In this document: positions 1 to 64,000 of the stretch, piece by piece
Layout: each line of letters starts with the position of its first letter
Position numbering within the stretch: the stretch's first letter is position 1
Assembly (NCBI GenBank): GCA_024636955.1
Contig: JAGXGB010000029.1
Span: 1 to 64,000, forward strand
Origin: Bacteroidales bacterium
GTDB taxonomy: Bacteria; Bacteroidota; Bacteroidia; Bacteroidales; Lentimicrobiaceae
Length of the DNA stretch: 64,000 bases
Direction of reading: 5' to 3'
Position numbers and translations under genes: made by a program
The notes under the pieces: generated by a model
What the model was told of the DNA's origin: nothing
The model's input: only the letters and a program-made list of their open reading frames with translations
The model's database searches: none

Positions 1-294
1 AATGAAACGCCTTTCGGTAAAACCGCCGAAGAAATCATCTCTGAAGCAGTTAAGGATTACAAGTACCCGGTTGTATTTGGATTCCCGGCAGGCCATAAGA
101 CTTTGAACCTGCCATTGATCCTCGGCAGAGAAGTGACTATAGAAGTAAGTGACAAAGCATCTTTGATCATTACAGCACCTATTATTAAGAAAGGGTTCAA
201 ATGGTTTAAAACTGTACTGAAACCAATAATTTTCTTTATTTCTGCATTCTTGCTACTGTACCTGCTTTATGCTTTGGTTCTTAAGCGTATCTGA
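1..294 (+). CDS. LD-carboxypeptidase (peptidase S66 family), C-terminal part
   Basis: The reading frame is open from the left edge and ends at a TGA, so only the last 97 residues are present. The segment VVFGFPAGH followed by LPLILGREVTIEV matches the C-terminal end of muramoyltetrapeptide LD-carboxypeptidases (S66), which trim the terminal D-alanine from recycled cell-wall peptides. The TTG at 103 is an internal codon, not the start. After the S66 core comes a hydrophobic stretch of about 20 residues ending in KRI, which looks like a single membrane anchor at the extreme C-terminus. The family call rests on this tail alone because the catalytic Ser-Glu-His residues lie outside the window. 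Confidence 0.7.
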   Translation, partial: NETPFGKTAEEIISEAVKDYKYPVVFGFPAGHKTLNLPLILGREVTIEVSDKASLIITAPIIKKGFKWFKTVLKPIIFFISAFLLLYLLYALVLKRI

Positions 295-430
295 ATGTTG
301 CACTTACACCTGTTATCATTTTACCCGAATACAAATTATCAGATTACTAATTATCATAGTGTTGATTATCAGGACACAAAATACCGAGTACACTGCTAAA
401 TTGCAAATCTAAAAGTAAAAGAGTTTTTAT

Positions 431-793
431 ATGGCTGAGCACAATGATTTGGGTAACCAGGGTGAAGAAGTTTCACTTACTTACCTTATTGATAAAGGAT
501 ATACAATTCTTGAAACAAACTGGAAATTTGGCAAGGAAGAGATAGACATCATTGCATTAAATAGTGAGTACCTGATTATCCTTGAAGTAAAAACCCGTAG
601 CTCAAATGCTTTTGGTGAGCCATACAACTTTGTGACAAAAAACAAACAGCGGCTGCTTGTAAAAGCTGCGCAGGCATATGCTGAAAGGTGGCGTATTGGC
701 CAGGAAGTAAGATTTGATATCCTATCACTGATAATCAACAAGAATGCTGTTGAGATTGAGCATATTGAGAATGCGTTCTATCCGGTGCTGTAA
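431..793 (+). CDS. YraN family protein (UPF0102), putative endonuclease-fold protein
   Basis: The 120-residue protein has the usual length of the YraN/UPF0102 family. It shows the family pattern: an N-terminal GNQGEEVSLTYL helix, then NWKFGKEEIDIIAL and LIILEVKTRS. The spaced E, D and ExK residues resemble the active site of Holliday-junction-resolvase-like and restriction-endonuclease-like folds. No biochemical role is settled for the family. It stands alone on the plus strand, converges with the universal stress gene downstream, and has an AT-rich 136-base gap upstream that contains several TTATCA words but no convincing promoter box. Confidence 0.88.
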   Translation: MAEHNDLGNQGEEVSLTYLIDKGYTILETNWKFGKEEIDIIALNSEYLIILEVKTRSSNAFGEPYNFVTKNKQRLLVKAAQAYAERWRIGQEVRFDILSLIINKNAVEIEHIENAFYPVL

Positions 794-866
794 TATTGTA
801 CAATACCGCAATGTGAAAAACATTGAACTTCAACCCAATGTGGATTCAGCTTAACTCGCATTGTTC

Positions 867-2000
867 CTATGAATCTTTAGCCTTAAATACCATTAAAGGA
901 CGGCTGATACGATGCATTATCATCTTAGTGACGCTAGGGGCAAACAAGCTCTGCAGAATTCCACGGGAATGATTAGTTAAGGCAATCACATCAACGGTGT
1001 TGTCCCGCATGTATGTTTCCAGTCCGTTGATTATATCATCGCCTACCAGTATTTTGCATTTTATAGGAAAGTGCTCATATTCTTCCTTGATGAACTTCTT
1101 TAAAGAATCCATCTTCATTTTATCCCATGATTTCTTTGATCCAATGCTTATGTGAACTATGTGCAGAGTTGCATTAAACGGGTGCATCAGGTTAATAAGC
1201 TTACTCAATGCCACCTGATCATAGTTATCAAAATCAGTAGCATAAAGTACATTCTTCAACTGCCTGACAGGAATTGATTTTGAGTTTTCGGGAATTGCTA
1301 TAACAGGAATTTCTGATTTCGACACTATTTTTGCAGTTACACTGCCTATTAAGCCCCCTGATTGGTTTCCCATACCTCGTGATCCCATCACAATGAGCCC
1401 TGGCTTGAATTTGTCACTCATGCTAAGAATCTCATCTTGTGCAAGGCCATTCATAAGTGAAAAGGACACTTTAACTTTATGCTTTGATACAGCTGCCATT
1501 TTACGGGTTTCATAAACAAGAGATGCCATTTGCTTGCGGGCTGTCTGCTCTATCTCATGTAAATAATTAGAAAGATTAATTTGGTATGCATGGCTGGTAT
1601 CAAATGGCACAACATCTATAGCAGGGTTATAAAAAACATGTAGTAGTTTTACCTCGGCCTTAATCATATCAGCAATCTCTACAGCAAATTTCACTGCCTT
1701 TTTTGAGGCATTTGAATAATCCACGGGAACTAAGATGCGTCGAACGCTTTTTAGCTTCTTTACTGACTTTTCCTTCTGGATACCACGCTCCTGCTTGTAC
1801 TGCTCAATTAACCGAAGTGCCTTATCAATGTCTGATTCGCGCACTTTAATCTCTACGCCTGTTGAAACAGCAGGTTGTAACAAGTTCTGATGTGAAAGGA
1901 AACAATCAATACCTTCTGCCTGAAGCCTTGATTGGAGTAATAAGGCTCTATTGTTAGGGAAACGTGCAATTGTTAAAATTTTTTCATCTATTGTTTCCAT
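867..2000 (-). CDS. DUF2007 plus two-domain universal stress protein
   Basis: The frame could begin at 2081. I chose the ATG whose first base is 2000 because the protein then starts at METIDEKILTIARF, the beginning of a recognisable domain, and an AAAGGA lies just upstream. Residues 1-70 resemble the DUF2007 'putative signal transducing' domain. Residues about 85-235 and 245-377 are two UspA domains. The first keeps the ATP-binding-type sequence GSRGMGNQSGG; the second is more divergent. UspA proteins are cytoplasmic stress proteins, many of which bind ATP. The DUF2007-UspA-UspA order is less common than plain tandem Usp, and two other tandem Usp proteins sit at 7.8 and 9.2 kb. Confidence 0.82.
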   Translation of the reverse strand: METIDEKILTIARFPNNRALLLQSRLQAEGIDCFLSHQNLLQPAVSTGVEIKVRESDIDKALRLIEQYKQERGIQKEKSVKKLKSVRRILVPVDYSNASKKAVKFAVEIADMIKAEVKLLHVFYNPAIDVVPFDTSHAYQINLSNYLHEIEQTARKQMASLVYETRKMAAVSKHKVKVSFSLMNGLAQDEILSMSDKFKPGLIVMGSRGMGNQSGGLIGSVTAKIVSKSEIPVIAIPENSKSIPVRQLKNVLYATDFDNYDQVALSKLINLMHPFNATLHIVHISIGSKKSWDKMKMDSLKKFIKEEYEHFPIKCKILVGDDIINGLETYMRDNTVDVIALTNHSRGILQSLFAPSVTKMIMHRISRPLMVFKAKDS

Positions 2001-2180
2001 AATTAATCCTTTCTTTTTTAATTTAACAGGCATAACAATACTATTCCTACGCAATATACGAAAAAAACTGATGATAGTCAAGGTGGCAGGCTCCTTTTAT
2101 AGGTTGATGAAGGAGAAAAGAAATATTACTTAGATCCATTTAACCGGAAATATTATAGCTTAAGTACTTTAAAAGAATTG

Positions 2181-2246
2181 TTGAAGCTTAACAAAAGCGC
2201 CGTTGAAGCTTTATTATACTTTTATTGAAGTTTGATTAAAGCTCAG
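2181..2246. repeat. Three 22-bp direct repeats (TTGAAG boxes)
   Basis: TTGAAG begins at 2181, 2203 and 2225, exactly 22 bp apart. The first 11 bases of each unit are nearly identical (TTGAAGCTTAA, TTGAAGCTTTA, TTGAAGTTTGA), while the second 11 differ. The array lies in the 257-base gap between rpoN and the DUF2007-Usp gene, both on the minus strand. It is therefore downstream of rpoN and upstream of the Usp gene. It shares only its period with other arrays in the window. Confidence 0.7.
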
Positions 2247-2257
2247 AGCAAGTAAAA

Positions 2258-3721
2258 CTATAGCTCTTTCCGTAATCTGGCGACAGGTATACTTAATTGT
2301 TCCCTGTATTTGGCAACTGTGCGGCGGGCAATGTTGTATCCTTTTTCTTTAAGGATTTCTGTTAGTTGTTCATCAGTGAGCGGTTTGCCTTTTTCTTCCG
2401 CAGCTATACAGTCAGAAAGTATCTTCTTAATTTCCCGTGTTGAAACCTCTTCACCTGTATCAGTTTGCATGGACTCTGAGAAGAAACTTTTCAGCAAGTA
2501 TGTGCCATAAGGTGTTTGTGCATATTTAGAATTTGCAACCCTCGAAATTGTTGATATATCAAGTCCTACCATTTCAGCAATGTCCTTAAGGATCATTGGT
2601 TTCAGTTTAGTTTCATCACCAGTAAGGAAATACTCCTGCTGATAATCCATTATGGCACTCATGGTTACAAATAGTGTGTGCTGGCGCTGCTTTATGGCAT
2701 CAATAAACCATTTTGCTGAATCAATCTTTTGCTTGATAAACATTACTGCCTCGCGCTGAGTATTTGATTTACTCTTGTTCTCAGCGTATGTTTCCAGCAT
2801 ATCCACATAATTGCGGCTAAGCCTTAGTTCAGGCATATTGCGTGAATTGAGTTGAAGCTCAAGTTCTTCATCCCTGCTGTATATAAAGAAGTCGGGCATG
2901 ATGTACTGGCTGCTCCTTATACCTTCATCAACAGCGTTTCCGGGTTTCGGATTAAGCTTAAGTATCTCATTGATAGCATCTCTAAGATCCGCTTCACTCA
3001 CCTTAGTTTTTTTCGTGATCTTATCGTAATGCTTTTTTGTAAGCTCATCAAAGAAATTTTCTACAAGCTCCAAAGCAAGCTCAACAGGCAAGGTTTGGTC
3101 CTTTCGGCGAAGCTGAATTAGCAGGCACTCCCTCAAATCACGAGCCCCAACTCCAGGTGGGTCAAACTCCTGCACAATCTTGAGCATGTTGTTCAACTCA
3201 CGGACATCGGTAATAATATTTTGAGTAAAGGCAAGATCATCAACCATGGCAGAAAGCTCACGGTTCAGATAACCTGAATCATCAATATTGCCAATGATGT
3301 ATGAAGCCATCTTTATTTGCCGCTCATCAAGTACCCGCAGGCCAAGCTGTGAAATCAGCATTTCATGAAAACTGGTACCTGAAGCATAAGGAACTTCTCT
3401 ATGTTCATCGTCAGCACTGGTATTGCCGGCGTTTAATCGGTATGCGGGAACATCGTCGTCATCAAGATATTCAGTTATGTCAAAATCCTCGCGTTCACGT
3501 TCAAGCTCCTCAACAGGATCAGGCTCAACATCTGATGTATTCTCTTCAAGATCAGTAGACATTTCAGGATCATTAACATCCTCAAGTGCAGGATTTTCCT
3601 CTATTTCTTGTTTGATCCGCTGCTCCAGGGCAATAGAGGGTATCTGCAGTAACTTCATCAGCAATATCTGCTGAGGTGACAGCCTTTGTAATAGTTTCTG
3701 CTGTAGTTTCTGGCTTAACAT
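2258..3721 (-). CDS. rpoN: RNA polymerase sigma-54 factor
   Basis: At 487 residues this is a full-length sigma-54. Region I (residues about 1-50) is the glutamine- and leucine-rich activator-interacting segment with LSPQQILLMKLLQ. Region II is acidic (residues about 50-95). A core-binding domain follows, then the helix-turn-helix near DISTISRVANSK. The C-terminal RpoN box is present as ARRTVAKYRE, about 20 residues from the end, and reads the -24 promoter element. Sigma-54 needs AAA+ activators to open promoters. The gene lies 80 bases downstream of asnS on the same strand and may be read from the asnS promoter. Confidence 0.96.
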   Translation of the reverse strand: MLSQKLQQKLLQRLSPQQILLMKLLQIPSIALEQRIKQEIEENPALEDVNDPEMSTDLEENTSDVEPDPVEELEREREDFDITEYLDDDDVPAYRLNAGNTSADDEHREVPYASGTSFHEMLISQLGLRVLDERQIKMASYIIGNIDDSGYLNRELSAMVDDLAFTQNIITDVRELNNMLKIVQEFDPPGVGARDLRECLLIQLRRKDQTLPVELALELVENFFDELTKKHYDKITKKTKVSEADLRDAINEILKLNPKPGNAVDEGIRSSQYIMPDFFIYSRDEELELQLNSRNMPELRLSRNYVDMLETYAENKSKSNTQREAVMFIKQKIDSAKWFIDAIKQRQHTLFVTMSAIMDYQQEYFLTGDETKLKPMILKDIAEMVGLDISTISRVANSKYAQTPYGTYLLKSFFSESMQTDTGEEVSTREIKKILSDCIAAEEKGKPLTDEQLTEILKEKGYNIARRTVAKYREQLSIPVARLRKEL

Positions 3722-3801
3722 GCAAATTCCTCTTCTCTGTTAGTAATGATTTCTATCAGTATAATGCAATCTGATAACGTTTTGTTTATTGTATTATTCT
3801 A

Positions 3802-5208
3802 TTAGAACTCAGCATTTTGTGGAGTTCGGGGGAATGGTATAACATCACGGATGTTAGCCATACCTGTTATAAATAGTATAAGTCGCTCAAATCCCAACCC
3901 AAAACCACTATGCGGAGCAGTGCCAAACTTCCTGGTGTCAATATACCACCACATTTCATTTTCAGGGATTCCCATTTCATTCATTCTCCTGGTCAGCTTT
4001 TCAAGGTTCTCTTCCCTTTGTGAGCCACCAATTATTTCACCAATTCGCGGGAACAGCACATCCATAGCCCTAACAGTTTTTCCATCGTCATTCTGCTTCA
4101 TGTAAAAAGCCTTGATTGACATCGGATAATTTGTAAGAATAACCGGTTTCATGAAATGCTTCTCAACAAGGTAGCGTTCATGTTCACTCTGCAAATCGGT
4201 ACCCCAGTTTACCGGGTACTCGAATGTTTGTCCTGAAGCTTTCAAAATGTCAATAGCTTCAGTGTAATCAAGCCTTTGAAATGCATTCTCGGTTACAAAT
4301 TTCAAGCGGTCAATTAACTCTTTGTCATACATATTATTGAGAAAGTCCAGATCATCCTTGCAGTTTGTGAGTGCATAATTAACCAGGTACTTCAGAAAAT
4401 CTTCAGCCAGGTCCATGTTGTCCTTTATGTCATGGAAAGCCATCTCAGGCTCCACCATCCAGAATTCAGCCAAATGCCTGGGAGTATTAGAATTTTCAGC
4501 TCTGAATGTTGGGCCAAATGTGTATATATTTGATAACGCCATAGCACCCAGTTCACCTTCAAGCTGACCTGATACGGTAAGGTTAGTTGGCTTACCAAAG
4601 AAATCCTGTGTATAATCCACTTCACCTTTAAGTGTTAGCGGTGGTTTTTTGTCATCTAAAGTTGTTACTCTGAACATAGCACCTGCACCTTCAGCATCAG
4701 AGCCGGTGATGATTGGTGTATGCAGATAATAGAAACCATTATCATTGAAATACTTATGAATAGCAAATGACATAGCATGCCTTATGCGCAGTATAGCACC
4801 AAACGTATTTGTACGGGGCCTGAGGTGTGCAATTTCACGCAGGAACTCAAGTGTGTGACCTTTTTTCTGTAATGGGTATGTTTCAGCATCAGCAGTGCCA
4901 TAAACTTCAATCTCACGCGCCTGCAGCTCAACAGCCTGTCCCTGACCCGGCGATTCAACCACAACACCATTAACTGATATGCATGATCCGGTAGTAATCA
5001 GTTTCAAAGTTGCCTCATCAAAAGATTCCAGGTCAACAACAATTTGAATACTATGTATAATTGAGCCGTCATTAAGTGCAATGAAAGCAACTTTCTTATT
5101 ACCCCTTTTTGTTCGCACCCACCCTTTCAGGTTAATTGTGCTACCTGCACCAATACTTTTCCATTCATGCAGCAAATCGGCAATTCGTATTCTCTTCAGA
5201 GATTCCAT
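3802..5208 (-). CDS. asnS: Asparaginyl-tRNA synthetase
   Basis: The 468-residue protein has the OB-fold anticodon-binding domain at residues about 15-105 and a class II catalytic core behind it. Motif 2 appears as [16 protein letters not shown] and motif 3 as [15 protein letters not shown]. The [10 protein letters not shown] segment and overall length separate AsnRS from AspRS. It charges tRNA-Asn with asparagine, and the only tRNA in the window, at 44.6 kb, is tRNA-Asn. A TAnnTTTG promoter box lies 72-79 bases upstream, divergent from the aromatic biosynthesis gene, and rpoN follows downstream. Confidence 0.96.
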
Positions 5209-5279
5209 TTATAAAGTATATTTTTCTTTATGACTTAAGCAACAGTTTGCACTCCCGACAGTTAGAACTATCAGGATGG

Positions 5280-5287
5280 CAAAGTTA
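5280..5287 (-). promoter_or_regulatory. Bacteroidota -7 box for asnS
   Basis: TAACTTTG on the minus strand matches the phylum consensus TAnnTTTG. It would start transcription near 5273 and leave a leader of about 65 bases before asnS. No clear -33 TTG was identified. Confidence 0.5.
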
Positions 5288-5336
5288 CGAAAAATGTGTT
5301 ATAGACACACTTTCATAGCCCCAAGCTATCTTTTAC

Positions 5337-5344
5337 TAATTTTG
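5337..5344 (+). promoter_or_regulatory. Bacteroidota -7 box for the DAHP synthase gene
   Basis: TAATTTTG fits TAnnTTTG and lies 15 bases before the ATG at 5360, leaving a very short leader. This spacing rules out the upstream start at 5276, which would be in front of the promoter. Confidence 0.6.
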
Positions 5345-5359
5345 CACAAAATTGCATCA

Positions 5360-6460
5360 ATGGAGTTTGTGTCTCTGAATAAATGGATACCCTATAATGA
5401 AAAACCTTTCGTTATAGCCGGTCCATGCAGTGCTGAAACTGAAGACCAGGTTATGGAAACAGCCCGGCTTCTTTCAGCTATTCCACATGTAAAAGTTTTC
5501 AGGGCTGGTATCTGGAAACCACGAACACGACCCGGAGGCTTTGAAGGTGTTGGGAAAGTGGCATTGGGATGGCTTAACAGGGTTAAGAAGGAAACAGGCC
5601 TCTTAACTACTGTTGAAGTTGCAACACCTGAGCATGTGGAATTAGCAGTTGCAGCAGGAATAGATATTCTATGGATCGGGGCACGTACTGTGGTTAATCC
5701 ATTTTCAGTGCAGGAACTGGCAGAGGCATTAACAGGCATAGATATTCCGGTACTGATTAAGAATCCTGTAAATCCTGATCTTAAACTCTGGATAGGCGCT
5801 ATTGAGCGAATAATGAAATCAGGGCATAACAGAATTGCTGCAATACACAGAGGTTTTTCGCAACATGAAAAATTAGGTTTCCGATATCCTCCTATTTGGG
5901 AAATACCCATCGAATTAATGCGTTTAATGCCTGGACTTCCATTGATTTGCGATCCCAGTCATATTGGCGGTAATGCTTCTTTGATACAGTCGATATCTCA
6001 GCAGGCTCTTGATCTTGAAATGCAAGGGCTAATGATTGAAACACATACTGACCCACTTAACGCATTAACTGATTCAAAGCAACAAGTTACCCCTTTACAC
6101 CTTCAGGAGATATTAAACAATCTGATCATTCGCAATCCTAAAGGCACTTATGAAACGGAGCGCAACCTTGAAGCCCTTCGCCGGGACATTGACAATATTG
6201 ATGAGCAGATGATAGAACTCCTTGCCCGACGCATGGAGATAGCACATGAAATGGGTGTATTTAAACACAAAAACAACATCACAATATTGCAACTTCGTAG
6301 ATGGAAAGAATTATTTTCTGACCGCATGGTTAGAGGCAGGGACAAAGGACTAAGCCATCAATTCCTGGCAAATCTGCTCAGGCTGGTGCATGAGGAGTCA
6401 ATTCAAATACAGACTAGTGTTATGAAAAAGGAAGACAATGAGATTAATGAAAATAATTAG
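5360..6460 (+). CDS. Bifunctional DAHP synthase / chorismate mutase
   Basis: The 366-residue protein carries two shikimate-pathway enzymes. Residues about 1-265 are a type I-beta (KDO8P-synthase-like) DAHP synthase with FVIAGPCSAET, KPRTRPGGFEGVG and ICDPSHIGG. It condenses phosphoenolpyruvate with erythrose 4-phosphate. Residues about 285-360 are an AroQ-type chorismate mutase with the helical pattern LEALRRDIDNIDEQMIELLARR. The fusion is common in Bacteroidetes and suggests feedback of prephenate or aromatic products on entry into the pathway. The start at 5360 is chosen because a promoter box sits at 5337 and the GPCSAET core then begins at the normal distance from the N-terminus. Confidence 0.93.
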   Translation: MEFVSLNKWIPYNEKPFVIAGPCSAETEDQVMETARLLSAIPHVKVFRAGIWKPRTRPGGFEGVGKVALGWLNRVKKETGLLTTVEVATPEHVELAVAAGIDILWIGARTVVNPFSVQELAEALTGIDIPVLIKNPVNPDLKLWIGAIERIMKSGHNRIAAIHRGFSQHEKLGFRYPPIWEIPIELMRLMPGLPLICDPSHIGGNASLIQSISQQALDLEMQGLMIETHTDPLNALTDSKQQVTPLHLQEILNNLIIRNPKGTYETERNLEALRRDIDNIDEQMIELLARRMEIAHEMGVFKHKNNITILQLRRWKELFSDRMVRGRDKGLSHQFLANLLRLVHEESIQIQTSVMKKEDNEINENN

Positions 6461-6554
6461 TTTGAAGCTAATACTATAAAGGAAAGAAATTACAGTGAGT
6501 GTTAGTAATGGTAGTCGAGCAAGGTACCGGATTACTCAAAATAAAGCATAACTA

Positions 6555-7739
6555 ATGATAGAACACAACTTACAACCAGAACAAGCAGTGCTGGTGGGGC
6601 TTATTACAAATAAGCAAGATGAGGGCAGGGTTAAAGAAACAATGGATGAACTTGCATTCCTTGTAGAAACTGCTGGTGGTATTCCGGGAAAGCGTTTCAT
6701 ACAGAAGCTTGATAAGCCTGATTCCCGCACCTTCATTGGATCAGGGAAATTAAATGAGATAAAGCAATACATAACTGCTGAAGGAATAGGTACTGTAGTG
6801 TTTGACGATGAACTTGGCTCATCGCAGCTTCGTAACATTGAACGCGAGCTTGAATGTAAGGTTCTCGACAGAACAAACCTCATACTCGATATCTTCGCCC
6901 GCCGTGCACGCACTGCTACTGCCCGTACACAGGTTGAATTGGCACAATATGAATATTTGTTGCCTCGGCTATCGAGAATGTGGACGCATCTCGAAAAACA
7001 AAGAGGGGGTATTGGTATGAGGGGTCCCGGTGAAAAGGAAATTGAAACTGACCGCCGTATTATACGAGATAGAATAACATTACTAAAGAAACAGTTAGAA
7101 GTAATTGATAAGCAGAAAATAACTCAGCGAAGTGGTCGCGAAAAAATGGTACGTGTTGCCCTGATAGGTTATACCAACGTTGGGAAATCAACACTCATGA
7201 ACCTGCTTAGTAAGTCAGATGTATTCGCTGAAAACAAACTCTTTGCTACACTCGATACTACTGTGCGGAAAGTTGTGATTGAAAACCTTCCATTCCTGCT
7301 AACTGATACCGTTGGGTTTATCAGGAAATTGCCACATGGATTAGTTGAATCATTCAAATCAACACTTGATGAAGTGCGTGAGGCCGACCTGCTGCTTCAT
7401 ATTGTAGACATATCACACCCTGATTTTGAAGAACAAATTGCTGTTGTAACCCAAACCCTATCAGAAATAAAAGCCTCCGACAAAGCCATGATGATGATAT
7501 TCAATAAAATTGACGCATATTCTCATACCGAAAAGGAAGAAAGTGACCTGACTGAACATACAGTAGAGAATGTAACACTTGAGGACCTAAAAAAAACATG
7601 GATCGCAAAAGCTAATTCGCCGGCGGTTTTCATTTCAGCAAAATTGAAAAATAACATTGAAGAGCTTAAAAAGGAGCTATATGATGAAGTTTATGCCATT
7701 CATATTAAACGTTTTCCGTTCAACAAAATGCTTTATTAA
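6555..7739 (+). CDS. hflX: GTPase HflX
   Basis: The 394-residue protein has the HflX N-terminal domain (residues about 1-185, with RTFIGSGKLNEI and the LDRTNLILDIFARRA segment) followed by a TRAFAC-class G domain. G1 is GYTNVGKST from residue 205, G3 is DTVGF and G4 is NKID. HflX binds the 50S subunit and splits stalled or heat-stressed 70S ribosomes. The length and the glycine-rich RGGIGMRGPGEKE linker are typical. It is followed after about 100 bases by a universal stress gene, which agrees with a stress role but does not prove co-regulation. Confidence 0.95.
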   Translation: MIEHNLQPEQAVLVGLITNKQDEGRVKETMDELAFLVETAGGIPGKRFIQKLDKPDSRTFIGSGKLNEIKQYITAEGIGTVVFDDELGSSQLRNIERELECKVLDRTNLILDIFARRARTATARTQVELAQYEYLLPRLSRMWTHLEKQRGGIGMRGPGEKEIETDRRIIRDRITLLKKQLEVIDKQKITQRSGREKMVRVALIGYTNVGKSTLMNLLSKSDVFAENKLFATLDTTVRKVVIENLPFLLTDTVGFIRKLPHGLVESFKSTLDEVREADLLLHIVDISHPDFEEQIAVVTQTLSEIKASDKAMMMIFNKIDAYSHTEKEESDLTEHTVENVTLEDLKKTWIAKANSPAVFISAKLKNNIEELKKELYDEVYAIHIKRFPFNKMLY

Positions 7740-7840
7740 GCTTTCAATTGTTTAATATTTATAAGCCGGAGACATGAGCTATAATGGTTATTTAAATAAT
7801 TATTTATACCTTAGCCCCTTTAACCACAGCATATAAGGCC

Positions 7841-8689
7841 ATGAAAGACATTATAGTTGCCATCGATTTTTCTCAAGGATCAATACATGCGCTTGATTAT
7901 GCAATTGCATTTGCAAATCACTTGAAGAGTAACCTTATGATGGTATGGATTAATAGTAAAGTTAACCACGATTCGCTTAATAGTGAGGTCAACCATTATA
8001 AAGATGAGGCAGTCAGAAATTTCGACGACTTACTCAAGGCAAAAGGTGATTCATTGCTACATGGGAAACTTACTTACAAGTTGCGCAAAGGAAAAGTTTA
8101 CCAGGAGATTGCAGCTCAGGCAAAAGCAATTAATGCAGAGTTGATAATTGCCGGCACCCATGGTGTTACAGGTTATGAAGAATTTTGGATTGGCAGCAAT
8201 GCATACCGTATAGTCTCATACGCCCCATGTCCTGTGATTACAGTTAGGTATGATTTCAGGATTAAACCTGAAGGTATACGGAGCATAGTCCTGCCTATTG
8301 ACAGCTCAGCTGACACACGCCAAAAAGTGCCTTATGCCATTCAACTTGCTAAATCCTTCAATGCCGACATCCACCTTGTAGCAATATATTCAACTACATT
8401 AAAATCAATGCAGCGCAGGGTTGAAAACAGTGCTTTGATGGCTCAAAGGATCATTGGTGAAGCTGGGATAAAGTTTAGTCTTAACACCCGGCATGCTGAA
8501 AATATCACAAACGCAACCCTTGAATATGCGCAGCTTGTTGATGCTGATTTAGTTGCCATTATGACTGAACAGGAGACCAATGCAAGCAACATTTTGTTAG
8601 GCCCGTTTGCCCAGCAAATGGTGAACTATTCCCAAATCCCTGTGTTAAGTATACAGCCCAAGGAGATTTATGAAATATCTACCAGATAA
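7841..8689 (+). CDS. Tandem universal stress protein
   Basis: The 282-residue protein contains two UspA domains, residues about 1-145 and 150-275. The first domain ends in the nucleotide-loop-like sequence GTHGVTGYEEFWIGSNA; the second is shorter and lacks an intact glycine loop. It is clearly a paralogue of the protein encoded at 9199: the same GTHG..G.EEFWIGSNA segment appears in both. A secreted SPOR protein lies between the two. It probably acts in the cytoplasm as a stress or redox-responsive ATP-binding protein. No substrate can be inferred. Confidence 0.88.
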   Translation: MKDIIVAIDFSQGSIHALDYAIAFANHLKSNLMMVWINSKVNHDSLNSEVNHYKDEAVRNFDDLLKAKGDSLLHGKLTYKLRKGKVYQEIAAQAKAINAELIIAGTHGVTGYEEFWIGSNAYRIVSYAPCPVITVRYDFRIKPEGIRSIVLPIDSSADTRQKVPYAIQLAKSFNADIHLVAIYSTTLKSMQRRVENSALMAQRIIGEAGIKFSLNTRHAENITNATLEYAQLVDADLVAIMTEQETNASNILLGPFAQQMVNYSQIPVLSIQPKEIYEISTR

Positions 8690-8695
8690 CTTACT

Positions 8696-9097
8696 ATGTA
8701 TCGCTTGATAACTACTCTTTTGCTTGTATTACTAATTTCTTCTGTTCATGCTCAAAATGAACAAGCCGAGCTTATACAGGATAAAAAAGTAGAACTATTA
8801 GTTGACAAACACATTTTTTTAAATCGTCACCAATTTACACTTACAGGCTGGAGAATACAGATTTTCTTTGACTCAGGGGTCAGCTCAAAGAAGAAGGCTT
8901 CTGATGCTTTAAGACACTTCAATGATAGATATCCTGAAACCGAAGCGTACCTGTCATTTAAGGAGCCATACTACCGTGTACGTGTTGGCGATTTCAGGTC
9001 AAGGCTTGAAGCAGAGGGCTTCCTGAGAAGAATTCAGATTGAGTATCCGAACGCTTTTGCGACAAATGATTTTATTAACCCTCCTCCTATTGAATAG
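8696..9097 (+). CDS. Secreted SPOR-domain protein
   Basis: The 133-residue protein starts with a signal peptide (about 19 residues, ending SVHAQ). Its C-terminal half has the SPOR pattern: WRIQIFFDSGVSSKKKA, then YRVRVGDFRSRLEAEGFLRRI. SPOR domains bind glycan strands of peptidoglycan stripped of stem peptides, usually at division sites. In small Bacteroidota proteins like this the domain is often the only one. It follows the upstream universal stress gene by six bases, so the two are probably one transcript. Confidence 0.85.
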   Translation: MYRLITTLLLVLLISSVHAQNEQAELIQDKKVELLVDKHIFLNRHQFTLTGWRIQIFFDSGVSSKKKASDALRHFNDRYPETEAYLSFKEPYYRVRVGDFRSRLEAEGFLRRIQIEYPNAFATNDFINPPPIE

Positions 9098-9198
9098 GTA
9101 AAGCACCCCTTTTCCTCAAATTTTTACTTTTAGCTTCATTTTTGTTGATTAGCACTTAATATTTCCATATATTAGCATGAAAATAATACACTATCACT

Positions 9199-10050
9199 AT
9201 GAAAACAATCCTATCAGCAATTGACTTCTCTGATTGTTCCATCAATGCGCTTGAGCATGCGATTACTATTGCTCGGGTTTCAAAATCTAACTTATTATTG
9301 CTTTGGGTAAATAATCCCAACACTACTAAAACAATACTCTCATCTGACCTGTCTGATGATCTGCTTGAAGAAGTTGAGCATCAATTCAGCCGATTAATTG
9401 CCAAATATACCCCACAACTTCCCGACACCAAGATCGATTATATCATAAGGGAAGGAAAGGTATACAAAGAAGTAGTTAATCAAGCCAAAGAATCAGATGT
9501 ATGGTTGATTGTTGCAGGTACCCATGGATCATCAGGATTTGAAGAATTCTGGATTGGCAGCAATGCTAATAAAATTGTTACTTCTGCACCTTGTCCGGTA
9601 ATTACTATCAGGGCTGGAATACCTATCGACCGTCATCTTGATAAGATAGTAATGCCCCTCGACAGCACACCTGAAACAAGGCAGAAGGTTCCCTTTATCT
9701 CTGATCTGGCAGCAATGTTCAATGCTGAAGTTCATATTTTGGTCATGTATACTACAAACGTTGATCAGGTTAGGGAATACGTTCACAGCTATGCCAAACA
9801 GTCAGCCACATACTTCGGTAAAAATAATGTTAAGCATCAGATTGTGGAAATGGAAGTTGATAATATCAGCACTGCAACAATGGACTATGCCAAAAGAGTG
9901 GATGCAAACCTCGTTGGTATTATGACCGAACAGGAAAAAACAACTACCAATATTTGGTTAGGACCCTATGCACAGCAGATGGTTCACCACTCCCCAATTC
10001 CCGTACTGAGTATACATCCTATGGAAATACCAATCTCGCTCGGCCTATAG
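9199..10050 (+). CDS. Tandem universal stress protein, paralogue of the 7841 gene
   Basis: The 283-residue protein has two UspA domains and the same diagnostic GTHGSSGFEEFWIGSNA segment as its neighbour at 7841. The C-terminal halves also align (MTEQE, IWLGPYAQQMV, SPIPVLSI). The pair therefore arose by local duplication, with the SPOR gene caught between them. It lies 39 bases before a sensor histidine kinase on the same strand. The likely role is stress adaptation in the cytoplasm. Confidence 0.88.
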   Translation: MKTILSAIDFSDCSINALEHAITIARVSKSNLLLLWVNNPNTTKTILSSDLSDDLLEEVEHQFSRLIAKYTPQLPDTKIDYIIREGKVYKEVVNQAKESDVWLIVAGTHGSSGFEEFWIGSNANKIVTSAPCPVITIRAGIPIDRHLDKIVMPLDSTPETRQKVPFISDLAAMFNAEVHILVMYTTNVDQVREYVHSYAKQSATYFGKNNVKHQIVEMEVDNISTATMDYAKRVDANLVGIMTEQEKTTTNIWLGPYAQQMVHHSPIPVLSIHPMEIPISLGL

Positions 10051-10089
10051 TTTAGCAATGGGTTTTGAGGGAGCTTAAAAGGAACAGAG

Positions 10090-12318
10090 ATGAAACTATT
10101 AAACGTTGATTTAAGGATCCTTAAAGTTGTTTTTATAGGCATCTCTGTTCTGTTATTCTTGCTTGCTGCTGAAGCTTTCATGAGGATCAATGCTATCTCT
10201 GAGACAAGCAGATTATTATATCAGCATACCAATAATAAGGCATTAATCCTTAATTCCTTTAACACTTTCAAGGATCTTGAGTCCTCTACCAGAGGATATG
10301 TACATTTAAAGGATCCTTTATTTCTTAGTGTCAGGGAGAAGGCACTTGAATCACAGCCTGAAATATTTGAACAACTTGCACAAGCAATTGAAAATCATCC
10401 TATTGAGCAATATTATTTCAAAATACTGTTTGACTTATACCAGAATAGGATCAATGATTTGAATATGTTCCTAACTAATAATGATTCTACACTTCAATAC
10501 CGGGTACTAAGTAAATCATCTGAGGTTATAGAAGAATACAGGGCAACAGTTGATAAGATGTTAACTCAGGAGAATAATCAGATCAAAAATATTAATACTT
10601 CGTTAAAGAGAAACATTAAAACTGCCCCTGTCACAATCCTGATATTAATAGGCTTTTTTCTTATTATACTGCTGGCATCATATCTCTCACTGGCCAGCCA
10701 ACTTCAAGTGAGTACTAAATTGCAAAGGAATTATGAGGACTCAAATTTTAGTCTTGAAATAGCCAACCGGTCGCTGGCGCAATCACAACACTTTTTAAAA
10801 TCGTTGCTTGAAACCAATCCAAATGGCATACTCCTGTATGAAGCAGTACGAAACCGGCAGGGCAAAATTGAAGACTTTAAAGTGCTTTTCGCCAGCGGAA
10901 AGCTCGGCGTGCTTGGAGGCAATAGTCCTAAAGAAATAGTTGGAGCCAAAGTTTCCGATCTCTATCCATTATTAAAAACAACTGATTTTTATAATCATTT
11001 GATTGAAGTTACTGAAACAGGAAGATCTGAATTCTTTGAATTCTTTTATCCCTATGATGGCAAGGTGGGTGGATGGTATGAAATTTTACTTTCCAAACAT
11101 AATGATGGCGTTACGCTTAATGGAAGGGATATCAGCAATATTAAAATGGCTGAGCAAGAACTTAAAAAGTCCATAGAACTATTAAACGAGCGTAACAAGG
11201 AACTTGACGAACGGAAAAATTATGCTTTTACCGTGTTTAATGCACTGGTTGATGCAATAATTACTGTTGATGATCAATTTAGAATTACTTCCGCTAATAG
11301 CGCTTTCTACAACTATACCAACACTAATGAGAGCATTCTTGGCAAAAGCTTAATAAACGACATTTTAAAGGATAATAGTTATGATTTTGACATTACCGTC
11401 ATAGAAAGGGCTTTACAAGGTGAAACTTTTGTGCGAAAAGAATATTACAGCAATTCGTTAAAAAGGTATCTTGATTCCTATGTTATTCCTTTGAAAAACA
11501 ATGTAGGCATCGTTTATGGAGTGGTAATTATTCTTCATAATATAGATGAGCAGGTGAAAGCAAAGAGCGAAATTAATAACTATGTTCAGGAATTAAAACA
11601 AGCCAATGAACAGTTAAAGCACTTCACATTCATCTCCAGCCATGATCTGCAGGAACCTCTCCGAAAGATTCAGATATTTTCAAATAAGCTGATTGAAAAA
11701 TTTTCAGATAATAAAGCAGCTTCAAATGATCTCAAGAAAATCAGAGCATCTGCAACCAGGATGTCTGACCTTATAATAAGCATAACTAAATATTCTCATC
11801 TACAGGTAAGTGAAACAGTTCTGCAATTAGTGGACCTGAATGCAATATTTAATAAGGTTGAAGCCGATCTTGCCACCCAGATACAGGAGAAACAAGCAGT
11901 AATAACGGTTGAAAAATTGCCTACCATCAATTGTGACCCTTCACAGATGTATCAATTATTTATGAACCTTATCAGCAATTCCATAAAATTCTGCCGGAAA
12001 ACTCCGGATATTAAGATAACGTGCTCTAAATCAGAGGGGATTAAGTTACTCGAGACTCAGAATCCTGGTAATAAATATTATTTACTCAAGTTCGCTGATA
12101 ATGGCATTGGATTCAAGAATGAATATAGTGACAAGTTATTCTTAATTTTCCAACGACTGCATGATTCAAATACGTTTCCGGGGATAGGAATAGGATTGGC
12201 TATTTGTCACAAGATTGTTGAAAACCATAAAGGAAGAATTATGGCTTATTCAAAAGAAAATGAGGGTTCTACCTTTGACGTATATTTACCGTTCAATTTA
12301 CCCTTCAGTAAAGCATGA
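10090..12318 (+). CDS. Membrane sensor histidine kinase (CHASE3-PAS-HisKA-HATPase)
   Basis: The 742-residue kinase has a membrane helix at residues about 10-32, a CHASE3-like extracytoplasmic helical domain with LNSFNTFKDLESSTRGYV, and a second helix at about 178-200. Two PAS-like regions follow (about 230-355 and 375-500). The HisKA dimerisation segment has the phospho-acceptor His518 in FISSHDLQEPLRK, and the HATPase domain has the DNGIGF and GIGIGLAICHKIV boxes. No response regulator lies next to it, so the partner is elsewhere. It overlaps crcB by four bases (ATGA), which implies translational coupling to a fluoride channel. Confidence 0.9.
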   Translation: MKLLNVDLRILKVVFIGISVLLFLLAAEAFMRINAISETSRLLYQHTNNKALILNSFNTFKDLESSTRGYVHLKDPLFLSVREKALESQPEIFEQLAQAIENHPIEQYYFKILFDLYQNRINDLNMFLTNNDSTLQYRVLSKSSEVIEEYRATVDKMLTQENNQIKNINTSLKRNIKTAPVTILILIGFFLIILLASYLSLASQLQVSTKLQRNYEDSNFSLEIANRSLAQSQHFLKSLLETNPNGILLYEAVRNRQGKIEDFKVLFASGKLGVLGGNSPKEIVGAKVSDLYPLLKTTDFYNHLIEVTETGRSEFFEFFYPYDGKVGGWYEILLSKHNDGVTLNGRDISNIKMAEQELKKSIELLNERNKELDERKNYAFTVFNALVDAIITVDDQFRITSANSAFYNYTNTNESILGKSLINDILKDNSYDFDITVIERALQGETFVRKEYYSNSLKRYLDSYVIPLKNNVGIVYGVVIILHNIDEQVKAKSEINNYVQELKQANEQLKHFTFISSHDLQEPLRKIQIFSNKLIEKFSDNKAASNDLKKIRASATRMSDLIISITKYSHLQVSETVLQLVDLNAIFNKVEADLATQIQEKQAVITVEKLPTINCDPSQMYQLFMNLISNSIKFCRKTPDIKITCSKSEGIKLLETQNPGNKYYLLKFADNGIGFKNEYSDKLFLIFQRLHDSNTFPGIGIGLAICHKIVENHKGRIMAYSKENEGSTFDVYLPFNLPFSKA

Positions 12319-12704
12319 TGCATACTCTTCTTTATATTGCCATAGGAGGCATGGCGGGTGCTGTGACTCGCTTCCTTGTTCTGCAATTAACCCACGACAT
12401 TTACCACAGAACAGGATTTCCATGGGGAACTCTGGCAGTGAATTTAGCTGGCAGCCTGATAGTTGGCATATTATTGGCCTTATCATTTAAATTCACCTTC
12501 CTCTCACGAAACCATGCAGGGTTCTATCTATGCATAACCGGTTTTTTAGGAGCTTTTACAACTTTTTCTACTTTCAGTCAGGACAATATGATCCTATTAT
12601 TTGATAAACAATATGTTGCGTTTGCTATTAACATATTGCTTCATGTTGTTTTAGGAATAGCGCTTGCTATTGGTGGTTTTGTTCTAACAAGAAAGTTGAT
12701 CTGA
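12315..12704 (+). CDS. crcB: Fluoride channel CrcB/Fluc
   Basis: The 129-residue membrane protein has four hydrophobic helices and the Fluc signatures: GGMAGAVTRF near the start, WGTLAVNLAGS, and GFLGAFTTFSTFS, which holds the phenylalanine-box and sodium-site residues. Dual-topology dimers export fluoride from the cytoplasm. The ATG overlaps the stop codon of the preceding kinase gene. I saw no fluoride riboswitch upstream, as expected if the gene is read through from the kinase. Confidence 0.95.
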   Translation: MMHTLLYIAIGGMAGAVTRFLVLQLTHDIYHRTGFPWGTLAVNLAGSLIVGILLALSFKFTFLSRNHAGFYLCITGFLGAFTTFSTFSQDNMILLFDKQYVAFAINILLHVVLGIALAIGGFVLTRKLI

Positions 12705-12786
12705 TTTGTTCACATGCAACTGGGGTTAAGCGAGCTTATTGTTCCACCTCACGTATAGAAGGACCCCATGGTGTCAATAAAATAGC

Positions 12787-12794
12787 TAAATTTG
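12787..12794 (+). promoter_or_regulatory. Bacteroidota -7 box for the ruvB-queG run
   Basis: TAAATTTG fits TAnnTTTG and lies 64 bases before the ruvB ATG at 12858. It is the likely promoter for ruvB, queG and possibly arcA, which are closely spaced. Confidence 0.5.
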
Positions 12795-12857
12795 CGGCCT
12801 GTATGCTGAGCAAAGTTCCAGCTCGCCAATAAGTTAACCTGTACAGTGCTATTTAAC

Positions 12858-13883
12858 ATGAATGAAAACCTTAATGCATCACCTGAACAACTAAGCGCAA
12901 CGGAGCGTGAACTTGAAAAGGTACTACGTCCATCTGACTTTACTGACTTTTCAGGTCAGGCGGGTGTAGTGGATAACCTTAAGGTGTTTGTTAAGGCTGC
13001 CCGACTTAGAGGTGAATCACTTGACCATGTTCTTTTACATGGCCCTCCTGGTTTGGGGAAAACAACTCTATCGCATATAATTGCCAATGAGCTTGGTGTT
13101 AATATACGCATAACCTCGGGCCCTGTGCTTGATAAACCCGGCGATCTTGCAGGAATACTTACCAACCTTGAACCTAATGATGTGCTCTTTATTGATGAGA
13201 TCCATCGTTTGAGTCCGGTTGTTGAAGAATATCTGTACTCTGCGATGGAGGATTTCCGCATTGACATAATGATAGAAACGGGTCCTAATGCCAGGAGTGT
13301 ACAGATCTCCTTAAGCCCATTTACGCTTGTTGGAGCAACCACCCGGTCAGGACTATTAACAGCACCTTTGCGTTCACGTTTTGGAATTAATGCCCGATTA
13401 TCATACTATGATGCAGCAACTTTACATCATATTATTGAACGATCAGCCAGTATCCTTAAAATAGGTATCACTTCTGAAGCAGCTTCAGAAATTGCGAGGC
13501 GTAGCAGGGGTACACCACGTATTGCCAACTTACTTCTTCGCAGAGTGCGCGACTTTGCTCAAATTAAAGGAAACGGATCCATTGACATTGAAATATCACA
13601 ATATAGTTTAAAGGCACTACAGGTTGATAAGAATGGACTTGATGAAATGGACAATAAGATATTATCTACTATAATTGATAAATTCCGCGGAGGCCCTGTG
13701 GGGCTAACAACCATTTCAACTGCTGTGGGTGAGGATTCAGGTACAATTGAAGAAGTGTATGAACCTTTTCTTATACAGGAGGGTTATCTTATGCCAACTC
13801 CCAGAGGGCGTGAAGTAACACCACTTGCCTACACACACTTAGGTAAAACAAGGCCCGGTGTGCAGCCGGAGCTTCTGTTTTAA
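12858..13883 (+). CDS. ruvB: Holliday junction branch-migration ATPase RuvB
   Basis: The 341-residue AAA+ protein has Walker [10 protein letters not shown] at about residue 62, Walker B FIDEIHRL, the [18 protein letters not shown] sensor region and a C-terminal winged-helix domain with RGGPVGLTT. RuvB hexamers drive branch migration of RuvA-bound Holliday junctions. I use the ATG at 12858 rather than the upstream GTG at 12846, because MNEN leads directly into the usual [16 protein letters not shown] start. queG begins two bases after its stop. Confidence 0.97.
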
Positions 13884-13884
13884 C

Positions 13885-14817
13885 ATGACACGCACACAAT
13901 TAAACCAATTCATAAAGGATGAAGCCCTAAAGAGGGGTTTCAGTCATTGTGGCATTGCCCGGGCTGAGCGGCTTGATGATCATGAACCGCGATTGGTTGA
14001 GTGGCTCTCAAAGAACATGAACGGCAATATGCATTACATGGAAAATCATTTTGAGAAACGGCTTGATCCACGGTTACTTGTTGACGGAGCGAAAACGGTG
14101 ATTTCGGTGATGATGAACTACTTTCCCGGGCATAATGCTGAGTATCGGTCTCCTTTGAAAATTTCAAAATACGCCTGGAATATTGACTACCACTTTGTTA
14201 TTAAAGACAAGCTATTTAATATGGTGGAAGCGATGAAGGAGAAAACAGGTGACTTCAACTATAGGGTATTTGTTGACTCAGCACCTGTACTTGACCGGGC
14301 ATGGGCAGTAAGAGCAGGTATAGGTTGGATTGGTAAAAATTCTATGCTTATCAGTCGTAAAACAGGTTCATTCTACTTCCTGGCAGAGATCATCTGTGAC
14401 CTGGAACCTGAATACGACATTCCTTTTGGAGGAAATTACTGCGGTGATTGCACACGTTGCATTGATTCATGCCCTACTGAAGCCATCACGAACAATAAAA
14501 CAATTGATGCTAACAAGTGCATCTCGTACCTTACCATTGAACTTAAAGATGAAATAGAGAGTGCTTTCAGCGGGCACTATAAGGACTGGATATTTGGATG
14601 CGACATCTGCCAGGATGTATGCCCCTGGAATAAGTTCTCTATTAAACACAGCATTGAAGAATTTAAACCATCAGGACATTGGACAGAATGGTCAGCTGGT
14701 GACTGGCATCTGCTTAACAACCCACTATTTAATGAATTATTCGGCAATTCAGCCCTAAAAAGAGCTGGATTCAATAAGTTAAAAAATAGCATTAATTTTG
14801 TAACCTTATCAAAGTAG
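13885..14817 (+). CDS. queG: Epoxyqueuosine reductase QueG
   Basis: The 310-residue protein reduces epoxyqueuosine to queuosine in tRNA using cobalamin and two [4Fe-4S] clusters. Both cluster motifs are visible: CGDCTRCIDSCPTEAI and CDICQDVCPWNKFS. The catalytic segment with RVFVDSAPVLDRAWA is typical. I use the ATG at 13885 because the upstream frame start at 13858 would overlap ruvB by 26 bases and add nine residues without homology. It lacks the HEAT-repeat extension found in longer QueG proteins. Confidence 0.95.
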   Translation: MTRTQLNQFIKDEALKRGFSHCGIARAERLDDHEPRLVEWLSKNMNGNMHYMENHFEKRLDPRLLVDGAKTVISVMMNYFPGHNAEYRSPLKISKYAWNIDYHFVIKDKLFNMVEAMKEKTGDFNYRVFVDSAPVLDRAWAVRAGIGWIGKNSMLISRKTGSFYFLAEIICDLEPEYDIPFGGNYCGDCTRCIDSCPTEAITNNKTIDANKCISYLTIELKDEIESAFSGHYKDWIFGCDICQDVCPWNKFSIKHSIEEFKPSGHWTEWSAGDWHLLNNPLFNELFGNSALKRAGFNKLKNSINFVTLSK

Positions 14818-14821
14818 CATA

Positions 14822-16102
14822 ATGGCCACATCAAGTGTAAATACTATTAAAAAAATTGCAACCTATGTTAACTCCGAAATTGGGAAACTTGAGGGAGTAA
14901 TTCTGCATTCACCCGGTAGTGAAGTGGAAAACATGACACCTGAAACTGTTCAGAAAGCTTTATACAGTGATATTCTTAATCTCGAAGTAGCTACACATGA
15001 GTATAATCAGTTCAAAGGGGTTCTTGAAAACTACACCTCAACATACCAGGTACATGACCTTTTGATTGATATTCTTAAGAATGAAAAGGTGAAAAACGGT
15101 CTTGTTCACAGCATATGTGATCATGAGCGCGTTAACCGAATCAGGGAAAAGCTACTTGGTTTAGATGCTGAATCGCTTGCCGTTGCCTTGATTGAAGGAG
15201 TGGAATTGAACCGTGATAACTTGTCAAAGTTTCTGAGTAAGGACCGCTTTGACCTGGTACCATTGCATAATTTCTTCTTTACCCGCGATGCCTCTATTGC
15301 CGTAGGCGAAGAAATATTTATAAGTAAAATGGCAAGTAGGGTTCGCGACAGGGAAGCCCTGATAATGGAAGCTATCTTTGATTACCATCCACTGTTTGAA
15401 ACACAAACAGTAAATGCACAGGCAAGTAGCAACCTATGCAAAGAATTTAGCTTTGAGGGAGGCGACTTCCTTGTGGCACGAGAAGATATTCTGCTCATTG
15501 GAACAGGGTCAAGAACCACGCCTAAGGGTATTGACTTCCTTATAGAGCACTACAAGAAGAGCAAGCAAACAAAGCATCTCATAATTCAGGAACTCCCATA
15601 TGAACCTGAATCATTCATTCACCTTGACATGGTATTCACATTCGTTGATCGTGATCTGGTAATGATATATGAGCCTCTTATTATGCATTCCAGCCGTTTC
15701 CTTACAATCCATATTACAATTGGAGATGGGAAAGTTAAGATAGTGGAAGAGGAGAACATTCCAGAAGCACTTATGAAACTTGGAATGAATATAAAGACAA
15801 TTAATTGCGGTGGCAAAAAAGACATAATAACCCAGGAACGTGAGCAATGGCACAGTGGTGCTAACTTCTTTGCTTTGGAACCAGGAAAAATCATTGGTTA
15901 CGGCCGAAATATAAATACACTTGAAGAATTAAATAAAGAGGGCTTTGATATAATCAGGGCAAAAGATATCATCAACGGTAAGGATTTCATTGACAACCAT
16001 GAGCGTTGCATAATTACAATTGAAGGATCAGAATTATCACGTGGCGGAGGCGGTTGTCGTTGTATGACAATGCCAATAAAGCGTACAAAAATTGATTGGT
16101 AG
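14822..16102 (+). CDS. arcA: Arginine deiminase
   Basis: The 426-residue protein hydrolyses arginine to citrulline and ammonia. It shows the guanidino-group-modifying fold with FTRDASIAVG, FEGGDFLV (substrate aspartate), FIHLDMVFTFVD (catalytic His/Asp region) and the C-terminal RGGGGCRCMTMP, where Cys414 is the expected nucleophile. No ornithine carbamoyltransferase or carbamate kinase gene is near, so the rest of the arginine deiminase pathway would be elsewhere. It starts four bases after queG and ends 30 bases before the M16 protease gene. Confidence 0.9.
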   Translation: MATSSVNTIKKIATYVNSEIGKLEGVILHSPGSEVENMTPETVQKALYSDILNLEVATHEYNQFKGVLENYTSTYQVHDLLIDILKNEKVKNGLVHSICDHERVNRIREKLLGLDAESLAVALIEGVELNRDNLSKFLSKDRFDLVPLHNFFFTRDASIAVGEEIFISKMASRVRDREALIMEAIFDYHPLFETQTVNAQASSNLCKEFSFEGGDFLVAREDILLIGTGSRTTPKGIDFLIEHYKKSKQTKHLIIQELPYEPESFIHLDMVFTFVDRDLVMIYEPLIMHSSRFLTIHITIGDGKVKIVEEENIPEALMKLGMNIKTINCGGKKDIITQEREQWHSGANFFALEPGKIIGYGRNINTLEELNKEGFDIIRAKDIINGKDFIDNHERCIITIEGSELSRGGGGCRCMTMPIKRTKIDW

Positions 16103-16132
16103 GATTTTTGCTAATAACCAACATACCATCTT

Positions 16133-18982
16133 ATGACAAAACTAACTAAACTATTAACTATGGGAATCATGATCGGTTCACTGTTAACCAATCTGCCTGA
16201 AACTCTTGCCCAAAAAGCAGCGGGAGGTAACTTTAAGGTAGAATTTGAAAAGTATCAACTTGATAATGGTCTGCAGGTGGTTTTGCACCACGATGCGTCC
16301 GATCCCATTGTATCTGTTGCTATCCTGTTTCATGTAGGCTCAAGCCGTGAAAACCCAGGCAAAACTGGCTTTGCACACTTCTTCGAGCACATGCTCTTCC
16401 AAAATTCAGAGAATGTAGGCAAGGGCGTGTTCTTCAAAAAGATAGACGACCTTGGCGGTACATTCAATGGCGGTACCTGGAATGACGGAACCGTTTATTA
16501 TGAAGTTGTTCCTAAGGATGCCCTGGAGAAGATCTTGTGGATGGAAAGTGATCGTATGGGATTCCTCATTAACACTGTTACACAGGGCGCTCTCGACCGT
16601 GAGAAAGACATCGTAATCAACGAAAAGCGCCAGCGGGTTGACAATCAGCCTTATGGCCATGGTGATTATGTACTCGACCAAAACCTCTATCCACCGTCGC
16701 ACCCATACTCATGGCAGGTGATCGGGTCAATGGATGACCTTAGGGGTGCAACTCTTGAGGATGTTAAGGAATTCTATCATAATTACTATGGTGTAAACAA
16801 TGCAACTATGGTAATTGCCGGTGATTTCAACAGTGATGAAGTAAAGACGCTTGTTCAAAAGTACTTTGGTGAATTCAAAGCACGCAAAAAGCCTGAGGCA
16901 ATCAAACCTATGCCGGCAGTGCTAACTGAAACCAAAAAACTATACCATGAGGACAATTTTGCTCGTTTGCCTGAATTAACTATTGCAATACCAACAGTTG
17001 AGCACTACCATCCTGATTCATATGCTTTGGATGTATTGGCCGACCTACTTGCAGAAGGCAAGAAAGCGCCCCTTTATAAAGAGATAGTTGAAAAAAGAAA
17101 CCTTGCTCCAAATATTTCAGTGTACAACAATTCACAGGAATTAGCAGGTAAATTTAATATTAGTGTTAAGGCTTTTGAAAATACCAGCCTTGATGCAGTT
17201 ATGGAAGCTATCAATGAAGGTTATGCTCAATTCGAAAAAACAGGATTCACTGAATCTGACATGCAACGAATAAAAAATATCCGCGAAACTCAATTCTACA
17301 ACAGCATTTCCAGTTTACTTGGAAAGTCGTTCCAATTAGTTCAGGCTAATGTATTTGGAGGCGACCCTGCCCGCATGATGGATGACGTTAAGTTACTCAA
17401 TGCAGTAACCAAAGCTGATGTAATGAGGGTTTACGAGAAATACATCAAGAATAAAAACTTCGTAGCTACCAGCTTTGTACCTAAAGGACAAGCGCAGCTT
17501 ATTTTAGCTGGCTCAATAAAAGCTTCTGTTGTAGAAGAATCCATTGAAGATGCTGGCTCAGAATCAAAGGGCGGTACTGAAATAGCAGATGAATTCATGA
17601 GAACCCCTTCAACCTTTGACCGTAGTATAGAACCTGCACTTGGACCTAAACCATTGCTTTCAATTCCAAAGGTATACAATGCTAACCTATCGAATAACCT
17701 TGATGTATATGGCATTGAGAGTCATGAATTGCCATTGGTGCAGTTCTCCATAAGACTTAAAGGTGGACAGCTACTTGAGAATACTGATAAGGTTGGAGTT
17801 TCAAAACTTCTTGCTGACCTGATGATGGAGGGTACTAAAGATATGACCCCCGAGGAACTCGAAGAAGCCATAGGTCAACTGGGTGCTAAAATCAACATTA
17901 ACTCTTCATCTGAATTTATTACCCTTACTGCTAACTGCCTCTCGAGGAACTATCAGCAGGTGCTTGCTCTTGTTGAGAAGATAATGATTGAACCACGCTG
18001 GGATGCCATGGAATTCGATCGTTTGAAACAAGCTACAATAAGCGGTATCGTACAACGTGAAGCTAATCCTAATGCTATTGCGGGCACCATATTCTACAAG
18101 AAGCTTTATGGTGACAACCACATTCTTTCTTTCCCGGGATCAGGTACGGTGGCATCAGTTGAAAGCATTACCATGGACGATTTGCAGGCTTATTACGCCA
18201 AAGCGTTTTCTTCGTCTGTTGCCAGTTTCCATATAGCAGGAGACATAATGCAAGATGAAGTAATGAAATCATTGAGTACTTTGGAAAGCAAATGGAAGGC
18301 TACAAATGTGATCTTCCCAAAATATGACCTGCCTGCTCAAAATGAGAAACCAACTCTTTATTTTATTGATGTACCTAATGCAAAACAGTCGGTTATCATG
18401 ATTGGCTCACTAGCTGTTTCGCGCGACAACCCTGATTACTTCCCTGCAATGTTCGCTAATTACAAACTCGGCGATGGTTCAGGATCAAAATTATTTGAGG
18501 TGCTCCGACTTGAAAAAGGCTACACCTATGGTGCATATTCATTCCTTATGCCACGTGTTACAGTTGGTCCGTTTGTTGCAAGTTCAAGTGTTCAGTCAAT
18601 GTACACCCTTGAGTCAGTAAACCTCTTCCGCGAGATTATGACTACATATGGCATAGAATACTCTGACAGCGACCTTGAAACTACGCGCAATGCTATGATT
18701 CGCTCAAATGCAGGGAAGTTTGAAACAATAGGCAGCCTTATGGGAATGCTTCACGACATATCAACTTTCAACCTGCCGGATGATTATGTTAAGAAGGAAG
18801 AACAAATGGCAGAAAAGTTGACCCTTGATCAAGCCAAAGCCGCATATTTCAAATACATTCAACCTGACAAGATGGTTTATGTAGTTGTTGGTGATGCACG
18901 CACTCAGTTTGAAAGACTGAAAGAAGCAGGATTGGGCGAACCGATTATGCTTGATAAACAAGGAAATACTTTAAAACTATAA
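16133..18982 (+). CDS. Exported M16 family zinc protease, two-domain
   Basis: The 949-residue protein begins with a signal peptide (cleavage near residue 27, ETLAQ). The first M16 domain has the inverted zinc motif HFFEH (His82, Glu85, His86) and the downstream glutamates around IVINEKRQ. The second M16-like half (from about residue 510) lacks an HxxEH motif and is probably the inactive partner that closes the clam-shell chamber. Such periplasmic pitrilysin-like enzymes degrade peptides. A strong rho-independent terminator follows 55 bases after the stop. Confidence 0.92.
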   Translation: MTKLTKLLTMGIMIGSLLTNLPETLAQKAAGGNFKVEFEKYQLDNGLQVVLHHDASDPIVSVAILFHVGSSRENPGKTGFAHFFEHMLFQNSENVGKGVFFKKIDDLGGTFNGGTWNDGTVYYEVVPKDALEKILWMESDRMGFLINTVTQGALDREKDIVINEKRQRVDNQPYGHGDYVLDQNLYPPSHPYSWQVIGSMDDLRGATLEDVKEFYHNYYGVNNATMVIAGDFNSDEVKTLVQKYFGEFKARKKPEAIKPMPAVLTETKKLYHEDNFARLPELTIAIPTVEHYHPDSYALDVLADLLAEGKKAPLYKEIVEKRNLAPNISVYNNSQELAGKFNISVKAFENTSLDAVMEAINEGYAQFEKTGFTESDMQRIKNIRETQFYNSISSLLGKSFQLVQANVFGGDPARMMDDVKLLNAVTKADVMRVYEKYIKNKNFVATSFVPKGQAQLILAGSIKASVVEESIEDAGSESKGGTEIADEFMRTPSTFDRSIEPALGPKPLLSIPKVYNANLSNNLDVYGIESHELPLVQFSIRLKGGQLLENTDKVGVSKLLADLMMEGTKDMTPEELEEAIGQLGAKININSSSEFITLTANCLSRNYQQVLALVEKIMIEPRWDAMEFDRLKQATISGIVQREANPNAIAGTIFYKKLYGDNHILSFPGSGTVASVESITMDDLQAYYAKAFSSSVASFHIAGDIMQDEVMKSLSTLESKWKATNVIFPKYDLPAQNEKPTLYFIDVPNAKQSVIMIGSLAVSRDNPDYFPAMFANYKLGDGSGSKLFEVLRLEKGYTYGAYSFLMPRVTVGPFVASSSVQSMYTLESVNLFREIMTTYGIEYSDSDLETTRNAMIRSNAGKFETIGSLMGMLHDISTFNLPDDYVKKEEQMAEKLTLDQAKAAYFKYIQPDKMVYVVVGDARTQFERLKEAGLGEPIMLDKQGNTLKL

Positions 18983-19036
18983 CTTACAAATCAGTAATTG
19001 CAGCCGTTTCATAGATCTGGTTGCTATTAGTAAACG

Positions 19037-19065
19037 AAAAAAGCCTCTATTGAGGCTTTTTTTTT
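19037..19065 (+). terminator. Rho-independent terminator of the M16 gene
   Basis: A stem pairs AAAAAAGCCTC with GAGGCTTTTTT across a four-base TATT loop. It is followed by an uninterrupted run of T residues. Confidence 0.9.
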
Positions 19066-19137
19066 GTTATATACCATCCTGTGAATATTTCCTGATAATT
19101 ATATGGGCTCAAATCAAGTTCATAATCCATTGGATTT

Positions 19138-19225
19138 ATAAGCGTCTTTTAAGCGTTATACAAACGATGTTTAATCGTCTAAAGACGCTTATAAGACGCT
19201 TATATAACGCTTATGTATCGCTTAT
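19138..19225. repeat. Eight 11-bp repeats forming an inverted array
   Basis: Read in consecutive 11-mers from 19138, the sequence gives four left-handed units (ATAAGCGTCTT, TTAAGCGTTAT, ACAAACGATGT, TTAATCGTCTA). Four right-handed units follow (AAGACGCTTAT twice, ATAACGCTTAT, GTATCGCTTAT). The first left unit is the exact reverse complement of the first right units, and the others are near complements. No base is gained or lost between units, so the 11-bp register is strict over 88 bp. Confidence 0.88.
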
Positions 19226-19283
19226 GATGGTAATGAATCTTAAATGCATCATGAAAGCTTTTAATACACCCTTCGGTCATGGC

Positions 19284-19315
19284 AAATAAAAAAAACTCCG
19301 TCTATAAAGGCGGAG
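19284..19315 (-). terminator. Terminator of the minus-strand nucleoside-kinase-like gene
   Basis: On the minus strand, CTCCG pairs with CGGAG around a short loop and runs into eight or more T residues. It lies about 65 bases after the stop codon of the gene ending at 19381. Confidence 0.75.
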
Positions 19316-19380
19316 GCGGGGAACAAACTGTTAAGACCTGGAGGATCTTACCAAACATCAAAAAGAAAAGTAGGATGAAA

Positions 19381-19941
19381 TTAATTACCGGGAACGGAGA
19401 ACAGTGTTTGCTCTATAGATGTTTCAAGCTCTTCAACTGTATCATTATTTGAAAATACGAAATCCGCCATCTGCATGCATTTTCCTATATTCTGGTTGTT
19501 AGGATCGGAGGAGTTCATTTCACGACGTTCGTTTTCAATGAAAACATCATAGCTGATGCTGTCGGTTTCAGTTTTTCTTTTGAAGATACGTTCATACCTC
19601 AGTTCAGGCAATGCATCAACAGCAATTAGGTAAAAATTACCCTTTTCCCTGAGTGATGAAACCTCACCCGGTGTGCGGATGCTTTCTATAATACAGTTAT
19701 CGCCACTTAGTATTGCCTCTTCATATAACTGATCAACTATATAGGAAGGAGAATTCTCAGCACGCAGTTTATTAGCCACCGAAACCATGGAATCGCGGTT
19801 TACCTCAAGACCCTGTTCCTTGATCCTTTCAATAAGGAATTGCCTGACAGAGAGATGCCTGAAGTTCTTATGCTCCACAAGATAATCAACAATAGTACCT
19901 TTTCCCGCACCCAATGTGCCTGTTATTCCAATAATTAGCAT
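19381..19941 (-). CDS. P-loop nucleotide kinase-like protein
   Basis: The 186-residue protein starts with IIGITGTLGAGKGT, a Walker A loop, and continues with the LID-less kinase pattern of dephospho-CoA kinase and deoxynucleoside monophosphate kinase relatives (NCIIESIRTPGEV, FYLIAVDALPELRYERI). The RR...SDPNN segment late in the protein resembles archaeal-type AAA_18 kinases. The substrate cannot be named from sequence. A TAnnTTTG box 16-23 bases upstream of the ATG supports this start. It converges with the M16 gene and diverges from the PqqD operon. Confidence 0.75.
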   Translation of the reverse strand: MLIIGITGTLGAGKGTIVDYLVEHKNFRHLSVRQFLIERIKEQGLEVNRDSMVSVANKLRAENSPSYIVDQLYEEAILSGDNCIIESIRTPGEVSSLREKGNFYLIAVDALPELRYERIFKRKTETDSISYDVFIENERREMNSSDPNNQNIGKCMQMADFVFSNNDTVEELETSIEQTLFSVPGN

Positions 19942-19956
19942 AAGTTAAACTTTGCA

Positions 19957-19964
19957 CAAAGGTA
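19957..19964 (-). promoter_or_regulatory. Bacteroidota -7 box for the kinase-like gene
   Basis: TACCTTTG on the minus strand fits TAnnTTTG exactly and ends 16 bases before the start codon at 19941, implying a leader of only several bases. Confidence 0.6.
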
Positions 19965-20037
19965 CAAATAAGTGGCTTTGGGCATAAGGGTACACCAGCC
20001 AAACAGTGTATAATTGGGAAACTACGCAGCTTGATAA

Positions 20038-20060
20038 TTACGATTAAAAAATAATCGTAA
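20038..20060. promoter_or_regulatory. Perfect dyad upstream of the PqqD operon
   Basis: TTACGATTA and TAATCGTAA are perfect complements separated by AAAAA. The dyad ends about 36 bases before the first ATG of the PqqD-like gene and has no T-run, so an operator is more likely than a terminator. I found no convincing TAnnTTTG box in this gap; TATAATTG nearby has one mismatch. Confidence 0.45.
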
Positions 20061-20096
20061 ATTGCTCCTGAGAATATTATATCAAACCATGTGTTT

Positions 20097-20345
20097 ATGA
20101 GAATGAATCAAAACATTGCAATAAGTGAAACTGGCTTCTTATTTAATCCGTCAACCGGTGAATCTTTCACCTTAAACCCTGTTGGCTTAAAGCTCATTTC
20201 CTATTATAAGGAGGGACTTAATGATGACGAAATCATTAGTCGCATGCAAGAAGAATATCAGGTTGAAGAACGGGAAATTTCAAGAGACCTGCTCGACTTT
20301 AAGAATGTGTTGAAACATTACTTACTTGTTGATAACAATGACTAA
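20097..20345 (+). CDS. PqqD-like peptide-recognition protein (RRE)
   Basis: The 82-residue protein has the PqqD winged-helix pattern: an N-terminal beta-hairpin with NIAISETGFLFNPSTGESF, then TLNPVGLKLISYYKEGLNDDEI and a final helical segment that includes LLDFKNVLKHY. PqqD-like proteins, or RREs, bind leader peptides of ribosomally made natural products and hand them to tailoring enzymes. Possible starts are GTG 20091, ATG 20097 and ATG 20103; the domain begins after the last, so all are compatible. It overlaps the ATP-grasp gene by eight bases. No radical SAM gene is near, so it does not belong to PQQ synthesis. Confidence 0.8.
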   Translation: MRMNQNIAISETGFLFNPSTGESFTLNPVGLKLISYYKEGLNDDEIISRMQEEYQVEEREISRDLLDFKNVLKHYLLVDNND

Positions 20346-21384
20346 GCCTACACTTAATATCGGCGTAACAGGACTTAATGCAATTGATAGTCCGGGTCCC
20401 GGAGTACCTGTAATCAGGGCTTTGAAAGAGGCTACTTCCTTTAATGTAAGGATTATAGGCCTGGCTTATGAATCGCTTGAACCCGGAATTTACATGCATA
20501 ATCTGGTCGACAAAAGCTACATGATCCCTTACCCTACCGAAGGAACTGATGCATTGCTTAGTCGGCTTGAATACATACATAGTTGTGAGAAACTTGATGT
20601 GATCATTCCCAACTTTGATGCTGAGTTGTATTCATTTATGAAGCTTGAGAAGAAACTGTTGGCTATGGACATACACATGTTCCTTCCTACATTTGAGCAG
20701 TTTGAGGAGCGACATAAAGTTAACCTATCAGATTTTGGTAAAAAATATGGCATTGATGTTCCTTTCGGGAAAGCGATATCTGATCCTCATGATCTGCGTG
20801 ACCTTGAGGATGAGTTTGACTACCCTGTAATGATCAAAGGCAAATGGTATGATGCCTATGTGGCTCATAATATTGAGCAAGCGCGAAGTTACTTCAGCAA
20901 GATAACTGCTAAGTGGGGCTACCCGGTGGTGGTGCAAAAGTTTGTTCAGGGAACTGAATACAATGTGATTGGATTGGGCGATGGCAAAGGAAATATGTTA
21001 GCTGCAGTTCCAATGCGCAAGCAGTTTATCACTGATAAAGGCAAAGCGTGGGCCGGTATCAGCATTGAAGACAAGAAACTTATAGCATTGACTGAAAAAT
21101 TTATCAGCTCCACCAAGTGGAGGGGAGCATTTGAGCTCGAACTGATGAAAACAAGTGATAACATTTATTACCTGATGGAAATTAATCCACGAATACCTGC
21201 ATGGGTTTACCTGGCAGTTGGTGTTGGTCAAAATATACCTGAAGCATTGGTTCACCTTGCCTTAGGAAATGATGTGGCTCCATTGCCGGCTTATGATGTG
21301 GGCAAGCTTTTTATAAGGTATTCATATGACCTTATAGTTGACAGGAGTGAGTTTGAGAATTTATCAGTGAACGGTGAGTTATAA
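20338..21384 (+). CDS. ATP-grasp ligase, carbamoyl-phosphate-synthase-like
   Basis: The 348-residue protein has a pre-ATP-grasp Rossmann-like domain (residues about 5-100, starting NIGVTGLNAIDSPGPG) and an ATP-grasp domain (about 115-310). Visible landmarks are DYPVMIKGKWYDAYVA, VVVQKFVQGTEYNVIG, ELELMKT and LMEINPRIPAWV, the magnesium-binding end. ATP-grasp enzymes activate a carboxylate as acyl-phosphate and join it to an amine or similar nucleophile. The true start is the ATG at 20338, inside the end of the PqqD-like gene. This ATGACTAA overlap implies coupled translation, and a joint function is likely. The substrate is unknown. Confidence 0.85.
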   Translation: MTKPTLNIGVTGLNAIDSPGPGVPVIRALKEATSFNVRIIGLAYESLEPGIYMHNLVDKSYMIPYPTEGTDALLSRLEYIHSCEKLDVIIPNFDAELYSFMKLEKKLLAMDIHMFLPTFEQFEERHKVNLSDFGKKYGIDVPFGKAISDPHDLRDLEDEFDYPVMIKGKWYDAYVAHNIEQARSYFSKITAKWGYPVVVQKFVQGTEYNVIGLGDGKGNMLAAVPMRKQFITDKGKAWAGISIEDKKLIALTEKFISSTKWRGAFELELMKTSDNIYYLMEINPRIPAWVYLAVGVGQNIPEALVHLALGNDVAPLPAYDVGKLFIRYSYDLIVDRSEFENLSVNGEL

Positions 21385-21406
21385 ATGAGTTTAAAGAATA
21401 AACCAA

Positions 21407-22765
21407 ATGGAAAAGAAAGTATACGAACGGCCACATATTATTAAGCTTGACGCGGGCATGCCCGGAAAATTCGGCATGAGGGCTGAAACCCCTGCCATGA
21501 CCCATGTATTTGGTGTGGCGGTGAAGAAGCTTGTTGAAAAGCATGGTTCTCCCTTATTTGTTATTTCGGAGGAAAGCATCAGGCAATCATATCGTAAAGC
21601 ACACAAAGCATTCAGCACCCGATACCCAAATGTACAGTTCGCCTGGTCGTATAAAACCAATTACCTTTCGGCGATATGCAATATATTTCACAGTGAAGGT
21701 TCATGGGCTGAAGTAGTCTCTGGTTTTGAGTATAATAAAGCTATTGCAAATAATGTTGACCCTAAAAAGATAATTTTCAACGGTCCCGGTAAATCAGATG
21801 ATGAGCTTTTAACAGCTGCAAACAATGGCTCACTTATACATATTGACCACCTTGATGAGCTTTATCAACTAATAGATATTGCAGAAAAGGCCACCCAAAG
21901 ACCACGGGTTGCAATCAGGGTAAATATGGATACCGGCATTTATCCTCAATGGGACAGATTTGGATTCAACTATGAAAACGGACAAGCATGGGATGCCATC
22001 AACAAGATCATGCACTCAGGTAAGCTTGACCTTATGGGGTTACATACACATATTGGCACATTCATCATGACTGCCAGTGCTTACGGAATTGCAGCCACTA
22101 AACTTGCTGACCTCGCTATGGGCCTGCAGCAAAAATTCAATCACACCATAAAATACATTGACCTGGGTGGTGGCTTTGCTTCAAAGAACACATTGAAAGG
22201 CTCATACTTACCGGGCAGTGACATAAGTCCGTCGTTTGACGAATATGCTGAAGCAATTTCATCAGCTTTGCTTAATAGTTCCCTGAAACCTGACTCTTTA
22301 CCTCTGCTAATACTTGAAACAGGAAGGGCCTTGGTTGACAGTGCGGCTTTCCTGATTTCAACGGTAATTGCCAATAAGCGGTTATCAAATGGGAAGAGAG
22401 CAACAATTGTAGATGCTGGAGTAAATATCATGTTCACTTCTTTCTGGTATCAGCATCAGATATCACCTGCACAGGGTGCATCACAATATAGGGAAGACAC
22501 TGTTTTATACGGGCCTCTTTGCATGAACATAGATTGTTTACGTGAGAGTGTGAACCTACCGATACTCAATAAAGGAGACCAGGTTGTAATACACAATGTT
22601 GGAGCTTATAACATGACTCAATGGATGCAATTTATAACGCTGAGGCCAAATATTGTTCTCGTTGATTCAGCAGGTGAGGTACAACTCATACGTGAAGCTG
22701 AGAACATGGATAGTATTCAACACCATGAAAAAATGCCTGATAAGCTTGTGATTAATCATCCATAA
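21407..22765 (+). CDS. Diaminopimelate-decarboxylase-like PLP enzyme with leader-like N-terminus
   Basis: The 452-residue protein is a fold III, group IV decarboxylase. PLP would bind Lys83 in WSYKTNYL; LHTHIG and DLGGGFAS lie in the barrel, LETGRALVD precedes the C-terminal beta domain, and GPLCMNIDC corresponds to the cysteine-containing loop that contacts the substrate from the other subunit. The barrel proper begins near residue 35. The preceding residues (VYERPHIIKLDAG, then MPGKFG) contain a YxxPxI pattern like leader peptides recognised by RRE proteins. This gene is 22 bases after the ATP-grasp gene and three bases before the transporter gene. Whether it acts on diaminopimelate or another D- or L-amino acid is open. 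Confidence 0.8.
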   Translation: MEKKVYERPHIIKLDAGMPGKFGMRAETPAMTHVFGVAVKKLVEKHGSPLFVISEESIRQSYRKAHKAFSTRYPNVQFAWSYKTNYLSAICNIFHSEGSWAEVVSGFEYNKAIANNVDPKKIIFNGPGKSDDELLTAANNGSLIHIDHLDELYQLIDIAEKATQRPRVAIRVNMDTGIYPQWDRFGFNYENGQAWDAINKIMHSGKLDLMGLHTHIGTFIMTASAYGIAATKLADLAMGLQQKFNHTIKYIDLGGGFASKNTLKGSYLPGSDISPSFDEYAEAISSALLNSSLKPDSLPLLILETGRALVDSAAFLISTVIANKRLSNGKRATIVDAGVNIMFTSFWYQHQISPAQGASQYREDTVLYGPLCMNIDCLRESVNLPILNKGDQVVIHNVGAYNMTQWMQFITLRPNIVLVDSAGEVQLIREAENMDSIQHHEKMPDKLVINHP

Positions 22766-22768
22766 TAA

Positions 22769-24952
22769 ATGCACAACCGCGATTTAAAAATATTTGCCGC
22801 AGGAATTCTTAACAGCTATACCATGATCTTCTTCTCGAAGAACATGGTATTTGGAATCATACTTGTACTTGTAAGTTTCTTTGACCTGTTTGCCGGTACG
22901 GCAGGAATTCTTGCTGTGATTATAAGTAATGCATTTGCAATGCTGCTGGGCCTGAATAAAAAGAAGATAAGTGAAGGGCTTTACGGATTTAATGCTTTAT
23001 TAGTGGGTTTGGGAATGGGGCTCGCAATTCAACCCTCCCCTGCTTTCTATGTAATCCTCATTTTCATTACCCTAACTACATTGCTCGTGACACTTGCCTT
23101 TGAAGGTGTAATTGGCAAGTATGGACTTTCATATCTTACACTACCATTCCTTTTCTCCATTTGGCTGGCAATCATTGCAACCCGGGGATATTCCAGTTTG
23201 AGTATAGGTGAATCAGGCATTTTTACACTGAACACCATGTACCTTAGAGGAGGTAAGATATTCATGGATATGTACCTGTGGTTTGACGACCTCAACTGGC
23301 CTGTTTATTTAAAGACCTATTTCAAATCATTGGGTGCAATCATTTTTCAATACCATTTGCTTTCAGGTATTTTGATTGCCATCGGATTACTATTATATTC
23401 CAGAATTGCCTTTATATATTCCATAGCAGGTTTTACAGCAGCGTGGCTTTTCTATTTGGTGATAGGTGCTGATATTCATGAACTCGACTATAGCTACATC
23501 GGCTTTAACCATATATTAACAGCAATTGCAATAGGAAGCTTCTTTACAATAGCTTCAGGGTGGTCGCTGATGTGGGTTGTTTTAATCACGCCGTTGGTAT
23601 CAATGATAACCAGTGCCGCTATTCAGGTGTTGGGCATTTATCAGTTGCCCGTTTACTCCTTGCCTTTCAATATGGTGGTGTTGATGTTCCTGTATGCACT
23701 GAAATTCAGGGAACGCATTAATGCAGGGCCTGAACTGGTTTATATTCAACACTACTCACCTGAAAAAAACCTTTATGCCAATGTAAATGCCCATGCCCGT
23801 TTCAGAAACAAGTGGTATATTCCTTTGTCACTTCCTTTCTTTGGATTCAGGCATATAAACCAGGCTCACAACGGTGATGTAACACATAAGGACGAATGGA
23901 AGCATGCCTGGGACTTTATAATAAGAGATGAGAAAGGTAAGGAGTATGAAAATGATGGTACAGCACTTACCGACTATTATGGCTTTAATAAACCAGTTCT
24001 TGCTCCTGCGGATGGATGGATACAGGAAGTAACCGATCACCTTGACGATAACATACCCGGCAGCTACAACATGATACAAAACTGGGGCAATACCATTGTT
24101 ATCAAACATGCTGAACAGCTGTACACTAAGGTTAGTCACTTAAAGAAAGGCAGTGCTCTGTATCCAAAGGGCACGTTTGTACAAAAAGGACAGGTAATAG
24201 CACAAAGTGGAAATTCAGGGCGTTCGCCTTATCCGCATTTACACTTCCAGGTACAGGCTAACCCATACATCGGATCAGCAACAGTAAACTATCCTATTTC
24301 ACAGTATATCTGCATTAATGGAAGTTACAAGTTGAAGATGTATGAGATACCGGGCATAAACGAAGAGGTGTCAAATATTCATCCTGATAATGCACTCGAG
24401 AAATCATTCCGTTTCATACCCGGTCAGGTAATTGAATTTACGCTTAGCGATGGCGGAGAAGGCCATTGGGATGTGTTGACTGACATTTACAATAATACTT
24501 ACTTATACTGTGCTGCCAGTAACTCAACTGCCTGGCTTAAAACGGAAGGCAAACTTTTTTACTTCACACACTTTGAAGGCGATAGAAACAGTATGCTTTT
24601 CTACTTCTTTATCTCTTTATACCAGGTTTCACTGGGTTACTATAAAGACCTTGAGCTAAGGGATGTATTTCCGCCCACTATTTTACCTTACTCAACACTT
24701 AGGATGATACAGGATTTTATTGCACCATTCGTACTTTTCATAAAGCCACAGTATTTGATGACTTTTGCTAAACGGGACGAAGATATTGCAGGAAATACAA
24801 TAACCATTAGAACACAAACACGGTATAGCTTCATGACTAAATCACTGATTGACCTTGAAGCATTTTTAACGGTTACCGATAATGGATTAAAACAGCTGGA
24901 TATCAAGATGCCAAACAAAAAGTATTCCCTGACTTTTATCAAACAGTCATGA
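22769..24952 (+). CDS. Urea transporter fused to M23 peptidase
   Basis: The 727-residue protein begins with about ten membrane helices (residues 1-310) with the urea-transporter signatures FDLFAGTAGILAVIISNAF and ISEGLYGFNALLVGLGMG, repeated in part in the second half (YIGFNHILTAIAIGSFF). Residues about 370-505 form a LytM/M23 domain: HAWDF (His379, Asp382), GNTIVIKH, then PHLHFQV with His490 and His492. The remaining 220 residues are a beta-rich region I do not recognise. UT proteins are channels for urea and similar small amides; M23 enzymes cut peptide cross-links or glycine-rich peptides. It is co-transcribed with the decarboxylase, so a shared product is likely. Confidence 0.85.
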   Translation: MHNRDLKIFAAGILNSYTMIFFSKNMVFGIILVLVSFFDLFAGTAGILAVIISNAFAMLLGLNKKKISEGLYGFNALLVGLGMGLAIQPSPAFYVILIFITLTTLLVTLAFEGVIGKYGLSYLTLPFLFSIWLAIIATRGYSSLSIGESGIFTLNTMYLRGGKIFMDMYLWFDDLNWPVYLKTYFKSLGAIIFQYHLLSGILIAIGLLLYSRIAFIYSIAGFTAAWLFYLVIGADIHELDYSYIGFNHILTAIAIGSFFTIASGWSLMWVVLITPLVSMITSAAIQVLGIYQLPVYSLPFNMVVLMFLYALKFRERINAGPELVYIQHYSPEKNLYANVNAHARFRNKWYIPLSLPFFGFRHINQAHNGDVTHKDEWKHAWDFIIRDEKGKEYENDGTALTDYYGFNKPVLAPADGWIQEVTDHLDDNIPGSYNMIQNWGNTIVIKHAEQLYTKVSHLKKGSALYPKGTFVQKGQVIAQSGNSGRSPYPHLHFQVQANPYIGSATVNYPISQYICINGSYKLKMYEIPGINEEVSNIHPDNALEKSFRFIPGQVIEFTLSDGGEGHWDVLTDIYNNTYLYCAASNSTAWLKTEGKLFYFTHFEGDRNSMLFYFFISLYQVSLGYYKDLELRDVFPPTILPYSTLRMIQDFIAPFVLFIKPQYLMTFAKRDEDIAGNTITIRTQTRYSFMTKSLIDLEAFLTVTDNGLKQLDIKMPNKKYSLTFIKQS

Positions 24953-24994
24953 TGTTTATTGATATCCAACTATAACTACTTAGATGACAATACA

Positions 24995-26302
24995 ATGAGA
25001 TACATTCTTTCCATAATACTTACACTCATCCTTTTTCATCCAGTGAGATCGCAGACTGATTATGAGGCAGAAACGCTGCGACTTTATTACGAACAGAAAT
25101 GGGATAGTTTACTAATGGTGGGTGAAAAAGCCCTCGCAGAAGGACATGATTATTTCTACATGAATTTGCGAACCTGAGCTGCTGCCTATCATCTTGGTAA
25201 ATACTTCACTTCAACTAAGTATCTGGAAGATGCACATGCTCAGGATAAAAATGACACGTATGCGCTTGAGATGCTGTTTTACTCATACGTCAATACGGGC
25301 AGAACTGCACACGCAGCACTTATTACAAAATACATGGAACCTACATGGGGAAACGCTTTAATGAAAACTTATTTGTTTCCCTCGATATATGTTGAGGCCG
25401 GACCCGTAATCATACCATCAATTAAACCAGTAAGGCGCATTTTAAAGTCTTCTGATAATTTGTTTAGCGAGAGGTATAAAGAACTTGATGCATTTTACTT
25501 ACTCACCGGATGGAAGCAACCTATAGGCAGAAGAGTACAACTAAACACAGCCGTTAGTTATATCTCACTTAATAAAAGCCGGGAAGTCAATATCAGGTAC
25601 GTTGACTCACTACAAGGAGATTTTCAGGTTGAGCAGCCTGAACTTTACCTTTCTGCATCTGTCACGTTAAATAACCGGTTTGCGGTCGCACCGGCAATCC
25701 GGTATGCAAAAACCAGGGTCACTGAGCCAATAATTTCAAATGATTCAATCACAAACCTGTATCTGGGAAATCCTATTGGCGGAAGCTATAATAATATAAT
25801 AGCGGGTGGAGAATTGACTTACTCAGGTAACTATTTCAAGGCAACAATGGGTGCCTGGCATCTTGCAGTTAACAAAACAAGCTCCGTACAATTAGCATCA
25901 TCACTTACACTTTACCCAACCGGCAATTTGAATCTGTATTCAATTACAGGTGTTAACTGGAAATCTGAGCGCACTTCAAAACCAATATTTGGTAGTCAAA
26001 CTGTTGGTTTCAGGATATTCGACAGAACATGGCTGGAATTGTCGGTTACTGCAGGGAACCTGGCAGGAACAATTGAACTGAACGGACAGTTGCTGAATAA
26101 TCAGGTGGTGGAATCAAACTACCGACTTGCCTCACTTCTTATCTTTGATATAAACCCTTCGTTTAGAATTATTGTCCGTTACCAGTATCTACAGAATAAA
26201 GCATCACTGTATGTATTAGATAATGAGTATGTTTTGAACAAGATTAATTACAATTACAACAAGCATATAATTACAGGAGGTATCACATGGAATATACTAT
26301 AG
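24995..26302 (+). pseudogene. TPR plus beta-barrel outer membrane protein, interrupted by an in-frame TGA
   Basis: Translation from ATG 24995 gives a signal peptide (ending HPVRSQ) and one TPR-like helical pair, then stops at TGA 25175-25177, codon 61. The same frame continues without a gap (AAAYHLGKYFTSTKYLEDA) to 26302. The second part has another TPR pair and about twelve amphipathic beta strands, ending in GGITWNIL, a typical outer-membrane barrel terminus. The stop lies where TPR repeats usually have a glycine (LRxGxAxYxLG), so a GGA-to-TGA change would explain it. UGA is a normal stop elsewhere here. Either the gene is broken or the base is an error. It resembles YaiO-type barrels in layout. 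Confidence 0.75.
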
Positions 26303-26961
26303 ACAGGATCGTACTATTCACCATCAAAAGATTGGCAAAATCATTCGGGTTATTGTCAATGCATACAATTCTAATAGTGTTTTTACTTATTGGAACTGAA
26401 GTGACAGCGCAAAATAACAATCTCACTAAAGCATTTTCAGAAAGCTACATACTTGAAACCAAGGGTGATTATTCACGATCAGCTGAAACCATTAAAAAAG
26501 TATACAGTGCTGATTCTTATGAAATGAATCTCAGGCTGGGATGGTTGTATTACCTGGGTAAGAACTATAAAGAGTCTGTTAACTACTACAATAAAGCAAT
26601 TGTGTTGCTCCCTTTATCCATTGAAGCTAAGTTGGGTTTTGCATATCCGGCATACGCACTGGGCAATATTGAAGGAGTGATAAAGAATTATAAGGAAATA
26701 CTAAAAATTGACCCTGTTAACTACTACGGCAATTATCGGCTTGGCTCTTTATATTATGAACGCAAGGACTATCAGAATGCCCACAATCATTTCGATAAAA
26801 TCATTAACCTCTACCCATTTGATTATGATGCTATCATCATGTCAGCATGGACTTATTATCGACTGGGGAATTACCGCGAGGCGAAAGTACTCTTCAACAA
26901 GGCTCTGCTAAACAGGCCAAGTGATAGTTCGGCATTAGAGGGATTGGGTTTAATAAAGTAA
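26287..26961 (+). CDS. Exported TPR protein
   Basis: The 224-residue protein has a hydrophobic leader ending in GTEVTAQ and about five tetratricopeptide repeats with the W/L/G/Y...A/P spacing (LGWLYYLGKNYKESVNYYNKA and similar). ATG 26287 overlaps the preceding barrel gene by 16 bases; ATG 26359 (MHTILIV) would give a shorter and more usual signal peptide. TPR proteins scaffold protein complexes, and this one probably works in the periplasm with the barrel protein. It ends the plus-strand run that started with the PqqD-like gene. Confidence 0.78.
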   Translation: MEYTIDRIVLFTIKRLAKSFGLLSMHTILIVFLLIGTEVTAQNNNLTKAFSESYILETKGDYSRSAETIKKVYSADSYEMNLRLGWLYYLGKNYKESVNYYNKAIVLLPLSIEAKLGFAYPAYALGNIEGVIKNYKEILKIDPVNYYGNYRLGSLYYERKDYQNAHNHFDKIINLYPFDYDAIIMSAWTYYRLGNYREAKVLFNKALLNRPSDSSALEGLGLIK

Positions 26962-26994
26962 TGCCATAACACAGATTTGTTATTAGAAGTCTAC

Positions 26995-27060
26995 AGGTCT
27001 ATTAATAGGAATTTTCAGGTCCATAAATCAAAAATTGCAGGTCTTTTACTGAGTAAATGA
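26995..27060. repeat. Three 22-bp direct repeats (AGGTC boxes)
   Basis: AGGTC starts at 26995, 27017 and 27039, exactly 22 bp apart. Units begin AGGTCTATTAA, AGGTCCATAAA and AGGTCTTTTAC, and their second halves diverge. The last unit forms the left arm of the terminator hairpin at 27032-27070. Confidence 0.65.
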
Positions 27061-27070
27061 CCTGCAATTT
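27032..27070. terminator. Long hairpin between convergent genes
   Basis: AAATTGCAGGTC pairs perfectly with GACCTGCAATTT, and the inner TTTAC/GTAAA extends the stem after one mismatch. It sits between the convergent TPR and gluzincin genes, with A-rich DNA on its left, and could end transcription in the minus direction especially. Confidence 0.65.
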
Positions 27071-27089
27071 CCTTTTAACTTGTATGTAT

Positions 27090-29138
27090 TTACTTCAATG
27101 CCTTTAACGCTTCTGCTGCGGCATTAAGTGATGGCTCAATGGCTATTTCCCTGCCAACAGCATTCTTCATCCAAACCTGTGGCACTAAGCGACCCTGAGT
27201 ATACATCCTGTTGAATTCTGCTGCGAGTGATTTACCTTTTACTTGCTGTTCGATCTGGAAATCAATAATGTGACCCATCGGATAATTAGACAAATAGAGT
27301 GGGTTATCAATCATGTGGGAGTAAATTCCCAGTATTGGCTCATCTTTTCCGCCTAATACATCAGCATAATACATGTTCCATACTTCCTTGGCAGAAGAAA
27401 TCACTGCTTCCTTAAGCTGGGCAGGGGTTGCATTTGGATTGGCATACATCCATTTCCATACTTTCATATCAACAAGGGCAACTCCCATTATCTCATAACT
27501 TCCCCAGAAGTTATCAAGTGCCATCATGTGTTCTTTGTTAGGATCAGTATTTGGCAGACCAAGTAGTTCAAGATCACGCTTCTGGAAAAGGAACGCAACA
27601 GCTTCAGTGAATGATGTGTTAGGTACTCCCTGAAGCATGTAATAATCCACATCGTTCATTGTTACAGTTTGCTCAACATTATGTCCTAATTCATGAATAG
27701 CAATGTTGTAACCTTTATAGTCCATACCTTTTTCATGAATACGGGTACGCAGATGTGCATAATCATTACGCATAGCTGCTCCCCATGCATGACCTGATCC
27801 TCTGGCTGCATCAACAAGTATGAGTGAGGATATTTCCTGGGCTTTCTTTTCTTCCCAGCCAAGTTTAGTGAGTATAACCGGTAACTCTGCTTTAAAGGCA
27901 TCAGTATTCGGATAAAGGGATGATGTCATAGCAGTTAACTGCTCTTCGGGCATACCGCCGCGTGACTTAAACCCATTATACCATATATCAAAAGGTTGCA
28001 GTTTGCGCCCGAGTTGCTTACTAATGTATGCGGCAACTTCTTTTACCTGAGGTGATGAAACGAATTCAGTAAACAACCTCTCGATATCTGCCTGAGGTAT
28101 TTCCATTCCTTCCTCAAAAGCCCTGTCAATATAAGTTGGGAAATTTGGACTATATGGATCAATAGCCTTTAGTGCTTTGAAGTTATCAAGTAACACAGCG
28201 TATCTTTTATCGGGCTCTGAAGTGAAAGTTGCTTCTTTGCCATCCTTGTAAATCTTGTTGGTTTTTGGGTCCCAGGTATACTCACCGCTGTTTATTACAC
28301 TTTGAGGAATACTTTGATCGATGATACGCTTCATCACATCATATATTATCATCTGCTTCTCAAGCCCTGTTGCACCTACATAATTTGACTTAAGTTCATC
28401 ACGTAAGCCCCAGTGGGTAATCAACTTCATATCAGCAGGAAATAACTGCTTTCCTTTTGCATTCAGCAGGTTGCCCATGTAAATATTATAGTCGGAGATA
28501 TAAGAATCGGCTTCAGTTAAGGTCTTTGAAGCATTCATAATTATATCAGCAGGAACCCTTGAAGTAAAGCGGTCGCCCATACGTGCATAAGCCCACTGTT
28601 TGCGTGACCATTCCATGCCTTGTGCTGTCTTTTCCAAAAGACTGTAGAAGGGGAAGTTTAGTACAGTTAGGAAGGCTACTTTGTTATTAAAGAAATCATC
28701 GTTCAGATGAGCAGCTACATTATAGCTTCCGAACATCATATCAACAGGTTCAATTTCATTACCCACAAGGTGAATAGGCTCTTTCAGTTTAAGGTCGATA
28801 ACATTGAAGTAACCTGAGAAGATTTCAAAGTTGCGTTCAAGCTTTTTATACAATCTGTCGAGTGCAGCCTCATCATTCACAAAGTTCTCAATGCAAAAAG
28901 CATGGAAATCCTGTGGTGTACCATCGGTATCGCGCCAGAGTGCAGCAGCTTGTTGCACTCCTCTTTCTATACGAAACTTTGCACTCTCACCATATTTGGC
29001 CTGAAGTTCGGTTTTGACTTTTTCCATAGTTGCTTTGTCAATATTTGCTTTTTCTACGGTTGTATTAGCACTTGCTGTGAATAAGCTGCCGATGAACATG
29101 GCAAGCATTATTACTGTTAACAAACTGTTTCTCTTCAT
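27090..29138 (-). CDS. Exported gluzincin-type zinc metallopeptidase
   Basis: The 682-residue protein has a signal peptide (ending FTASAN) and a zinc site HELGH (His482, Glu483, His486) with a probable third ligand Glu512 in SFTEAVAFLF, the HExxH...E gluzincin arrangement. The distance between the motifs and the alpha-helical composition resemble M3/oligopeptidase-like enzymes, but I cannot assign the subfamily. The zinc motif is not the HExxGH of dipeptidyl-peptidase III. It probably cleaves peptides in the periplasm. A TAnnTTTG box lies 22-30 bases upstream. Confidence 0.82.
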   Translation of the reverse strand: MKRNSLLTVIMLAMFIGSLFTASANTTVEKANIDKATMEKVKTELQAKYGESAKFRIERGVQQAAALWRDTDGTPQDFHAFCIENFVNDEAALDRLYKKLERNFEIFSGYFNVIDLKLKEPIHLVGNEIEPVDMMFGSYNVAAHLNDDFFNNKVAFLTVLNFPFYSLLEKTAQGMEWSRKQWAYARMGDRFTSRVPADIIMNASKTLTEADSYISDYNIYMGNLLNAKGKQLFPADMKLITHWGLRDELKSNYVGATGLEKQMIIYDVMKRIIDQSIPQSVINSGEYTWDPKTNKIYKDGKEATFTSEPDKRYAVLLDNFKALKAIDPYSPNFPTYIDRAFEEGMEIPQADIERLFTEFVSSPQVKEVAAYISKQLGRKLQPFDIWYNGFKSRGGMPEEQLTAMTSSLYPNTDAFKAELPVILTKLGWEEKKAQEISSLILVDAARGSGHAWGAAMRNDYAHLRTRIHEKGMDYKGYNIAIHELGHNVEQTVTMNDVDYYMLQGVPNTSFTEAVAFLFQKRDLELLGLPNTDPNKEHMMALDNFWGSYEIMGVALVDMKVWKWMYANPNATPAQLKEAVISSAKEVWNMYYADVLGGKDEPILGIYSHMIDNPLYLSNYPMGHIIDFQIEQQVKGKSLAAEFNRMYTQGRLVPQVWMKNAVGREIAIEPSLNAAAEALKALK

Positions 29139-29160
29139 GATTCTCTATTTTTGAATATTG

Positions 29161-29168
29161 CAAAGTTA
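29161..29168 (-). promoter_or_regulatory. Bacteroidota -7 box for the gluzincin gene
   Basis: TAACTTTG on the minus strand fits TAnnTTTG and lies 22 bases before the start codon. It is back to back with the box for the methyltransferase at 29202. Confidence 0.6.
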
Positions 29169-29201
29169 TAAAAAAGTGGGGAGTGACTGATAACAAGTAA
29201 C

Positions 29202-29209
29202 TATCTTTG
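29202..29209 (+). promoter_or_regulatory. Bacteroidota -7 box for the menaquinone methyltransferase gene
   Basis: TATCTTTG fits TAnnTTTG and lies 18 bases before ATG 29228. The upstream TTG at 29207 overlaps the box, so it cannot be the start. Confidence 0.6.
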
Positions 29210-29227
29210 CATATTAAACTATCTATT

Positions 29228-29947
29228 ATGTTTCGAGATGAAAGCGGCCATAGGCCAACGCAAAAGATCTTCACAGAAGTTCCGCCTAAGTACGATTTCC
29301 TGAATCGGGTGCTAACCCTGAATATGGATGAGGACTGGCGAAAGAAAACCGCACGGGAGGTCCTTGCTAATAATCCCTCGAAGGTTCTTGACCTTTGCTG
29401 TGGTACTGCTGATCTCACAATGCATATTGCAGCCTATGCAGACAAGGAAACAGAGCTTTATGGTTTAGATTTTAGCCACACCATGCTGGCAAGAGCTAAA
29501 GAGAAGGTTGCGGTTTTTGGGGAAGACAGGATTAAGCTAATTCAGGGTGATGCAGGGAATATGCCTTTTGAAAATGATTATTTTGATTCTATTGGTATTT
29601 CATTCGGCTTTAGAAACCTTACATTTGAAAATCCCGATGCTCAGCTACACATTAAAGAAGTGCTCAGAGTATTAAAGCCCGGTGGCAGGTTTGTAATTGT
29701 TGAAACAAGTCAGCCTGAAAATGATCTGGTAAGAATATTATACCATGTGTATCACAATGTTATAACCGCACCTATTGGTGGACTTATATCAGGAAACCGT
29801 GATGCTTATAATTATCTTGCCTACTCAGCTAATAATTATTATACGCTTAATGAATTATCGGCGTTACTAAAGAATGCCGGTTTTAGCAAAACTACCGGTA
29901 CGCCATTAATGATGGGAGCAGCCGCTATAATGGTTGCTGTTAAATAA
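29228..29947 (+). CDS. menG: Demethylmenaquinone methyltransferase
   Basis: The 239-residue SAM-dependent methyltransferase belongs to the UbiE/MenG family. Motif I is VLDLCCGTADLTMHIA, and the family-specific FGFRNLTF and LRVLKPGGRFVIVE segments are present. It makes the last methylation in menaquinone synthesis, the quinone used by Bacteroidota. The chosen ATG gives MFRDESGHRPTQKIFTEVPPKYDFLNRVL without a foreign extension. It stands alone between a divergent peptidase gene and a damaged lipoprotein gene. Confidence 0.93.
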   Translation: MFRDESGHRPTQKIFTEVPPKYDFLNRVLTLNMDEDWRKKTAREVLANNPSKVLDLCCGTADLTMHIAAYADKETELYGLDFSHTMLARAKEKVAVFGEDRIKLIQGDAGNMPFENDYFDSIGISFGFRNLTFENPDAQLHIKEVLRVLKPGGRFVIVETSQPENDLVRILYHVYHNVITAPIGGLISGNRDAYNYLAYSANNYYTLNELSALLKNAGFSKTTGTPLMMGAAAIMVAVK

Positions 29948-29999
29948 TGTACGATTGATTATATGGACCTCGGGTAGTGATGTAAGCTGAACCTTTTAT

Positions 30000-30065
30000 A
30001 TGGAGATTGTGATTAAGAAATATGAGCTGAATATGGGGAATCTGATTAAGAAGTATGTACTGGGC
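30000..30065. repeat. 33-bp tandem duplication at a lipoprotein gene start
   Basis: Bases 30000-30032 and 30033-30065 align without gaps. The shared core is TGATTAAGAA at 30010 and 30043, and both copies start with ATGG. The 33-bp length is three times the 11-bp period of the intergenic arrays. Confidence 0.7.
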
Positions 30066-30555
30066 TTATTTCTTGCAACCTTGGTTTTACCATTTACCGG
30101 ATGCCTTGAAGAAGATCCGTGTGGTGGTCTGGATCCCGTGGTTATTGCTTACAATGAGCCTTATATACTTAGATTGAGAACACAGGGCGATACAAGCATA
30201 TTGCACTCACTTGTATAATATTAAAGACCTGGTGATTGTGGAGAATGGCGATACCCTTGATTACAGATACATAAAGACTTCTTCTGATTCAGTAATTCAG
30301 TTTACTCCAAAGTCTCTCTCAGCAGCTTATATCTATCAAAATTTTGGCTCTTTAATGCATACAGAAATTATCTTCCACTATGATTCACTCCAAAGTGATA
30401 CTATGTTTATTGAGGCGCGCCCAAAAGAGTATGAAACAGCTTGCTCCAAAGTAGAATATCAATCTATTGAGCTGAAATTCAATGAAACCATAATCAGACA
30501 AGCTAACAATACCACCTGCATCACTTGTAGGGATACACTTGTTATAAAAATATAG
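30000..30555 (+). pseudogene. Small lipoprotein gene with a frameshift and an 11-residue N-terminal duplication
   Basis: The first frame (30000-30218) encodes a lipoprotein signal with lipobox LPFTGC and then LEEDPCGGLDPVV. It ends at a TAA near 30218. A second frame, shifted by one base, begins nearby (YNIKDLVIVENGDTL) and runs to a TAG at 30555. Deleting one base around 30211 joins them into a 184-residue protein with paired cysteines near the end (CITC). The start is also odd: MEIVIKKYELN and MGNLIKKYVLG are two copies of an 11-residue segment from a 33-bp tandem duplication, so ATG 30000 and ATG 30033 are both possible. I do not recognise the family. Confidence 0.6.
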
Positions 30556-30647
30556 AGGAATTCAGGTTCTCCTTTTTACAGTTATTTTAACTACGGTTGC
30601 ACGTTATTCTGAACTTTCCCTGAACCTTAACTCCCGAGGATATAATC

Positions 30648-31343
30648 CTATTTCTTAATAAATCGGATATCAACCAAAGCCATTACCATTTTAGCAATTT
30701 CGTCAAGATTGAGAGTGCTGCAGTTAAACTCAACATCAAATAACATATCAGTATCCTCAACTCCCTTAGTAAGGCTAGCAAGCAGGCGGTGGCGTTTTAA
30801 ATCAATACTTGACAATTCCTTCATCATATGCTCGCGGGTAGTGTGATACCGTTTCATCATTAATTGCAAACGCCAATCCCTGGGTGCGTGTAGTTTGATG
30901 TGAATGCCTTTAGCGAGGCCATGGGTTATTGCTACACCTCCCCTTCCAACTATGATAGCATGGCCTTCTGATGCTGCTGAAATAATAACGGATGATATAG
31001 TCTGCCTGATCTTACGATCACTTTTATAATATTTGGTTGTAAGGGCATGAAGTACTTCATCCATAGTAGTCCGGTCAACTGAATCAGCTATCTTCATCAC
31101 CTTCCTGGGTTCCATGTCGAGCTGTTTAGCTGACTGCATGATTATTTCCTTATTCAGGATACTCCACTTTTGACCCTTTTTTTGGAATTCATCGGATAGC
31201 ATTTTAGCGAGCTTGTTTGCCTGACATCCATAGTCACGCGAAATAGTGATAAAAGGTCCTGCTTTTTCTTTTTCAGGTTGGGTGGATTCACGGTCGAAAC
31301 TATCAACCATGTACTTTATCAGTAAATTATCACTACTCTCCAT
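30648..31343 (-). CDS. Cytidylate kinase-like protein
   Basis: The 231-residue protein matches the Cytidylate_kin2 family: FITISRDYGCQANKLAKML (a P-loop variant without the usual GKS), IVGRGGVAI and LHAPRDWRL. These proteins are related to CMP kinase but are separate from the canonical Cmk, and their substrate is not established. It converges with the broken lipoprotein gene and follows pgi on the same strand, separated by a gap that contains a copy of the pgi tail. Confidence 0.82.
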   Translation of the reverse strand: MESSDNLLIKYMVDSFDRESTQPEKEKAGPFITISRDYGCQANKLAKMLSDEFQKKGQKWSILNKEIIMQSAKQLDMEPRKVMKIADSVDRTTMDEVLHALTTKYYKSDRKIRQTISSVIISAASEGHAIIVGRGGVAITHGLAKGIHIKLHAPRDWRLQLMMKRYHTTREHMMKELSSIDLKRHRLLASLTKGVEDTDMLFDVEFNCSTLNLDEIAKMVMALVDIRFIKK

Positions 31344-31374
31344 TTGATTGCGTATAAGATTTACGGTATCAACC

Positions 31375-31462
31375 TATTTAAGCCCATCTCTTAATTCCTT
31401 CGTTCTTACTCATTAAACTATTTAAGTCTTTCTCTTAATTCTTCGGTTTGTTTTTCAAATCC
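31375..31462. repeat. 44-bp tandem duplication covering the pgi stop codon
   Basis: The segment from 31419 (minus-strand pgi tail and stop) is copied at 31375. TATTTAAG occurs at 31375 and 31419, and TCTCTTAATT at 31387 and 31431, each 44 bp apart. The copy lies after the stop, so the protein is not affected. Confidence 0.65.
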
Positions 31463-32770
31463 TGGTTTTCCAAGTAATGCAAACATATTCTTTTTATATG
31501 CTTCAACACCCGGCTGATCAAAAGGATTTACGTCAAGTACATATCCTGAAAGTGCGCATGAGAACTCGTAGAAATATACTAATTGACCAAGTGTGTACTC
31601 ATTTATTTCAGGTAGGCTGATGATAATATTTGGCACCCCTCCGTCAATATGTGCAAGTAACGTTCCACGTTCAGCCTCACGGTTTACCGCACTTATGCGC
31701 TTTCCGGCAATGAAGTTTAATCCGTCAGCATCGTCCTCTTCTAAAGGAACTGTTATATTCTTTTGTGGCTGTTCTATACTTAATACTGTCTCAAATAAAA
31801 TGCGCAACCCTTCCTGCACGTATTGTCCCATACTATGCAGATCGGTAGTGAATGATACGCCTGCAGGGAAAATGCCTTTGTTTTCTTTTCCTTCGCTTTC
31901 GCCGAAGAGCTGCTTCCACCACTCAGTAAGGTATGTAAGCGATGGTTGATAATTAACCATTACTTCCACAGGTTTTCCTGCCCTGTACAATGCATTGCGA
32001 GCTGCAACATACTTAAAAGCTGGATTATCATCAATAGTCTTTGCAGTAGTAACAAGCTCTTTCATTGCTTTTGCACCTGCAACAAATTGCCTGATATCAA
32101 ATCCTGCCACAGCAATAGGCAACAAACCTACCGGCGTAAGTACAGAGTAGCGTCCTCCCACATCATCAGGTACTACATAAGTTTTATATCCCTCAGCAAC
32201 AGCCAGACGTTTTAGGGCACCCTTTGACTGATCAGTTATAGCAATTATCCGCCTTCTGGCTTCTTCCTTACCATATTTATCCTCGAGGTGTTTACGCAGA
32301 ATCCTAAAGGCAATTGCAGGTTCAGTGGTAGTGCCACTCTTTGAAATAATTGTTAATGCGTAATCCCGCTGGTCGAGTATCTTAATAAGATCGGCCATGT
32401 AATCTTCCGAAATATTGTTCCCGGCATAAACAACTAATGGTTTTCCCCGATGATCTCTTGATAAGAGTGGTGCGAAATTATTTTGAAGAGCTTCTATAAT
32501 TGCCCTTGCACCGAGGTATGACCCTCCAATGCCTATTACAACATAGATATCAGCCGCACGAGCTACATAACGGGCATCATTTTCAATACTTTCTATGAGA
32601 TTAGCATCAACCTCATCCGGCAATGTTATCCAGCCAAGGAAGTCATTTCCTTTACCGGTTTTATTAAGTAGTGAACCCTGATGAAGTACTAATTCAGAAG
32701 TGAATGCAGCGATTGTCTTCTCATCGACAAAGTTTTTTAACCCCCGGATATCTACGTTAAGATTGGTCAT
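31418..32770 (-). CDS. pgi: Glucose-6-phosphate isomerase
   Basis: The 450-residue protein has the PGI signatures VIGIGGSYLGARAIIEAL, IISKSGTTTEPAIAFR, and GESEGKENKGIFPA. It interconverts glucose 6-phosphate and fructose 6-phosphate in the cytoplasm. The length is that of the shorter bacterial PGI group rather than the 550-residue E. coli type. The gene has a TAnnTTTG box about 105 bases upstream, implying a leader of roughly 95 bases. Confidence 0.96.
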   Translation of the reverse strand: MTNLNVDIRGLKNFVDEKTIAAFTSELVLHQGSLLNKTGKGNDFLGWITLPDEVDANLIESIENDARYVARAADIYVVIGIGGSYLGARAIIEALQNNFAPLLSRDHRGKPLVVYAGNNISEDYMADLIKILDQRDYALTIISKSGTTTEPAIAFRILRKHLEDKYGKEEARRRIIAITDQSKGALKRLAVAEGYKTYVVPDDVGGRYSVLTPVGLLPIAVAGFDIRQFVAGAKAMKELVTTAKTIDDNPAFKYVAARNALYRAGKPVEVMVNYQPSLTYLTEWWKQLFGESEGKENKGIFPAGVSFTTDLHSMGQYVQEGLRILFETVLSIEQPQKNITVPLEEDDADGLNFIAGKRISAVNREAERGTLLAHIDGGVPNIIISLPEINEYTLGQLVYFYEFSCALSGYVLDVNPFDQPGVEAYKKNMFALLGKPGFEKQTEELRERLK

Positions 32771-32872
32771 TTTGTTTTGTTGATATTATATATACTGATT
32801 TTCCTATAACCTAAACCAAGAACAAGTAAGGTAGTTCAACAACTAGTCGTCCTTTAATTCGATTTGTTATAA

Positions 32873-32880
32873 CAAAAGTA
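32873..32880 (-). promoter_or_regulatory. Bacteroidota -7 box for pgi
   Basis: TACTTTTG on the minus strand fits TAnnTTTG. The start site would fall near 32866. Confidence 0.5.
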
Positions 32881-32897
32881 CATAGAAGGCGTTACAT

Positions 32898-32932
32898 AAA
32901 AAAACGAATGCAACCCCTTGGAGCTGCATTCG
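32898..32932 (-). terminator. Rho-independent terminator upstream of the pgi promoter
   Basis: CGAATGCA (32905-32912) pairs perfectly with TGCATTCG (32925-32932). Read on the minus strand the stem is followed by seven T residues at 32898-32904; on the plus strand it is followed by CCTTTTT. Confidence 0.75.
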
Positions 32933-33013
32933 CCTTTTTCACACAACAAAACCAATTTATAGTTTCACACACACAACACTATAAAAATCATTTGGTATAG
33001 TCAATCACTTTTG
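32898..33013 (-). ncRNA. Candidate small RNA with own promoter and terminator
   Basis: On the minus strand a TATCTTTG box at 33020-33027 is followed, about 80 bases later, by a perfect 8-bp hairpin (CGAATGCA/TGCATTCG, 12-base loop) and seven T residues. The roughly 115-base interval has no usable open frame. These three parts are what a stand-alone small RNA needs. I do not recognise an RNA family in it, and the -33 element is not clear. Confidence 0.45.
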
Positions 33014-33019
33014 ACCTTA

Positions 33020-33027
33020 CAAAGATA
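33020..33027 (-). promoter_or_regulatory. Bacteroidota -7 box for the candidate small RNA
   Basis: TATCTTTG on the minus strand fits TAnnTTTG exactly. No gene start follows it before the hairpin at 32905-32932. Confidence 0.45.
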
Positions 33028-33113
33028 CCCCTGCAACGTAGCTTCACTTGTTAAGCAAATACAACAAACGTTAAAAGATGTTAAGGTTAAGATAATCAAT
33101 CACCACGTAGGTT

Positions 33114-33121
33114 TACCTTTG
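33114..33121 (+). promoter_or_regulatory. Bacteroidota -7 box abutting the sensor kinase start
   Basis: TACCTTTG fits TAnnTTTG and ends five bases before ATG 33127. Transcription would begin at or within a few bases of the start codon, giving a leaderless or nearly leaderless message. Confidence 0.5.
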
Positions 33122-33126
33122 TACCT

Positions 33127-34689
33127 ATGAACAGCAGAATGATAGTTTGGATTACCTTAATGGTTAGCATTGCCATAGTAGTACTTATAGGCATTCAAAC
33201 GTATTGGATCAAGAACGCTGTTGAACTCAGGGAAACAAATTTCCAGAGGAGTGTAACAGAGGCTGTTGCCGACTTGATGTCGCGGATTGAAAAAGAAGAA
33301 GTTAACCGGCAGATCCGAAAGAATATGGAGTACAATTCCTTACTACGCTCTATTGATTCGCTTGATTACCTTATATACCTTGAAACTGGAAGTACTGATC
33401 ATTTAAACCAAAATACCGGCACTTTTAACTACCAACGCAAACAGCAATGGGATCAGGTGGTTGAAGATAATAAATGGAGCATGGTTAAAAAGTCAGATTC
33501 GGTTGAAATGGACTATCCTGGAAGTGATTCTACTATTGATACATCCGGCGGTTTAACCGGATATGCAATTCAATTGAATCGCAAAAAGGCATTTCTTCTA
33601 AACCAGGTTTTTGAGGAGATGTTTAACAATCCCTTTACACCTTACATTGAGAATTGGCTTACTGAAGGGAAGCTCGATACATTGTTAGCGGCCTCACTTA
33701 CTAATAAAGGCATCAACGCTAAGTACACTTTTGGGGTATATAGCAAATCGCGTAACCTTATGGTTATTGAAAAAGATGCTGAATACAGAGAGTCTTTGGT
33801 GCTTGACGGCATGTATTACAGGTTATTCCCTGCAAATAATTATGCATCACCCGATTATCTGGTGCTTTATTTTCCTAATCAAACCAGGTATCTTCTTGTA
33901 CAGATGGGAGGAATGTTAACCATCTCAGGGTTGCTAATGCTGGTAATCATTTTCGCTTTCATGACCGTGATAATTGCTATCTTCAGGCAAAAGAAGCTGT
34001 CAGAAATGAAGAATGATTTCATTAACAATATGACACATGAATTTAAAACACCTATCAGCACTGTATCACTGGCTTGCGAAGTATTGAATGATAAGTCAGT
34101 TCCAAAAACTGAAGAATTCGTGCACTCATACATTGATATAATCAGTGAAGAGAACAAACGCCTTGGAGTAATGGCTGAAAAAATACTTCAAACAGCTATT
34201 CTTGAAAAAGGTGAACTCAACTTGCGCAAAGAGAAGATCAACTTGCATGAAGTGATTGAAGATGTTGCCCATAAAATAGCCATACAAGTTGAAATACGCG
34301 ATGGTAGTATTAATGCCGTACTTGATGCAGAAAATTCTGAAATTATTGCTGACAAAGTGCACATCACCAATGTGATTAATAATTTGCTTGATAATGCCAA
34401 TAAATATACTCCACGTAAGCCCCTCATTAATATAATTACTCAAAACATTAACGATGGGGTGCAGGTTAGTATCGTGGATAATGGTATAGGTATCAATAAA
34501 GCCAATCAGAAAAAGATATTCGATAAACTATATAGGGTGCCTACCGGTGATGTACATGATGTGAAAGGATTTGGTTTAGGATTAAGTTATGTTAAGTTCA
34601 TTGTTGAAAAGCATGAAGGAAAAGTAAATGTGGAGAGTGAACCCGGCAAAGGCTCAACCTTCAAAATATGGTTGCCACATAAGGCATGA
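33127..34689 (+). CDS. Sensor histidine kinase, RprX-like
   Basis: The 520-residue kinase has a membrane helix at residues about 7-25, an extracytoplasmic domain of about 235 residues, and a second helix at about 262-285. HisKA has the acceptor His304 in NNMTHEFKTPISTVS, and HATPase has NNLLDNANKYTP, DNGIGI and GFGLGLSYVKFI. The next gene, 17 bases on, encodes its response regulator, and the pair resembles Bacteroides RprX/RprY. The extracytoplasmic domain is not one I recognise. Confidence 0.9.
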   Translation: MNSRMIVWITLMVSIAIVVLIGIQTYWIKNAVELRETNFQRSVTEAVADLMSRIEKEEVNRQIRKNMEYNSLLRSIDSLDYLIYLETGSTDHLNQNTGTFNYQRKQQWDQVVEDNKWSMVKKSDSVEMDYPGSDSTIDTSGGLTGYAIQLNRKKAFLLNQVFEEMFNNPFTPYIENWLTEGKLDTLLAASLTNKGINAKYTFGVYSKSRNLMVIEKDAEYRESLVLDGMYYRLFPANNYASPDYLVLYFPNQTRYLLVQMGGMLTISGLLMLVIIFAFMTVIIAIFRQKKLSEMKNDFINNMTHEFKTPISTVSLACEVLNDKSVPKTEEFVHSYIDIISEENKRLGVMAEKILQTAILEKGELNLRKEKINLHEVIEDVAHKIAIQVEIRDGSINAVLDAENSEIIADKVHITNVINNLLDNANKYTPRKPLINIITQNINDGVQVSIVDNGIGINKANQKKIFDKLYRVPTGDVHDVKGFGLGLSYVKFIVEKHEGKVNVESEPGKGSTFKIWLPHKA

Positions 34690-34706
34690 AGCAATAAATT
34701 TGTAAA

Positions 34707-35402
34707 ATGGAAAATCAAAAAGTAAGAGTATTACTGGCAGAGGATGACCGCAACCTGGGTAACATCCTCAAATCGTATCTTGAAGCAAAGGGTTATTCTA
34801 CCCGCCTCTGTGTTAACGGACAGGAAGCTTATGACCAGTTCATACGGGAAAAATACGACTTCTGCATCGTTGATGTTATGATGCCGGTAAAGGACGGATT
34901 TACGCTCGCCAGGGAAATACGACAGCACGACCGGCAAATACCTATACTCTTTCTAACAGCAAAGTCACTGGAAGATGACAAGTTAAAGGGGTTCCAGGCA
35001 GGTGCTGATGATTATCTTACCAAGCCATTCAGTATGGAGGAACTTCTATTACGCATGGAGGCTATATTAAGGCGCTCAGGCGTAAGCCCTTCAGGCAGCA
35101 AAGTATTTAAAATAGGGGACTTTGACTTTGATTATAATCTCCAGGTACTAAAGATCAATGGAGTTGAACAACGCCTGACATCAAAAGAGAATGAGCTGTT
35201 GAGGCTTCTATGTGAAAACATGAATGAAACACTCGACCGTAGTTTTGCACTCATCAAAATATGGCAGGACGACAGCTACTTCAATGCCCGTAGTATGGAT
35301 GTGTACATTGCAAAACTTCGCAAGTATTTGAAAGATGATACAAATGTTGAGCTAATTAATGTGCACGGCTTAGGATTCAGGCTGGTTATAAAAGGCCAGT
35401 AG
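34707..35402 (+). CDS. OmpR-family response regulator, RprY-like
   Basis: The 231-residue regulator has a receiver domain with acidic residues EDD near the start, phospho-acceptor Asp56 in VDVMMP and the conserved TKPF lysine, followed by a winged-helix DNA-binding domain (residues about 135-230, with SKENELLRLL and VYIAKLRKYL). It is the partner of the kinase just upstream. Its stop is only three bases from the end of the convergent helicase gene, so the two transcripts must overlap or terminate inside each other. Confidence 0.93.
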   Translation: MENQKVRVLLAEDDRNLGNILKSYLEAKGYSTRLCVNGQEAYDQFIREKYDFCIVDVMMPVKDGFTLAREIRQHDRQIPILFLTAKSLEDDKLKGFQAGADDYLTKPFSMEELLLRMEAILRRSGVSPSGSKVFKIGDFDFDYNLQVLKINGVEQRLTSKENELLRLLCENMNETLDRSFALIKIWQDDSYFNARSMDVYIAKLRKYLKDDTNVELINVHGLGFRLVIKGQ

Positions 35403-35405
35403 AAA

Positions 35406-36647
35406 CTACTTTTTCTTTTTGAAAGGTTTAGCCTTTTTATTTCTCTTCTCCTCTACTTTCTCAGCTTCATCAATTAAAGAACGCCAATCCTTTGGTCCTT
35501 CAATGGATAGATCAATTGTTTCAGAGTAATCATTTTTGGTGATCTTCAGCACCTCAATTTCTTTGGTTAGATATGTTTCAATCTCATCAAGCACCGGCTT
35601 TTCCTCTTTACTGCAGAATGAAATGGCGGTTCCTCTTTTTGTCCCACGTCCTGTTCGTCCAACACGATGAACATAATTTTCAGCCTTCTCAGGTAGATCA
35701 TAGTTGATGACATAATCCACGTCAGGTATATCAATTCCACGGGCAGTAACATCAGTAGCTATAAGTATGCTGACATCACCTTTACGGAATGACAATAGGG
35801 CTTTTTCTCTTTCTTTCTGATCCTTATCACCATGCATGGTAACACTGGGTATCTCAACGCGCTGAAGTGCAGCCTGAACTCGCTCTGCACGCACACGGGT
35901 TCTTACAAATACCAGTATTTTACTTCCAGGATGTTCGTTGATCATTCGTTCAAGGAAGAACCGTTTGTCATCCATTTCAATAAAGGTGACGAAATGGTCA
36001 ATGTTCTTGGAAACAGGATCTTTTGGTGATATTTGTATGCGAATAGCCTCTTTTACGAGGGAGTAAGCTAACTTTTTTATCTCATGGTTAATTGTTGCTG
36101 AGAAGAAAAGTGTTTGCCTGTGCTTTGGTAATTTGGTAACCAGGTGCCTAATGTCATGAACAAAGCCTAAGTCAAGCATATGATCAGCTTCATCAAGAAT
36201 TAGAATTTTGACTTTATCGGTAGTAATATATCCTTGACTGGTAAGGTCGAACATACGGCCCGGTGTAGCAACAAGAATATCAATCCCCATAGCAAGGCTC
36301 TTTATTTGAGGATCTTGCTCAACACCGCCATATACACATAATGTTTTGATACCACTTCCCTTGCTGATGGTTTCAAATACTTCAGTGATCTGTATGGCAA
36401 GTTCTCTTGTAGGAACCATTACCATACATCGGATGCCTCCTTCATTTTTATCCTTCAAAAGCAAATTCACCACAGGAATAACGAATGCGGCAGTTTTACC
36501 TGTACCAGTTTGCGCTATAGCAAGCACATCCTCACCTTTCAATATTGGGGGGATAGCCTTAAACTGAATATCAGTAGGCCTGCGAAAACCTATCTCTTCA
36601 AGGTTCTTCTTAATTACTGGAGCAAAATTCGAATCTTCAAAACGCAT
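35406..36647 (-). CDS. DEAD-box RNA helicase, RhlE-like
   Basis: The 413-residue protein has the full helicase core: Q motif with FRRPTDIQ, motif I AQTGTGKT, motif II DEAD, motif III SAT, and motif VI HRVGRTGR. It ends in a short lysine-rich tail (KAKPFKKKK), typical of RhlE-type helicases of Bacteroidetes that help ribosome assembly or RNA turnover at low temperature. It is the third gene of a minus-strand run, 11 bases after the omega-amidase gene. Confidence 0.92.
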   Translation of the reverse strand: MRFEDSNFAPVIKKNLEEIGFRRPTDIQFKAIPPILKGEDVLAIAQTGTGKTAAFVIPVVNLLLKDKNEGGIRCMVMVPTRELAIQITEVFETISKGSGIKTLCVYGGVEQDPQIKSLAMGIDILVATPGRMFDLTSQGYITTDKVKILILDEADHMLDLGFVHDIRHLVTKLPKHRQTLFFSATINHEIKKLAYSLVKEAIRIQISPKDPVSKNIDHFVTFIEMDDKRFFLERMINEHPGSKILVFVRTRVRAERVQAALQRVEIPSVTMHGDKDQKEREKALLSFRKGDVSILIATDVTARGIDIPDVDYVINYDLPEKAENYVHRVGRTGRGTKRGTAISFCSKEEKPVLDEIETYLTKEIEVLKITKNDYSETIDLSIEGPKDWRSLIDEAEKVEEKRNKKAKPFKKKK

Positions 36648-36658
36648 AAGGTACCCGG

Positions 36659-37465
36659 TTAATCAATGTTCATAATTGTAAATTCATCCCAATCAAGTGC
36701 AACTTTGAATTGCTCTCTGTAGTGGTTCAAAGGATTGTAGTCAAACATATGTGTAACGGTCTCAGGTTCATTATCACTACAGCCATTTATAACCTTTCCT
36801 TTATAATCAATTATCACTGAACCTCCCAGATGTGGGATACCTTTACCGTCGTCCCCAATCCTATTAACTCCTATACAAAATGCCTGGTTTTCTATTGCCC
36901 GTGCCTGCAAAAGAGACTGCCATACATATGCACGGCTAGCCGGCCAATTGGCTACATAGATAAGCATGTCATACTCATACATGTCGTTCTTTAAACGATT
37001 TTTGCTCCATACGGGGAACCTCAGGTCGTAACACACCATTGGTCTAATTTTCCATCCTTTTAATTCAACAATGAGCTGTTTTTTACCTTGTGCAAACTTA
37101 TGATGTTCATTACCCATGCGGAATAGATGGCGCTTATCATATTGCTCGTATGTTCCATCAGGGCGCATCCATATAAGCCTGTTAAAGAATTCCTCATTTT
37201 CTGACACAGCAATACTTCCAGTGATAACACAATTCAGTAGTTTGGCAGTTTTTGACATCCATTGCATCACAACTCCATCCATAGTTTCACTTATATTATC
37301 AGGGTCAGTTACAAAACCTGTGGCAAACATCTCGGGAAGAACTACTAAGTCAGTAGGTTGTTCTAACCCGGTAAGTTGATCAGTGAAATACTTAAGGTTA
37401 ACTTCCTTTTCAGCCCATGCGAGTGGGGCTTGTACTATAGTAACACTAATAGGTTGAGGGTTCAT
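36659..37465 (-). CDS. Omega-amidase, nitrilase superfamily (YafV-like)
   Basis: The 268-residue enzyme has the nitrilase catalytic triad Glu45 (VLPEMF), Lys111 (YDKRHLF) and Cys145 (MVCYDLRFP). The RHLFRMGNEH segment and length match YafV/Nit2 omega-amidases, which hydrolyse alpha-ketoglutaramate and alpha-ketosuccinamate. Its upstream neighbour is a transaminase of the kind that makes those keto-amides from glutamine, so the two probably form a glutamine transaminase/omega-amidase pathway that drives methionine salvage transamination. Confidence 0.88.
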   Translation of the reverse strand: MNPQPISVTIVQAPLAWAEKEVNLKYFTDQLTGLEQPTDLVVLPEMFATGFVTDPDNISETMDGVVMQWMSKTAKLLNCVITGSIAVSENEEFFNRLIWMRPDGTYEQYDKRHLFRMGNEHHKFAQGKKQLIVELKGWKIRPMVCYDLRFPVWSKNRLKNDMYEYDMLIYVANWPASRAYVWQSLLQARAIENQAFCIGVNRIGDDGKGIPHLGGSVIIDYKGKVINGCSDNEPETVTHMFDYNPLNHYREQFKVALDWDEFTIMNID

Positions 37466-37577
37466 ACGGCTTGGTTTAACTTACGTGTATTCAATAGTTG
37501 TTTGACACGTGTTTCAAATAATGTTTGAAGGTGTGCTTGTGAAGGTTAATTGGTATTCTCTTGGTTTTATAAACAAT

Positions 37578-38735
37578 TTAAATCTTACAAATGATTTCAG
37601 CTGCTTTTTCCAATGTTTCATTGGTTTTGGCAAAACAGAAGCGAAGCATTTTATTATCAGTTTGATTATGGTAAAATGAAGAAACAGGTACAGATGCAAT
37701 CCCGTGTTCCTTTGTAAGCCTGATTGCAAAATCTAATTCCTTCTCTTCACTAATGCTTGAATAGTTCAGCAATTGGAAATAGGTTCCTTTTGCAGGGACT
37801 GCTTTAAACCTTGAAGTTTTAATCAGCTCAAGAAATCTGTCTCGCTTCTCCTGATAAAACTGCCCAAGATGAACATAGTTTTCTTTATTTTTCAGGAATT
37901 CAGCTACAGCATATTGCACCGGAGTATTCACGGCAAACACTACAAATTGGTGTACCTTGCGAAATTCAGCAGTTAGGTTTGGGGGTGCAAGAACAAAACC
38001 ACATTTCCATCCGGTAGCATGAAAGGTCTTGCCGAACGATCCAACCACAATTGAATGAGTTGCCAGTGAAGGGTATTTGCACACACTCTCATGTTTCAGA
38101 TTGTCAAAAATCAGATGCTCATAAACCTCATCACTCATTAAAATAATATCACGATTCTTAATAAGTGTTTCAAGCTTTTTCAGATCAGATGATTTTATTA
38201 TGCTACCTGTAGGATTGTGAGGCGAATTAATAATAATCATCCGTGTATTGCCCGAAATAAGGGATGGCAGAGTTTCCCAGTCGATTGTATATTCGGGTTG
38301 ACGTAATTGCGCATATTTAACCATACCACCCTGCAATCGAACAGCTGGACCATAACTATCATAAGCCGGTTCAAATATAATTACCTCATCACCCGGGCGG
38401 ATAAAAGCTTCAATTGCAGTAAATAGTGCCTGCGTTGCACCTGCAGTAATTGTGATTTCTGTTTCAGGATGATAGGTAACCTTATAGCGGTCAGAGAACA
38501 TCTCTGAAATTCGCTCCCTGAGTATCTGAATTCCGGGCATTGGTGCATATTGATTATTGCCTTTGAGCATATTATCATTCACCAGTTTGATCAACTCTTC
38601 ACTAATGGTGAAATCTGGAAAGCCTTGCGATAGATTAAGGGCATTGTGTTCACGTGCCAATCCGCTCATTATGGCAAAAATACTGGTGCCAGTTGCCGGC
38701 AGCTTGGAAATTATGTTGCCGTTGAAATTATCCAT
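37578..38735 (-). CDS. Methionine/glutamine aminotransferase (YbdL-like)
   Basis: The 385-residue fold-I PLP aminotransferase has NSPHNPTGSI, DEVYEHLIF and the PLP-lysine segment SFGKTFHATGWK. N-terminal LNLSQGFPDF is typical of kynurenine/glutamine transaminase K and E. coli YbdL, which prefer methionine and aromatic amino acids. It is followed by the omega-amidase and helicase genes. A TAnnTTTG box lies 22-29 bases upstream, next to a 22-bp repeat array shared with the divergent pgk gene. Confidence 0.88.
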   Translation of the reverse strand: MDNFNGNIISKLPATGTSIFAIMSGLAREHNALNLSQGFPDFTISEELIKLVNDNMLKGNNQYAPMPGIQILRERISEMFSDRYKVTYHPETEITITAGATQALFTAIEAFIRPGDEVIIFEPAYDSYGPAVRLQGGMVKYAQLRQPEYTIDWETLPSLISGNTRMIIINSPHNPTGSIIKSSDLKKLETLIKNRDIILMSDEVYEHLIFDNLKHESVCKYPSLATHSIVVGSFGKTFHATGWKCGFVLAPPNLTAEFRKVHQFVVFAVNTPVQYAVAEFLKNKENYVHLGQFYQEKRDRFLELIKTSRFKAVPAKGTYFQLLNYSSISEEKELDFAIRLTKEHGIASVPVSSFYHNQTDNKMLRFCFAKTNETLEKAAEIICKI

Positions 38736-38756
38736 TTGGGGTTATTTGATGAAAAG

Positions 38757-38764
38757 CAAAGATA
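38757..38764 (-). promoter_or_regulatory. Bacteroidota -7 box for the aminotransferase operon
   Basis: TATCTTTG on the minus strand fits TAnnTTTG and lies 21 bases before the start codon. The repeat array at 38770 covers the place where the -33 element should be. Confidence 0.6.
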
Positions 38765-38769
38765 AACAA

Positions 38770-38835
38770 GTTTAAGTGAACTCTATATTAGGTTTAATTG
38801 AACCCTTCATCAAGTTTATTTGAACTCTCTTTTAG
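38770..38835. repeat. Three 22-bp direct repeats between divergent promoters
   Basis: GTTTA starts at 38770, 38792 and 38814, exactly 22 bp apart. Units 1 and 3 agree at 18 of 22 positions (GTTTAAGTGAAC..., GTTTATTTGAAC...). Each unit contains an imperfect palindrome GTTTAAnTGAAC. The array lies between the aminotransferase and pgk promoter boxes, so protein binding here could affect both. Confidence 0.75.
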
Positions 38836-38882
38836 GTAGTCTGTTATAAAGATGCAATCACAAATATGATGTGGTTTTTTCT

Positions 38883-38890
38883 TATCTTCG
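38883..38890 (+). promoter_or_regulatory. Near-consensus -7 box for pgk
   Basis: TATCTTCG differs from TAnnTTTG at one position and lies 27 bases before the pgk start codon. Confidence 0.4.
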
Positions 38891-38917
38891 TATTCTGAAT
38901 AACTAATTACATAAATT

Positions 38918-40174
38918 ATGAAAAGCATTGATTCTTATGATTTTAGCGGAAAGCGTGCATTAGTCAGGGTTGACTTTAATGTACCATTGAATGAAGGTTT
39001 GAAGATCACCGATACTACCCGAATAGACTCTACCCTTCCAACAATACGAAAGATACTTGATGGTGGTGGATCAGTTATACTGATGTCGCACCTTGGAAGA
39101 CCAAAGAAAAACTTTGAAAACAAATTGTCTCTAAAGCATATAGTGCCCTACCTGACCCAGGTTTTAGGACAAGAAGTGAAGTTTGCAGATGATTGCATGG
39201 GTGAGTCAGCAAAGGAAATGAGTGCAAACCTCAAACCCGGTGAAGTACTTCTGCTCGAAAATCTAAGATATTACGAAGAAGAAGAAGGAAAGCCCCGGCT
39301 TGCTGATGATGTATCAGAAGAAGATAAGAAAGCAGCAAAAACTGCCGTTAAGGAAAAACAAAAGGAGTTTACCAAACAGCTTGCTTCATATGCCGACTGT
39401 TACGTGAATGATGCATTTGGCACTGCCCATAGGGCGCATGCTTCCACTGCATTGGTTGCTGCCTATTTCCCAAATGATAAGATGTTTGGGTACTTAATGA
39501 ATAGTGAAGTTGCCAGCCTCAATAAAGTATTAAAAGAAGGTAAAAAACCTTTTACAGCAGTGCTTGGGGGCGCAAAAGTATCGGGCAAGATCCAGATCAT
39601 TAACCATCTTATTGATAATGTTGATAACCTGATCATAGGAGGTGGAATGATGTTCACCTTTATTAAAGCCATGGGTGGAAAAATTGGAAATTCATTGGTT
39701 GAAGAAGACTTACTTGAGCTTGCAAAGAACACCATGGAAGGTGCCAATTTACATGGTATTAAACTTATACTTCCAGTTGATGCTATTGCAGCTGATGGCT
39801 TTTTCAATGATGCTAAGACCCAAGTAGTAAAGGCCAATGAAATCCCTGATGGATGGTTAGGCTTAGATATAGGACCTGAATCAGTTAAGCTTTTTGATAA
39901 AATCCTTATGGAATCAAAAACCATTTTGTGGAACGGTCCTATGGGAGTGTTTGAAATGCCTGCTTTTGCTGAAGGTACTATTCAGTTAGCTCAATCAATT
40001 GCCAAAGCAACGGAAAAAGGCGCTTTCTCCCTTGTTGGAGGCGGTGATTCAGTTGCTGCAGTAAACAAGTTTAATCTGGCAGATAAAATAAGCTATGTGA
40101 GTACAGGTGGTGGTGCTATGCTTGAATTTATAGAAGGAAAGATCCTTCCAGGTGTTGCAGCTATCGAAGAATAA
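38918..40174 (+). CDS. pgk: Phosphoglycerate kinase
   Basis: The 418-residue protein has the PGK N-terminal signature [16 protein letters not shown], substrate residues in MSHLGRPK, nucleotide-site sequence [16 protein letters not shown] and the C-terminal [12 protein letters not shown]. It catalyses ATP formation from 1,3-bisphosphoglycerate. An insertion rich in charged residues around 120-150 ([19 protein letters not shown]) is typical of Bacteroidota PGK. A terminator hairpin follows, present in two copies. Confidence 0.97.
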
Positions 40175-40194
40175 AATCTTAACATTCTTTGCAA

Positions 40195-40240
40195 AAGCTG
40201 ATGTAAATAGTGAAAGCTATAAGCATCAGCTTATTTTTAT
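40195..40240 (+). terminator. pgk terminator, copy 1
   Basis: AAGCTGATG pairs perfectly with CATCAGCTT, 20 bases apart, and runs into ATTTTTAT. Confidence 0.75.
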
Positions 40241-40261
40241 TCTAATGCATTGGTACGACAA

Positions 40262-40307
40262 AAGTATATGTAAATAGTGAAAGCTTCGTTCATCAGCTTA
40301 TTTTTAA
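40262..40307 (+). repeat. pgk terminator, degenerate copy 2
   Basis: This segment repeats the first terminator 67 bp downstream, sharing ATGTAAATAGTGAAAGCT and CATCAGCTTATTTTTA. Its left arm reads AAGTATATG and no longer pairs with the right arm; only a short AAGCT/AGCTT stem remains. Confidence 0.7.
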
Positions 40308-40436
40308 CTTATGCAAAATGATGCGTTGGCATTTAATAACAAGTGTAATGATAAGACAAAACTACTTTAATAGACTATATATAAATAAAGCGAGAGCTCA
40401 TAAATTAAAGTACTTCCGATTGTTATCAGTATGCCC

Positions 40437-42155
40437 TTACTTTTTAATTTCATTATGACCTTCAAAGCTGTTAATTATCTTTAGAAGTTCATTAACAGCA
40501 TCCTCTTCAGGCACTGATTGTTTCATCACTTGCTTTCCTTTATAAAGGGTGACTTTACCACTACCTGCACCAACATACCCATAATCAGCATCAGCCATTT
40601 CACCGGGACCATTCACTATACAGCCCATAACTGCAATTTTTAATCCTGTTAAGTGTGCAGTAGCAGCTTTAACTTCATGTAAACGTTGTTGTATGTTGAA
40701 GCTTGTTCTTCCGCACGACGGACACGCGATATAGTCGGTACGTGTAATTCTTGCACGTGTTGCCTGCAGGATGCCAAATCCTGTATCTATCAATTCCTGA
40801 GTGTTATGACCATCTGCATCCAAACAAAGTCCCTGTCCTATTCCATCTAAAAGGAGAGCACCGGGGTGAATACAGTTTTCGATCATCACATCAGCTGTAT
40901 TTGTGTTATTAATACAGCTCATAAGCAGGATGGGGTTTATGCAACCACTTTCTCTTAAGTATTGTCCAAGTTCCCTTGTTTCACTTGCTGGCAATTGAAT
41001 GATCAGTGACTTCAACGGATCTGTCTTTAAGAGTTGAGCAATTTCAAGGCGGCCATTTGAATCAGGCAGTATGTTTGTATGGATTATTTGATGTGAAGGC
41101 AACCTCTGCAACTGTTCAGTAACATTGGCAATATAATAATCAGCATCCATTTTAATAACAAGACCAACCGGATCATTAGCATCTGGAAAACCACCAAAGG
41201 TTTCACGGTCATTTAAAAAGACAGGATTCAGTTCCTTAATCAATAAGTCATTTCTTACTTTTCTCTCGGTTGTACCATCAGCTGATATAGCAGTGAATCT
41301 TTCTTTAATAGCGATTGCAACCGGAAGCTCCTTTTCAGGATCCTCAGTGAGTGATACTCTTATAGTATCCCCAATGCCATGTGATAAAACAGCCCCTATT
41401 CCAGCAATTGATTTCATACGACCATCATCACCATCACCAGCTTCAGTAACGCCAATGTGTAAAGGGTAATTAAAGTTCTCTTTCAGAAGTCTTAGTGCCA
41501 GATCACGGTATGCTTGTAACATAGTTATGGTATTGCTTGATTTTACAGAGAGTACCAGTTCATTAAAATCTAACTCTTTGCATATTCTTGCATACTCAAG
41601 TGCTGACACTACCATTCCTTCAACTGTATCACCGTATTTTCCAACGATCCTGCTACCAAGCGACCCATGGTTTACACCTATTCTTATGGCCGTGCCATAT
41701 TGTTTACAGATGCTGAGTAAAGGCCTTAAATTTGAAGCTATCAATTCCAGCTCTTGTTGGTATTGTGATTCTGTATATTGACCGATGTCACCATTACCTG
41801 ATTCTCTTTTCCCTGACTTTCCAACATAATTGCCCGGATTGATCCTTATCTTTTCAACAATAGAAGCAGCAACTTCAGCAGCCTTTGGATTGAAGTGTAT
41901 GTCAGCTATTAATGGAACACGTATACCCTCTGACCGGAGTCGCTTTTTAATTTCATCAAGATTCTCAGCATCTTTAATACCAGGTGCAGCAATGCGCACA
42001 AGATCGCAACCTGCATCAACCATCCTAATCACCTGATTGACTGTAGCCACTGTATCAAGTGTATTGGTATTGGTCATTGATTGCAGCCTGATAGGATTTT
42101 TACCTCCCACCAATAACTCACCAATCCTTATCTCTCTTGAAATATACTGTTTCAT
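40437..42155 (-). CDS. ispG: 4-hydroxy-3-methylbut-2-enyl-diphosphate synthase, large type
   Basis: The 572-residue protein converts methylerythritol cyclodiphosphate to HMBPP in the MEP isoprenoid pathway. The N-terminal TIM barrel starts with REIRIGELLVGG and QSMTNTNT. The C-terminal [4Fe-4S] site is ACPSCGRTSF plus GCIVNGPGE. Between them lies a domain of about 180-200 residues that is absent from E. coli-type IspG but usual in plants, Chlorobi and Bacteroidota. A TAnnTTTG box ends almost at the start codon. Confidence 0.95.
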   Translation of the reverse strand: MKQYISREIRIGELLVGGKNPIRLQSMTNTNTLDTVATVNQVIRMVDAGCDLVRIAAPGIKDAENLDEIKKRLRSEGIRVPLIADIHFNPKAAEVAASIVEKIRINPGNYVGKSGKRESGNGDIGQYTESQYQQELELIASNLRPLLSICKQYGTAIRIGVNHGSLGSRIVGKYGDTVEGMVVSALEYARICKELDFNELVLSVKSSNTITMLQAYRDLALRLLKENFNYPLHIGVTEAGDGDDGRMKSIAGIGAVLSHGIGDTIRVSLTEDPEKELPVAIAIKERFTAISADGTTERKVRNDLLIKELNPVFLNDRETFGGFPDANDPVGLVIKMDADYYIANVTEQLQRLPSHQIIHTNILPDSNGRLEIAQLLKTDPLKSLIIQLPASETRELGQYLRESGCINPILLMSCINNTNTADVMIENCIHPGALLLDGIGQGLCLDADGHNTQELIDTGFGILQATRARITRTDYIACPSCGRTSFNIQQRLHEVKAATAHLTGLKIAVMGCIVNGPGEMADADYGYVGAGSGKVTLYKGKQVMKQSVPEEDAVNELLKIINSFEGHNEIKK

Positions 42156-42159
42156 ATCC

Positions 42160-42167
42160 CAAAATTA
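42160..42167 (-). promoter_or_regulatory. Bacteroidota -7 box abutting ispG
   Basis: TAATTTTG on the minus strand fits TAnnTTTG and lies only four bases upstream of ATG 42155, so the message would be leaderless. Confidence 0.5.
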
Positions 42168-42361
42168 ATAAAGTATAAGCCCTTGCGGGGTAATGGAGAA
42201 AATAAAATTTCTCTGTTCAAAACCTTTTTAACAAATCTATGTTAATGCCCTATACTGCATAACTATATGTTTTAACCAACATCAAACCAATTCAATTAAA
42301 TAGCAGGCATAAGAACTCAATCGACCAAAATATAAGATTTAATAACCTAAATTAAATCAGT

Positions 42362-42769
42362 ATGGATTTCTCTACTTCATTGCAAAACCTCAATTGGTTG
42401 GCTGTATTGTTAGCAGCATTATCAACTTTCATGATAGGTGGTATTTGGTATAAAGTATTTCAAAAAGGGTGGCTTTCAGCAAACAAGATTACCATTGATG
42501 ATCTTAAAGATGCTAATTCAGTAAAGATCTTTAGCCTGGCATTTGTATTTGCATTTATTATGGCTTTGAATCTTGCTCTCTTCATAGGTACGGAAGGTCT
42601 TGAATTTGGCGCAATAGCAGGTTTCATGACTGGTTTTGGCTGGGTATTTTTTGCTATTGGTATTATATCATTATTTGAAAACCGGCCGTTCAGTTATGTC
42701 CTTATCAATGGAGGTTATATGATTGTTGCTTTTACAATAATGGGTGCAATTATTGGTACCATGCAATAG
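42362..42769 (+). CDS. DUF1761 family membrane protein
   Basis: The 135-residue protein has four hydrophobic segments and the DUF1761 N-terminal pattern of a helix followed by GGIWYKVFQKGWLSANKI. The function of the family is unknown. It stands alone between the divergent ispG gene and a cytochrome c gene, with a weak terminator hairpin about 75 bases after the stop. Confidence 0.8.
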   Translation: MDFSTSLQNLNWLAVLLAALSTFMIGGIWYKVFQKGWLSANKITIDDLKDANSVKIFSLAFVFAFIMALNLALFIGTEGLEFGAIAGFMTGFGWVFFAIGIISLFENRPFSYVLINGGYMIVAFTIMGAIIGTMQ

Positions 42770-42843
42770 AAAGCGAGTGCAATACTGGAGTCATGCAATA
42801 GAAAGTTAGATGAATAGTTTTGAAAGTGATAAAATAATTAAAA

Positions 42844-42886
42844 AAAAACACAACCTCTTTGAACATTAATCTTGTGTTGTGGTTTT
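42844..42886 (+). terminator. Weak terminator after the DUF1761 gene
   Basis: CACAAC at 42849 pairs with GTTGTG at 42876, and the flanking A-run and T-run can extend the stem around one bulged G. Confidence 0.4.
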
Positions 42887-42981
42887 GTACACATCTTTAA
42901 CCTACTTGTTCCTCTATCCGGTTATTAAGAATTCTGACTCATTTGCAGCAATTGATTGATCATCATTTAAATCATCGCTAT

Positions 42982-43569
42982 ATGAAATCAATTCTTACAA
43001 TGTTGGTTATTTTAACTGGTCTGTTTTTACTAAGCTATTGCACAAGTAAAGACCAGAACACAGAAACAACGGAGCAAACAGCCCAAATGTCAGAACAGGA
43101 ATTAAAAGATCATGGTGAATACCTTGTTACTATAGGTGGGTGCCATGATTGTCACTCACCTAAGGCCATGGGTGAAAGAGGTCCTGAAATAATCAAGGAA
43201 ACTGCACTTTCAGGATATCCTGCCAGCCGGGAGATAATGAAGGCTGATAATGGAGCAATGAAAATAGGATGGATGCTCATGAATGCCGATGCTACTCAAT
43301 CAGCCGGTCCATGGGGAATGTCCTTTTCTGCCAATCTAACTTCGCACCAGTCAGGTATTGGAACATGGAGTGAAGAGCAATTCAAAAAGGCGCTTACAGA
43401 AGGGAAGTACAAGGGAATGGATGGTGGCCGAATGTTACTGCCCCCTATGCCATGGCAGAACTTTGCAACCATGAAGGATGAAGACATCAAAGCTATTTAT
43501 ACGTATCTGAAGAGTACGAATCCTGTAAGTAATGTGGTTCCGGCTCCAATTCCTCCTAATGAGCTTTGA
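42982..43569 (+). CDS. Monohaem cytochrome c lipoprotein
   Basis: The 195-residue protein begins with a lipoprotein signal (LLSYC, Cys20) at ATG 42982; the upstream start at 42943 would add 13 residues in front of the signal and is less likely. It has one haem-attachment site, CHDCH (Cys54, Cys57, His58). PPMPWQNFATMKDED near the C-terminus supplies the probable axial methionine in a class I fold. It resembles diheme-type c555-like periplasmic carriers or dehydrogenase subunits, but only one CxxCH is present. Partner enzymes are not nearby. Confidence 0.85.
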   Translation: MKSILTMLVILTGLFLLSYCTSKDQNTETTEQTAQMSEQELKDHGEYLVTIGGCHDCHSPKAMGERGPEIIKETALSGYPASREIMKADNGAMKIGWMLMNADATQSAGPWGMSFSANLTSHQSGIGTWSEEQFKKALTEGKYKGMDGGRMLLPPMPWQNFATMKDEDIKAIYTYLKSTNPVSNVVPAPIPPNEL

Positions 43570-43615
43570 TGCACTAATTGGGTCTTGACGGTTGGATCAA
43601 TTGACAGCAGAATAA

Positions 43616-43649
43616 GATATATCAGGTAGTTCAATCAACCTGATATATC
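43616..43649 (+). terminator. Perfect hairpin after the cytochrome c gene
   Basis: GATATATCAGGT pairs over 12 bases with ACCTGATATATC across a 10-base loop. There is no T-run, so it may instead be a transcript-stabilising stem or a protein-binding site. Confidence 0.5.
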
Positions 43650-43686
43650 GGACTTCGATTTAAGGTTTACCAGCGACTATTTTGTC

Positions 43687-43694
43687 TACTTTTG
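43687..43694 (+). promoter_or_regulatory. Bacteroidota -7 box for the MBL-fold gene
   Basis: TACTTTTG fits TAnnTTTG and lies 24 bases before ATG 43719, which rules out the upstream start at 43692. Confidence 0.6.
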
Positions 43695-43718
43695 CGTTCT
43701 ATTTATTTAACTTATAGA

Positions 43719-44540
43719 ATGCCAACTACTTTATTTCCAAATAATTTTGAATTTTGCACCCTGGCCAGTGGCAGCAGCGGTAACTGCCACTACTTTGGCT
43801 CAGAAGAAGAAGGTATACTCATTGATGCAGGAATAAGTGCACGGCGTATCAGGAAGTCTCTTGATGAAATCGGGAAGGGTATTGAACGGATCAAAGCTGT
43901 GTTTATAACCCACGATCATATTGACCATATCAGTGCACTAACGCGTTTGACTAAAAAGTTCCAGATACCGGTTTATTGTACTGAAGGTACCTGGAAAGGA
44001 ATATTACGTAACAGGTCAACATTTGATCTTGACCAGTCAATGTATCATGAAGTCAGGCCTTATAAACGATATCTGGTCGGGGGTTTTGCTGTTGAAGCAT
44101 TCCCTGTTTCACACGATGCACATGGCGCTGTTGGTTATCACATATCAAATAATATTAAAAGCGTAACTCTTGCAACTGACCTTGGATATATCTGCGACAA
44201 TGCAGCTAAATACCTGAGGCAATGCAATGCTATGATGATTGAGTCAAATTATGATGAGAACATGCTGCTCTTTGGAAGTTACCCTCAACATTTAAAACAG
44301 CGTATACACGGACCAACAGGTCACATGTGCAATAGTCATACAGCCAAATTTATTGCTGATAACTTTAACCATAACATTTCGCATATTTTGCTTGGACATC
44401 TTAGCGCTGAAAACAATACACCGGCAAAAGCAGTTGAAACATTAAATGAAGCACTTCTCAATAAAGGCATTACCACAAACGGAACAATTATAAAAGCGTT
44501 GGCGCGTGGTGAAAGGTCTGAGTTGTATGTACTTGAGTAG
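43719..44540 (+). CDS. Metallo-beta-lactamase-fold hydrolase, YycJ-like
   Basis: The 273-residue protein has the zinc motif THDHIDH (HxHxDH) and the usual downstream His/Asp ligands in VSHDAHG, ATDLGYI and LLGHLSAENN. The N-terminal LASGSSGNCHYFGS is typical of the YycJ/WalJ group of exonuclease-like MBL proteins. It probably acts on DNA or another phosphodiester in the cytoplasm. It is followed by the tRNA-Asn gene. Confidence 0.88.
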   Translation: MPTTLFPNNFEFCTLASGSSGNCHYFGSEEEGILIDAGISARRIRKSLDEIGKGIERIKAVFITHDHIDHISALTRLTKKFQIPVYCTEGTWKGILRNRSTFDLDQSMYHEVRPYKRYLVGGFAVEAFPVSHDAHGAVGYHISNNIKSVTLATDLGYICDNAAKYLRQCNAMMIESNYDENMLLFGSYPQHLKQRIHGPTGHMCNSHTAKFIADNFNHNISHILLGHLSAENNTPAKAVETLNEALLNKGITTNGTIIKALARGERSELYVLE

Positions 44541-44611
44541 GTGATTAACCCATAAAACCAAAAAAATACTAACTTTTTTCAGGCACCTCTTGTTTATTTA
44601 GAAATAACCTG

Positions 44612-44619
44612 TAATTTTG
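44612..44619 (+). promoter_or_regulatory. Bacteroidota -7 box for tRNA-Asn
   Basis: TAATTTTG fits TAnnTTTG and lies 24 bases before the mature 5' end of the tRNA. Confidence 0.6.
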
Positions 44620-44643
44620 CAGTCCCTTTCGAGGGAAGAACAT

Positions 44644-44717
44644 TCCTCCTTAGCTCAGTTGGTTAGAGCATCTGACTGTTAATCAGAGGGTCGCTGGTTC
44701 AAGTCCAGCAGGGGGAG
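44644..44717 (+). tRNA. tRNA-Asn (GTT)
   Basis: The 74-base cloverleaf has acceptor TCCTCCT/AGGGGGA (one T-G pair), D stem GCTC/GAGC, anticodon stem TCTGA/TCAGA around loop CTGTTAA (anticodon GTT) and T stem GCTGG/CCAGC with loop TTCAAGT. The discriminator is G, and CCA is not encoded. Confidence 0.97.
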
Positions 44718-44720
44718 CAA

Positions 44721-44757
44721 AACAAAGCCTTGCATGTGCAAGGCTTTGTTTTTTTTA
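44721..44757 (+). terminator. Strong terminator of tRNA-Asn
   Basis: AACAAAGCCTTGCA and TGCAAGGCTTTGTT are perfect complements separated by two bases, followed by a T-run of eight or more. Confidence 0.93.
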
Positions 44758-44867
44758 TAAGGCGCTGCTCCTCTCCACCTTTTGCAAGTGCTAATGGTGC
44801 CTTGTCACTACCTTAAGCTTGAAAAGCATCAACTTAATAAGATGAATACTCTGAATTTTCATGGGCA

Positions 44868-46928
44868 TTATCTCTCTCCAAGAAGCTTGTCAATTATTTC
44901 AACTATTTCTGCTCTACTTGACGGTCCAGGAATTATCTCATCAAGTGCCTGCCCATTTCTGTCCAATAGTAAGTAATGCGGGATGCCAATTATTCCGAAT
45001 TTTTCTTTCATAATAGCACTTTGCTCTTTATCCAGCCAGTAGTGGTATCCGCTCACCTGGTCATGCTTGATAGCTTTGACCCAACCTTCCAGTTTGCAAT
45101 TGTATCCCAAATACAAAAAAACAACATCATCGTTAGCATATGCTTCTTTTAACCTTTTGGCAGATTTGAATCCTGCTCGGCAAGGAGAACACCAGTCTGC
45201 CCAAAAGTCTATATAAATAACCTTGCCTTTAAATTGCCTGATCAGCGAATCAAAAAAGTCTGCCGGCTTATCAAGGCTATTAACTTTATCAATGAAGAAA
45301 GTGTTTTCAGCATATTCAGTGTTACTGGATTCTTCCAATATTTTCCTGTCGAGCTTCTCAAGCATTACTTTTTTAATGACTGAATCATTAATGTTATGCA
45401 AAATCCACTCTCTGCCATAAGAGCCTAATGACGAATTCCGAATGTAATTTTGAATTTTGTAAGTTGCATAAAATTGTGAATGAATGTTATGGTCGTATTT
45501 TTCCATTATCAGATCCAATCCGCATAAAAATCCTTTTTTAATGATGGTGTCTGGAATCAAATCACTGTAAAGTTCCATTACTTTGTAGTAACCTTCGTTT
45601 ATTTCAGTGACTTTTCTACTCATAAAATTATCATAATCGAAGTTGTCCTCTGCAAAACTATCTCTTGAAATAAAATCCTCTGGTTTTGGAGCAGGTTGGT
45701 CGATGAGATTTTTGATTTGCTGATAATCGTCCGGGGTGCGTGCTTTTGGCAACAAGGAATTAAGGAAATACTTCTTAATGCCTTCTGACGTTACTCCCAA
45801 AGGATTCTGGGAATCATAAATACTGAGATAGTTAAGATAAGAAATGTATGAGGGTTCTGTCATATTTACAACTGAACAGTCATGAATATACGGTATCTGA
45901 ATTGTATATAGTGGACCGATTTGCTGAAAACGGCTAGCATTAATCTGATAACGGTAAAGTTGAGCAAGTAGCTCATGATCAAGATACAAATGAAAATATT
46001 GCCTGGCTTTTTTACTACATCCGAACCTATGCAATAAGGAGTCTATCATTTGCTTCTCTATTTGATATACATCTTTTCTCCAACGGATGTATTCCAACTG
46101 AGACATAATGTCCATGTTTTCAAATTTAATAGTGGGATTATTGCCGATATTTCTGGAGTATTTTTGATGCAACAAAACTACTTCTTCGGAAAGCATCGCA
46201 TTTTTTCCCATATAGTGGCTAATTTGCCAGTCGGTGTAACTTTTCCACATTCGGTCATCCTCGGTAACAGCTGTTAATAGTTTATTGAACCCCACAATTG
46301 TTGTATCGCCGGGTGAAACCATTACGCCTATTATGATACTTCCATCAATTATTAAATTGACCAATTGTGGATTAAAAGCTCTGAAGCTTACCTTAAATAA
46401 ACCGGTTGTATCGATATTAAATTTTGTTTGAGAAAACTCTTTATTGTAGCCATGCATTGCATGATACAATAATACCTCTCCTGTTCCATCATATAGTTCA
46501 TGATTGTAATCTTCAATAAAACCCATTATTACAGCAGTATCGTCAACCATATGTATATCACCAAACCCTTCATTTTCGTATTGTTGAAAATTGGGAGTGA
46601 CTGCTTTGATGCGCGTTAACCATCTTGCTTCCCCTTTCTGTGATTTGATGGAAATAGTGCAACTGTCAATAAACTTTATATCAAGTCTGAGTGCCCTTCC
46701 CTGGTTTTTCAGAGAAACTTTTAACCTTTGATCTGACCCTGATATTTTACCGTATTCCCAAAATTCATTTTTGTATACGGAGAATTGGGGCTGCAAGCTT
46801 AAAACCCAATCAATTGAGTCGTTCGCATTGAGCCAATTACCCATTACGTTTTCCGGCATTTTTCTATAAGTGGTGCATGAGGCCATAGCGATAACCAGCA
46901 GAAGACTAATAATAACGTTGTATTTCAT
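44868..46928 (-). CDS. TlpA-like thiol-disulfide lipoprotein with large N-terminal region
   Basis: The 686-residue protein begins with a lipoprotein signal (IAMASC). The last 140 residues form a thioredoxin-like domain of the TlpA/ResA type with the redox motif WCSPC inside FWADWCSPCRAG. The roughly 500 residues before it contain beta-rich and helical segments I do not recognise; many Bacteroidota have similar proteins with DUF4369-like N-termini. Probably anchored in the envelope, it would reduce disulfides of exported proteins. The gene follows the pirin gene on the same strand by 23 bases. Confidence 0.82.
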   Translation of the reverse strand: MKYNVIISLLLVIAMASCTTYRKMPENVMGNWLNANDSIDWVLSLQPQFSVYKNEFWEYGKISGSDQRLKVSLKNQGRALRLDIKFIDSCTISIKSQKGEARWLTRIKAVTPNFQQYENEGFGDIHMVDDTAVIMGFIEDYNHELYDGTGEVLLYHAMHGYNKEFSQTKFNIDTTGLFKVSFRAFNPQLVNLIIDGSIIIGVMVSPGDTTIVGFNKLLTAVTEDDRMWKSYTDWQISHYMGKNAMLSEEVVLLHQKYSRNIGNNPTIKFENMDIMSQLEYIRWRKDVYQIEKQMIDSLLHRFGCSKKARQYFHLYLDHELLAQLYRYQINASRFQQIGPLYTIQIPYIHDCSVVNMTEPSYISYLNYLSIYDSQNPLGVTSEGIKKYFLNSLLPKARTPDDYQQIKNLIDQPAPKPEDFISRDSFAEDNFDYDNFMSRKVTEINEGYYKVMELYSDLIPDTIIKKGFLCGLDLIMEKYDHNIHSQFYATYKIQNYIRNSSLGSYGREWILHNINDSVIKKVMLEKLDRKILEESSNTEYAENTFFIDKVNSLDKPADFFDSLIRQFKGKVIYIDFWADWCSPCRAGFKSAKRLKEAYANDDVVFLYLGYNCKLEGWVKAIKHDQVSGYHYWLDKEQSAIMKEKFGIIGIPHYLLLDRNGQALDEIIPGPSSRAEIVEIIDKLLGER

Positions 46929-46951
46929 GATAGAACTATCTATTTACTAAT

Positions 46952-47872
46952 CTATGAAAGCGGCTCTGCTTGAGGAGAACTCCCTGATGGTCGCGACATT
47001 TCTACAGGAAGGGGAATAAATTCTTTATCATCATTTGGTGGCAGTTTAATTCTTCCTTGTTTCCAATCTTCTTTTGCCAGTTCAATACGTTCCTTGCGAG
47101 AGGAGACAAAGTTCCACCAAATAAACCTTTCTCCCAAAGGTTCACCCCCGCACAGCATGAGGGTTGTATCTTCATTCGCCATAATAACTGGATCAACGCC
47201 TTTTTTGAAAACTAACATTTGTCCCTGTTCATAGCTCGTACCAGATAATTCAATACTCCCTTTTGCGATGTAAAATCCCCTTTCAGAGTGCTCATTTGGA
47301 AGAGCGAACCGGGCTCCTCTATCTAACACAACATGCAGATAAAATAGTGGTGAATGAGTTTTAACATCATTGTTTAATCCATATGCATTACCGGCTATCA
47401 GCCGCATCCATACGCCCTTATCAGTAAAGATTGGAAGTTGCGACGTTGTATAATTATGAAAGGCAGGTTCAGTTTCTTCATCTTTTTCAGGTAAGGCAAC
47501 CCAGGTTTGTATCATCTCCATCTCACCATTTAAAACAGAAGTGTCTTCAAATCTTTCGGAGTGAGCAATGCCCTTCCCTGCAGTCATCCAGTTAACTTCA
47601 CCCGGCCTGATGATTTGCTCAACACCCAAACTATCTCTATGTGTAACTTGTCCACCAAAAAGATAGGTTATTGTTGAAAGTCCGATATGAGGATGCGGCA
47701 AAACATCCATTGCAGAAGGATCGGAAGGTATATTTGTAATGGGGCCAGCATGATCCATGAAAATGAAAGGGCCAACCATCCTCCTTAACCTGAATGGAAG
47801 AATACGTTTTACTTTCACAGTTTTACTTATCGATGCCTCTCTTGACTGAATAACTATATCGAGCATACTCAT
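46952..47872 (-). CDS. Pirin family protein
   Basis: The 306-residue protein has a two-cupin pirin layout: the N-terminal cupin with RMVGPFIFMDHAGP and HPHIGLSTITYLFGGQVTHRDS supplies the metal-binding His residues, followed by GEVNWMTAGKGIAHSER. Bacterial pirins often have quercetinase or regulatory activity. The start at 47872 is preferred because the promoter box at 47894-47901 lies between it and the frame's first ATG at 47905. Confidence 0.88.
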   Translation of the reverse strand: MSMLDIVIQSREASISKTVKVKRILPFRLRRMVGPFIFMDHAGPITNIPSDPSAMDVLPHPHIGLSTITYLFGGQVTHRDSLGVEQIIRPGEVNWMTAGKGIAHSERFEDTSVLNGEMEMIQTWVALPEKDEETEPAFHNYTTSQLPIFTDKGVWMRLIAGNAYGLNNDVKTHSPLFYLHVVLDRGARFALPNEHSERGFYIAKGSIELSGTSYEQGQMLVFKKGVDPVIMANEDTTLMLCGGEPLGERFIWWNFVSSRKERIELAKEDWKQGRIKLPPNDDKEFIPLPVEMSRPSGSSPQAEPLS

Positions 47873-47893
47873 GGTACTATGTTTTTTGCTATT

Positions 47894-47901
47894 CAAAGTT
47901 A
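47894..47901 (-). promoter_or_regulatory. Bacteroidota -7 box for the pirin gene
   Basis: TAACTTTG on the minus strand fits TAnnTTTG and lies 21 bases before the chosen start. Confidence 0.6.
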
Positions 47902-47980
47902 ACACAAATTATAAATTTTGCATAAGCTACTTGCTATGACTTACATTATAAAAGTTACGAAACAATACCCGATACAAGCA

Positions 47981-48012
47981 GTGAGGCTGTCACCTAGCAG
48001 CGACAGCCTCAC
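47981..48012 (-). terminator. Hairpin after the first T9SS cargo gene
   Basis: GTGAGGCTGTC pairs perfectly with GACAGCCTCAC across a 10-base loop, 24 bases after the stop codon. There is no T-run on the minus strand. Confidence 0.55.
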
Positions 48013-48035
48013 AGTTAATAACTAATGAAAATCTT

Positions 48036-50462
48036 CTACTGTTTTACGAAAACCTTAACAGCTGATTGTCCGTCAAAAGTTATGCGAAGAAGATAAGTTC
48101 CCGCATTAAGCTGATGTAATTCAATTGAATTATTAATTATCTCAGTGCTACACAAACGATTACCTCCTAAAGTGAAGATTTCGGCCTTACCTGCTGGTAT
48201 TCCTTCAATATAAATACGGTTTACAACCGGATTAGGATAGATTTTAATTGCAGCAGATAGCGCATTTTCAATTCCTGTTCCCAGGAAGATGACTTCTTCA
48301 ACATCGGCGCCAACAACAGTAACATTCCCATTTACAGGATCATAACCTTCGGCAGTTGCAATATAAGGATACTCACCGTCCTGAAGCTCAATTGCTGCTG
48401 TTCCATCTTCACCTGTAATGAGGATTAAACCATTAACTGAAATTTCAGCACCGGCAAGAAAACCGGCTTCTGAGTGTACCATGAAAGTTACTTGATAAAG
48501 AATAGGCGCCACAGGTTCAAGGATAACCGTTTCATTCATATTGGATCCGCTGATGTCAACTGATCCGTTCCCGGTTATATAACCTTCGAGTGTAACAGTA
48601 TAGGTGTAGCTTCCATCAGGCAAATCAATACTTGCAGTTCCATCAAGAGCTGTGGTAAGTGAATCAGGCTGACCGGTAATTCCAATGCCGGCAGATGCCA
48701 AGGATGCTCCTTCAGGATCAGTAACAAGGAATGAAAGTGTGTACAATGGGGATGTGGTGCTGATTAGCTGAACAGCTACTTCAGCATTTGCATCATTGAT
48801 CAGGGCATCATCGGCATAAGTATAGAATCCTTCTTTTGACACTGTAAATGGATATACTCCATTAGCAAGTTGAATGGATGCAGTACCTTCTGGACTTGTG
48901 TATAACAGCTCACCGTTTACACTAATTTCTGCTTCAGCAACAGCAGCCATGCTCTCATTATAAACATAGAAACTGAGTTGATAGCTCATAGGGACCATCG
49001 TAAATTCCACCTCATTAACTCCAGTTCCTGTAGTAAAAGTACCGGTATAATTAGCATAACCATCAAGCATGGTAGTGAAGCTATGGTCGCCTGGAGGTAA
49101 CATACTCCAAACAACACCTTGAGCATTGGTCAACAAAGATCCTTCAATTCCTTCAACAGAAATTTCAACACCTGCTAGAGGAGCACCACTTTCATCAATG
49201 GCTGTAAATACAGTTTGGTACATGCAGGCAGGCATGAAGTTAACCCTACCAAGAGCAGGATCATCTACAATATGAGAAACAACACCTTCAATACTTGTTG
49301 AATCCTGTGTTGCTACTCCCCAACAATTGTACATTGCCGATTGCACAACTGGGCCGTTATTATACAGATCGTAAAGTAAACCTCCATTTCCATTATTAGA
49401 AAACTGATTTCCACCCGGATTAAAGTTAGCCGGATCAGAGTTGCCCATATTTACCTGTGGATATCCTACAATGGTTATTCCCCATAGGTTTCCCGAGATA
49501 ATATTACCGGTAAGTGTTGCAACCAGATTTGATGATGCACTGCTAGCTGTTAAATTGATACCACTTCCGCCTAAGTTTGGAAGATTCTGGATGTTATTGT
49601 CAGTAATGGTATTGTAACGAATTACTCCATTGATAGGGCTACCAGTCAGAGTGATTCCATACCGATTCTGATCAACAATATTAGAATCGATTACCACATT
49701 TCCCGGAACACCTAATATTGAAGAATAAGCTATTCCACCCGACTGTAAAGCTCCATTACCAATTACAGTGTTACCAACAATATAGGTAGTGTCTCCATCA
49801 CCGGCAGGCCCCATGTTAATTTGAGGTCTGTTGCTGTTTTCGGTTGTATTCCCAAAAATGTAATTATTGCGTATAACAGCTTTAGTTCCAACATTTGAAC
49901 CTGAAGCTATCGCACCACGTTGATTGTAGGTTAAAGTACAGTTTGTTATTACTGCATGCCCAGAAACATCGAGTGCAGCTCCTGAAGCATATGATCCGCT
50001 AGTAGAGCCACTTCTGTAGTATGTTTTATACAATTTGCTACCATGAATAGTAAAGGTACCGGAAATTGCTCTGATACCTCCACCAAAAAGTAAGTCAGCA
50101 TTTGTGATGTGGGTAAAATGATCGGTAAGTAACTTAATACCACGCCACCTATTAGTTGATAAGCTATCGATGGCAGTGAAAGTTGCTTTAACAGGCGCAT
50201 CAATAATTAATGTTCCACCCGATTCTATACCGGTTAGATCATGAAATAATACTGTTACGTCTTCGAGGATGTTTAAAGCATCCTGTGGAGCGATCAAAAT
50301 TGTTGTAGTAATTTCATAGTGATCGGTGTTCCAGGTTACAGCTCCTGCTGAGTTCTGTACCAGTGAATCGAGTGTCCAGGTTACCCCTGTCCCGGGGGTA
50401 CTAAACTGTGCCTGAGCAAGCAAGGCAAACAAAGTAAAGAACAATGTAATGGACTTTTTCAT
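48036..50462 (-). CDS. Secreted beta-helix protein with PEGA-like repeats and T9SS sorting domain
   Basis: The 808-residue protein has a signal peptide (ending LLAQAQ), a right-handed beta-helix (residues about 60-390, with Asn/Gly-rich turns) and four repeats of about 80 residues starting near 400. Each repeat follows the pattern 'AGVEISVEG...DGTASIxLxDGxYxYTVxxEGY', as in CarboxypepD_reg/PEGA-like domains. The C-terminal 80 residues (IKIYPNPVVNRIYI, ending VKVFVKQ) form a type A T9SS sorting domain. The protein is therefore exported across the outer membrane and probably attached to the cell surface. A substrate is not evident. A promoter box lies about 120 bases upstream. Confidence 0.85.
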   Translation of the reverse strand: MKKSITLFFTLFALLAQAQFSTPGTGVTWTLDSLVQNSAGAVTWNTDHYEITTTILIAPQDALNILEDVTVLFHDLTGIESGGTLIIDAPVKATFTAIDSLSTNRWRGIKLLTDHFTHITNADLLFGGGIRAISGTFTIHGSKLYKTYYRSGSTSGSYASGAALDVSGHAVITNCTLTYNQRGAIASGSNVGTKAVIRNNYIFGNTTENSNRPQINMGPAGDGDTTYIVGNTVIGNGALQSGGIAYSSILGVPGNVVIDSNIVDQNRYGITLTGSPINGVIRYNTITDNNIQNLPNLGGSGINLTASSASSNLVATLTGNIISGNLWGITIVGYPQVNMGNSDPANFNPGGNQFSNNGNGGLLYDLYNNGPVVQSAMYNCWGVATQDSTSIEGVVSHIVDDPALGRVNFMPACMYQTVFTAIDESGAPLAGVEISVEGIEGSLLTNAQGVVWSMLPPGDHSFTTMLDGYANYTGTFTTGTGVNEVEFTMVPMSYQLSFYVYNESMAAVAEAEISVNGELLYTSPEGTASIQLANGVYPFTVSKEGFYTYADDALINDANAEVAVQLISTTSPLYTLSFLVTDPEGASLASAGIGITGQPDSLTTALDGTASIDLPDGSYTYTVTLEGYITGNGSVDISGSNMNETVILEPVAPILYQVTFMVHSEAGFLAGAEISVNGLILITGEDGTAAIELQDGEYPYIATAEGYDPVNGNVTVVGADVEEVIFLGTGIENALSAAIKIYPNPVVNRIYIEGIPAGKAEIFTLGGNRLCSTEIINNSIELHQLNAGTYLLRITFDGQSAVKVFVKQ

Positions 50463-50581
50463 AATGTAGAAGTATTAATTAGTGTTTATTAGTTGTAGCA
50501 AGAAAGAGATGAAATACGGAGACCTTCACCTCTGAATGACGGGGCAAAGAATCAAATAATTTACATGGTTTATTGTAAGGG

Positions 50582-50589
50582 CAAAGGTA
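50582..50589 (-). promoter_or_regulatory. Bacteroidota promoter for the 48036 gene
   Basis: TACCTTTG on the minus strand fits TAnnTTTG; a TTG at 50609-50611 lies 19 bases further upstream as a -33 element. The leader would be about 110 bases. Confidence 0.6.
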
Positions 50590-50654
50590 GGTTTTATCAT
50601 CAAGCTTCCAAAATCCATGTATTCAATTTGTCATTTCATTATGTTTAAGTTTAC

Positions 50655-50760
50655 ACTTATCATACTGTTTTTATACGGTTAGACTACGGTTACTCTACCT
50701 TGAGGGTAGAGTAACCGTAGTCTAACCGTAGTCTAACCGTATAGTATCTGTAGAGTATAT
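50655..50760. repeat. Inverted array of nine 11-bp repeats
   Basis: From 50706 the sequence reads GTAGAGTAACC, GTAGTCTAACC twice, GTATAGTATCT and GTAGAGTATAT in strict 11-bp register. On the left, 50655-50698 holds four 11-mers ending in GGTTAGACTAC and GGTTACTCTAC, which are exact reverse complements of the right-hand units. A 7-base loop (CTTGAGG) separates the arms. The central 25 bp on each side pair without mismatch. Confidence 0.88.
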
Positions 50761-50854
50761 CTTAATGTAATAAAACGAAATATAAAGGCATACTGGAATA
50801 CGACTGAAAAGAGGCAATCCATAAAAATTACGCATCAGCTACTTACGAATTAAG

Positions 50855-50880
50855 AAAAAAGCCCTGCAAAGAGCAAGGCT
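50855..50880 (-). terminator. Terminator of the 50909 gene
   Basis: On the minus strand AGCCTTGC pairs with GCAGGGCT (one T-G pair) across a short loop and is followed by six T residues. Confidence 0.8.
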
Positions 50881-50908
50881 ATATATTAAACTATTGTCTT
50901 AAGAGTGA

Positions 50909-52663
50909 CTATTCCATCATAGTTTTCACGTTATTAACATTTACTTGCTCGCCCTTTCCATTGATCACACTCTTGATCTTGCTTTCTTTATGCCCTCCAT
51001 ATAACCAGTAAGTAATCTTACGATGTATATTCTTCTCAATATGCTCAGGTGTTTCAATTGCCTGATCAACTATAACCGGAGCTTTGAAGAATACACAATA
51101 GATACCTAATCCCCAGGCTTCATGGCTTTCGACACCATCTGACACTTTATACGAAGCATATCCATTAGTTGAGCCATGGTTAAAAGCTTCAGCAGTTGGT
51201 GGGTCATAAGGCATCTCGCTTTGATAAAAATACACCTTCCCTTCATTTCCGTTCCAAAGAGTCTGGTATTCATGGAAGTGCTCACAAAACAGTCCGTACA
51301 CAGTAACCTTGTCACCATTTACAATAAGTCCATTTTTACATGTATTTTCCGTCCACCCTACATTATTTCCGTGGTCAGCCCTCCAAAGCCATGTATGATC
51401 AATATGCACATTGTTGCTGTTGATCTCCATGCAACTTTGGGTTTTCCCTTCTCCATAACCACCTACCCTGATAAATATATCGTGCAGGAAGGTCGGATTC
51501 GCTTTATGATCATTGGTTGAATTGGGCTCTCCAACCCTAACCAATGTTTCTGACTCTATTTTTCCGGCATCAATAATTAGCCCGCTAATTGACACACCGC
51601 TAACATCCGAAATTTCAATTATTGCATTACCGTTCGCTGGGCGTAAGGTAGGCAATCCAATTCCTGTTACAATTGTACCGGGACGCGAAATTTGGAGGCT
51701 TTGGTCGAGTAAATAGATACCAGGACAAAAGAATAGATTTTTCCCATCTGCAAGAGCTGCATTGATGGTAATGGAGTTATCCTTTTTAGGTTTTACAATG
51801 TAAAATTCATTAAGGGAAAATACTTCATCATTGAACTTTCCACTACTCCAGCTAATGCCTGTACTGTTTTCTTTGAGTTTAGGTATGCTGAGGGCAAAAT
51901 CTGAATTATCGATTATCATATAAGGTTTTTCGCGAACAAGAGGAGTAGCACCAATAACTGTGTAAGGATTATCGGGCCATTTATCTTCAGGTGTATTTGA
52001 AACACCCATAAACATTATGTTCCAGCTGCCGGCTTCCCACTTTTGCATCTCAGTGTTGCGGGTGAACCATTGCTGCTGTCCGCCTGCCAATATAGTTCCA
52101 TCAACTTTTGAATCAGCAAGGAAACCACCGCTCGCCCAGCCATTGTCATGTAGCTGCACGTCACCTTTGATGTGCACTCTGCGCATTGGAGCAGCTTGTG
52201 AAACTCCCCAAATGTTTAAAGCGCCGGCGGGAGTTTCAATTGTTAAATTTTCAATTGAGCGCCAGAAATTAGTAGTAACATTTCCGTTTTTTTCTCCTTT
52301 CGATAGGATAATACCATTAATAACCACATCATTAGGCGATTGACCTAAACCGATGTAGCTCATATAATAGCCAACCTTTAAATTTAAATTGTATGCACCG
52401 GGCTTGAATAGCAAAGCATACCTACCTGAGCCGAATTCACTACTTCTTGGATGCTGAAGATTGTATAGTGTATCAATCAATACTTGAATCTCTTGCATAT
52501 CCATTTGATCATCAAAAATGAAAACGTTTTCATTAAAGGCTTCATTATTGAATTTTGATGCAAAGGCAGGCAATCCGGCAGAGATTGGCTCTAATGACTG
52601 AGTTTTGGCTGTTTGCTGACAAAGAATTATAGCCATGAGACTAATAAAAATCCTGATGTTCAT
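50909..52663 (-). CDS. Secreted right-handed beta-helix protein, carbohydrate-active type
   Basis: The 584-residue protein has a signal peptide (ending TAKTQS) and a long parallel beta-helix of the GH55/pectate-lyase type. The segments HTWLWRADHGNN, VTVYGLFCEHF, YQSEMPYDPPT and EAWGLGIYCVF belong to a family also found in actinomycetes, where it is often mislabelled 'adenylyl cyclase'; nothing here suggests a cyclase. Acidic and histidine residues clustered on one face (HIDHTWLWRADHG) are candidates for a glycosidase or lyase site. No T9SS domain is present at its end. A polysaccharide substrate is plausible but not shown. Confidence 0.7.
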   Translation of the reverse strand: MNIRIFISLMAIILCQQTAKTQSLEPISAGLPAFASKFNNEAFNENVFIFDDQMDMQEIQVLIDTLYNLQHPRSSEFGSGRYALLFKPGAYNLNLKVGYYMSYIGLGQSPNDVVINGIILSKGEKNGNVTTNFWRSIENLTIETPAGALNIWGVSQAAPMRRVHIKGDVQLHDNGWASGGFLADSKVDGTILAGGQQQWFTRNTEMQKWEAGSWNIMFMGVSNTPEDKWPDNPYTVIGATPLVREKPYMIIDNSDFALSIPKLKENSTGISWSSGKFNDEVFSLNEFYIVKPKKDNSITINAALADGKNLFFCPGIYLLDQSLQISRPGTIVTGIGLPTLRPANGNAIIEISDVSGVSISGLIIDAGKIESETLVRVGEPNSTNDHKANPTFLHDIFIRVGGYGEGKTQSCMEINSNNVHIDHTWLWRADHGNNVGWTENTCKNGLIVNGDKVTVYGLFCEHFHEYQTLWNGNEGKVYFYQSEMPYDPPTAEAFNHGSTNGYASYKVSDGVESHEAWGLGIYCVFFKAPVIVDQAIETPEHIEKNIHRKITYWLYGGHKESKIKSVINGKGEQVNVNNVKTMME

Positions 52664-52730
52664 GATGATTCGGTTTTTGATTAGAACTGATTTGAGGATG
52701 CAATGTACCTGTCGTGTAAAGTTAACAAAT

Positions 52731-52764
52731 AAAATGAGGCCTCACTTTCGATTGGCCTCATTTT
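52731..52764 (-). terminator. Perfect hairpin after the 52792 gene
   Basis: AAAATGAGGCC pairs over 11 bases with GGCCTCATTTT across a 12-base loop, 27 bases after the stop codon. Confidence 0.7.
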
Positions 52765-52791
52765 ACCTTTTCACAAAAACTATTCAATTCA

Positions 52792-53700
52792 TCAATTAAT
52801 AATAAGTTTCCGGAAGATTACTTCCTCTTTGCACGAAGCTTTTATAATATATACACCGGAAACCTGTTTACTGAGATCCAAATTTGAAGTGTGAAGGTTC
52901 ATGCCATCTTGTGGTATGAGTTCACTTTTTATCATTAAGCCCTGGGTTGTGAATATTTCAAGATTTACATCGCCTTTGAACTGCTGCAAATCATATTTAA
53001 AGTAACCGTCAGAAGAGGGATTAGGATACAAATTCAAAACAGCTGTGTTACTTGTTTCTTCCACTCCATAGGTACAATCAGTAAATGTGAAGTAGATAGT
53101 AATGCTGGCTGTATTAGAACATCCGGTAGATGGGTCGGTTACGGTGACTTCATATTCCTGAATATCGGAACCTATTCCTGAGGTTTCCACATGCATTGAC
53201 CGGCTTGTTGATCCATCATTCCATTCATAGACTGAGCCGGGATTTCCAGCATCAAGATCAAGAGAGTGGAAAACACATGTGCCGACTTCCGTAGGACTAA
53301 TTTCGCGTACCTCCAGATCATTCGCAGGTAAGAGGTTGATGGTAGGCAAAGGGTTGACTATAACTGTAACATGACCGGTTGATGTTGTTACACCATCGTA
53401 AACATCGACTTTATAATCAGTTGTCACCATGGGTTTTACCATTGGGTTAGGCGACTGAGACGTGAAACCCGGAGGATCAGATGTCCAGTTGTATGTGTAG
53501 TTGTTTGTACCTCCACCTGTAAGCGCAAATAATTGCACGGTTTGTCCGGAACAGGTATTGTCAGGTTGAGCAGAGGGATTGGCTATTAATACATCATTCT
53601 GACTGTAAAGTGGTGAATTGCCGGTGAGTTCACCTGAGGGCAACTGTGCATAAGCATTTATTGAAAATGCTAACAATGCGATTGTAAGGTATTTTATCAT
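52792..53700 (-). CDS. Secreted Ig/PKD-like protein with T9SS sorting domain
   Basis: The 302-residue protein has a signal peptide (ending INAYAQ), one or two Ig/PKD-like beta-sandwich domains (residues about 35-210, with YNWTSDPPGF and YEWNDGSTS) and a C-terminal T9SS type A domain (VLNLYPNPSSDGYF, ending RKLIIN). It would be exported and cell-surface linked. No enzymatic motif is seen; adhesion or structural roles are possible. Confidence 0.8.
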   Translation of the reverse strand: MIKYLTIALLAFSINAYAQLPSGELTGNSPLYSQNDVLIANPSAQPDNTCSGQTVQLFALTGGGTNNYTYNWTSDPPGFTSQSPNPMVKPMVTTDYKVDVYDGVTTSTGHVTVIVNPLPTINLLPANDLEVREISPTEVGTCVFHSLDLDAGNPGSVYEWNDGSTSRSMHVETSGIGSDIQEYEVTVTDPSTGCSNTASITIYFTFTDCTYGVEETSNTAVLNLYPNPSSDGYFKYDLQQFKGDVNLEIFTTQGLMIKSELIPQDGMNLHTSNLDLSKQVSGVYIIKASCKEEVIFRKLIIN

Positions 53701-54107
53701 AAAATATATTATTAAATGTCCATATGGATATTTCCTATTTTATCACAGAAATGTTACTTTGCTAAGCATCTATTTTTTGTGAATAAATGCGACGTACCAA
53801 AAGACCAATGAACTTCTATAAGGATTATATATCATATTTATCAACATAATGTGCTAATGTAACTTCAGAAGATAAAAATAATTTACGTTTAATGAATTTG
53901 AAGTCTAAAATCTTCCCCCAGTACCCAGTTTTGTCCAAATTTTTTAAAATACCCGAAAGAGCAGCATGTTACATCTTTGATCAATAAAATTAGTTGTGAC
54001 TTAACTTGCATTTAATACATTTGCTGAATCTTTGTAAGGCCATAGAAAGTGTTAGTTATAGTTATATGTGGCTGCTTATTAATGATTTACGTAAATAATT
54101 GAGTTTC
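53701..54107. other. 407-base gap before the PurF-like gene
   Basis: This AT-rich divergent gap contains the promoter of the PurF-like gene at its right end. I saw no gene, repeat array or RNA in the rest. Confidence 0.6.
54016..54023 (+). promoter_or_regulatory. Bacteroidota promoter for the PurF-like gene
   Basis: TACATTTG fits TAnnTTTG, and a TTG at 53994-53996 lies 19 bases upstream as a -33 element. The leader would be about 75 bases. Confidence 0.6.
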
Positions 54108-55514
54108 ATGAGCGGATTTTTTGGGTGTATCAAAACACAGGATTGTGTCAACGATGTTTTCTATGGCACTGATTACCATTCACATTTAGGGACTAAACGG
54201 GCTGGAATGGTGTTCTGGAGTAAGGATAATGGTTTCCAACGCGCAATTCATAGTCTTGAAGATGGTTATTTCAGGAATAAGTTTGAAAAAGATATCCTCA
54301 AGTTCAGCGGTAATGCAGGTATAGGAATCATTAGTGACTTTGAAGCCCAGCCAATTGATGTAAGTTCACACCTCGGACGTTTTGCTTTGGCACATGTTGG
54401 AAAGATTGTAAATGTAGAGGAATTAGAGCAGCAATTCCTTGCTAAACGCCAACACTTCTCTGAAATGAGCCAGGTTGGAGTTAATCCGACGGAAGTGATT
54501 GTTAAGCTAATCTGCGAATGTGAAGACTTCCTCTCAGGAATAAAAAACTTCTATTCCACTATTAAGGGTTCAAGTTCCATAATTATTCTTACCGAGGATT
54601 GCATTTATGCTGCACGCGATAAATATGGACGCACACCTATCATAGTAGGTAAGAATAGTCATGGTTATGCTGTTGCCAGTGAAACATGCTCATTCGCTAA
54701 CCTTGATTATAATATTGAATACTATCTCGGGCCTGGTGAAGTGGTTAGAATAACTGCTGATGGATATGAGCAATTGTTGGCGCCGGGTGAAAAGATGCAG
54801 ATTTGCTCTTTCCTATGGGTGTATTATGGTTATCCTCCTTCGTATTATGAAGGTATTAATGTTGATTCATGCAGATATAAATGCGGTGCAGCACTTGCAT
54901 CAAAAGACACTGTTGAAGCGGATTTTGTCGCTGGAATACCTGATTCAGGAATTGGTCATGCTTTGGGCTATAGCAATAGCAGAAAGATGCCTCATATGCG
55001 ACCTTATTCAAAATATACGCCTACATGGCCACGTAGTTTTATGCCTCAAAGCCAGGAAATGCGCGACCTTGTTGCAAAGATGAAACTCATTCCCAATGAA
55101 GACCTTATAAGGGATAAAAGGGGGATTTTCCTTGATGATTCCATTGTTCGCGGTACGCAATTAAAAGATAATACGGCCGATTTACATGAAGCAGGAATAA
55201 AAGAAGTGCATATGCGTATTGCCTGCCCTCCTCTTACATACCCATGTGAATTCTTAAACTTCTCACGATCACGAAGTAGTTCTGATTTGGCAACAAGAAG
55301 AGCCATCTTACAACTTGAAGGAACGGAAGATGTTGATTTAAAGGAGTATTCTGATCCTAAATCGCCCAAATACAAAGAAATGGTTGAACGAATTCGCCAG
55401 AACCTTAACCTTACATCTTTACAATTTCAGGAACTTGATGACTTAGTTGAGGCTATCGGTTTACCGAAAGAAAAGTTATGCACTCATTGTTGGGATGGTT
55501 CAAGTTATTTTTAA
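54108..55514 (+). CDS. Amidophosphoribosyltransferase-like protein without N-terminal cysteine
   Basis: The 468-residue protein has the PurF layout: an N-terminal Ntn glutaminase-like domain (residues about 1-230) and a phosphoribosyltransferase domain with the PRPP loop LDDSIVRGTQ. PurF needs Cys at position 1 after Met removal (CGI). Here the start reads MSGFFGC, so serine is at that place; the Cys in GFFGC does not align with it. Bacteroidota have a conserved group like this, starting MGGFFG. It may use ammonia directly, or have another role in PRPP chemistry. I use ATG 54108, three codons after the first ATG, as it matches that group. Confidence 0.85.
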   Translation: MSGFFGCIKTQDCVNDVFYGTDYHSHLGTKRAGMVFWSKDNGFQRAIHSLEDGYFRNKFEKDILKFSGNAGIGIISDFEAQPIDVSSHLGRFALAHVGKIVNVEELEQQFLAKRQHFSEMSQVGVNPTEVIVKLICECEDFLSGIKNFYSTIKGSSSIIILTEDCIYAARDKYGRTPIIVGKNSHGYAVASETCSFANLDYNIEYYLGPGEVVRITADGYEQLLAPGEKMQICSFLWVYYGYPPSYYEGINVDSCRYKCGAALASKDTVEADFVAGIPDSGIGHALGYSNSRKMPHMRPYSKYTPTWPRSFMPQSQEMRDLVAKMKLIPNEDLIRDKRGIFLDDSIVRGTQLKDNTADLHEAGIKEVHMRIACPPLTYPCEFLNFSRSRSSSDLATRRAILQLEGTEDVDLKEYSDPKSPKYKEMVERIRQNLNLTSLQFQELDDLVEAIGLPKEKLCTHCWDGSSYF

Positions 55515-55617
55515 ACCTATTTTTAATACTGAGCACGCTTTAAGTTCTATTTATTCCTTCATGATCTTAATTTTGATTAATTCTGATTTGCTTACAAATT
55601 GTTATTGATCCAAGCTA

Positions 55618-55625
55618 TATATTTG
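55618..55625 (+). promoter_or_regulatory. Bacteroidota -7 box for the 55676 gene
   Basis: TATATTTG fits TAnnTTTG; the start site would fall near 55632, giving a leader of about 45 bases. Confidence 0.5.
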
Positions 55626-55675
55626 TACTTCAATTTGTGTGTTAATTAATTATTTATTGCTACATACTACTGATA

Positions 55676-57253
55676 ATGAAACTTATAACTAGTATTGTGA
55701 TAGTAATATTATTTCCGTTAGTTGCACTTGCAACATCAATTACAGTTAGCGGACCAGTTAGTGGAACCTGGGGATATGACACCGTTTTCGTGCAAGACAA
55801 TATCAATGTTCCAGTAGGATCACAACTTATAATTTCACCAGGTACATTAGTAAAGTTTCAATCATATTACAGTTTTGATGTTCACGGCAGTATATTAGCA
55901 GAAGGCATTCTCGGCGATTCAATTGTATTTACTGTTACTGATACAGCAGGTTTTAGTAATCAGTTTCATGGGCGGGGAGGTTGGTCAGGTATTAGATTCA
56001 GGTCATTGGCATCAACTGAAGATTCATCAATATTCTCATACTGCAAATTCCAGTTTGGAAAGGCTATAGGTGATTCTTTAAATTGTTATGGTGGTGCCAT
56101 ATTAGTGTATAACCATAACAAACTTAGGATCAGTAACTGCCTGTTTTTCAACAACTATTCATTTTACAGTGGTGGAGCCATTTATTTGCAATCCTCCAAC
56201 GCAATAATAAAAAACTGCAAGTTTACCGGTAACATATCAGGTAACACAGGAATCATATATGGTTATGGAGGTGGCGTTTGCGCCCTGAACAGTGCACCTG
56301 TGGTAAAAAAGTGTGAGTTTTACTACAATACATCAACCGGAGTAGGTGGTGCATGCTCCTTTGACAATAGCGACCCTATATTCGAAAATAATATTATGCA
56401 ATGCAATTCAAGTGCACTTGGTGGAGCATTAGGTATTTTGAGAAGTTCACCTAATCATACGATTAGTAACAACCTTGTATCAAATAATCAAGCATTATTC
56501 TTTGGAGGTGGTATTTGTTGTATACGCTCATTCCCAGTTTTTTCAAACCTGACAATAGTTGATAATTCATCAGCTTATGGAGGAGGGTTTTACTGCAACG
56601 ATTCAGCTTCACCATCTATGTATAATTCAATTATCTGGGGAAATTCAGGATTTGGGGAAAGCGTTTATATTTGGGATATTTATTCGTCTCCAAACTTCTA
56701 TTATTGTGACATTGAAGGTGATACCATTGGTTTTGAAGGGAGCGGTTCTCAGATGGGTTATACAGGTCAGTATCAGAATAATATTAACCAATCGCCAGAA
56801 TTTATAGGCACAGGCACGTTTCCTTATCAACTTTCACCAACTTCGCCTTGTATTGATGCAGGAACTCCGGATACCTCGTTTCTTAATTTGCCTTCTATTG
56901 ATCTTCTTGGTGAGGCCCGAATAACAAATAACCGCATTGATCATGGGGTTTATGAATTTAACAGCACTACACAGGCAAGATTCATTGATTTGTCAGAAAA
57001 TATTCTATGCTTCCCAAACCCTTTTAGCCAAAGAATATGTATTGCTGTTCCTTCAACAGCTCAAAATATAGAGATAGTAAATATCTATGATTTAAAAGGT
57101 CGGGTAATTAGACAACTTGGCAAGGGTCAACCTGGCAGTAATAATTTCTGGGATGGCAAAGATGAACTGGGAAATGAAGTTTCACGAGGGTTATATATTG
57201 TAAGGGCTTCATACAAGAATGCATGTTATTTGGGGAAAATTCTAAAGGAATAA
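55676..57253 (+). CDS. Secreted beta-helix protein with FlgD-like/T9SS C-terminus
   Basis: The 525-residue protein has a signal peptide (ending VALATS) and a right-handed beta-helix (residues about 60-390) with repeated NN..S..GGAI/GG motifs, as in polymorphic outer-membrane and choice-of-anchor proteins. The C-terminal 85 residues (NILCFPNPFSQRICI, IYDLKGRVIRQL, SRGLYIVRA, ending KILKE) form a FlgD-Ig-like T9SS sorting domain. It would be exported to the surface. No catalytic residues are evident. It ends 21 bases from the convergent sensor gene. Confidence 0.82.
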   Translation: MKLITSIVIVILFPLVALATSITVSGPVSGTWGYDTVFVQDNINVPVGSQLIISPGTLVKFQSYYSFDVHGSILAEGILGDSIVFTVTDTAGFSNQFHGRGGWSGIRFRSLASTEDSSIFSYCKFQFGKAIGDSLNCYGGAILVYNHNKLRISNCLFFNNYSFYSGGAIYLQSSNAIIKNCKFTGNISGNTGIIYGYGGGVCALNSAPVVKKCEFYYNTSTGVGGACSFDNSDPIFENNIMQCNSSALGGALGILRSSPNHTISNNLVSNNQALFFGGGICCIRSFPVFSNLTIVDNSSAYGGGFYCNDSASPSMYNSIIWGNSGFGESVYIWDIYSSPNFYYCDIEGDTIGFEGSGSQMGYTGQYQNNINQSPEFIGTGTFPYQLSPTSPCIDAGTPDTSFLNLPSIDLLGEARITNNRIDHGVYEFNSTTQARFIDLSENILCFPNPFSQRICIAVPSTAQNIEIVNIYDLKGRVIRQLGKGQPGSNNFWDGKDELGNEVSRGLYIVRASYKNACYLGKILKE

Positions 57254-57274
57254 TATTGGTGATTTACTGACCGT

Positions 57275-60256
57275 TTATTTTACTAATGGAAGGTTAACAG
57301 CTACCCTTGTGCCTATGGGTATTTGATCCTCTGACAAAAGATCAGTAAACCTAATTCCTATCTCTACACCATAATATTGACTCAATAACTCAAGCCTGGT
57401 TTCAACAATAGAGATACCAAGTGATTCTTTTCCTTTATCAAAATCAGATTTATTTCTCGCTGAACTGTCCCTACCAACGCCATTATCCTCAACTGTGCAA
57501 ATCAACTGTTCACCATCCTTCTCAAAGTTTACATTAATTTTTCCAGCTTTATCAAGGGGCATTATACCATGCCAGATAGCGTTCTCAATGAAAGGCTGAA
57601 CAATAAAAGCAGGAATAAAACACATATCAGGTACAACAGAAGAATCGTGCGTAATACTATACTCAAATTTCTCTTTGAACCTCATTGACTCAAGCTCCAG
57701 ATACAAATTGAGTGCATTAATTTCATTGCTTAATCTTACAGTTTGTTTTTGTGAATTAGTTAGGATTAACCTCATTAACCGGGAGAATTTAGAGATGTAG
57801 ATGGTTGCTACCTTACTTTCATTCTTAATAATAAAAGACTGGATACTGTTCAAGGTGTTGAATACGAAGTGAGGATCCATCTGCCGGAGCAGTGATTGCT
57901 GCCTGTATCTGATTATATCGCTTTGCATGGCATGTTTCCTTTTAATCTCTTGCATTCTCATTCTAACAGCTGAAAAAATTAAAATCAATGTTACTATTGC
58001 CATCAAAGTTTTAAACCACCAGGTTTTCCAAAAAGGAGGATGAATGATAAAATTGATGGTTGCAGGTGTGGAGCTAACAAGGCCTTCAGAATTAATGGCA
58101 AATACCTCAAATCTATAATTACCTGGCGGTAGGAAAGCATATTCAACTTCAATATTCTTCGTGTAAACCCACTTATCGTTACTCAAACCAATAAGTTTGT
58201 ACTTATATAGTAAATCACCCGCATCCCTAAAAGAAATTCCGGCATAGGATATTCTTATAAAGTTTTGATCATAGCCTAAATCATAATTAGCCGCAATAGC
58301 AGTACTTTGATCCATAATATTAACACCATGTATATATACAGGAGGGGGGTTAATAAAGGGTTGGTACTTCCTACGATCAAAGATTGTAAGTCCACCATTT
58401 GTTGCAATGTAGATAAAATTGCTATCACCCTTAATTTGGTTAATCTCATTTGAAATCAAGCCGTTTTCCTTCTTAAAAACAATGATTTTGGGATTCCCAG
58501 ATCGTAGTTCATCCAACTTTAATAAGTTCAATCCATTGTTGGTTGCCACCCATAAATCATTACCCGTAATGAGAATAGAAGATATAGAGTTGGAGGAGAG
58601 GCCTTGTGAGTGGGTAATTTGGAAGATTGTATCAGGCAAACTGATGACTAATCCTGATCCTTTAGTGCCAAGAACATATTGATGCTTTCCTATGATTACA
58701 ATATCAATAATTCTTTGAGACAACAATTCTGATGCTTCTCCAAGGAAGGAAAAGTTATTATCTTTAAGGCGATATAAGCCGCTAAAAGTTCCAAGCAGAT
58801 AAGAACTGTCATAATCTGTTTTGATTGATTCAATTCGTAGTGCAATACTATCGTCAAGATAGGAATCATAAACTACTTTTCCTTTTTTTACAATTGACAA
58901 GCTTCGCATTTGGCCAAGCAAGACGCTAGCAGAATCAATAGGATTAATATATTTAGTGCTAAATACAAAGTTGCTATAAATTGACTGTTTTACTAATATC
59001 GGATGATTATTGTAAATTTTATGAAATTCTTTATTATTGTAGGAATGCAAATGCGTTTCAGTACCAATCCACAATACCTTATCATTAAAAGTATTTAATA
59101 CCTTAACCTTATTTCTATCATTACCGAAATCCTCTATATTTTTCAGCTTCCCTTCTTCTATTACATCGAGAAAATAAGAGTCATCAAATCCAAGATAAAG
59201 TTTACCTTTAAAAGGTGCAACTGCTTTCACATTTATTCCCGATAAGCCATCGCTTGAAGTGTATGAAGTAAAAGCTTTAGTTGGACGGTAAAAAACTCCA
59301 TTGCCCAGGGATGTGTACCAAACCCCTCCTTCATTATCAACTAATACTGATGATACAGAAATTCCTTTTAAGTAACTCTCAGAAGGCCCAAGGTGTATTA
59401 AGTCACTGTTATATTTATCCACACCTGAAAATTCTTTACCAACCCATAGAGTACCATCGTCTTCCACGTTAATCCATAGAATCCGGTCCTTAAGATTATG
59501 AACTATATATTTCCCATCATTAAAAATGTGAACTAGAAGCTCATTATGAGCGAATAATAAGTCGCCCTTTTTGGTTTGATCTAATAAAAAATATCCGCCA
59601 GAATATTTGCTTGGATACTTTGGTACAGTGAGCGTTACAGGCTTCTCCTTAGTCTTAATGTAAAGGGTAAATTCTTTTTTACCACTTGTTGAGTTTTGAG
59701 CTGCTAACAATTGGCCTTTTGATTTGGTAACAACCACAGAAATTGTATCTTTAGTAATTTCTTCAAGTGTTGTCAGGTTGCCGAAATCATCTATCTTATA
59801 TAATTTACTACCATTCAAAAAACTAAATATAACATTATCTTTTTCATCAGCCTGAAAGGACTTCTTAATCGGAATCATACCATGGCCGGCAATTGATTCA
59901 AGTATGTAATTGTATTTGTACTGGTAAATGCTATCATTATAGAAATAGGAAAGCTGGAATGGGAAACTTATAAACCATAATCTTTCTGACTCATCTTCAT
60001 AAATTTCAAAAACAGTGTTCTCAGGTAGTCCATTCTGCACATCATAGTTCACGAAAGTGCGTCCGTCAAAACGGCTGACTCCCATATTGGTAGCCATCCA
60101 TATATATCCCTTTTTATCTTGGATAATATGAAAGATCTCGGAGCTGGGCAACCCATTATCAACAGAATAATTTCTAAATGCCGGCTGTTGGCTTCTTACA
60201 GTAAAAGAAGACAAAACTAATATGAAGAAAAGAAGACTTTTCAGAGGGAACTGCAT
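57275..60256 (-). CDS. Two-component regulator-propeller sensor with LytS-type histidine kinase
   Basis: The 993-residue protein has a signal/anchor at the N-terminus and about 700 residues of two-component regulator propeller repeats (FDGRTFVNYDVQNGLPENTVFEI, IYIATNGGLTIFDRR and similar). A Y_Y_Y domain at about 640-725, one membrane helix near 735-755 and a His_kinase/HATPase pair follow. The phospho-acceptor is His796 in MDPHFVFNTLNSIQSF; the ATP site includes FIENAIWHGI and EDNGVGRDS. This kinase type signals to LytTR regulators, but no such gene lies in the window. The propeller part resembles sensors of polysaccharide breakdown products. Confidence 0.88.
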   Translation of the reverse strand: MQFPLKSLLFFILVLSSFTVRSQQPAFRNYSVDNGLPSSEIFHIIQDKKGYIWMATNMGVSRFDGRTFVNYDVQNGLPENTVFEIYEDESERLWFISFPFQLSYFYNDSIYQYKYNYILESIAGHGMIPIKKSFQADEKDNVIFSFLNGSKLYKIDDFGNLTTLEEITKDTISVVVTKSKGQLLAAQNSTSGKKEFTLYIKTKEKPVTLTVPKYPSKYSGGYFLLDQTKKGDLLFAHNELLVHIFNDGKYIVHNLKDRILWINVEDDGTLWVGKEFSGVDKYNSDLIHLGPSESYLKGISVSSVLVDNEGGVWYTSLGNGVFYRPTKAFTSYTSSDGLSGINVKAVAPFKGKLYLGFDDSYFLDVIEEGKLKNIEDFGNDRNKVKVLNTFNDKVLWIGTETHLHSYNNKEFHKIYNNHPILVKQSIYSNFVFSTKYINPIDSASVLLGQMRSLSIVKKGKVVYDSYLDDSIALRIESIKTDYDSSYLLGTFSGLYRLKDNNFSFLGEASELLSQRIIDIVIIGKHQYVLGTKGSGLVISLPDTIFQITHSQGLSSNSISSILITGNDLWVATNNGLNLLKLDELRSGNPKIIVFKKENGLISNEINQIKGDSNFIYIATNGGLTIFDRRKYQPFINPPPVYIHGVNIMDQSTAIAANYDLGYDQNFIRISYAGISFRDAGDLLYKYKLIGLSNDKWVYTKNIEVEYAFLPPGNYRFEVFAINSEGLVSSTPATINFIIHPPFWKTWWFKTLMAIVTLILIFSAVRMRMQEIKRKHAMQSDIIRYRQQSLLRQMDPHFVFNTLNSIQSFIIKNESKVATIYISKFSRLMRLILTNSQKQTVRLSNEINALNLYLELESMRFKEKFEYSITHDSSVVPDMCFIPAFIVQPFIENAIWHGIMPLDKAGKINVNFEKDGEQLICTVEDNGVGRDSSARNKSDFDKGKESLGISIVETRLELLSQYYGVEIGIRFTDLLSEDQIPIGTRVAVNLPLVK

Positions 60257-60275
60257 TTGATCAATCGATAGGCTT

Positions 60276-60283
60276 CAAAAGTA
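60276..60283 (-). promoter_or_regulatory. Bacteroidota -7 box for the sensor gene
   Basis: TACTTTTG on the minus strand fits TAnnTTTG and lies 19 bases before the start codon. Confidence 0.6.
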
Positions 60284-60545
60284 ATAATTATTTGAACTAA
60301 TACACACTATTGAGAATACTCTCATTTATCTTTGACCTGATTGATAAATATAGGTGAAATGTCAGTTAGATATTGAGCACCGATGTACATTCATCTTAAT
60401 AGGATTGTTTACTGGTTAATTATGCTGTTTTGATTACAATTTATGTAGTGAAAACCTCGATACTACAAGATTTTATAAAATTTCAATAAGTTACACCAGT
60501 ATCCTATAATATAAATAGTTACATTTATAAATAAATTGCTACAGC

Positions 60546-60577
60546 TTGCAAAAACCTTTAAAAAAGTTATATTTTTG
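60546..60577 (+). promoter_or_regulatory. Bacteroidota promoter for the GH16-SusC run
   Basis: TATTTTTG at 60570-60577 fits TAnnTTTG, and TTG at 60546-60548 lies 21 bases upstream as the -33 element. The leader would be about 40 bases. Confidence 0.65.
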
Positions 60578-60625
60578 TTGCTTTAATAAGGCTTAGCGTT
60601 TAACTTTATTAGATATTTCAAGATC

Positions 60626-61729
60626 ATGAAAAAACTCATCCCAGGCAGGGTCATTATATCAGCATTTCTCTTATTTCTTATATCATTTTCGTGCAAGGAA
60701 TCAGAGGATGTAGCAAATACAGATCCCTCGAATATTGTTCTTGAAGTTACTGTTGCAGATAGTACAACAGGAAAGGTTATCATAGCGGCTTCTGCTGAAA
60801 ATGCTTTAGAATATCAATTGTACATTGATTTGGCTAGTGAACCGGTTTACACTAATTCGAATGGCAATTTCGAATATACATTAGGAGGCCCGGGAATATA
60901 TAGGGTAGAAGTCAGGGCATATGGAGTTTCAGGCCGTTATATTAAAGCAGAGCGACATATTACAATTGGCGAAGATGACCCTATTTCTGTTGAAGACGGC
61001 TACGTTTCACCAGAAAGTTATCCTGATTACGAGCTAGTGTGGCGTGACGAATTTGATGGAACACAAGTCAATCCTCAATACTGGAGCTTTGAGATTGGTA
61101 AAGGTTCAAACGGATGGGGAAACAATGAGTCACAATACTATCGAAAGGAGAATGCCTCAGTATCTGAGGGCACACTAGTAATTGAGGCCCGCAAAGAAAG
61201 TTTTCAAAGCAGCAATTACACTTCAGCCAGAATGGTGACGAGAGATAAGAAATCTTTTCAATATGGCAGAATTGACATCAGAGCTTTATTGCCTGTAGGT
61301 CAGGGAATGTGGCCTGCATTATGGATGTTAGGGAATAGTATTCAAACAGTTGGATGGCCGGCAAGTGGTGAAACTGACATCATGGAGATGATTGGTGGAA
61401 AAGGCAGGGAGAATACAGTGCATGGAGTTTTACATTGGGATGACAACGGACATGTACAGGCAGGTGGTAGTTATACATTGTCATCAGGCACCTTTGCTGA
61501 TGAATATCATGTTTTTTCTCTCATCTGGGATGAAACAAATATCAGATGGTTGGTGAATAACGTGCAATACCATGTTATTAATATTACACCATCGCACATG
61601 ACAGAATATCATCAGCCCGGTTTCTTTATATTTAACCTTGCAGTAGGAGGAAACTGGCCGGGGTATCCTGATGCAACTACTATTTTCCCACAGCAACTTA
61701 AAGTTGATTATATCAGAGTATTTCATTAA
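60626..61729 (+). CDS. GH16 family glycoside hydrolase lipoprotein, beta-glucanase-like
   Basis: The 367-residue protein has a lipoprotein signal (FLISFSC), a small beta-sandwich domain (residues about 30-115) and a GH16 jelly-roll domain. The catalytic motif is GETDIMEMIG with Glu249, Asp251 and Glu254 as nucleophile, helper and acid/base. ELVWRDEFDGTQVNPQYW and GMWPALWMLGNS are typical of laminarinase-like (beta-1,3-glucanase) members. It probably sits on the outer membrane facing outwards and cuts glucan before import. The next gene, 98 bases on, is a SusC-like receptor, so the pair looks like the start of a polysaccharide utilisation locus. Confidence 0.9.
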   Translation: MKKLIPGRVIISAFLLFLISFSCKESEDVANTDPSNIVLEVTVADSTTGKVIIAASAENALEYQLYIDLASEPVYTNSNGNFEYTLGGPGIYRVEVRAYGVSGRYIKAERHITIGEDDPISVEDGYVSPESYPDYELVWRDEFDGTQVNPQYWSFEIGKGSNGWGNNESQYYRKENASVSEGTLVIEARKESFQSSNYTSARMVTRDKKSFQYGRIDIRALLPVGQGMWPALWMLGNSIQTVGWPASGETDIMEMIGGKGRENTVHGVLHWDDNGHVQAGGSYTLSSGTFADEYHVFSLIWDETNIRWLVNNVQYHVINITPSHMTEYHQPGFFIFNLAVGGNWPGYPDATTIFPQQLKVDYIRVFH

Positions 61730-61827
61730 ATTCAGTGAAAAGTATTAATTTAATACAATTGAAGAAAACAAGAATAAGATTTCAAATAACAAATAAACAC
61801 ACACACAACAGACCTAAAAATTAACAG

Positions 61828-64000
61828 ATGAGCAAAAATTCACGCAACTTGATGCTTTTACTGGTAATGTTTCTGAATGCGAGCATATTGTTTGCACAAA
61901 CACATAGAATTACCGGTACAGTTTACGATGCAGAAACTAATACCGGTTTACCGGGGGTAACCATTGTTGAAAAAGGAACACAAAATGGCACAACCACTGA
62001 TGTAGATGGTAAATTTGATATCACACTTGCATCACCAAATGCTACAATTGTGGCATCGTTTATAGGTTATCAGAAACAAGAAATACCTGTAAATAAGAAT
62101 GTTTCCTTTAATGTTACCCTTGTTCCGGAGGTTACAGCCCTTAGCGAGATTGTTGTTATAGGTTATGGTACTCAAAAAAAGAAGGTTGTTACAGGGGCAA
62201 TTGTCAATGTTAAATCAGAGGAGATACAATCAACACCTGTTCTACGTGTAGAACAAGCAATGCAAGGCAGAACTGCTGGTGTCCAAGTTACTAATCTCTC
62301 TGGTCAACCTGGTGAAGCTCCTACTATACGGATCAGGGGCGCAGGCACTACAGGCAATTCTGATCCATTGTATATAGTAGATGGTATGGCTATTGGCGGA
62401 ATTGACTATTTGAATCCAGGAGATATAGAGTCAATTGAAGTACTCAAAGATGCTGCATCTGCAGCAATCTATGGAGCAAGGGCTGCTAATGGGGTTATTC
62501 TTATTACAACTAAGACGGGTACAAAAGGCAAAATGAACATTTCATACTCGGGTTATAAGGGTATCCAGAATGTTGCTAACACACTCGATATGCTTGATGC
62601 TACTGAATATAAGATGATGATGAATGAAGGATACCGGAATTCCTTACCTGAAAATGCAGTTCCAGATGATCCTTTTGACCTAAATGAGGTTCCACAGTAT
62701 GATACTGATTGGCAGGACTTGCTTTTTGTTAAAAACGCACCTATTGAAAGTCACGATGTATCTGTATCGGGGGGTAATGAAAAATCAACATACATGTCTT
62801 CACTTGCCTATTTCAGCCAGCAAGGAATTATAGGTGGAGATAAGTCTCAGTTTGATCGCATTTCAGCCAGATTAAATACAAACCACCAAGTGAACAGCGC
62901 ATTTCGTTTCGGAAATAACCTCTCCTATTCTCATATCATTCGTAGAGGAATTGCCTCCAACTCTTCGTTTAATGGTGCTTACAGCAGTGCTCTTAATATG
63001 GACCCATTAACACCATTATATGAAACTAATCCTGAAGTTTTAGCCGAACGGCCATACTCCTCTGAGCCAGTTGTCAGGGACGCTGCTGGTAATGTATATG
63101 GAATTTCACGATACGTTAATGCTGAAGTAGTGAATCCATTAGCGTTACTCGAGATTCAAACAGGTGAAACAAGGGTTGACAAGGTAGTTGGTAATATTTT
63201 TGGGGAGTTGGAGATTTTAAAAGGACTTAAATTCAATACTAACCTTGGAGTTGACCTTGCCTATGTGTTAAATGATAGTTATGATCCTCTATATTACCTT
63301 AATGGTGCTCAATTAAATGACAACAAAACCAGAGTAAGAAAAAACATCAATAGATTCTACACATGGCAATGGGAGAACACCCTCTCATATTCAAAGAAAA
63401 TAAGTAACCATAACTTCTCTTTACTAGGTGGAACAACTGCACGTAAAGAAAACTTTGAAAACCTTTACGGCTTCAATACAGGTGTGCCAATTTTAGATCC
63501 TAATCATGTATACCTCAACATGGCAACAGATACTGCATGGGATGCCAGGGGAGGTGCTGCATCTTCATCACTGGCATCCATCTTTGGACGTATACTATAT
63601 GATTATAAAGATCGGTATGCGTTTACAGGTATTATTAGACGGGATGGATCTTCAAAATTTGGAGCCAACAACAGGTACGGCATTTTCCCTTCAATAGGAG
63701 TTTCCTGGATAGTAAGTGATGAACCATTTTTCCCTAATGTTAATTGGATGAACTCCTTAAAATTTAGGGCTTCATGGGGCGTTAACGGTAACCAGGAAAT
63801 AGGAAACTACCAGTTTATATCAACAATTGATAAGAGTAGGGGTTACATAATTGGGAATGGAAGATATACTGGTGCATCACCGTCTTACATTGAAAATCAG
63901 GATATTCACTGGGAAGAATCTGAACAGATTGATATAGCATTAGATCTGGAAGCTTTCAATAATAAGTTAGTCGCTACAGTTGATTACTATGTTAAGGAAA
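61828..64000 (+). CDS. SusC/RagA-type TonB-dependent outer membrane receptor, N-terminal part
   Basis: The frame is open from ATG 61828 to the right edge (724 codons seen), so the gene is cut off. It starts with a signal peptide (ending ILFAQ). A CarboxypepD_reg-like domain follows (RITGTVYDAETNTGLPGVT), then the SusC signature GYGTQKKKVVTGAI and a plug domain with SIEVLKDAASAAIYGARAANGVI, and the barrel begins. SusC proteins import glycans or peptides together with a SusD lipoprotein, which should lie just past the window. The GH16 gene upstream suggests a glucan ligand, but specificity cannot be read from sequence. Confidence 0.95.
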   Translation, partial: MSKNSRNLMLLLVMFLNASILFAQTHRITGTVYDAETNTGLPGVTIVEKGTQNGTTTDVDGKFDITLASPNATIVASFIGYQKQEIPVNKNVSFNVTLVPEVTALSEIVVIGYGTQKKKVVTGAIVNVKSEEIQSTPVLRVEQAMQGRTAGVQVTNLSGQPGEAPTIRIRGAGTTGNSDPLYIVDGMAIGGIDYLNPGDIESIEVLKDAASAAIYGARAANGVILITTKTGTKGKMNISYSGYKGIQNVANTLDMLDATEYKMMMNEGYRNSLPENAVPDDPFDLNEVPQYDTDWQDLLFVKNAPIESHDVSVSGGNEKSTYMSSLAYFSQQGIIGGDKSQFDRISARLNTNHQVNSAFRFGNNLSYSHIIRRGIASNSSFNGAYSSALNMDPLTPLYETNPEVLAERPYSSEPVVRDAAGNVYGISRYVNAEVVNPLALLEIQTGETRVDKVVGNIFGELEILKGLKFNTNLGVDLAYVLNDSYDPLYYLNGAQLNDNKTRVRKNINRFYTWQWENTLSYSKKISNHNFSLLGGTTARKENFENLYGFNTGVPILDPNHVYLNMATDTAWDARGGAASSSLASIFGRILYDYKDRYAFTGIIRRDGSSKFGANNRYGIFPSIGVSWIVSDEPFFPNVNWMNSLKFRASWGVNGNQEIGNYQFISTIDKSRGYIIGNGRYTGASPSYIENQDIHWEESEQIDIALDLEAFNNKLVATVDYYVKE

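Follow-up and report, generated by a model that had tools for sequence, protein, structure and literature searches.

The window, the whole stretch of 64,000 nucleotides analysed here, carries a mirrored repeat array between an M16 peptidase gene on its left (16133..18982, plus strand) and a gene for an AAA_18/AAA_17 nucleotide-kinase-like protein on its right (19381..19941, minus strand). Direct reading of the sequence at 19138-19225 revealed an 11-bp unit in 4+4 copies in mirror orientation, and the observed array was confirmed as real. The left arm (19139..19177, minus strand) contains the cores TAAGCG, TAAGCG, CAAACG and TAATCG, which start, in the TAAGCG sense, at 19139, 19150, 19161 and 19172, respectively. 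The right arm (19186..19224, plus strand), in which CGCTTA occurs four times with starts at 19186, 19197, 19208 and 19219, is better conserved than the left arm. Between the arms lies a centre of 8 nt (19178..19185, no strand assigned). All steps within the arms are 11 bp. The third and fourth units of the left arm are degenerate, which leaves six exact cores out of eight. One ORF of 79 residues overruns the array. Downstream of the M16 peptidase gene, the terminator scan reported an intrinsic terminator on the plus strand (19036..19063). The imperfect stem at 19288..19316 carries a T run on the minus strand and could be the terminator of the kinase-like gene. The initial annotation had placed the array between two terminators; the scan found the plus-strand one, whereas the minus-strand one was unreported by the scan and was recognized by eye alone.

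The array had been described as eight 11-mers, mirrored four against four in strict register. The coordinates of that description were right, yet the element is longer. An ungapped alignment of the nine copies in the same genome, one of them (L042) after removal of one base, defined a complete element, here called family A, of 112 bp (19126..19237, plus strand), consisting of a cap, four left units, the 8-nt centre, four right units and a second cap. The left cap, TCCATT (19126..19131, plus strand), is the mirror-equivalent of the right cap, AATGAA (19232..19237, plus strand). Since both caps are equidistant from the centre, the family-A unit was taken to be 112 bp. Four of the nine copies have an exact left cap, and in two more it differs by one mismatch; at the right end, eight copies have AATGGA or AATGAA. 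By inspection, the inner cores are 14 bp apart, start to start, in eight of the nine copies and 15 bp apart in one.

The genome from which the window derives (G000, hereafter the own genome; 3.22 Mb in 83 contigs, 93% complete) was searched with the array by BLAST. The search gave 15 matches at nine places, with an E-value of 1.5e-20 for the second-best place, and the array is therefore not a product of chance. A two-unit pattern with at most two mismatches gave 24 forward and 19 reverse matches in the same genome, as against 3 and 8 for its reversed control. The nine copies align from the centre without gaps, except for one extra base in one copy. The window array is thus one of nine family-A copies, which rules out a single-site reading. 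All nine copies are intergenic, and their neighbouring genes are convergent in four cases, codirectional in four and divergent in one. For 33 arrays of all families, the corresponding numbers are 5, 20 and 8; ORFs were called heuristically for this count, which leaves aside the array in the interval C42 of the sister species G008, split between two contigs. None of the 33 arrays is overlapped by a retained ORF of at least 80 residues, apart from one whose end shares 8 bp with such an ORF. The initial annotation proposed a genome search for further arrays between convergent terminators. Further arrays were recovered, but convergent genes flank only four of the nine family-A copies; a special role for convergent terminators thus finds no support, and we rejected the idea of a terminator or convergent-gene element.

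A second mirrored array is present in the window at 50663..50760 (plus strand), between two co-directional genes. Its word is TAACCGTAGnn and its centre CTACCTTGAGGGTAG. This family, B, is represented at nine places of the own genome; at one of these, the array is about 60 bp away from a gene of the DUF6266 family described below. BLAST at an E-value of 0.001 gave no match to family B in 18 congeners. Arrays with its ACCGTA core were found at six places in G003 and, with four matches, at three places in G012. Another family, E (word CCAGTACAGGT), forms a mirrored array in G008 where the own genome carries family A. Each of the families counted has 3 to 9 copies.

We then ran a detector for period and mirror symmetry at lags of 5 to 22, in a strict and a looser setting. 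In 442,046 bases of the own genome, the strict setting detected six arrays at lag 11, six at the harmonic lag of 22 and none at any other lag; the contigs of this sample were partly chosen for their family-A arrays, and the family-B arrays in them were new. The looser setting added one own-genome array, at lag 14. With the strict setting, one mirrored array was detected in 212,876 bases of G008, at a locus fetched because it bears an array, none in 200,000 bases of G001, and one, in G012, in 327,387 bases of four other congeners. In the congeners, the looser setting yielded one hit each at lags 7, 21 and 22. The mirrored 11-bp arrays of the own genome and of some congeners constitute a genuine class; they form families, each with one word, scattered over intergenic regions.

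Tandem repeats of other kinds were also seen. The 200 kb sampled of G001 contain tandem repeats of 7 and 8 bp (at L147, 2323-2968, and also within L142 and L143) but none at lag 11. Tandem 11-bp arrays with similar words occur in an IMG/VR contig, Caballeronia and Crocinitomix (L087, L088 and L089), although the pattern that yielded them itself required an 11-bp step; the DNA fetched for these three loci contains no DUF6266-like ORF. A virus origin of the arrays was considered and rejected: on viral contigs, one pattern led to a single locus, which by eye is not mirrored 4+4, and two further patterns gave no match.

The distribution of family A was examined in related genomes, whose proteins, like those of the own genome, suggest Bacteroidota. 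The mirrored pattern was matched in two of the 19 genus genomes, the own genome and that of G008, and these two alone match it among 393 genomes of the order; looser BLAST added a weak match of 22 nt in G002. There are four family-A arrays in G008, with different spacers, and one of them is split by a contig break. At six own-genome sites the corresponding interval is assembled in G008 and the family-A array is absent from it, two of the six intervals holding one lone CGCTTA. One further site lies next to GAPDH, where the end of the G008 contig precludes a comparison, and for another the neighbouring gene was not found in G008. In the interval called C42, a family-A array adjoins a DUF6266 gene in both species. 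The arrays at the other three G008 sites are absent from the own genome. It had been anticipated that unrelated sequence at the same place in close strains would speak against a role for this place; at the level of sister species, the G008 interval matching the window site has no array, and a role tied to this particular place finds no support. About 1.6 kb of other DNA (L110, about 1115-2745) lies there between the orthologues of the M16 peptidase and kinase genes.

Family A probably predates the split between the two species, with most places differing. Similarity among family-A copies is 0.77 within species and 0.63 between species. The two C42 arrays, at 0.60, are no closer to each other than copies at different places (0.63). 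The likeness within species would reflect either concerted change or separate bursts. One intergenic region carries different words in the two species, A in the own genome (L047) and E in G008 (L116); this may point to favoured sites or to the replacement of one array by another in situ. Two G008 contigs (C75 and C162; ends of L104 and L106) stop inside one array, with an exact overlap. Arrays may break assemblies.

An all-versus-all comparison of the neighbouring genes yielded one recurrent family of small proteins. Proteins of 212-214 residues adjoin one array each of family A and family B in the own genome and of the sets in G003 and G012, with the array at the 5' side of the gene in all four cases, and the C42 array of G008 precedes a matching protein of 216 residues. 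In the own genome, the protein beside the family-A array (C42) has 214 residues and that beside the family-B array (C75) 212. In these five genome-family cases, one array is located upstream of a gene for DUF6266 (PF19781); all five proteins score 43.1-72.7 bits with the profile, the Pfam cut-off being 23.4. PF19781 was then searched over the genus independently of the arrays. This gave 31 genes in nine of the 19 genus genomes (own included), ten of them in the own genome and seven in G008, and none in 14 control genomes. All 31 genes could be placed, one as a fragment.

An upstream array was accepted if it had an 11-bp period, scored at least 22 of 33 and lay at most 450 bp upstream. Such arrays were found at 23 of the 31 DUF6266 genes, including seven of the ten own-genome paralogues, and on the downstream side at none of 30. 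The same definition was satisfied, among control ORFs of at least 150 residues, by 7 of 280 from the own genome, a rate that could include dispersed arrays, and by 2 of 487 from congeners (9 of 767 together; Fisher p 1e-30). When the five cases that had raised the idea were removed, 18 of 26 genes had an array (p 3e-24). The best of 13 other lags reached the threshold in 4 of the 31 upstream regions. Of the eight genes with no clear array, one is a startless fragment and another has only 183 bp of upstream DNA. There are 22 arrays for the 23 genes because two divergent DUF6266 genes share one. In 20 of the 23 cases, the mirrored partner exceeds the 95th percentile of the shuffle null.

The words vary among the paralogues, for example AAAAGGTAGAG, GACATAGAGAT, AAATGCGAACA and TACGGACTTGA, and number about 15 by eye. 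Protein identity correlates with word similarity (Mantel r 0.29, 0 of 5000 permutations), although only through pairs with at least 40% identity; below that value, r is 0.03. In the DNA examined, families A, B, C, D and E and the G003 and G012 sets each have further arrays of the matching word in their genome. A word at C132 in G008 also has one elsewhere in that genome, and GACATAGAGAT has one that is truncated where the retrieved DNA ends. Two other places that BLAST matched to the G012 word, in L266 and L248, turned out to hold no array. With tblastn (E-value at most 0.01), no DUF6266 remnant was detected at those dispersed loci that were examined, and the arrays therefore travel or persist without the gene. 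The motif TAnnTTTG, which we take to be the Bacteroidota promoter motif, occurs 14 times near the DUF6266 arrays against 6.3 expected, on either side of the array. The position of the array relative to the promoter thus varies, and a DNA-level role and a leader-RNA role are both possible.

DUF6266 proteins are about 215 residues long. Their first 50 residues are strongly basic, with a mean net charge of +7.2 (range 3 to 11, 30 proteins). Invariant residues are few (M1, G12, G66, G108 and W130 in alignment A1, which omits the 146-residue fragment L264), and so are conserved acidic or histidine positions; this conservation does not look like that of a nuclease. No solved relative was found by sequence, the best hit being a fibronectin domain at an E-value of 0.24. 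A profile scan of five of the proteins matched no transposase family and no response regulator, and gave weak matches to TraQ, GatZ and Mito_carr beyond PF19781. In the literature searched, no paper names DUF6266, and no described function was found for it. An origin from plasmids or phages was rejected, with one DUF6266 protein as the query: there was no match among plasmid sequences, and one small phage record (OP209177.1; L271, 1996-2604) contains a distant DUF6266-like protein, annotated as hypothetical and without an array (25.5% identity, 68% of the query covered).

How the mirror symmetry is maintained was analysed on the basis of the aligned copies. In family A, the arms of the same copy are no more complementary than those of different copies (0.644 in both cases, p 0.57). 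In family B, covariation was detected in the first two units (0.889 vs 0.842, p 0.0016). Selection for a simple hairpin or cruciform is therefore unsupported in family A and weakly supported in family B by this test, and the cruciform extrusion that had been offered as the reason for the mirror loses its ground in family A. The mean conservation over the nine copies is 8.5-9.0 in cores and 7.0-8.0 in spacers of the right arm, and 5.75-9.0 and 5.75-7.0 in the left arm, where the two ranges overlap. The second core position is G in 104 of 104 units (13 family-A copies). Since conservation of the word is seen at the level of single units, and the arms do not covary, the family-A mirror seems to be maintained by fixed words, not by pairing. 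For the other role suggested in the initial annotation, to hold a symmetric protein complex, the same two facts give partial support, and such a complex is still the best reading.

The DUF6266 genes, most of them with a differently worded array in front, point to a hitherto undescribed gene-and-repeat system made up of DUF6266 and mirrored 11-bp arrays. The parent copy of the window's family would be the one in front of a DUF6266 gene. On balance, we lean slightly towards the interpretation that the window array is a dispersed family-A copy, and that a DUF6266 paralogue would read its own word both at its own gene and at the dispersed copies. DUF6266, or a complex containing it, would recognize the word of its own array, with one subunit per 11-bp unit placed head to tail on each arm, and the two arms might join at the centre as a symmetric assembly. 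The anatomy of the array fits a protein bound head to tail on 11-bp units, for which PhoP provides a physical precedent: it binds cooperatively and head to tail to 7-bp motifs with 4-bp spacers, also when there are three or four motifs (PMC4832192). Binding of DUF6266 at its own promoter would lead to self-control. The dispersed copies, that in the window included, would be further binding sites, with a regulatory role near promoters; those away from promoters may be decoys, anchors or passive survivors of dispersal. On a broader proposal our judgement is evenly divided. According to it, the DUF6266 proteins would form a new family that binds nucleic acids sequence-specifically; each paralogue would have its own 11-bp word, read in the mirrored arrays by one subunit per helical turn, word and protein would change together, and the arrays would spread through the genome as private sites of their paralogue. 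The family-B covariation, a wobble bias in family A and the eight of 31 genes without a clear array are points against the preferred interpretation. Further points against it are the upstream regions in which another lag reaches the threshold, the dependence of the word-protein correlation on pairs of at least 40% identity, the varying place of the array relative to the promoter-like motif and the low similarity of the two C42 arrays.

There is another possible interpretation, in which the arrays are small non-autonomous mobile elements spread with the help of DUF6266, in the manner of REPIN/RAYT; the mirror would then represent the two ends of the element, and the window copy would be a functionless, decaying passenger. 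The arrays are indeed multi-copy, intergenic and lineage-specific, their places mostly differ between the sister species, copies are more alike within than between genomes, the caps resemble inverted ends, and the array spreads without the gene. The target-site duplication of a MITE, however, gave no signal over permuted flanks in the nine family-A copies, as 139 of 200 permutations reached the observed value. The five DUF6266 proteins scanned match no transposase family, and conserved acidic or histidine positions are few. In addition, the cores are on the whole more conserved than the spacers, a pattern not to be expected from passive decay. We consider this interpretation unlikely.

It could also be supposed that an RNA hairpin transcribed from the array is the functional molecule, both as the 5' leader of DUF6266 genes and as a stand-alone transcript, the 11 bp corresponding to one A-form turn. 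The predicted hairpins are strong (z -3.4 to -8.3, 12 folds), although folding is expected of any mirrored repeat, and TAnnTTTG lies upstream of the array in some genes. With strands taken as in the window copy, the minus strand outfolds the plus strand in 12 of 13 family-A copies, and most core mismatches read A-C or C-A on the plus strand and hence form wobble pairs on the minus strand (28 vs 1 in the own genome, 15 vs 1 in G008). Read on the minus strand, the left-arm cores have changed almost exclusively by C-to-T and A-to-G substitutions, and the right arms hardly change. The family-B covariation would also favour an RNA. On the other hand, the family-A arms do not covary, the spacer mismatches of the own genome have the opposite bias, with wobble favoured on the other strand (34 vs 9), and family B has no strand bias (18 vs 20); in G008, the spacers are biased slightly in the same way as the cores (2 vs 7). 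Family-A copies are found in both orientations relative to co-directional neighbours (two and two). A known RNA family was ruled out, as an Rfam search of the window at 18980-19400 gave 12 weak matches, none near the gathering score. The claim of the initial annotation that the array should act as DNA, not RNA, is thus favoured by the lack of covariation in family A, whereas the better folding of the minus strand and the wobble-type core mismatches there speak against it. A functional RNA seems distinctly improbable to us.

The chance is slight that the arrays are bound by a different regulator, such as an OmpR/PhoB-type winged-helix response regulator, and that DUF6266 genes are no more than frequent targets. 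The 7+4 spacing does equal that of PhoP-type sites. One regulator would need one word, however, and the many words, about 15 by eye, therefore argue against it; the word varies with the DUF6266 paralogue, and closely related paralogues have words in common. To our knowledge, operators do not typically show a mirrored 4+4 layout or spread over intergenic regions. Finally, a cruciform, an ordinary bidirectional terminator or a tandem-repeat accident is scarcely credible: an inverted repeat with strong predicted folding between convergent genes would suit it at the window site, but the family-A arms do not covary, a convergent setting is found for 4 of 9 family-A copies and 5 of 33 arrays overall, the strict detector gives only lag 11 and its harmonic, and the arrays are strongly linked to the starts of DUF6266 genes.

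The preferred interpretation, in which DUF6266 would read its own arrays, was further compared with known systems. ParR/parC partition sites, which in plasmid R1 consist of direct repeats of 11 bp, are recognized by a single protein family. They resemble the present arrays as short direct-repeat arrays; those described here are chromosomal, dispersed and mirrored, and have many words. OmpR/PhoB operators, as described for PhoP (PMC4832192), share cooperative head-to-tail 11-bp units, three or four in a row. They serve one regulator, whereas the present arrays are a dispersed mirrored family, and the spacing alone matches. Among the papers listed by our literature searches on 11-bp interspersed or mirrored repeats, nothing closer than the systems discussed here was found, and the searches on 11-bp binding sites gave known systems only.

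Among mobile elements, the nearest tandem-repeat MITE found is BrickBuilt of Porphyromonas gingivalis, which has intergenic, lineage-restricted tandem repeats and short inverted ends in 19 copies (PMC4596501). It differs in its 23-nt repeats, its long leader and tail and its IS5-family-like ends, and the available portion of that report describes no mirrored arms. As regards the terminal inverted repeats of MITEs, short and partly degenerate caps are present in the family-A copies and one family-E copy; none were evident by eye in family B. As regards an autonomous partner with the same ends, a three-unit pattern located family-A arms in the own genome and G008 at the mirrored places only, in assemblies that are 93% and 96% complete.

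REPINs are small inverted extragenic repeats, dispersed and with several families per genome, each tied to a distinct single-copy protein gene, RAYT (PMC3116915). The present arrays are likewise dispersed inverted extragenic repeats, and a cognate gene with the same repeat alongside was found here as well. RAYT, however, is a Y1 (HUH) tyrosine transposase, whereas the gene here encodes DUF6266, and the five proteins scanned have no Y1 match (E-value at most 1). Four head-to-tail 11-bp units facing four others are also unlike REPIN doublets. DUF6266, a family named in no paper searched, thereby gains a biological context that can be tested. The genus offers about 15 natural pairs, in which related proteins go with different DNA words in a fixed 11-bp geometry. 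If the proposed binding is true, these pairs would show how a small protein alters its DNA word, a long-standing question of protein-DNA recognition. The mirrored arrays and DUF6266 also provide, in addition to REPIN/RAYT, a second system of a gene with dispersed repeats, in which the protein is an unrelated one.

Follow-up and report, generated by a model that had tools for sequence, protein, structure and literature searches.

RREs are familiar as adaptors that serve small precursor peptides. What, then, is the ligand of the PqqD-family RRE encoded at the head of a six-gene unit in the window, a 64,000-nucleotide stretch of contig JAGXGB010000029.1, and what purpose does its binding serve? 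The genes that follow encode an ATP-grasp ligase, a PLP decarboxylase (Dec), a UT-fold channel fused to an M23 metallopeptidase (UT-M23), a putative outer-membrane barrel and a TPR protein (Table 1). On recheck, the six genes lie on one strand with exactly the starts and stops given in an earlier note on this DNA, and with the same spacings: an 8-base overlap of the RRE gene with the ATP-grasp gene, gaps of 22, 3 and 42 bases, and a 16-base overlap. The domain names proposed there also held, the searches returning the PqqD and ATP-grasp families listed in Table 1, the N- and C-terminal domains of Orn/DAP/Arg decarboxylases, UT (190 bits), Peptidase_M23 (59 bits) and TPR, but an in-frame TGA (25175-25177) inside the barrel frame had been overlooked. 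Seven of seven compared relatives, both same-genus genomes included, carry Gly at this position; the barrel gene is therefore interrupted in this assembly, by either a point mutation or a sequence error. The barrel protein matched no Pfam family, and a weak TPR was seen in one relative. The TPR gene adjoins the unit in most loci compared. Within the unit, scans for promoters and terminators returned sites no more numerous than those in shuffled sequence.

Table 1. Features of the six-gene unit, in window coordinates.
Feature	Coordinates	Strand	Basis
PqqD-family stand-alone RRE, 82 aa	20097..20345	+	Pfam PqqD, 35 bits
Codon of PqqD Glu53, adjoining conserved pocket Tyr54	20253..20255	+	Charge-complementary to Dec residue 4
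Codon of PqqD Asp64, counterpart of LppB Asp70	20286..20288	+	Ungapped LppB alignment; covariation with Dec residue 6
ATP-grasp ligase, 348 aa, CPSase-like/PRK12767 type	20338..21384	+	PF15632/PF02655; profile matches
Dec, alanine-racemase (AR)-fold PLP decarboxylase, 452 aa	21407..22765	+	Nearest: N-citrylornithine decarboxylase FslC/FigC
Dec N-terminal tail, residues 1-34	21407..21508	+	Outside decarboxylase homology; predicted disordered
Putative leader-like RRE docking motif KKVYERPHIIK (Dec residues 3-13)	21413..21445	+	Conservation in 157 loci
Lys21-Phe22-Gly23 block, candidate ATP-grasp site	21467..21475	+	Near-invariance in 157 loci
UT-M23: UT-fold channel, M23 metallopeptidase and C-terminal beta-rich domain, 727 aa	22769..24952	+	Domain, profile and model matches
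M23 domain	23846..24268	+	H373, D382, H457, H490, H492 invariant (22/22 at each)
Barrel gene: signal peptide, TPR-like segment, C-terminal part read as outer-membrane beta-barrel	24995..26302	+	Signal peptide and barrel by sequence inspection
TPR protein, likely signal peptide (sequence inspection)	26287..26961	+	TPR domain match

The order PqqD, ATP-grasp, Dec, UT-M23 is kept in nearly every sufficiently long Bacteroidota locus. The arrangement was found again in 26 of 26 loci of other Bacteroidota genomes and in nearly all of 80 further loci, and it is far from chance. Among 149 genomes of the window's order, Dec and UT-M23 occur together in 60, one without the other in 1 and 2, and neither in 86 (Fisher p = 4e-38); the three exceptions all lie at contig ends, and the unit is all-or-none in this order (60/149). 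Of the Bacteroidota genomes sampled, about 9% carry the set; within the window's order the share is about 41%. The isolate Cognataquiflexum aquatile Z0201 is one of the carriers. The earlier note would have given up the idea of a system had the homologues occurred mostly alone, or had such PqqD-like proteins shown no link to ATP-grasp or PLP genes; neither proved to be the case, synteny being phylum-wide and co-occurrence nearly perfect. The comparisons support the six-gene set as a real, undescribed unit, and nothing relevant to it was found in the open-licence literature; the earlier note, too, knew of no described pathway with this set.

We detected no conserved small ORF, and hence no RiPP precursor gene, from about 4 kb upstream to 11 kb downstream of PqqD, in a search that covered the intergenic gaps and all ORFs of 20-129 aa near the unit; the recurrent small-ORF families there were antisense or clade-local noise only. 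Within the unit we found no B2 peptidase with cyclase, no YcaO and, as noted earlier, no radical SAM gene among possible RiPP maturases. The ATP-grasp enzyme, with invariant ELE...EINPR residues in its alignment, gave its best matches to CPSase-like PRK12767 and ATPgrasp_Ter and, with no precursor present, does not qualify as a graspetide ligase. The genes found between Dec and UT-M23 differ from locus to locus (IF-2B family; histidine kinase with aminotransferase); we therefore rejected them as fixed extra partners and regard them as accessories. The upstream genes vary as well, including HMA-AraC, DUF2202-like, T9SS/FlgD-tail proteins and acetyltransferases (DUF2202 and acetyltransferase named by sequence inspection).

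The best PDB profile matches of PqqD were the lasso RREs TbiB1 (5v1u) and TfuB1 (6jx3), followed by 9x90 and LppB (9x8z). PqqD aligns with LppB without gaps, and the leader pocket residues of LppB, as defined in PMC13381572, are kept: N27=N33, I/L33=C39, Y54=Y60, D64=D70, F68=F74 and L72=M78 (PqqD=LppB). In LppB, Asp70 hydrogen-bonds the leader tyrosine (PMC13381572). The fold and pocket residues are those of the stand-alone RREs of lasso-peptide and LPP systems (TbiB1, TfuB1, PbaB1, LppB), so that PqqD, judged by its winged-helix PqqD-type fold and conserved pocket, appears to be a leader-binding RRE.

A candidate ligand was identified at the N-terminus of Dec. Decarboxylase homology begins at residue 29-35, and in the Dec model residues 1-30 have a pLDDT of 40-57, as compared with a mean of 86.8 overall. 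This tail of about 30 residues is predicted to be disordered, yet it contains invariant residues, with the pattern K-K-x-[Y/F]-E-R-P-x-I-x-K...K-F-G. Across 157 loci, the motif has the consensus K-x-x-[Y/F]-E-[R/K]-P-x-[I/V/L]-x-[K/R], with P9 in 157/157, E7 in 155/157 and K3 in 151/157, while residue 6 is Y in 119 and F in 38. Its core [Y/F]E[R/K]Px[I/V/L] stands at a fixed position in essentially all Dec proteins, and among the 87 Tyr-type tails of a first count, 85 keep one and the same distance from it to the enzyme body (+2 for the remaining two). By its sequence, the motif is that of lasso-peptide leaders (K-x-YxxPxL) bound by stand-alone RREs. A control with LysA tails was weak because the right reading frame was obtained in only one of five control loci (L157), which has no motif there. 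Further along the tail, K21 (157/157) and G23 (156/157) are also nearly invariant; with the Tyr counted as -17, Lys21-Phe22-Gly23 falls at lasso-leader positions -2, -1 and +1 (numbering from PMC10368454).

The likeness to lasso/LPP systems thus covers the leader sequence K-x-[Y/W]xxPx[L/V], the Asp that holds the leader Tyr, and core residue +1, where the matching Dec position is Gly. The first motif position is Tyr/Phe here and Tyr/Trp in those leaders. Unlike in those systems, a 452-aa enzyme bears the leader-like motif as its N-terminus, an ATP-grasp ligase is the partner, and there is neither a precursor nor a B2 peptidase or cyclase. Borosins are likewise enzymes fused to their own substrate peptide, with recognition sequence and enzyme in a single chain, but there an N-methyltransferase modifies its own tail in a system without a PqqD-like RRE.

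Tail and pocket are linked by their covariation in 157 non-redundant loci, 47 of which were fetched after the rule was seen. Dec Tyr6 always occurs with Asp or Asn at PqqD residue 64 and Phe6 never does, pairing instead with Y, S, A, H or F, with 0 exceptions. Among 30,968 inter-protein pairs, none ranks above this one. The Dec tail takes part in each of the top three, one of which is charge-compensated; PqqD Glu53 and Dec residue 4 rank third, with like charges in 1/157 loci. By parsimony, all five inferred changes of Dec 6 and PqqD 64 fall on shared branches, five being the full number of events on which the covariation rests; an earlier count of three of three coincident changes was matched by 0 of 100,000 random placements. 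In one locus (L125) Dec lies outside the operon, yet it still fits the RRE encoded elsewhere in the same genome. Set against this, a second covariation links PqqD residue 64 to ATP-grasp residue 103 and may be a clade signal.

The Dec N-terminus would accordingly supply the cognate [Y/W/F]xxPx[L/I/V] sequence, covarying with the pocket. Given the motif, the kept pocket and the complete covariation, the decarboxylase is very probably where the RRE docks, and we infer physical binding in which the leader-like tail is the ligand. Of the two readings offered earlier, modification of the decarboxylase itself gains strong indirect support from the docking motif and from the key tail residue that tracks the pocket; the data speak neither for nor against the other, a system that produces a small amide and exports it. 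On this evidence, the leader that the RRE recognizes would be part of a metabolic enzyme, and RRE-guided tailoring would act on that enzyme and not on a small precursor peptide. If this is right, such tailoring extends beyond RiPPs, PqqD matches without a precursor gene cease to be orphans, and RRE ligands can be sought at the N-termini of enzymes.

The Dec body was assigned to the AR-fold PLP decarboxylases by the invariant residues K83, H213, G254-256, E304, R307 and C372. PDB entry 7kh2 (FslC/FigC) was the best match both by profile (298 bits) and by fold (32% identity, TM 0.80-0.89); a BtrK fold match was also found. Dec shares with FslC/FigC the fold, the GP-x-CM-x-x-D loop, the GAYN......FI.L[K/R]P segment and Thr344/Tyr348 of the specificity helix. 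It scores 252 bits against NCBIfam FslC (NF041039, cut-off 500), however, and at the positions of the citrate-binding FigC H357 and R387 it has Ile375 and Gln405, each of them invariant. The leader-like tail is extra in Dec, and the partner is an ATP-grasp enzyme, in contrast with the NIS synthetase of FslC/FigC.

What docking achieves can be read in several ways. Tentatively, we favor a course in which Dec residues 3-13 sit in the RRE groove and the ATP-grasp enzyme is handed the invariant Lys21-Phe-Gly block by the RRE, whose gene overlaps its own. We infer that this enzyme most likely acylates Lys21, Dec being the substrate in place of a RiPP precursor peptide. Acylated Dec would be activated or armed for reaction on a conjugated amino acid; the envelope would be the site at which the UT-M23, TPR and barrel proteins work on the product or in its service. 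K21 and G23 lie in the tail part past the RRE contact; the leader portion beyond that contact may be needed by modifying enzymes (PMC13381572). Both invariant residues could instead serve Dec's own folding or catalysis, which speaks against acylation. We know of no member of this ATP-grasp subgroup that acts on a protein side chain.

Although Lys21 acylation is the likeliest outcome, scaffolding is a close rival and a substantial possibility. Here PqqD would tie the ATP-grasp enzyme to Dec, and the ligase's amide would pass directly to the decarboxylase, yielding an N-acyl amine or diamine (ligation, then decarboxylation) with no protein modified. The docking evidence counts equally for it. 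Dec resembles FigC, a decarboxylase of side-chain-acylated ornithine, and Met373 occupies the place of the acidic, amine-binding residue of ODC, ADC and LysA. Ligase-decarboxylase pairs are known, FslA with FslC and BtrJ with BtrK, the latter from butirosin biosynthesis, where the decarboxylase is of the AR fold, works on a tethered amino acid and has an ATP-grasp ligase as its partner. Scaffolding leaves unexplained, however, why K21 and G23 are among the most invariant tail residues though they lie beyond the RRE-contacted stretch.

It is also conceivable, if unlikely, that Dec carries its own carrier arm: the RRE would clamp the tail, the ATP-grasp enzyme would load an amino acid onto Lys21 via its side-chain carboxylate, and the FigC-like site would decarboxylate the tethered group. 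The analogy is again BtrJ/BtrK, whose amino acid rides an acyl carrier protein; here no such protein is present, and an RRE is. If this is true, we know of no described system like it: a pathway guided by an RRE, with its carrier in cis and a link to an envelope channel-peptidase.

A conventional RiPP-like pathway with its precursor encoded elsewhere, the leader copy on Dec serving its recruitment as a tailoring enzyme or RRE regulation, is rather improbable. It would account for a lasso-type RRE alongside a leader-type motif, but no conserved small ORF, leader peptidase or cyclase partner accompanies the unit, and Dec, the only motif carrier found, tracks the pocket completely.

There is little chance that Dec is a lysine-biosynthesis (or polyamine) decarboxylase and the unit ordinary metabolism. 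The window genome has no LysA above the cut-off, and a smaller share of Dec carriers (19/61) than of other genomes (47/88) has canonical LysA; against this, 19 genomes hold canonical LysA alongside Dec, which scores 226 bits against TIGR01048 (cut-off 298), lacks the specificity-helix Arg, has CMNID (Met373 after Cys372) where LysA is acidic after Cys, and is tied to the RRE and envelope genes. Least probable of all is a siderophore or metallophore pathway of the rhizoferrin type, for which FslC/FigC as the closest characterized decarboxylase and an HMA-AraC regulator gene upstream in about 31 loci can be cited, but the HMA cysteines are not conserved, the FigC His and Arg are replaced, and no NIS synthetase or TonB receptor was recognized in the unit.

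The UT fold of UT-M23 is indicated by domain, profile and AlphaFold evidence (pLDDT 87.9), and Foldseek returned dvUT (3k3g), then the LytM domains of DipM, Csd2 and ShyA. The fold and LPxxTxPF-like repeats are those of the urea transporters dvUT, UT-A and UT-B; in contrast to these, an M23 domain is fused here. The position of dvUT Glu187 (Gln in UT-A), a polar urea-coordinating residue, is residue 190 in the window protein and is never Glu or Gln in 22 sequences, being Ala/Leu or other; urea therefore need not be the substrate. The M23 domain has the His, Asp, His and HxH residues of its family, with an H-D spacing of 9 as against the usual 4. A disulfide in this domain was dropped as a periplasmic sign because the second Cys is not conserved. 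UT termini are usually cytoplasmic. The K/R count of UT-M23 is highest in the loop immediately before the M23 domain (positive-inside rule).

The first gene of the unit encodes a stand-alone RRE protein (PqqD), and profile comparison placed it closest to the lasso-peptide RREs. These grip leader peptides via K-x-[Y/W]xxPx[L/V]; the leader Tyr is pocketed and hydrogen-bonded to an Asp (Asp70 in LppB), a Phe splits the groove, and an Asn fixes the kink (PMC13381572). An ungapped alignment matched LppB N33, C39, Y60, D70, F74, and M78 to PqqD N27, L33, Y54, D64, F68, and L72, which are strongly conserved in the PqqD family except for the variable residue 64. The sole recurrent carrier of a leader-matching motif that we found was the PLP decarboxylase of the unit (Dec). 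Dec residues 1 to ~30, which lie beyond the decarboxylase homology and are predicted to be disordered, carry the positionally fixed motif K-K-x-[Y/F]-E-[R/K]-P-x-[I/V/L]-x-[K/R] and, after it, an invariant K-[F/Y]-G. With the Tyr set to −17, as in BsfA numbering (PMC10368454), Lys21 and Gly23 fall at −2 and +1, the site of lasso enzyme action.

Across the 112 loci examined first, Tyr6 of Dec was paired with Asp64 (79) or Asn64 (7) of PqqD, and Dec Phe6 with Tyr, Ser, His, Ala, or Phe at that position (26), with no exceptions to either pairing. Loci fetched afterwards, as an out-of-sample test, added 47 non-redundant pairs and again no exceptions (157 pairs overall). Among 30,968 Dec-PqqD column pairs, Dec6-PqqD64 ranked first (APC-corrected MI, z 14), followed by PqqD64-Dec20 and PqqD53-Dec4, the latter with like charges in just 1/157 loci; all three involve the short Dec tail. 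Each of the residue 6 and residue 64 traits changed five times on the Dec tree, always on shared branches, and an earlier count of 3/3 shared-branch changes was matched by 0/100,000 random placements. As the events are few, the strength of this result rests on its completeness, its agreement with a crystallographically established contact, and its out-of-sample success. These sequence patterns make it very probable that PqqD docks on the Dec N-terminal tail.

The purpose of the docking is one that we infer. The conserved K-F-G block sits past the RRE-contacted stretch, in the leader region that, as the LppB authors suggest, serves the modifying enzymes (PMC13381572). Lys is also well suited to take up an acyl group from the acyl-phosphate that an ATP-grasp enzyme forms. 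We therefore tentatively favor acylation of Dec Lys21 by the ATP-grasp enzyme over a pure scaffold. A pure scaffold, which would involve the same docking, comes second and seems to us possible but doubtful. The boldest form of Lys21 acylation, with the tail acting as a carrier arm in cis, appears unlikely.

By both profile and fold, the nearest characterized relative of Dec is the N-citrylornithine decarboxylase FslC/FigC. FigC has Met instead of the substrate-amine-binding acidic residue beside the catalytic Cys, and engages the citryl group through two specificity-helix residues (Thr327, Tyr331) together with His357 and Arg387 (PMC7857480). In the alignment, the Met (M373) and specificity-helix Thr/Tyr (T344, Y348) are also present in Dec, whereas Ile375 and Gln405 replace His357 and Arg387. 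This pattern fits a substrate whose side chain would be neither a free amine nor citrylated. Of the 61 Dec carrier genomes, 19 also encode canonical LysA, so Dec is not simply LysA; LysA is rarer among these carriers than among non-carriers (47/88), and none above the cut-off was found in the window genome.

The ATP-grasp enzyme is of CPSase-like type, its motifs are intact, and a close relative was not found among solved structures. Its residue 103 covaries strongly with PqqD residue 64 across 112 loci, perhaps as a clade signal or an RRE-ligase contact. UT-M23 comprises a urea-transporter fold, an M23 domain that retains every metal and catalytic residue as judged by alignment, and a C-terminal beta-rich domain. 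Glu or Gln was never seen at the dvUT Glu187 position in the UT-M23 sequences compared, and the protein is therefore better not called a urea channel.

Re-reading of the window confirmed the six frames, single strand, and junctions of the earlier note, and domain searches upheld its assignments, with one error in the barrel gene. There, an in-frame TGA replaces a codon that is Gly in 7/7 aligned relatives, including both same-genus genomes, and thus interrupts the gene in this assembly, through either a real point mutation or a sequence or assembly error.

A UT-M23 query matched 31 of 296 Bacteroidota genomes, some through the M23 domain alone. PqqD, ATP-grasp, Dec, and UT-M23 were co-stranded in identical order in 26/26 loci fetched around a UT-M23 match (UT and M23 being separate neighboring frames in one); TPR was present in nearly all, and the barrel was usual, with variable position. 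When the Dec alignment was run against 84,980 species genomes, at least 584 relatives were retrieved, and the order was the same in nearly every sufficiently long contig of the best 80. In 149 sampled genomes from the order of the window, Dec occurred in 61, ATP-grasp in 62, UT-M23 in 62, and all three in 60; the three exceptions lie at contig ends. Phylum-wide, 34/371 good genomes carry Dec. The unit is thus kept together across Bacteroidota, the kind of conservation that the earlier note had named as support for a system; its homologues do not occur mostly alone, and PqqD is linked to the ATP-grasp and PLP genes. One genome (G361, contigs C234 and C56) has two Dec/ATP-grasp/UT-M23 copies. 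In one MAG (L125 and L166), Dec lies on a contig apart from PqqD and ATP-grasp, and the genome retains both the tail motif and an RRE residue that fits it.

Every component belongs to a known family, and no described system matching the gene set was found in the open-licence literature searched. The unit falls outside the RiPP cluster definition, since no precursor gene was found near it and it holds no maturase gene. As a probable RRE-leader pair whose leader is part of an enzyme, it appears to be at least a variant not described before.

Features in and around the unit and its relatives
Feature	Location	Strand	Remarks
In-frame TGA, barrel gene	window 25175-25177	+	
Small P-loop kinase adjoining unit	window 19381-19941	-	Weak match to anti-phage dCTP deaminase model (50 bits vs cut-off 400)
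HMA plus AraC-type regulator gene, directly upstream of PqqD	L096:7797-8381	mostly that of unit	~31 loci
IF-2B family (eIF2B/MtnA-like) gene between Dec and UT-M23	L059:11364-12305		Several Bacteroidales; similar frames in L074, L076, L078, L094
Histidine kinase and class I aminotransferase pair between Dec and UT-M23	L065:11481-14440		Similar in L082
FG-GAP/FlgD-Ig protein with type IX secretion tail, immediately 5' of PqqD	L046:3611-4444		One set of lineages; several other L04x-L05x loci

The HMA-AraC gene is a possible regulator of the unit; the cysteines of its HMA domain are not conserved.

Follow-up and report, generated by a model that had tools for sequence, protein, structure and literature searches.

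The window analysed here, a stretch of 64 kb of Bacteroidales DNA, carries between two genes an array of 11-bp units in inverted arms, which the sequence-only reading took for a hairpin-forming array that had recently expanded by one unit. The question is whether this array is a local expansion around a hairpin or one copy of an element with a plan of its own.

Structure of the window element

Direct reading of the sequence confirmed the array at its place, with 11-bp units in inverted arms (Table 1). The number of units is ten, five per arm in register, and not nine as had been counted, and the element extends to about the outer limits given in Table 1. Seven bases (50699-50705) lie between the unit arrays, and the 25-bp hairpin with a 7-base loop described before is the 26-pair, 5-nt-loop structure with one pair opened. 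In an ungapped hairpin search, this structure was the top hairpin of the window with 26 pairs, the runner-up having a score of 15, and the longest perfect stem is 26, against 9-12 in 40 versions of the window shuffled by dinucleotide. The single-strand DNA fold of the element gave z = -8.1, and TRF found an 11-bp period with a 100% match at 50712-50741.

Table 1. Positions of the elements and neighbouring signals in the window.
Feature	Position	Strand	Remarks
Family-B element	19124..19239		four 11-bp units per arm, CG at unit start; termini AATCCATT and AATGAATC
Whole family-A element	50633..50771		opposed arms of five 11-bp units each, 7-bp centre, AATG-like terminus per side
Left terminus AATGAAAT	50633..50640	-	registered offset 58
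Left arm	50644..50698	-	five GTA-N8 units, minus-strand reading from 50698 downwards
Perfect 26-bp stem, 5-nt loop	50674..50730		inner two units per arm and start of the third
Right arm	50706..50760	+	five GTA-N8 units starting at 50706, 50717, 50728, 50739 and 50750
Right terminus AATGTAAT	50764..50771	+	registered offset 58
Intrinsic-terminator-like site	50860..50880	-	just past adjacent gene 50909-52663; not part of the element

A search of the window with Rfam returned tRNA only, with no known RNA family at the element, and no intrinsic terminator (GC-rich stem plus T run) was predicted there, the two overlapping predictions both falling on the terminator-like site of Table 1. As the sequence-only reading had placed it, the element is downstream of this site on the minus strand, where the order is terminator of gene 50909-52663, window copy and start of gene 48036-50462, whose product is secreted and bears a Por secretion tail. 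No partition genes were found beside the elements of the window; the neighbours encode secreted and peptidase-type proteins. Judged by IspG, the two relatives that carry a name are Bacteroidales MAGs, with 55 and 52% identity.

Family A across the genome

The genome that holds the window (G000, 3.22 Mb in 83 contigs, completeness 93%) was searched with 90 bases of the window element, and nine places were found, which we call family A. Counting outward from the centre, GTA is present at units 1-5 in 18, 18, 17, 16 and 14 of the 18 arms of these nine copies, and at unit 6 in none (0/18). This unit-register table rules out the proposed recent one-unit expansion, each arm of the window copy having exactly five GTA-N8 units, like nearly all 18 arms. 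The right arm merely appears longer because the outer units have eroded unequally, and its "extra copy" is the third unit, which has eroded less.

The inner two units of family A are near-constant, and the perfect stem results from this. In units 3-5, the GTA/TA columns stay 93, 93 and 83% constant, respectively, and the remaining columns have means of 53, 50 and 56%. Hairpin pairing is lost in these distal units; since they keep GTA and TA though unpaired, the pattern is that of contact bases and suggests that each helical turn offers one site to a DNA-binding protein. The spacing is strict: in 738 kb of the genome, five consecutive GTA at spacing 11 occurred 13 times, and at spacings 8-10 and 12-14 no GTA run exceeded four. 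Among the 17 runs of at least four GTA at spacing 11, 16 belong to family-A copies and one to another array (L187).

Families B and C and a common terminus

The sequence-only reading had also noted a second array of the same architecture and a different sequence at 19138, and this was borne out. Searching the genome with the 19138 array gave nine places, distinct from those of family A, which form family B. Family C, with seven places in the genome, was discovered when the reversed control of the family-B pattern search unexpectedly gave matches. Arms have four units in families B and C and five in family A. CG is found at units 1-4 in 17, 18, 17 and 12 of the 18 family-B arms and in 14, 14, 12 and 12 of the 14 family-C arms, and is absent at unit 5 in both. 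The bases constant in every unit are GTA and TA in A, CG and TTA in B, and CGA in C. A single inverted duplication, with relatives free of 11-bp units, was not seen; the units recur in other copies, in other families and in congeners.

Beyond the last unit, all three families have an AATGRATC-like terminus in fixed register, a candidate for the terminal inverted repeat of a MITE; its signal is weaker in A than in B and C, where it is strong. At offset 46, AATG is present in 13/18 family-B arms and AAT in 11/14 family-C arms; AAT is present at offset 58 in 8/18 family-A arms. For the word AATGAATC, the best-scoring offset is 46 in B and C and 58 in A; the mean matches there are 6.33 (B), 6.43 (C) and 4.67 (A) out of 8, versus about 2.4 for all offsets taken together.

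The elements are about 116-139 bp long, and the A-C places total 25. Within each of the three families the unit number is constant between copies, on which ground a variable-number tandem repeat was rejected. Across the 25 places, sequence similarity among copies is confined to the element; the copies are dispersed, have unrelated flanks and lack coding capacity, as is expected of MITEs.

An 11-bp self-similarity scan of the examined sequence of this genome yielded three further arrays (L188, L190 and L196), besides L187. The common terminus is found at their ends as GATGGTAATCAATC in L190, GTAAAATGAATC in L188, GATTCATT and AATGAATC in L187, and GATTCATT in L196. These four are single candidates and weigh less than families A-C. 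In L052 (3124-3144), the terminus word occurs in an 11-bp direct duplication (AGATTCATTTG, AGATTCATTTT), possibly a remnant element.

Hairpin versus phased array

Strong single-strand folds, found in family A and in the majority of B and C copies, speak for a structured RNA or a REP-like hairpin acting post-transcriptionally, on stability or termination. Permutation tests of arm coupling gave this explanation one further argument, because arm-to-arm matching within a copy was above that between copies at unit 2 of family A (P = 0.0006), but none of the remaining units of A and no unit of B or C showed such coupling. On these permutations the hairpin was rejected as the conserved feature of B and C, and hairpin-centred functions such as pausing are not favoured, since arm coupling exists only in family-A unit 2. 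An RNA or hairpin is also at odds with the distal A units, which retain GTA and TA while unpaired, with the L196 and L188 arrays, which show no fold (z = -0.14 and 0.15), with copies in every orientation relative to genes, and with a window element that has no terminator-like site; we consider it rather improbable. As coupling is limited to unit 2 of A, L196 and L188 are unfolded and GTA/TA is kept without pairing, the common feature is a phased, usually mirror-image array and not a hairpin.

Genomic setting and search for signs of mobility

No ORF of at least 80 aa is overlapped by 23/25 A-C copies; the two exceptions belong to family C, with limits placed only approximately about the midpoint of the locus, and they overlap ORF predictions of 163 and 103 aa. 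The copies are intergenic in all gene orientations. Target-site duplications were not apparent at those ends of families B and C that were read, by eye only, and an orthologous gap without the element aligned too poorly to reveal an empty site. The RAYT Y1 transposase (PF01797) gave 0 matches in this genome, at its completeness of 93%, and matches in 5/14 control genomes. Family A had no match in plasmids or phages and family C none in phages, and a plasmid or phage origin was dismissed on those searches.

In a scan of IMG/VR, the family-C pattern gave 21 contigs, in which the arrays that were read are mostly of one phage unit, ATGCGAACGCA. This 11-bp tandem unit occurs in most of the 21 phage contig stretches (L235-L255), which vary in GC, for example at L254:702-731 and L236:4526-4555. 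In the two phage contigs whose reading frames were checked, the array lies inside a gene, which we take to encode a DUF1376/YdaU-like replication protein. The phage array may be an iteron-type origin, and these arrays are probably separate from family C. The family-A pattern gave 7 contigs in the IMG/VR scan, which by eye are mostly coding coincidences.

Distribution among relatives

In the genus survey (19 genomes, own included), the family-A pattern was found in our genome, G003 and G012, and the family-B and family-C patterns each in our genome and G008. Among the 393 genomes of the order survey, the strict family-A pattern was present in our genome and in G150, which belongs to another family, and the family-B pattern in our genome and G008. 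Among congeners, the families have a patchy distribution. Copies in G012 carry the unit in the opposite orientation, and those of G003 and G150 are direct arrays, so that the mirror plan varies and is not universal. In G150, the direct 11-bp arrays consist of GTAGATTAACC and GTAGATCGACC (L222:1390-1620, L223 and L226), and the direct array of L222 adjoins three CGAAAATCAAT-type units, that is, two 11-bp arrays side by side. One and the same gap (L040:19256-19329 / L212:9900-10050) holds a family-A-like direct array in G003 and a degenerate 22-bp array in our genome.

Whether positions are conserved was examined with the five G008 copies, in three cases via a single flanking gene. One family-C copy lies downstream of an M16-peptidase gene, a place that B occupies in the window. 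One family-B copy corresponds to a gap of our genome without any A-C element, and for the three others our ortholog of one flanking gene sits on a contig without an A-C match. These positions bear on the view that the arrays are operators of a global transcription regulator, which arose in place by selection and without mobility. Operators would be expected neither at the 4/5 G008 sites that are unshared nor at the many copies that lie between convergent genes or downstream of both (4/9 of family B between convergent genes), even if intergenic placement, contact-like conservation and the one orthologous gap with B in our genome and C in G008 speak for them. That single shared gap may be due to chance, and the unshared sites and the family swap are as expected of turnover. 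We hold operators for quite unlikely, and note that the similarity between copies could also stem from selection on sites without transposition.

Unrelated tandem arrays in multiples of 11 bp

The preference for 11 bp is not confined to families A-C. In 738 kb of our genome, where most of one set of sampled stretches had been chosen around A and B matches, unit length was a multiple of 11 in 24/40 unrelated non-coding gapless tandem arrays (unit of at least 15; A-C excluded). The lengths of these 24 are 22, 33, 44, 66 or 132 (binomial P = 1.5e-15 at 1/11), versus multiples of 11 in 2/31 arrays of 11 sampled congeners (Fisher P = 3.5e-6). One array of our genome and four of congeners had been dropped before this count for their A-C-like words. 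In the other set of stretches, picked regardless of arrays, 15/36 were multiples of 11 (unit of at least 9; C included, which is carried by contigs C18 and C22). One such array in the window has a 22-bp unit in 3.1 copies (38770-38837), upstream of the gene at 38918. Tandem arrays of the congener G001 (L056-L075) favour 7- and 8-bp units, such as GAAGTAA and GATTCAAA, and not multiples of 11.

Intergenic DNA outside arrays had no general 11-bp signal, and direct units of 22 and 33 bp had no internal 11-bp sub-repeat; the sub-repeat score averaged z = 0.39 over 28 direct arrays, with larger values in some units of 44 to 132 bp. The excess of such arrays over the congeners would fit a mutational habit of 11-bp duplication steps, with no dedicated element at all, the arrays being by-products of slippage and quasi-palindrome correction. 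Such a habit predicts neither fixed unit numbers, a common terminus and mirror symmetry nor contact-like conservation in diverged units, and it seems to us unlikely to account for families A-C.

Comparison with known systems

By title and start of abstract, none of the papers found in literature searches concerned dispersed mirror-image 11-bp arrays in bacteria, and the nearest systems among them are BrickBuilt and the LIMP/HyLIMP palindromes. BrickBuilt is described as a MITE with an internal minisatellite, present in 19 copies in Porphyromonas gingivalis (PMC4596501). Like A-C, it belongs to Bacteroidales, is species-limited and always intergenic, has tandem repeats between flanks with short inverted ends, which the termini of A-C may resemble, and lacks a transposase; it differs in its 23-nt direct repeats of variable number between a long leader and tail and in TIRs that match IS5-family elements, and the sections considered describe no fixed-number mirror-image 11-bp arrays (PMC4596501). 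LIMP/HyLIMP of the Lobosphaera mitochondrial genome are likewise dispersed intergenic palindromes of several related families, with a short loop, stems composed of 5- or 10-nt units and compensatory changes (PMC4524435). However, they come from an algal organelle, their unit number is variable, the arms are often unequal and the hairpin form is conserved, and the sections covered report no registered terminus (PMC4524435).

REP/BIME are described as dispersed extragenic palindromes of bacterial chromosomes too, including CGTC-type ones in Bacteroidetes, but with 20-40 bp, a GTAG or CGTC tag and frequent ties to RAYT transposases (PMC3733652). A REP element with RAYT was rejected, the A-C elements being formed of repeated units over a much longer span and PF01797 not being found. 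A ParR/parC-type partition site was rejected as well, no partition genes being adjacent in the window. The iterons of R1 parC are 11 bp long. There are ten of them in two sets, the same split as in family A, and each is described as binding one ParR dimer, with the DNA wrapped on a protein helix; however, R1 parC is a single site per plasmid, made entirely of direct repeats and beside the par genes, whereas A-C are dispersed and mirror-image (PMC5016525).

Another possibility is that the DNA is wrapped here by gyrase or a nucleoid protein, the phased units bending it around the protein over about 130 bp and acting as a strong gyrase site. The E. coli gyrase motif is described as symmetric, with 130 bp, two 47-bp arms and a GC periodicity of 10.75 bp (PMC6379681). 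Strong gyrase sites thus resemble A-C in symmetry, in a length of about 130 bp and in arms phased at about one helical turn, and the family arms of 44-55 bp come close to 47 bp, but these sites are described with degenerate GC phasing and a 36-bp core and without repeated sequence-specific units (PMC6379681). A period of about 11 bp is also given as the usual one in bacteria (PMC4132750). GC-phased curvature was nevertheless rejected, as the GC phasing of the seven unit types was no stronger than that of shuffled units (combined P = 0.80) and that of 28 direct arrays was likewise not above shuffles (P = 0.39). Moreover, the units reach within a few bases of the centre, so that the 36-bp non-periodic core is absent, and gyrase leaves the family-specific sequences and the termini unexplained. 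We regard a gyrase or nucleoid-protein site as improbable.

A model for the elements

A fixed number of units, a strict 11-bp register, the termini, the sharing of one plan by several families and dispersal in the genome can be read directly from the copies. Each arm being a run of 11-bp units, the bases constant in every unit share one face of the helix. The explanation that we prefer, tentatively and at somewhat less than even confidence, is that these are MITE-like dispersed intergenic elements, with arms that serve as arrays of protein-binding sites in phase with the helix; the protein, its binding and the mobility are what we infer from the sequences. Cooperative protein binding together with MITE-like spread is favoured because of the fixed number, the strict register, the contact-like constancy and the dyad. 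A putative sequence-specific protein would bind cooperatively, with about one protomer or dimer per turn, and assemble over 8-10 sites into a symmetric filament or wrap. The families would be versions with changed binding specificity, and the copies would spread as MITE-like non-autonomous elements recognised at their termini.

A more speculative extension, which we think unlikely as it stands, is a chromosome-wide 11-bp ruler, with a conserved scaffold (8-10 phased sites, dyad and common terminus) and exchangeable units. Its reader would be a putative fast-evolving DNA-binding protein whose specificity shifts between species and whose action would also quantise other intergenic arrays at multiples of 11 bp.

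Unrelated sequences on one strict geometry in one genome point to spacing and symmetry being read, and not letters alone. The genome offers about 25 ready-made sites for isolating the putative reader protein. Should the scaffold persist while specificity is exchanged, these elements would be a natural case of a fast-evolving genome-wide binding array. The quantisation at multiples of 11 bp in this genome, unseen in the sampled congeners, makes the role of helical phase in repeat formation testable.
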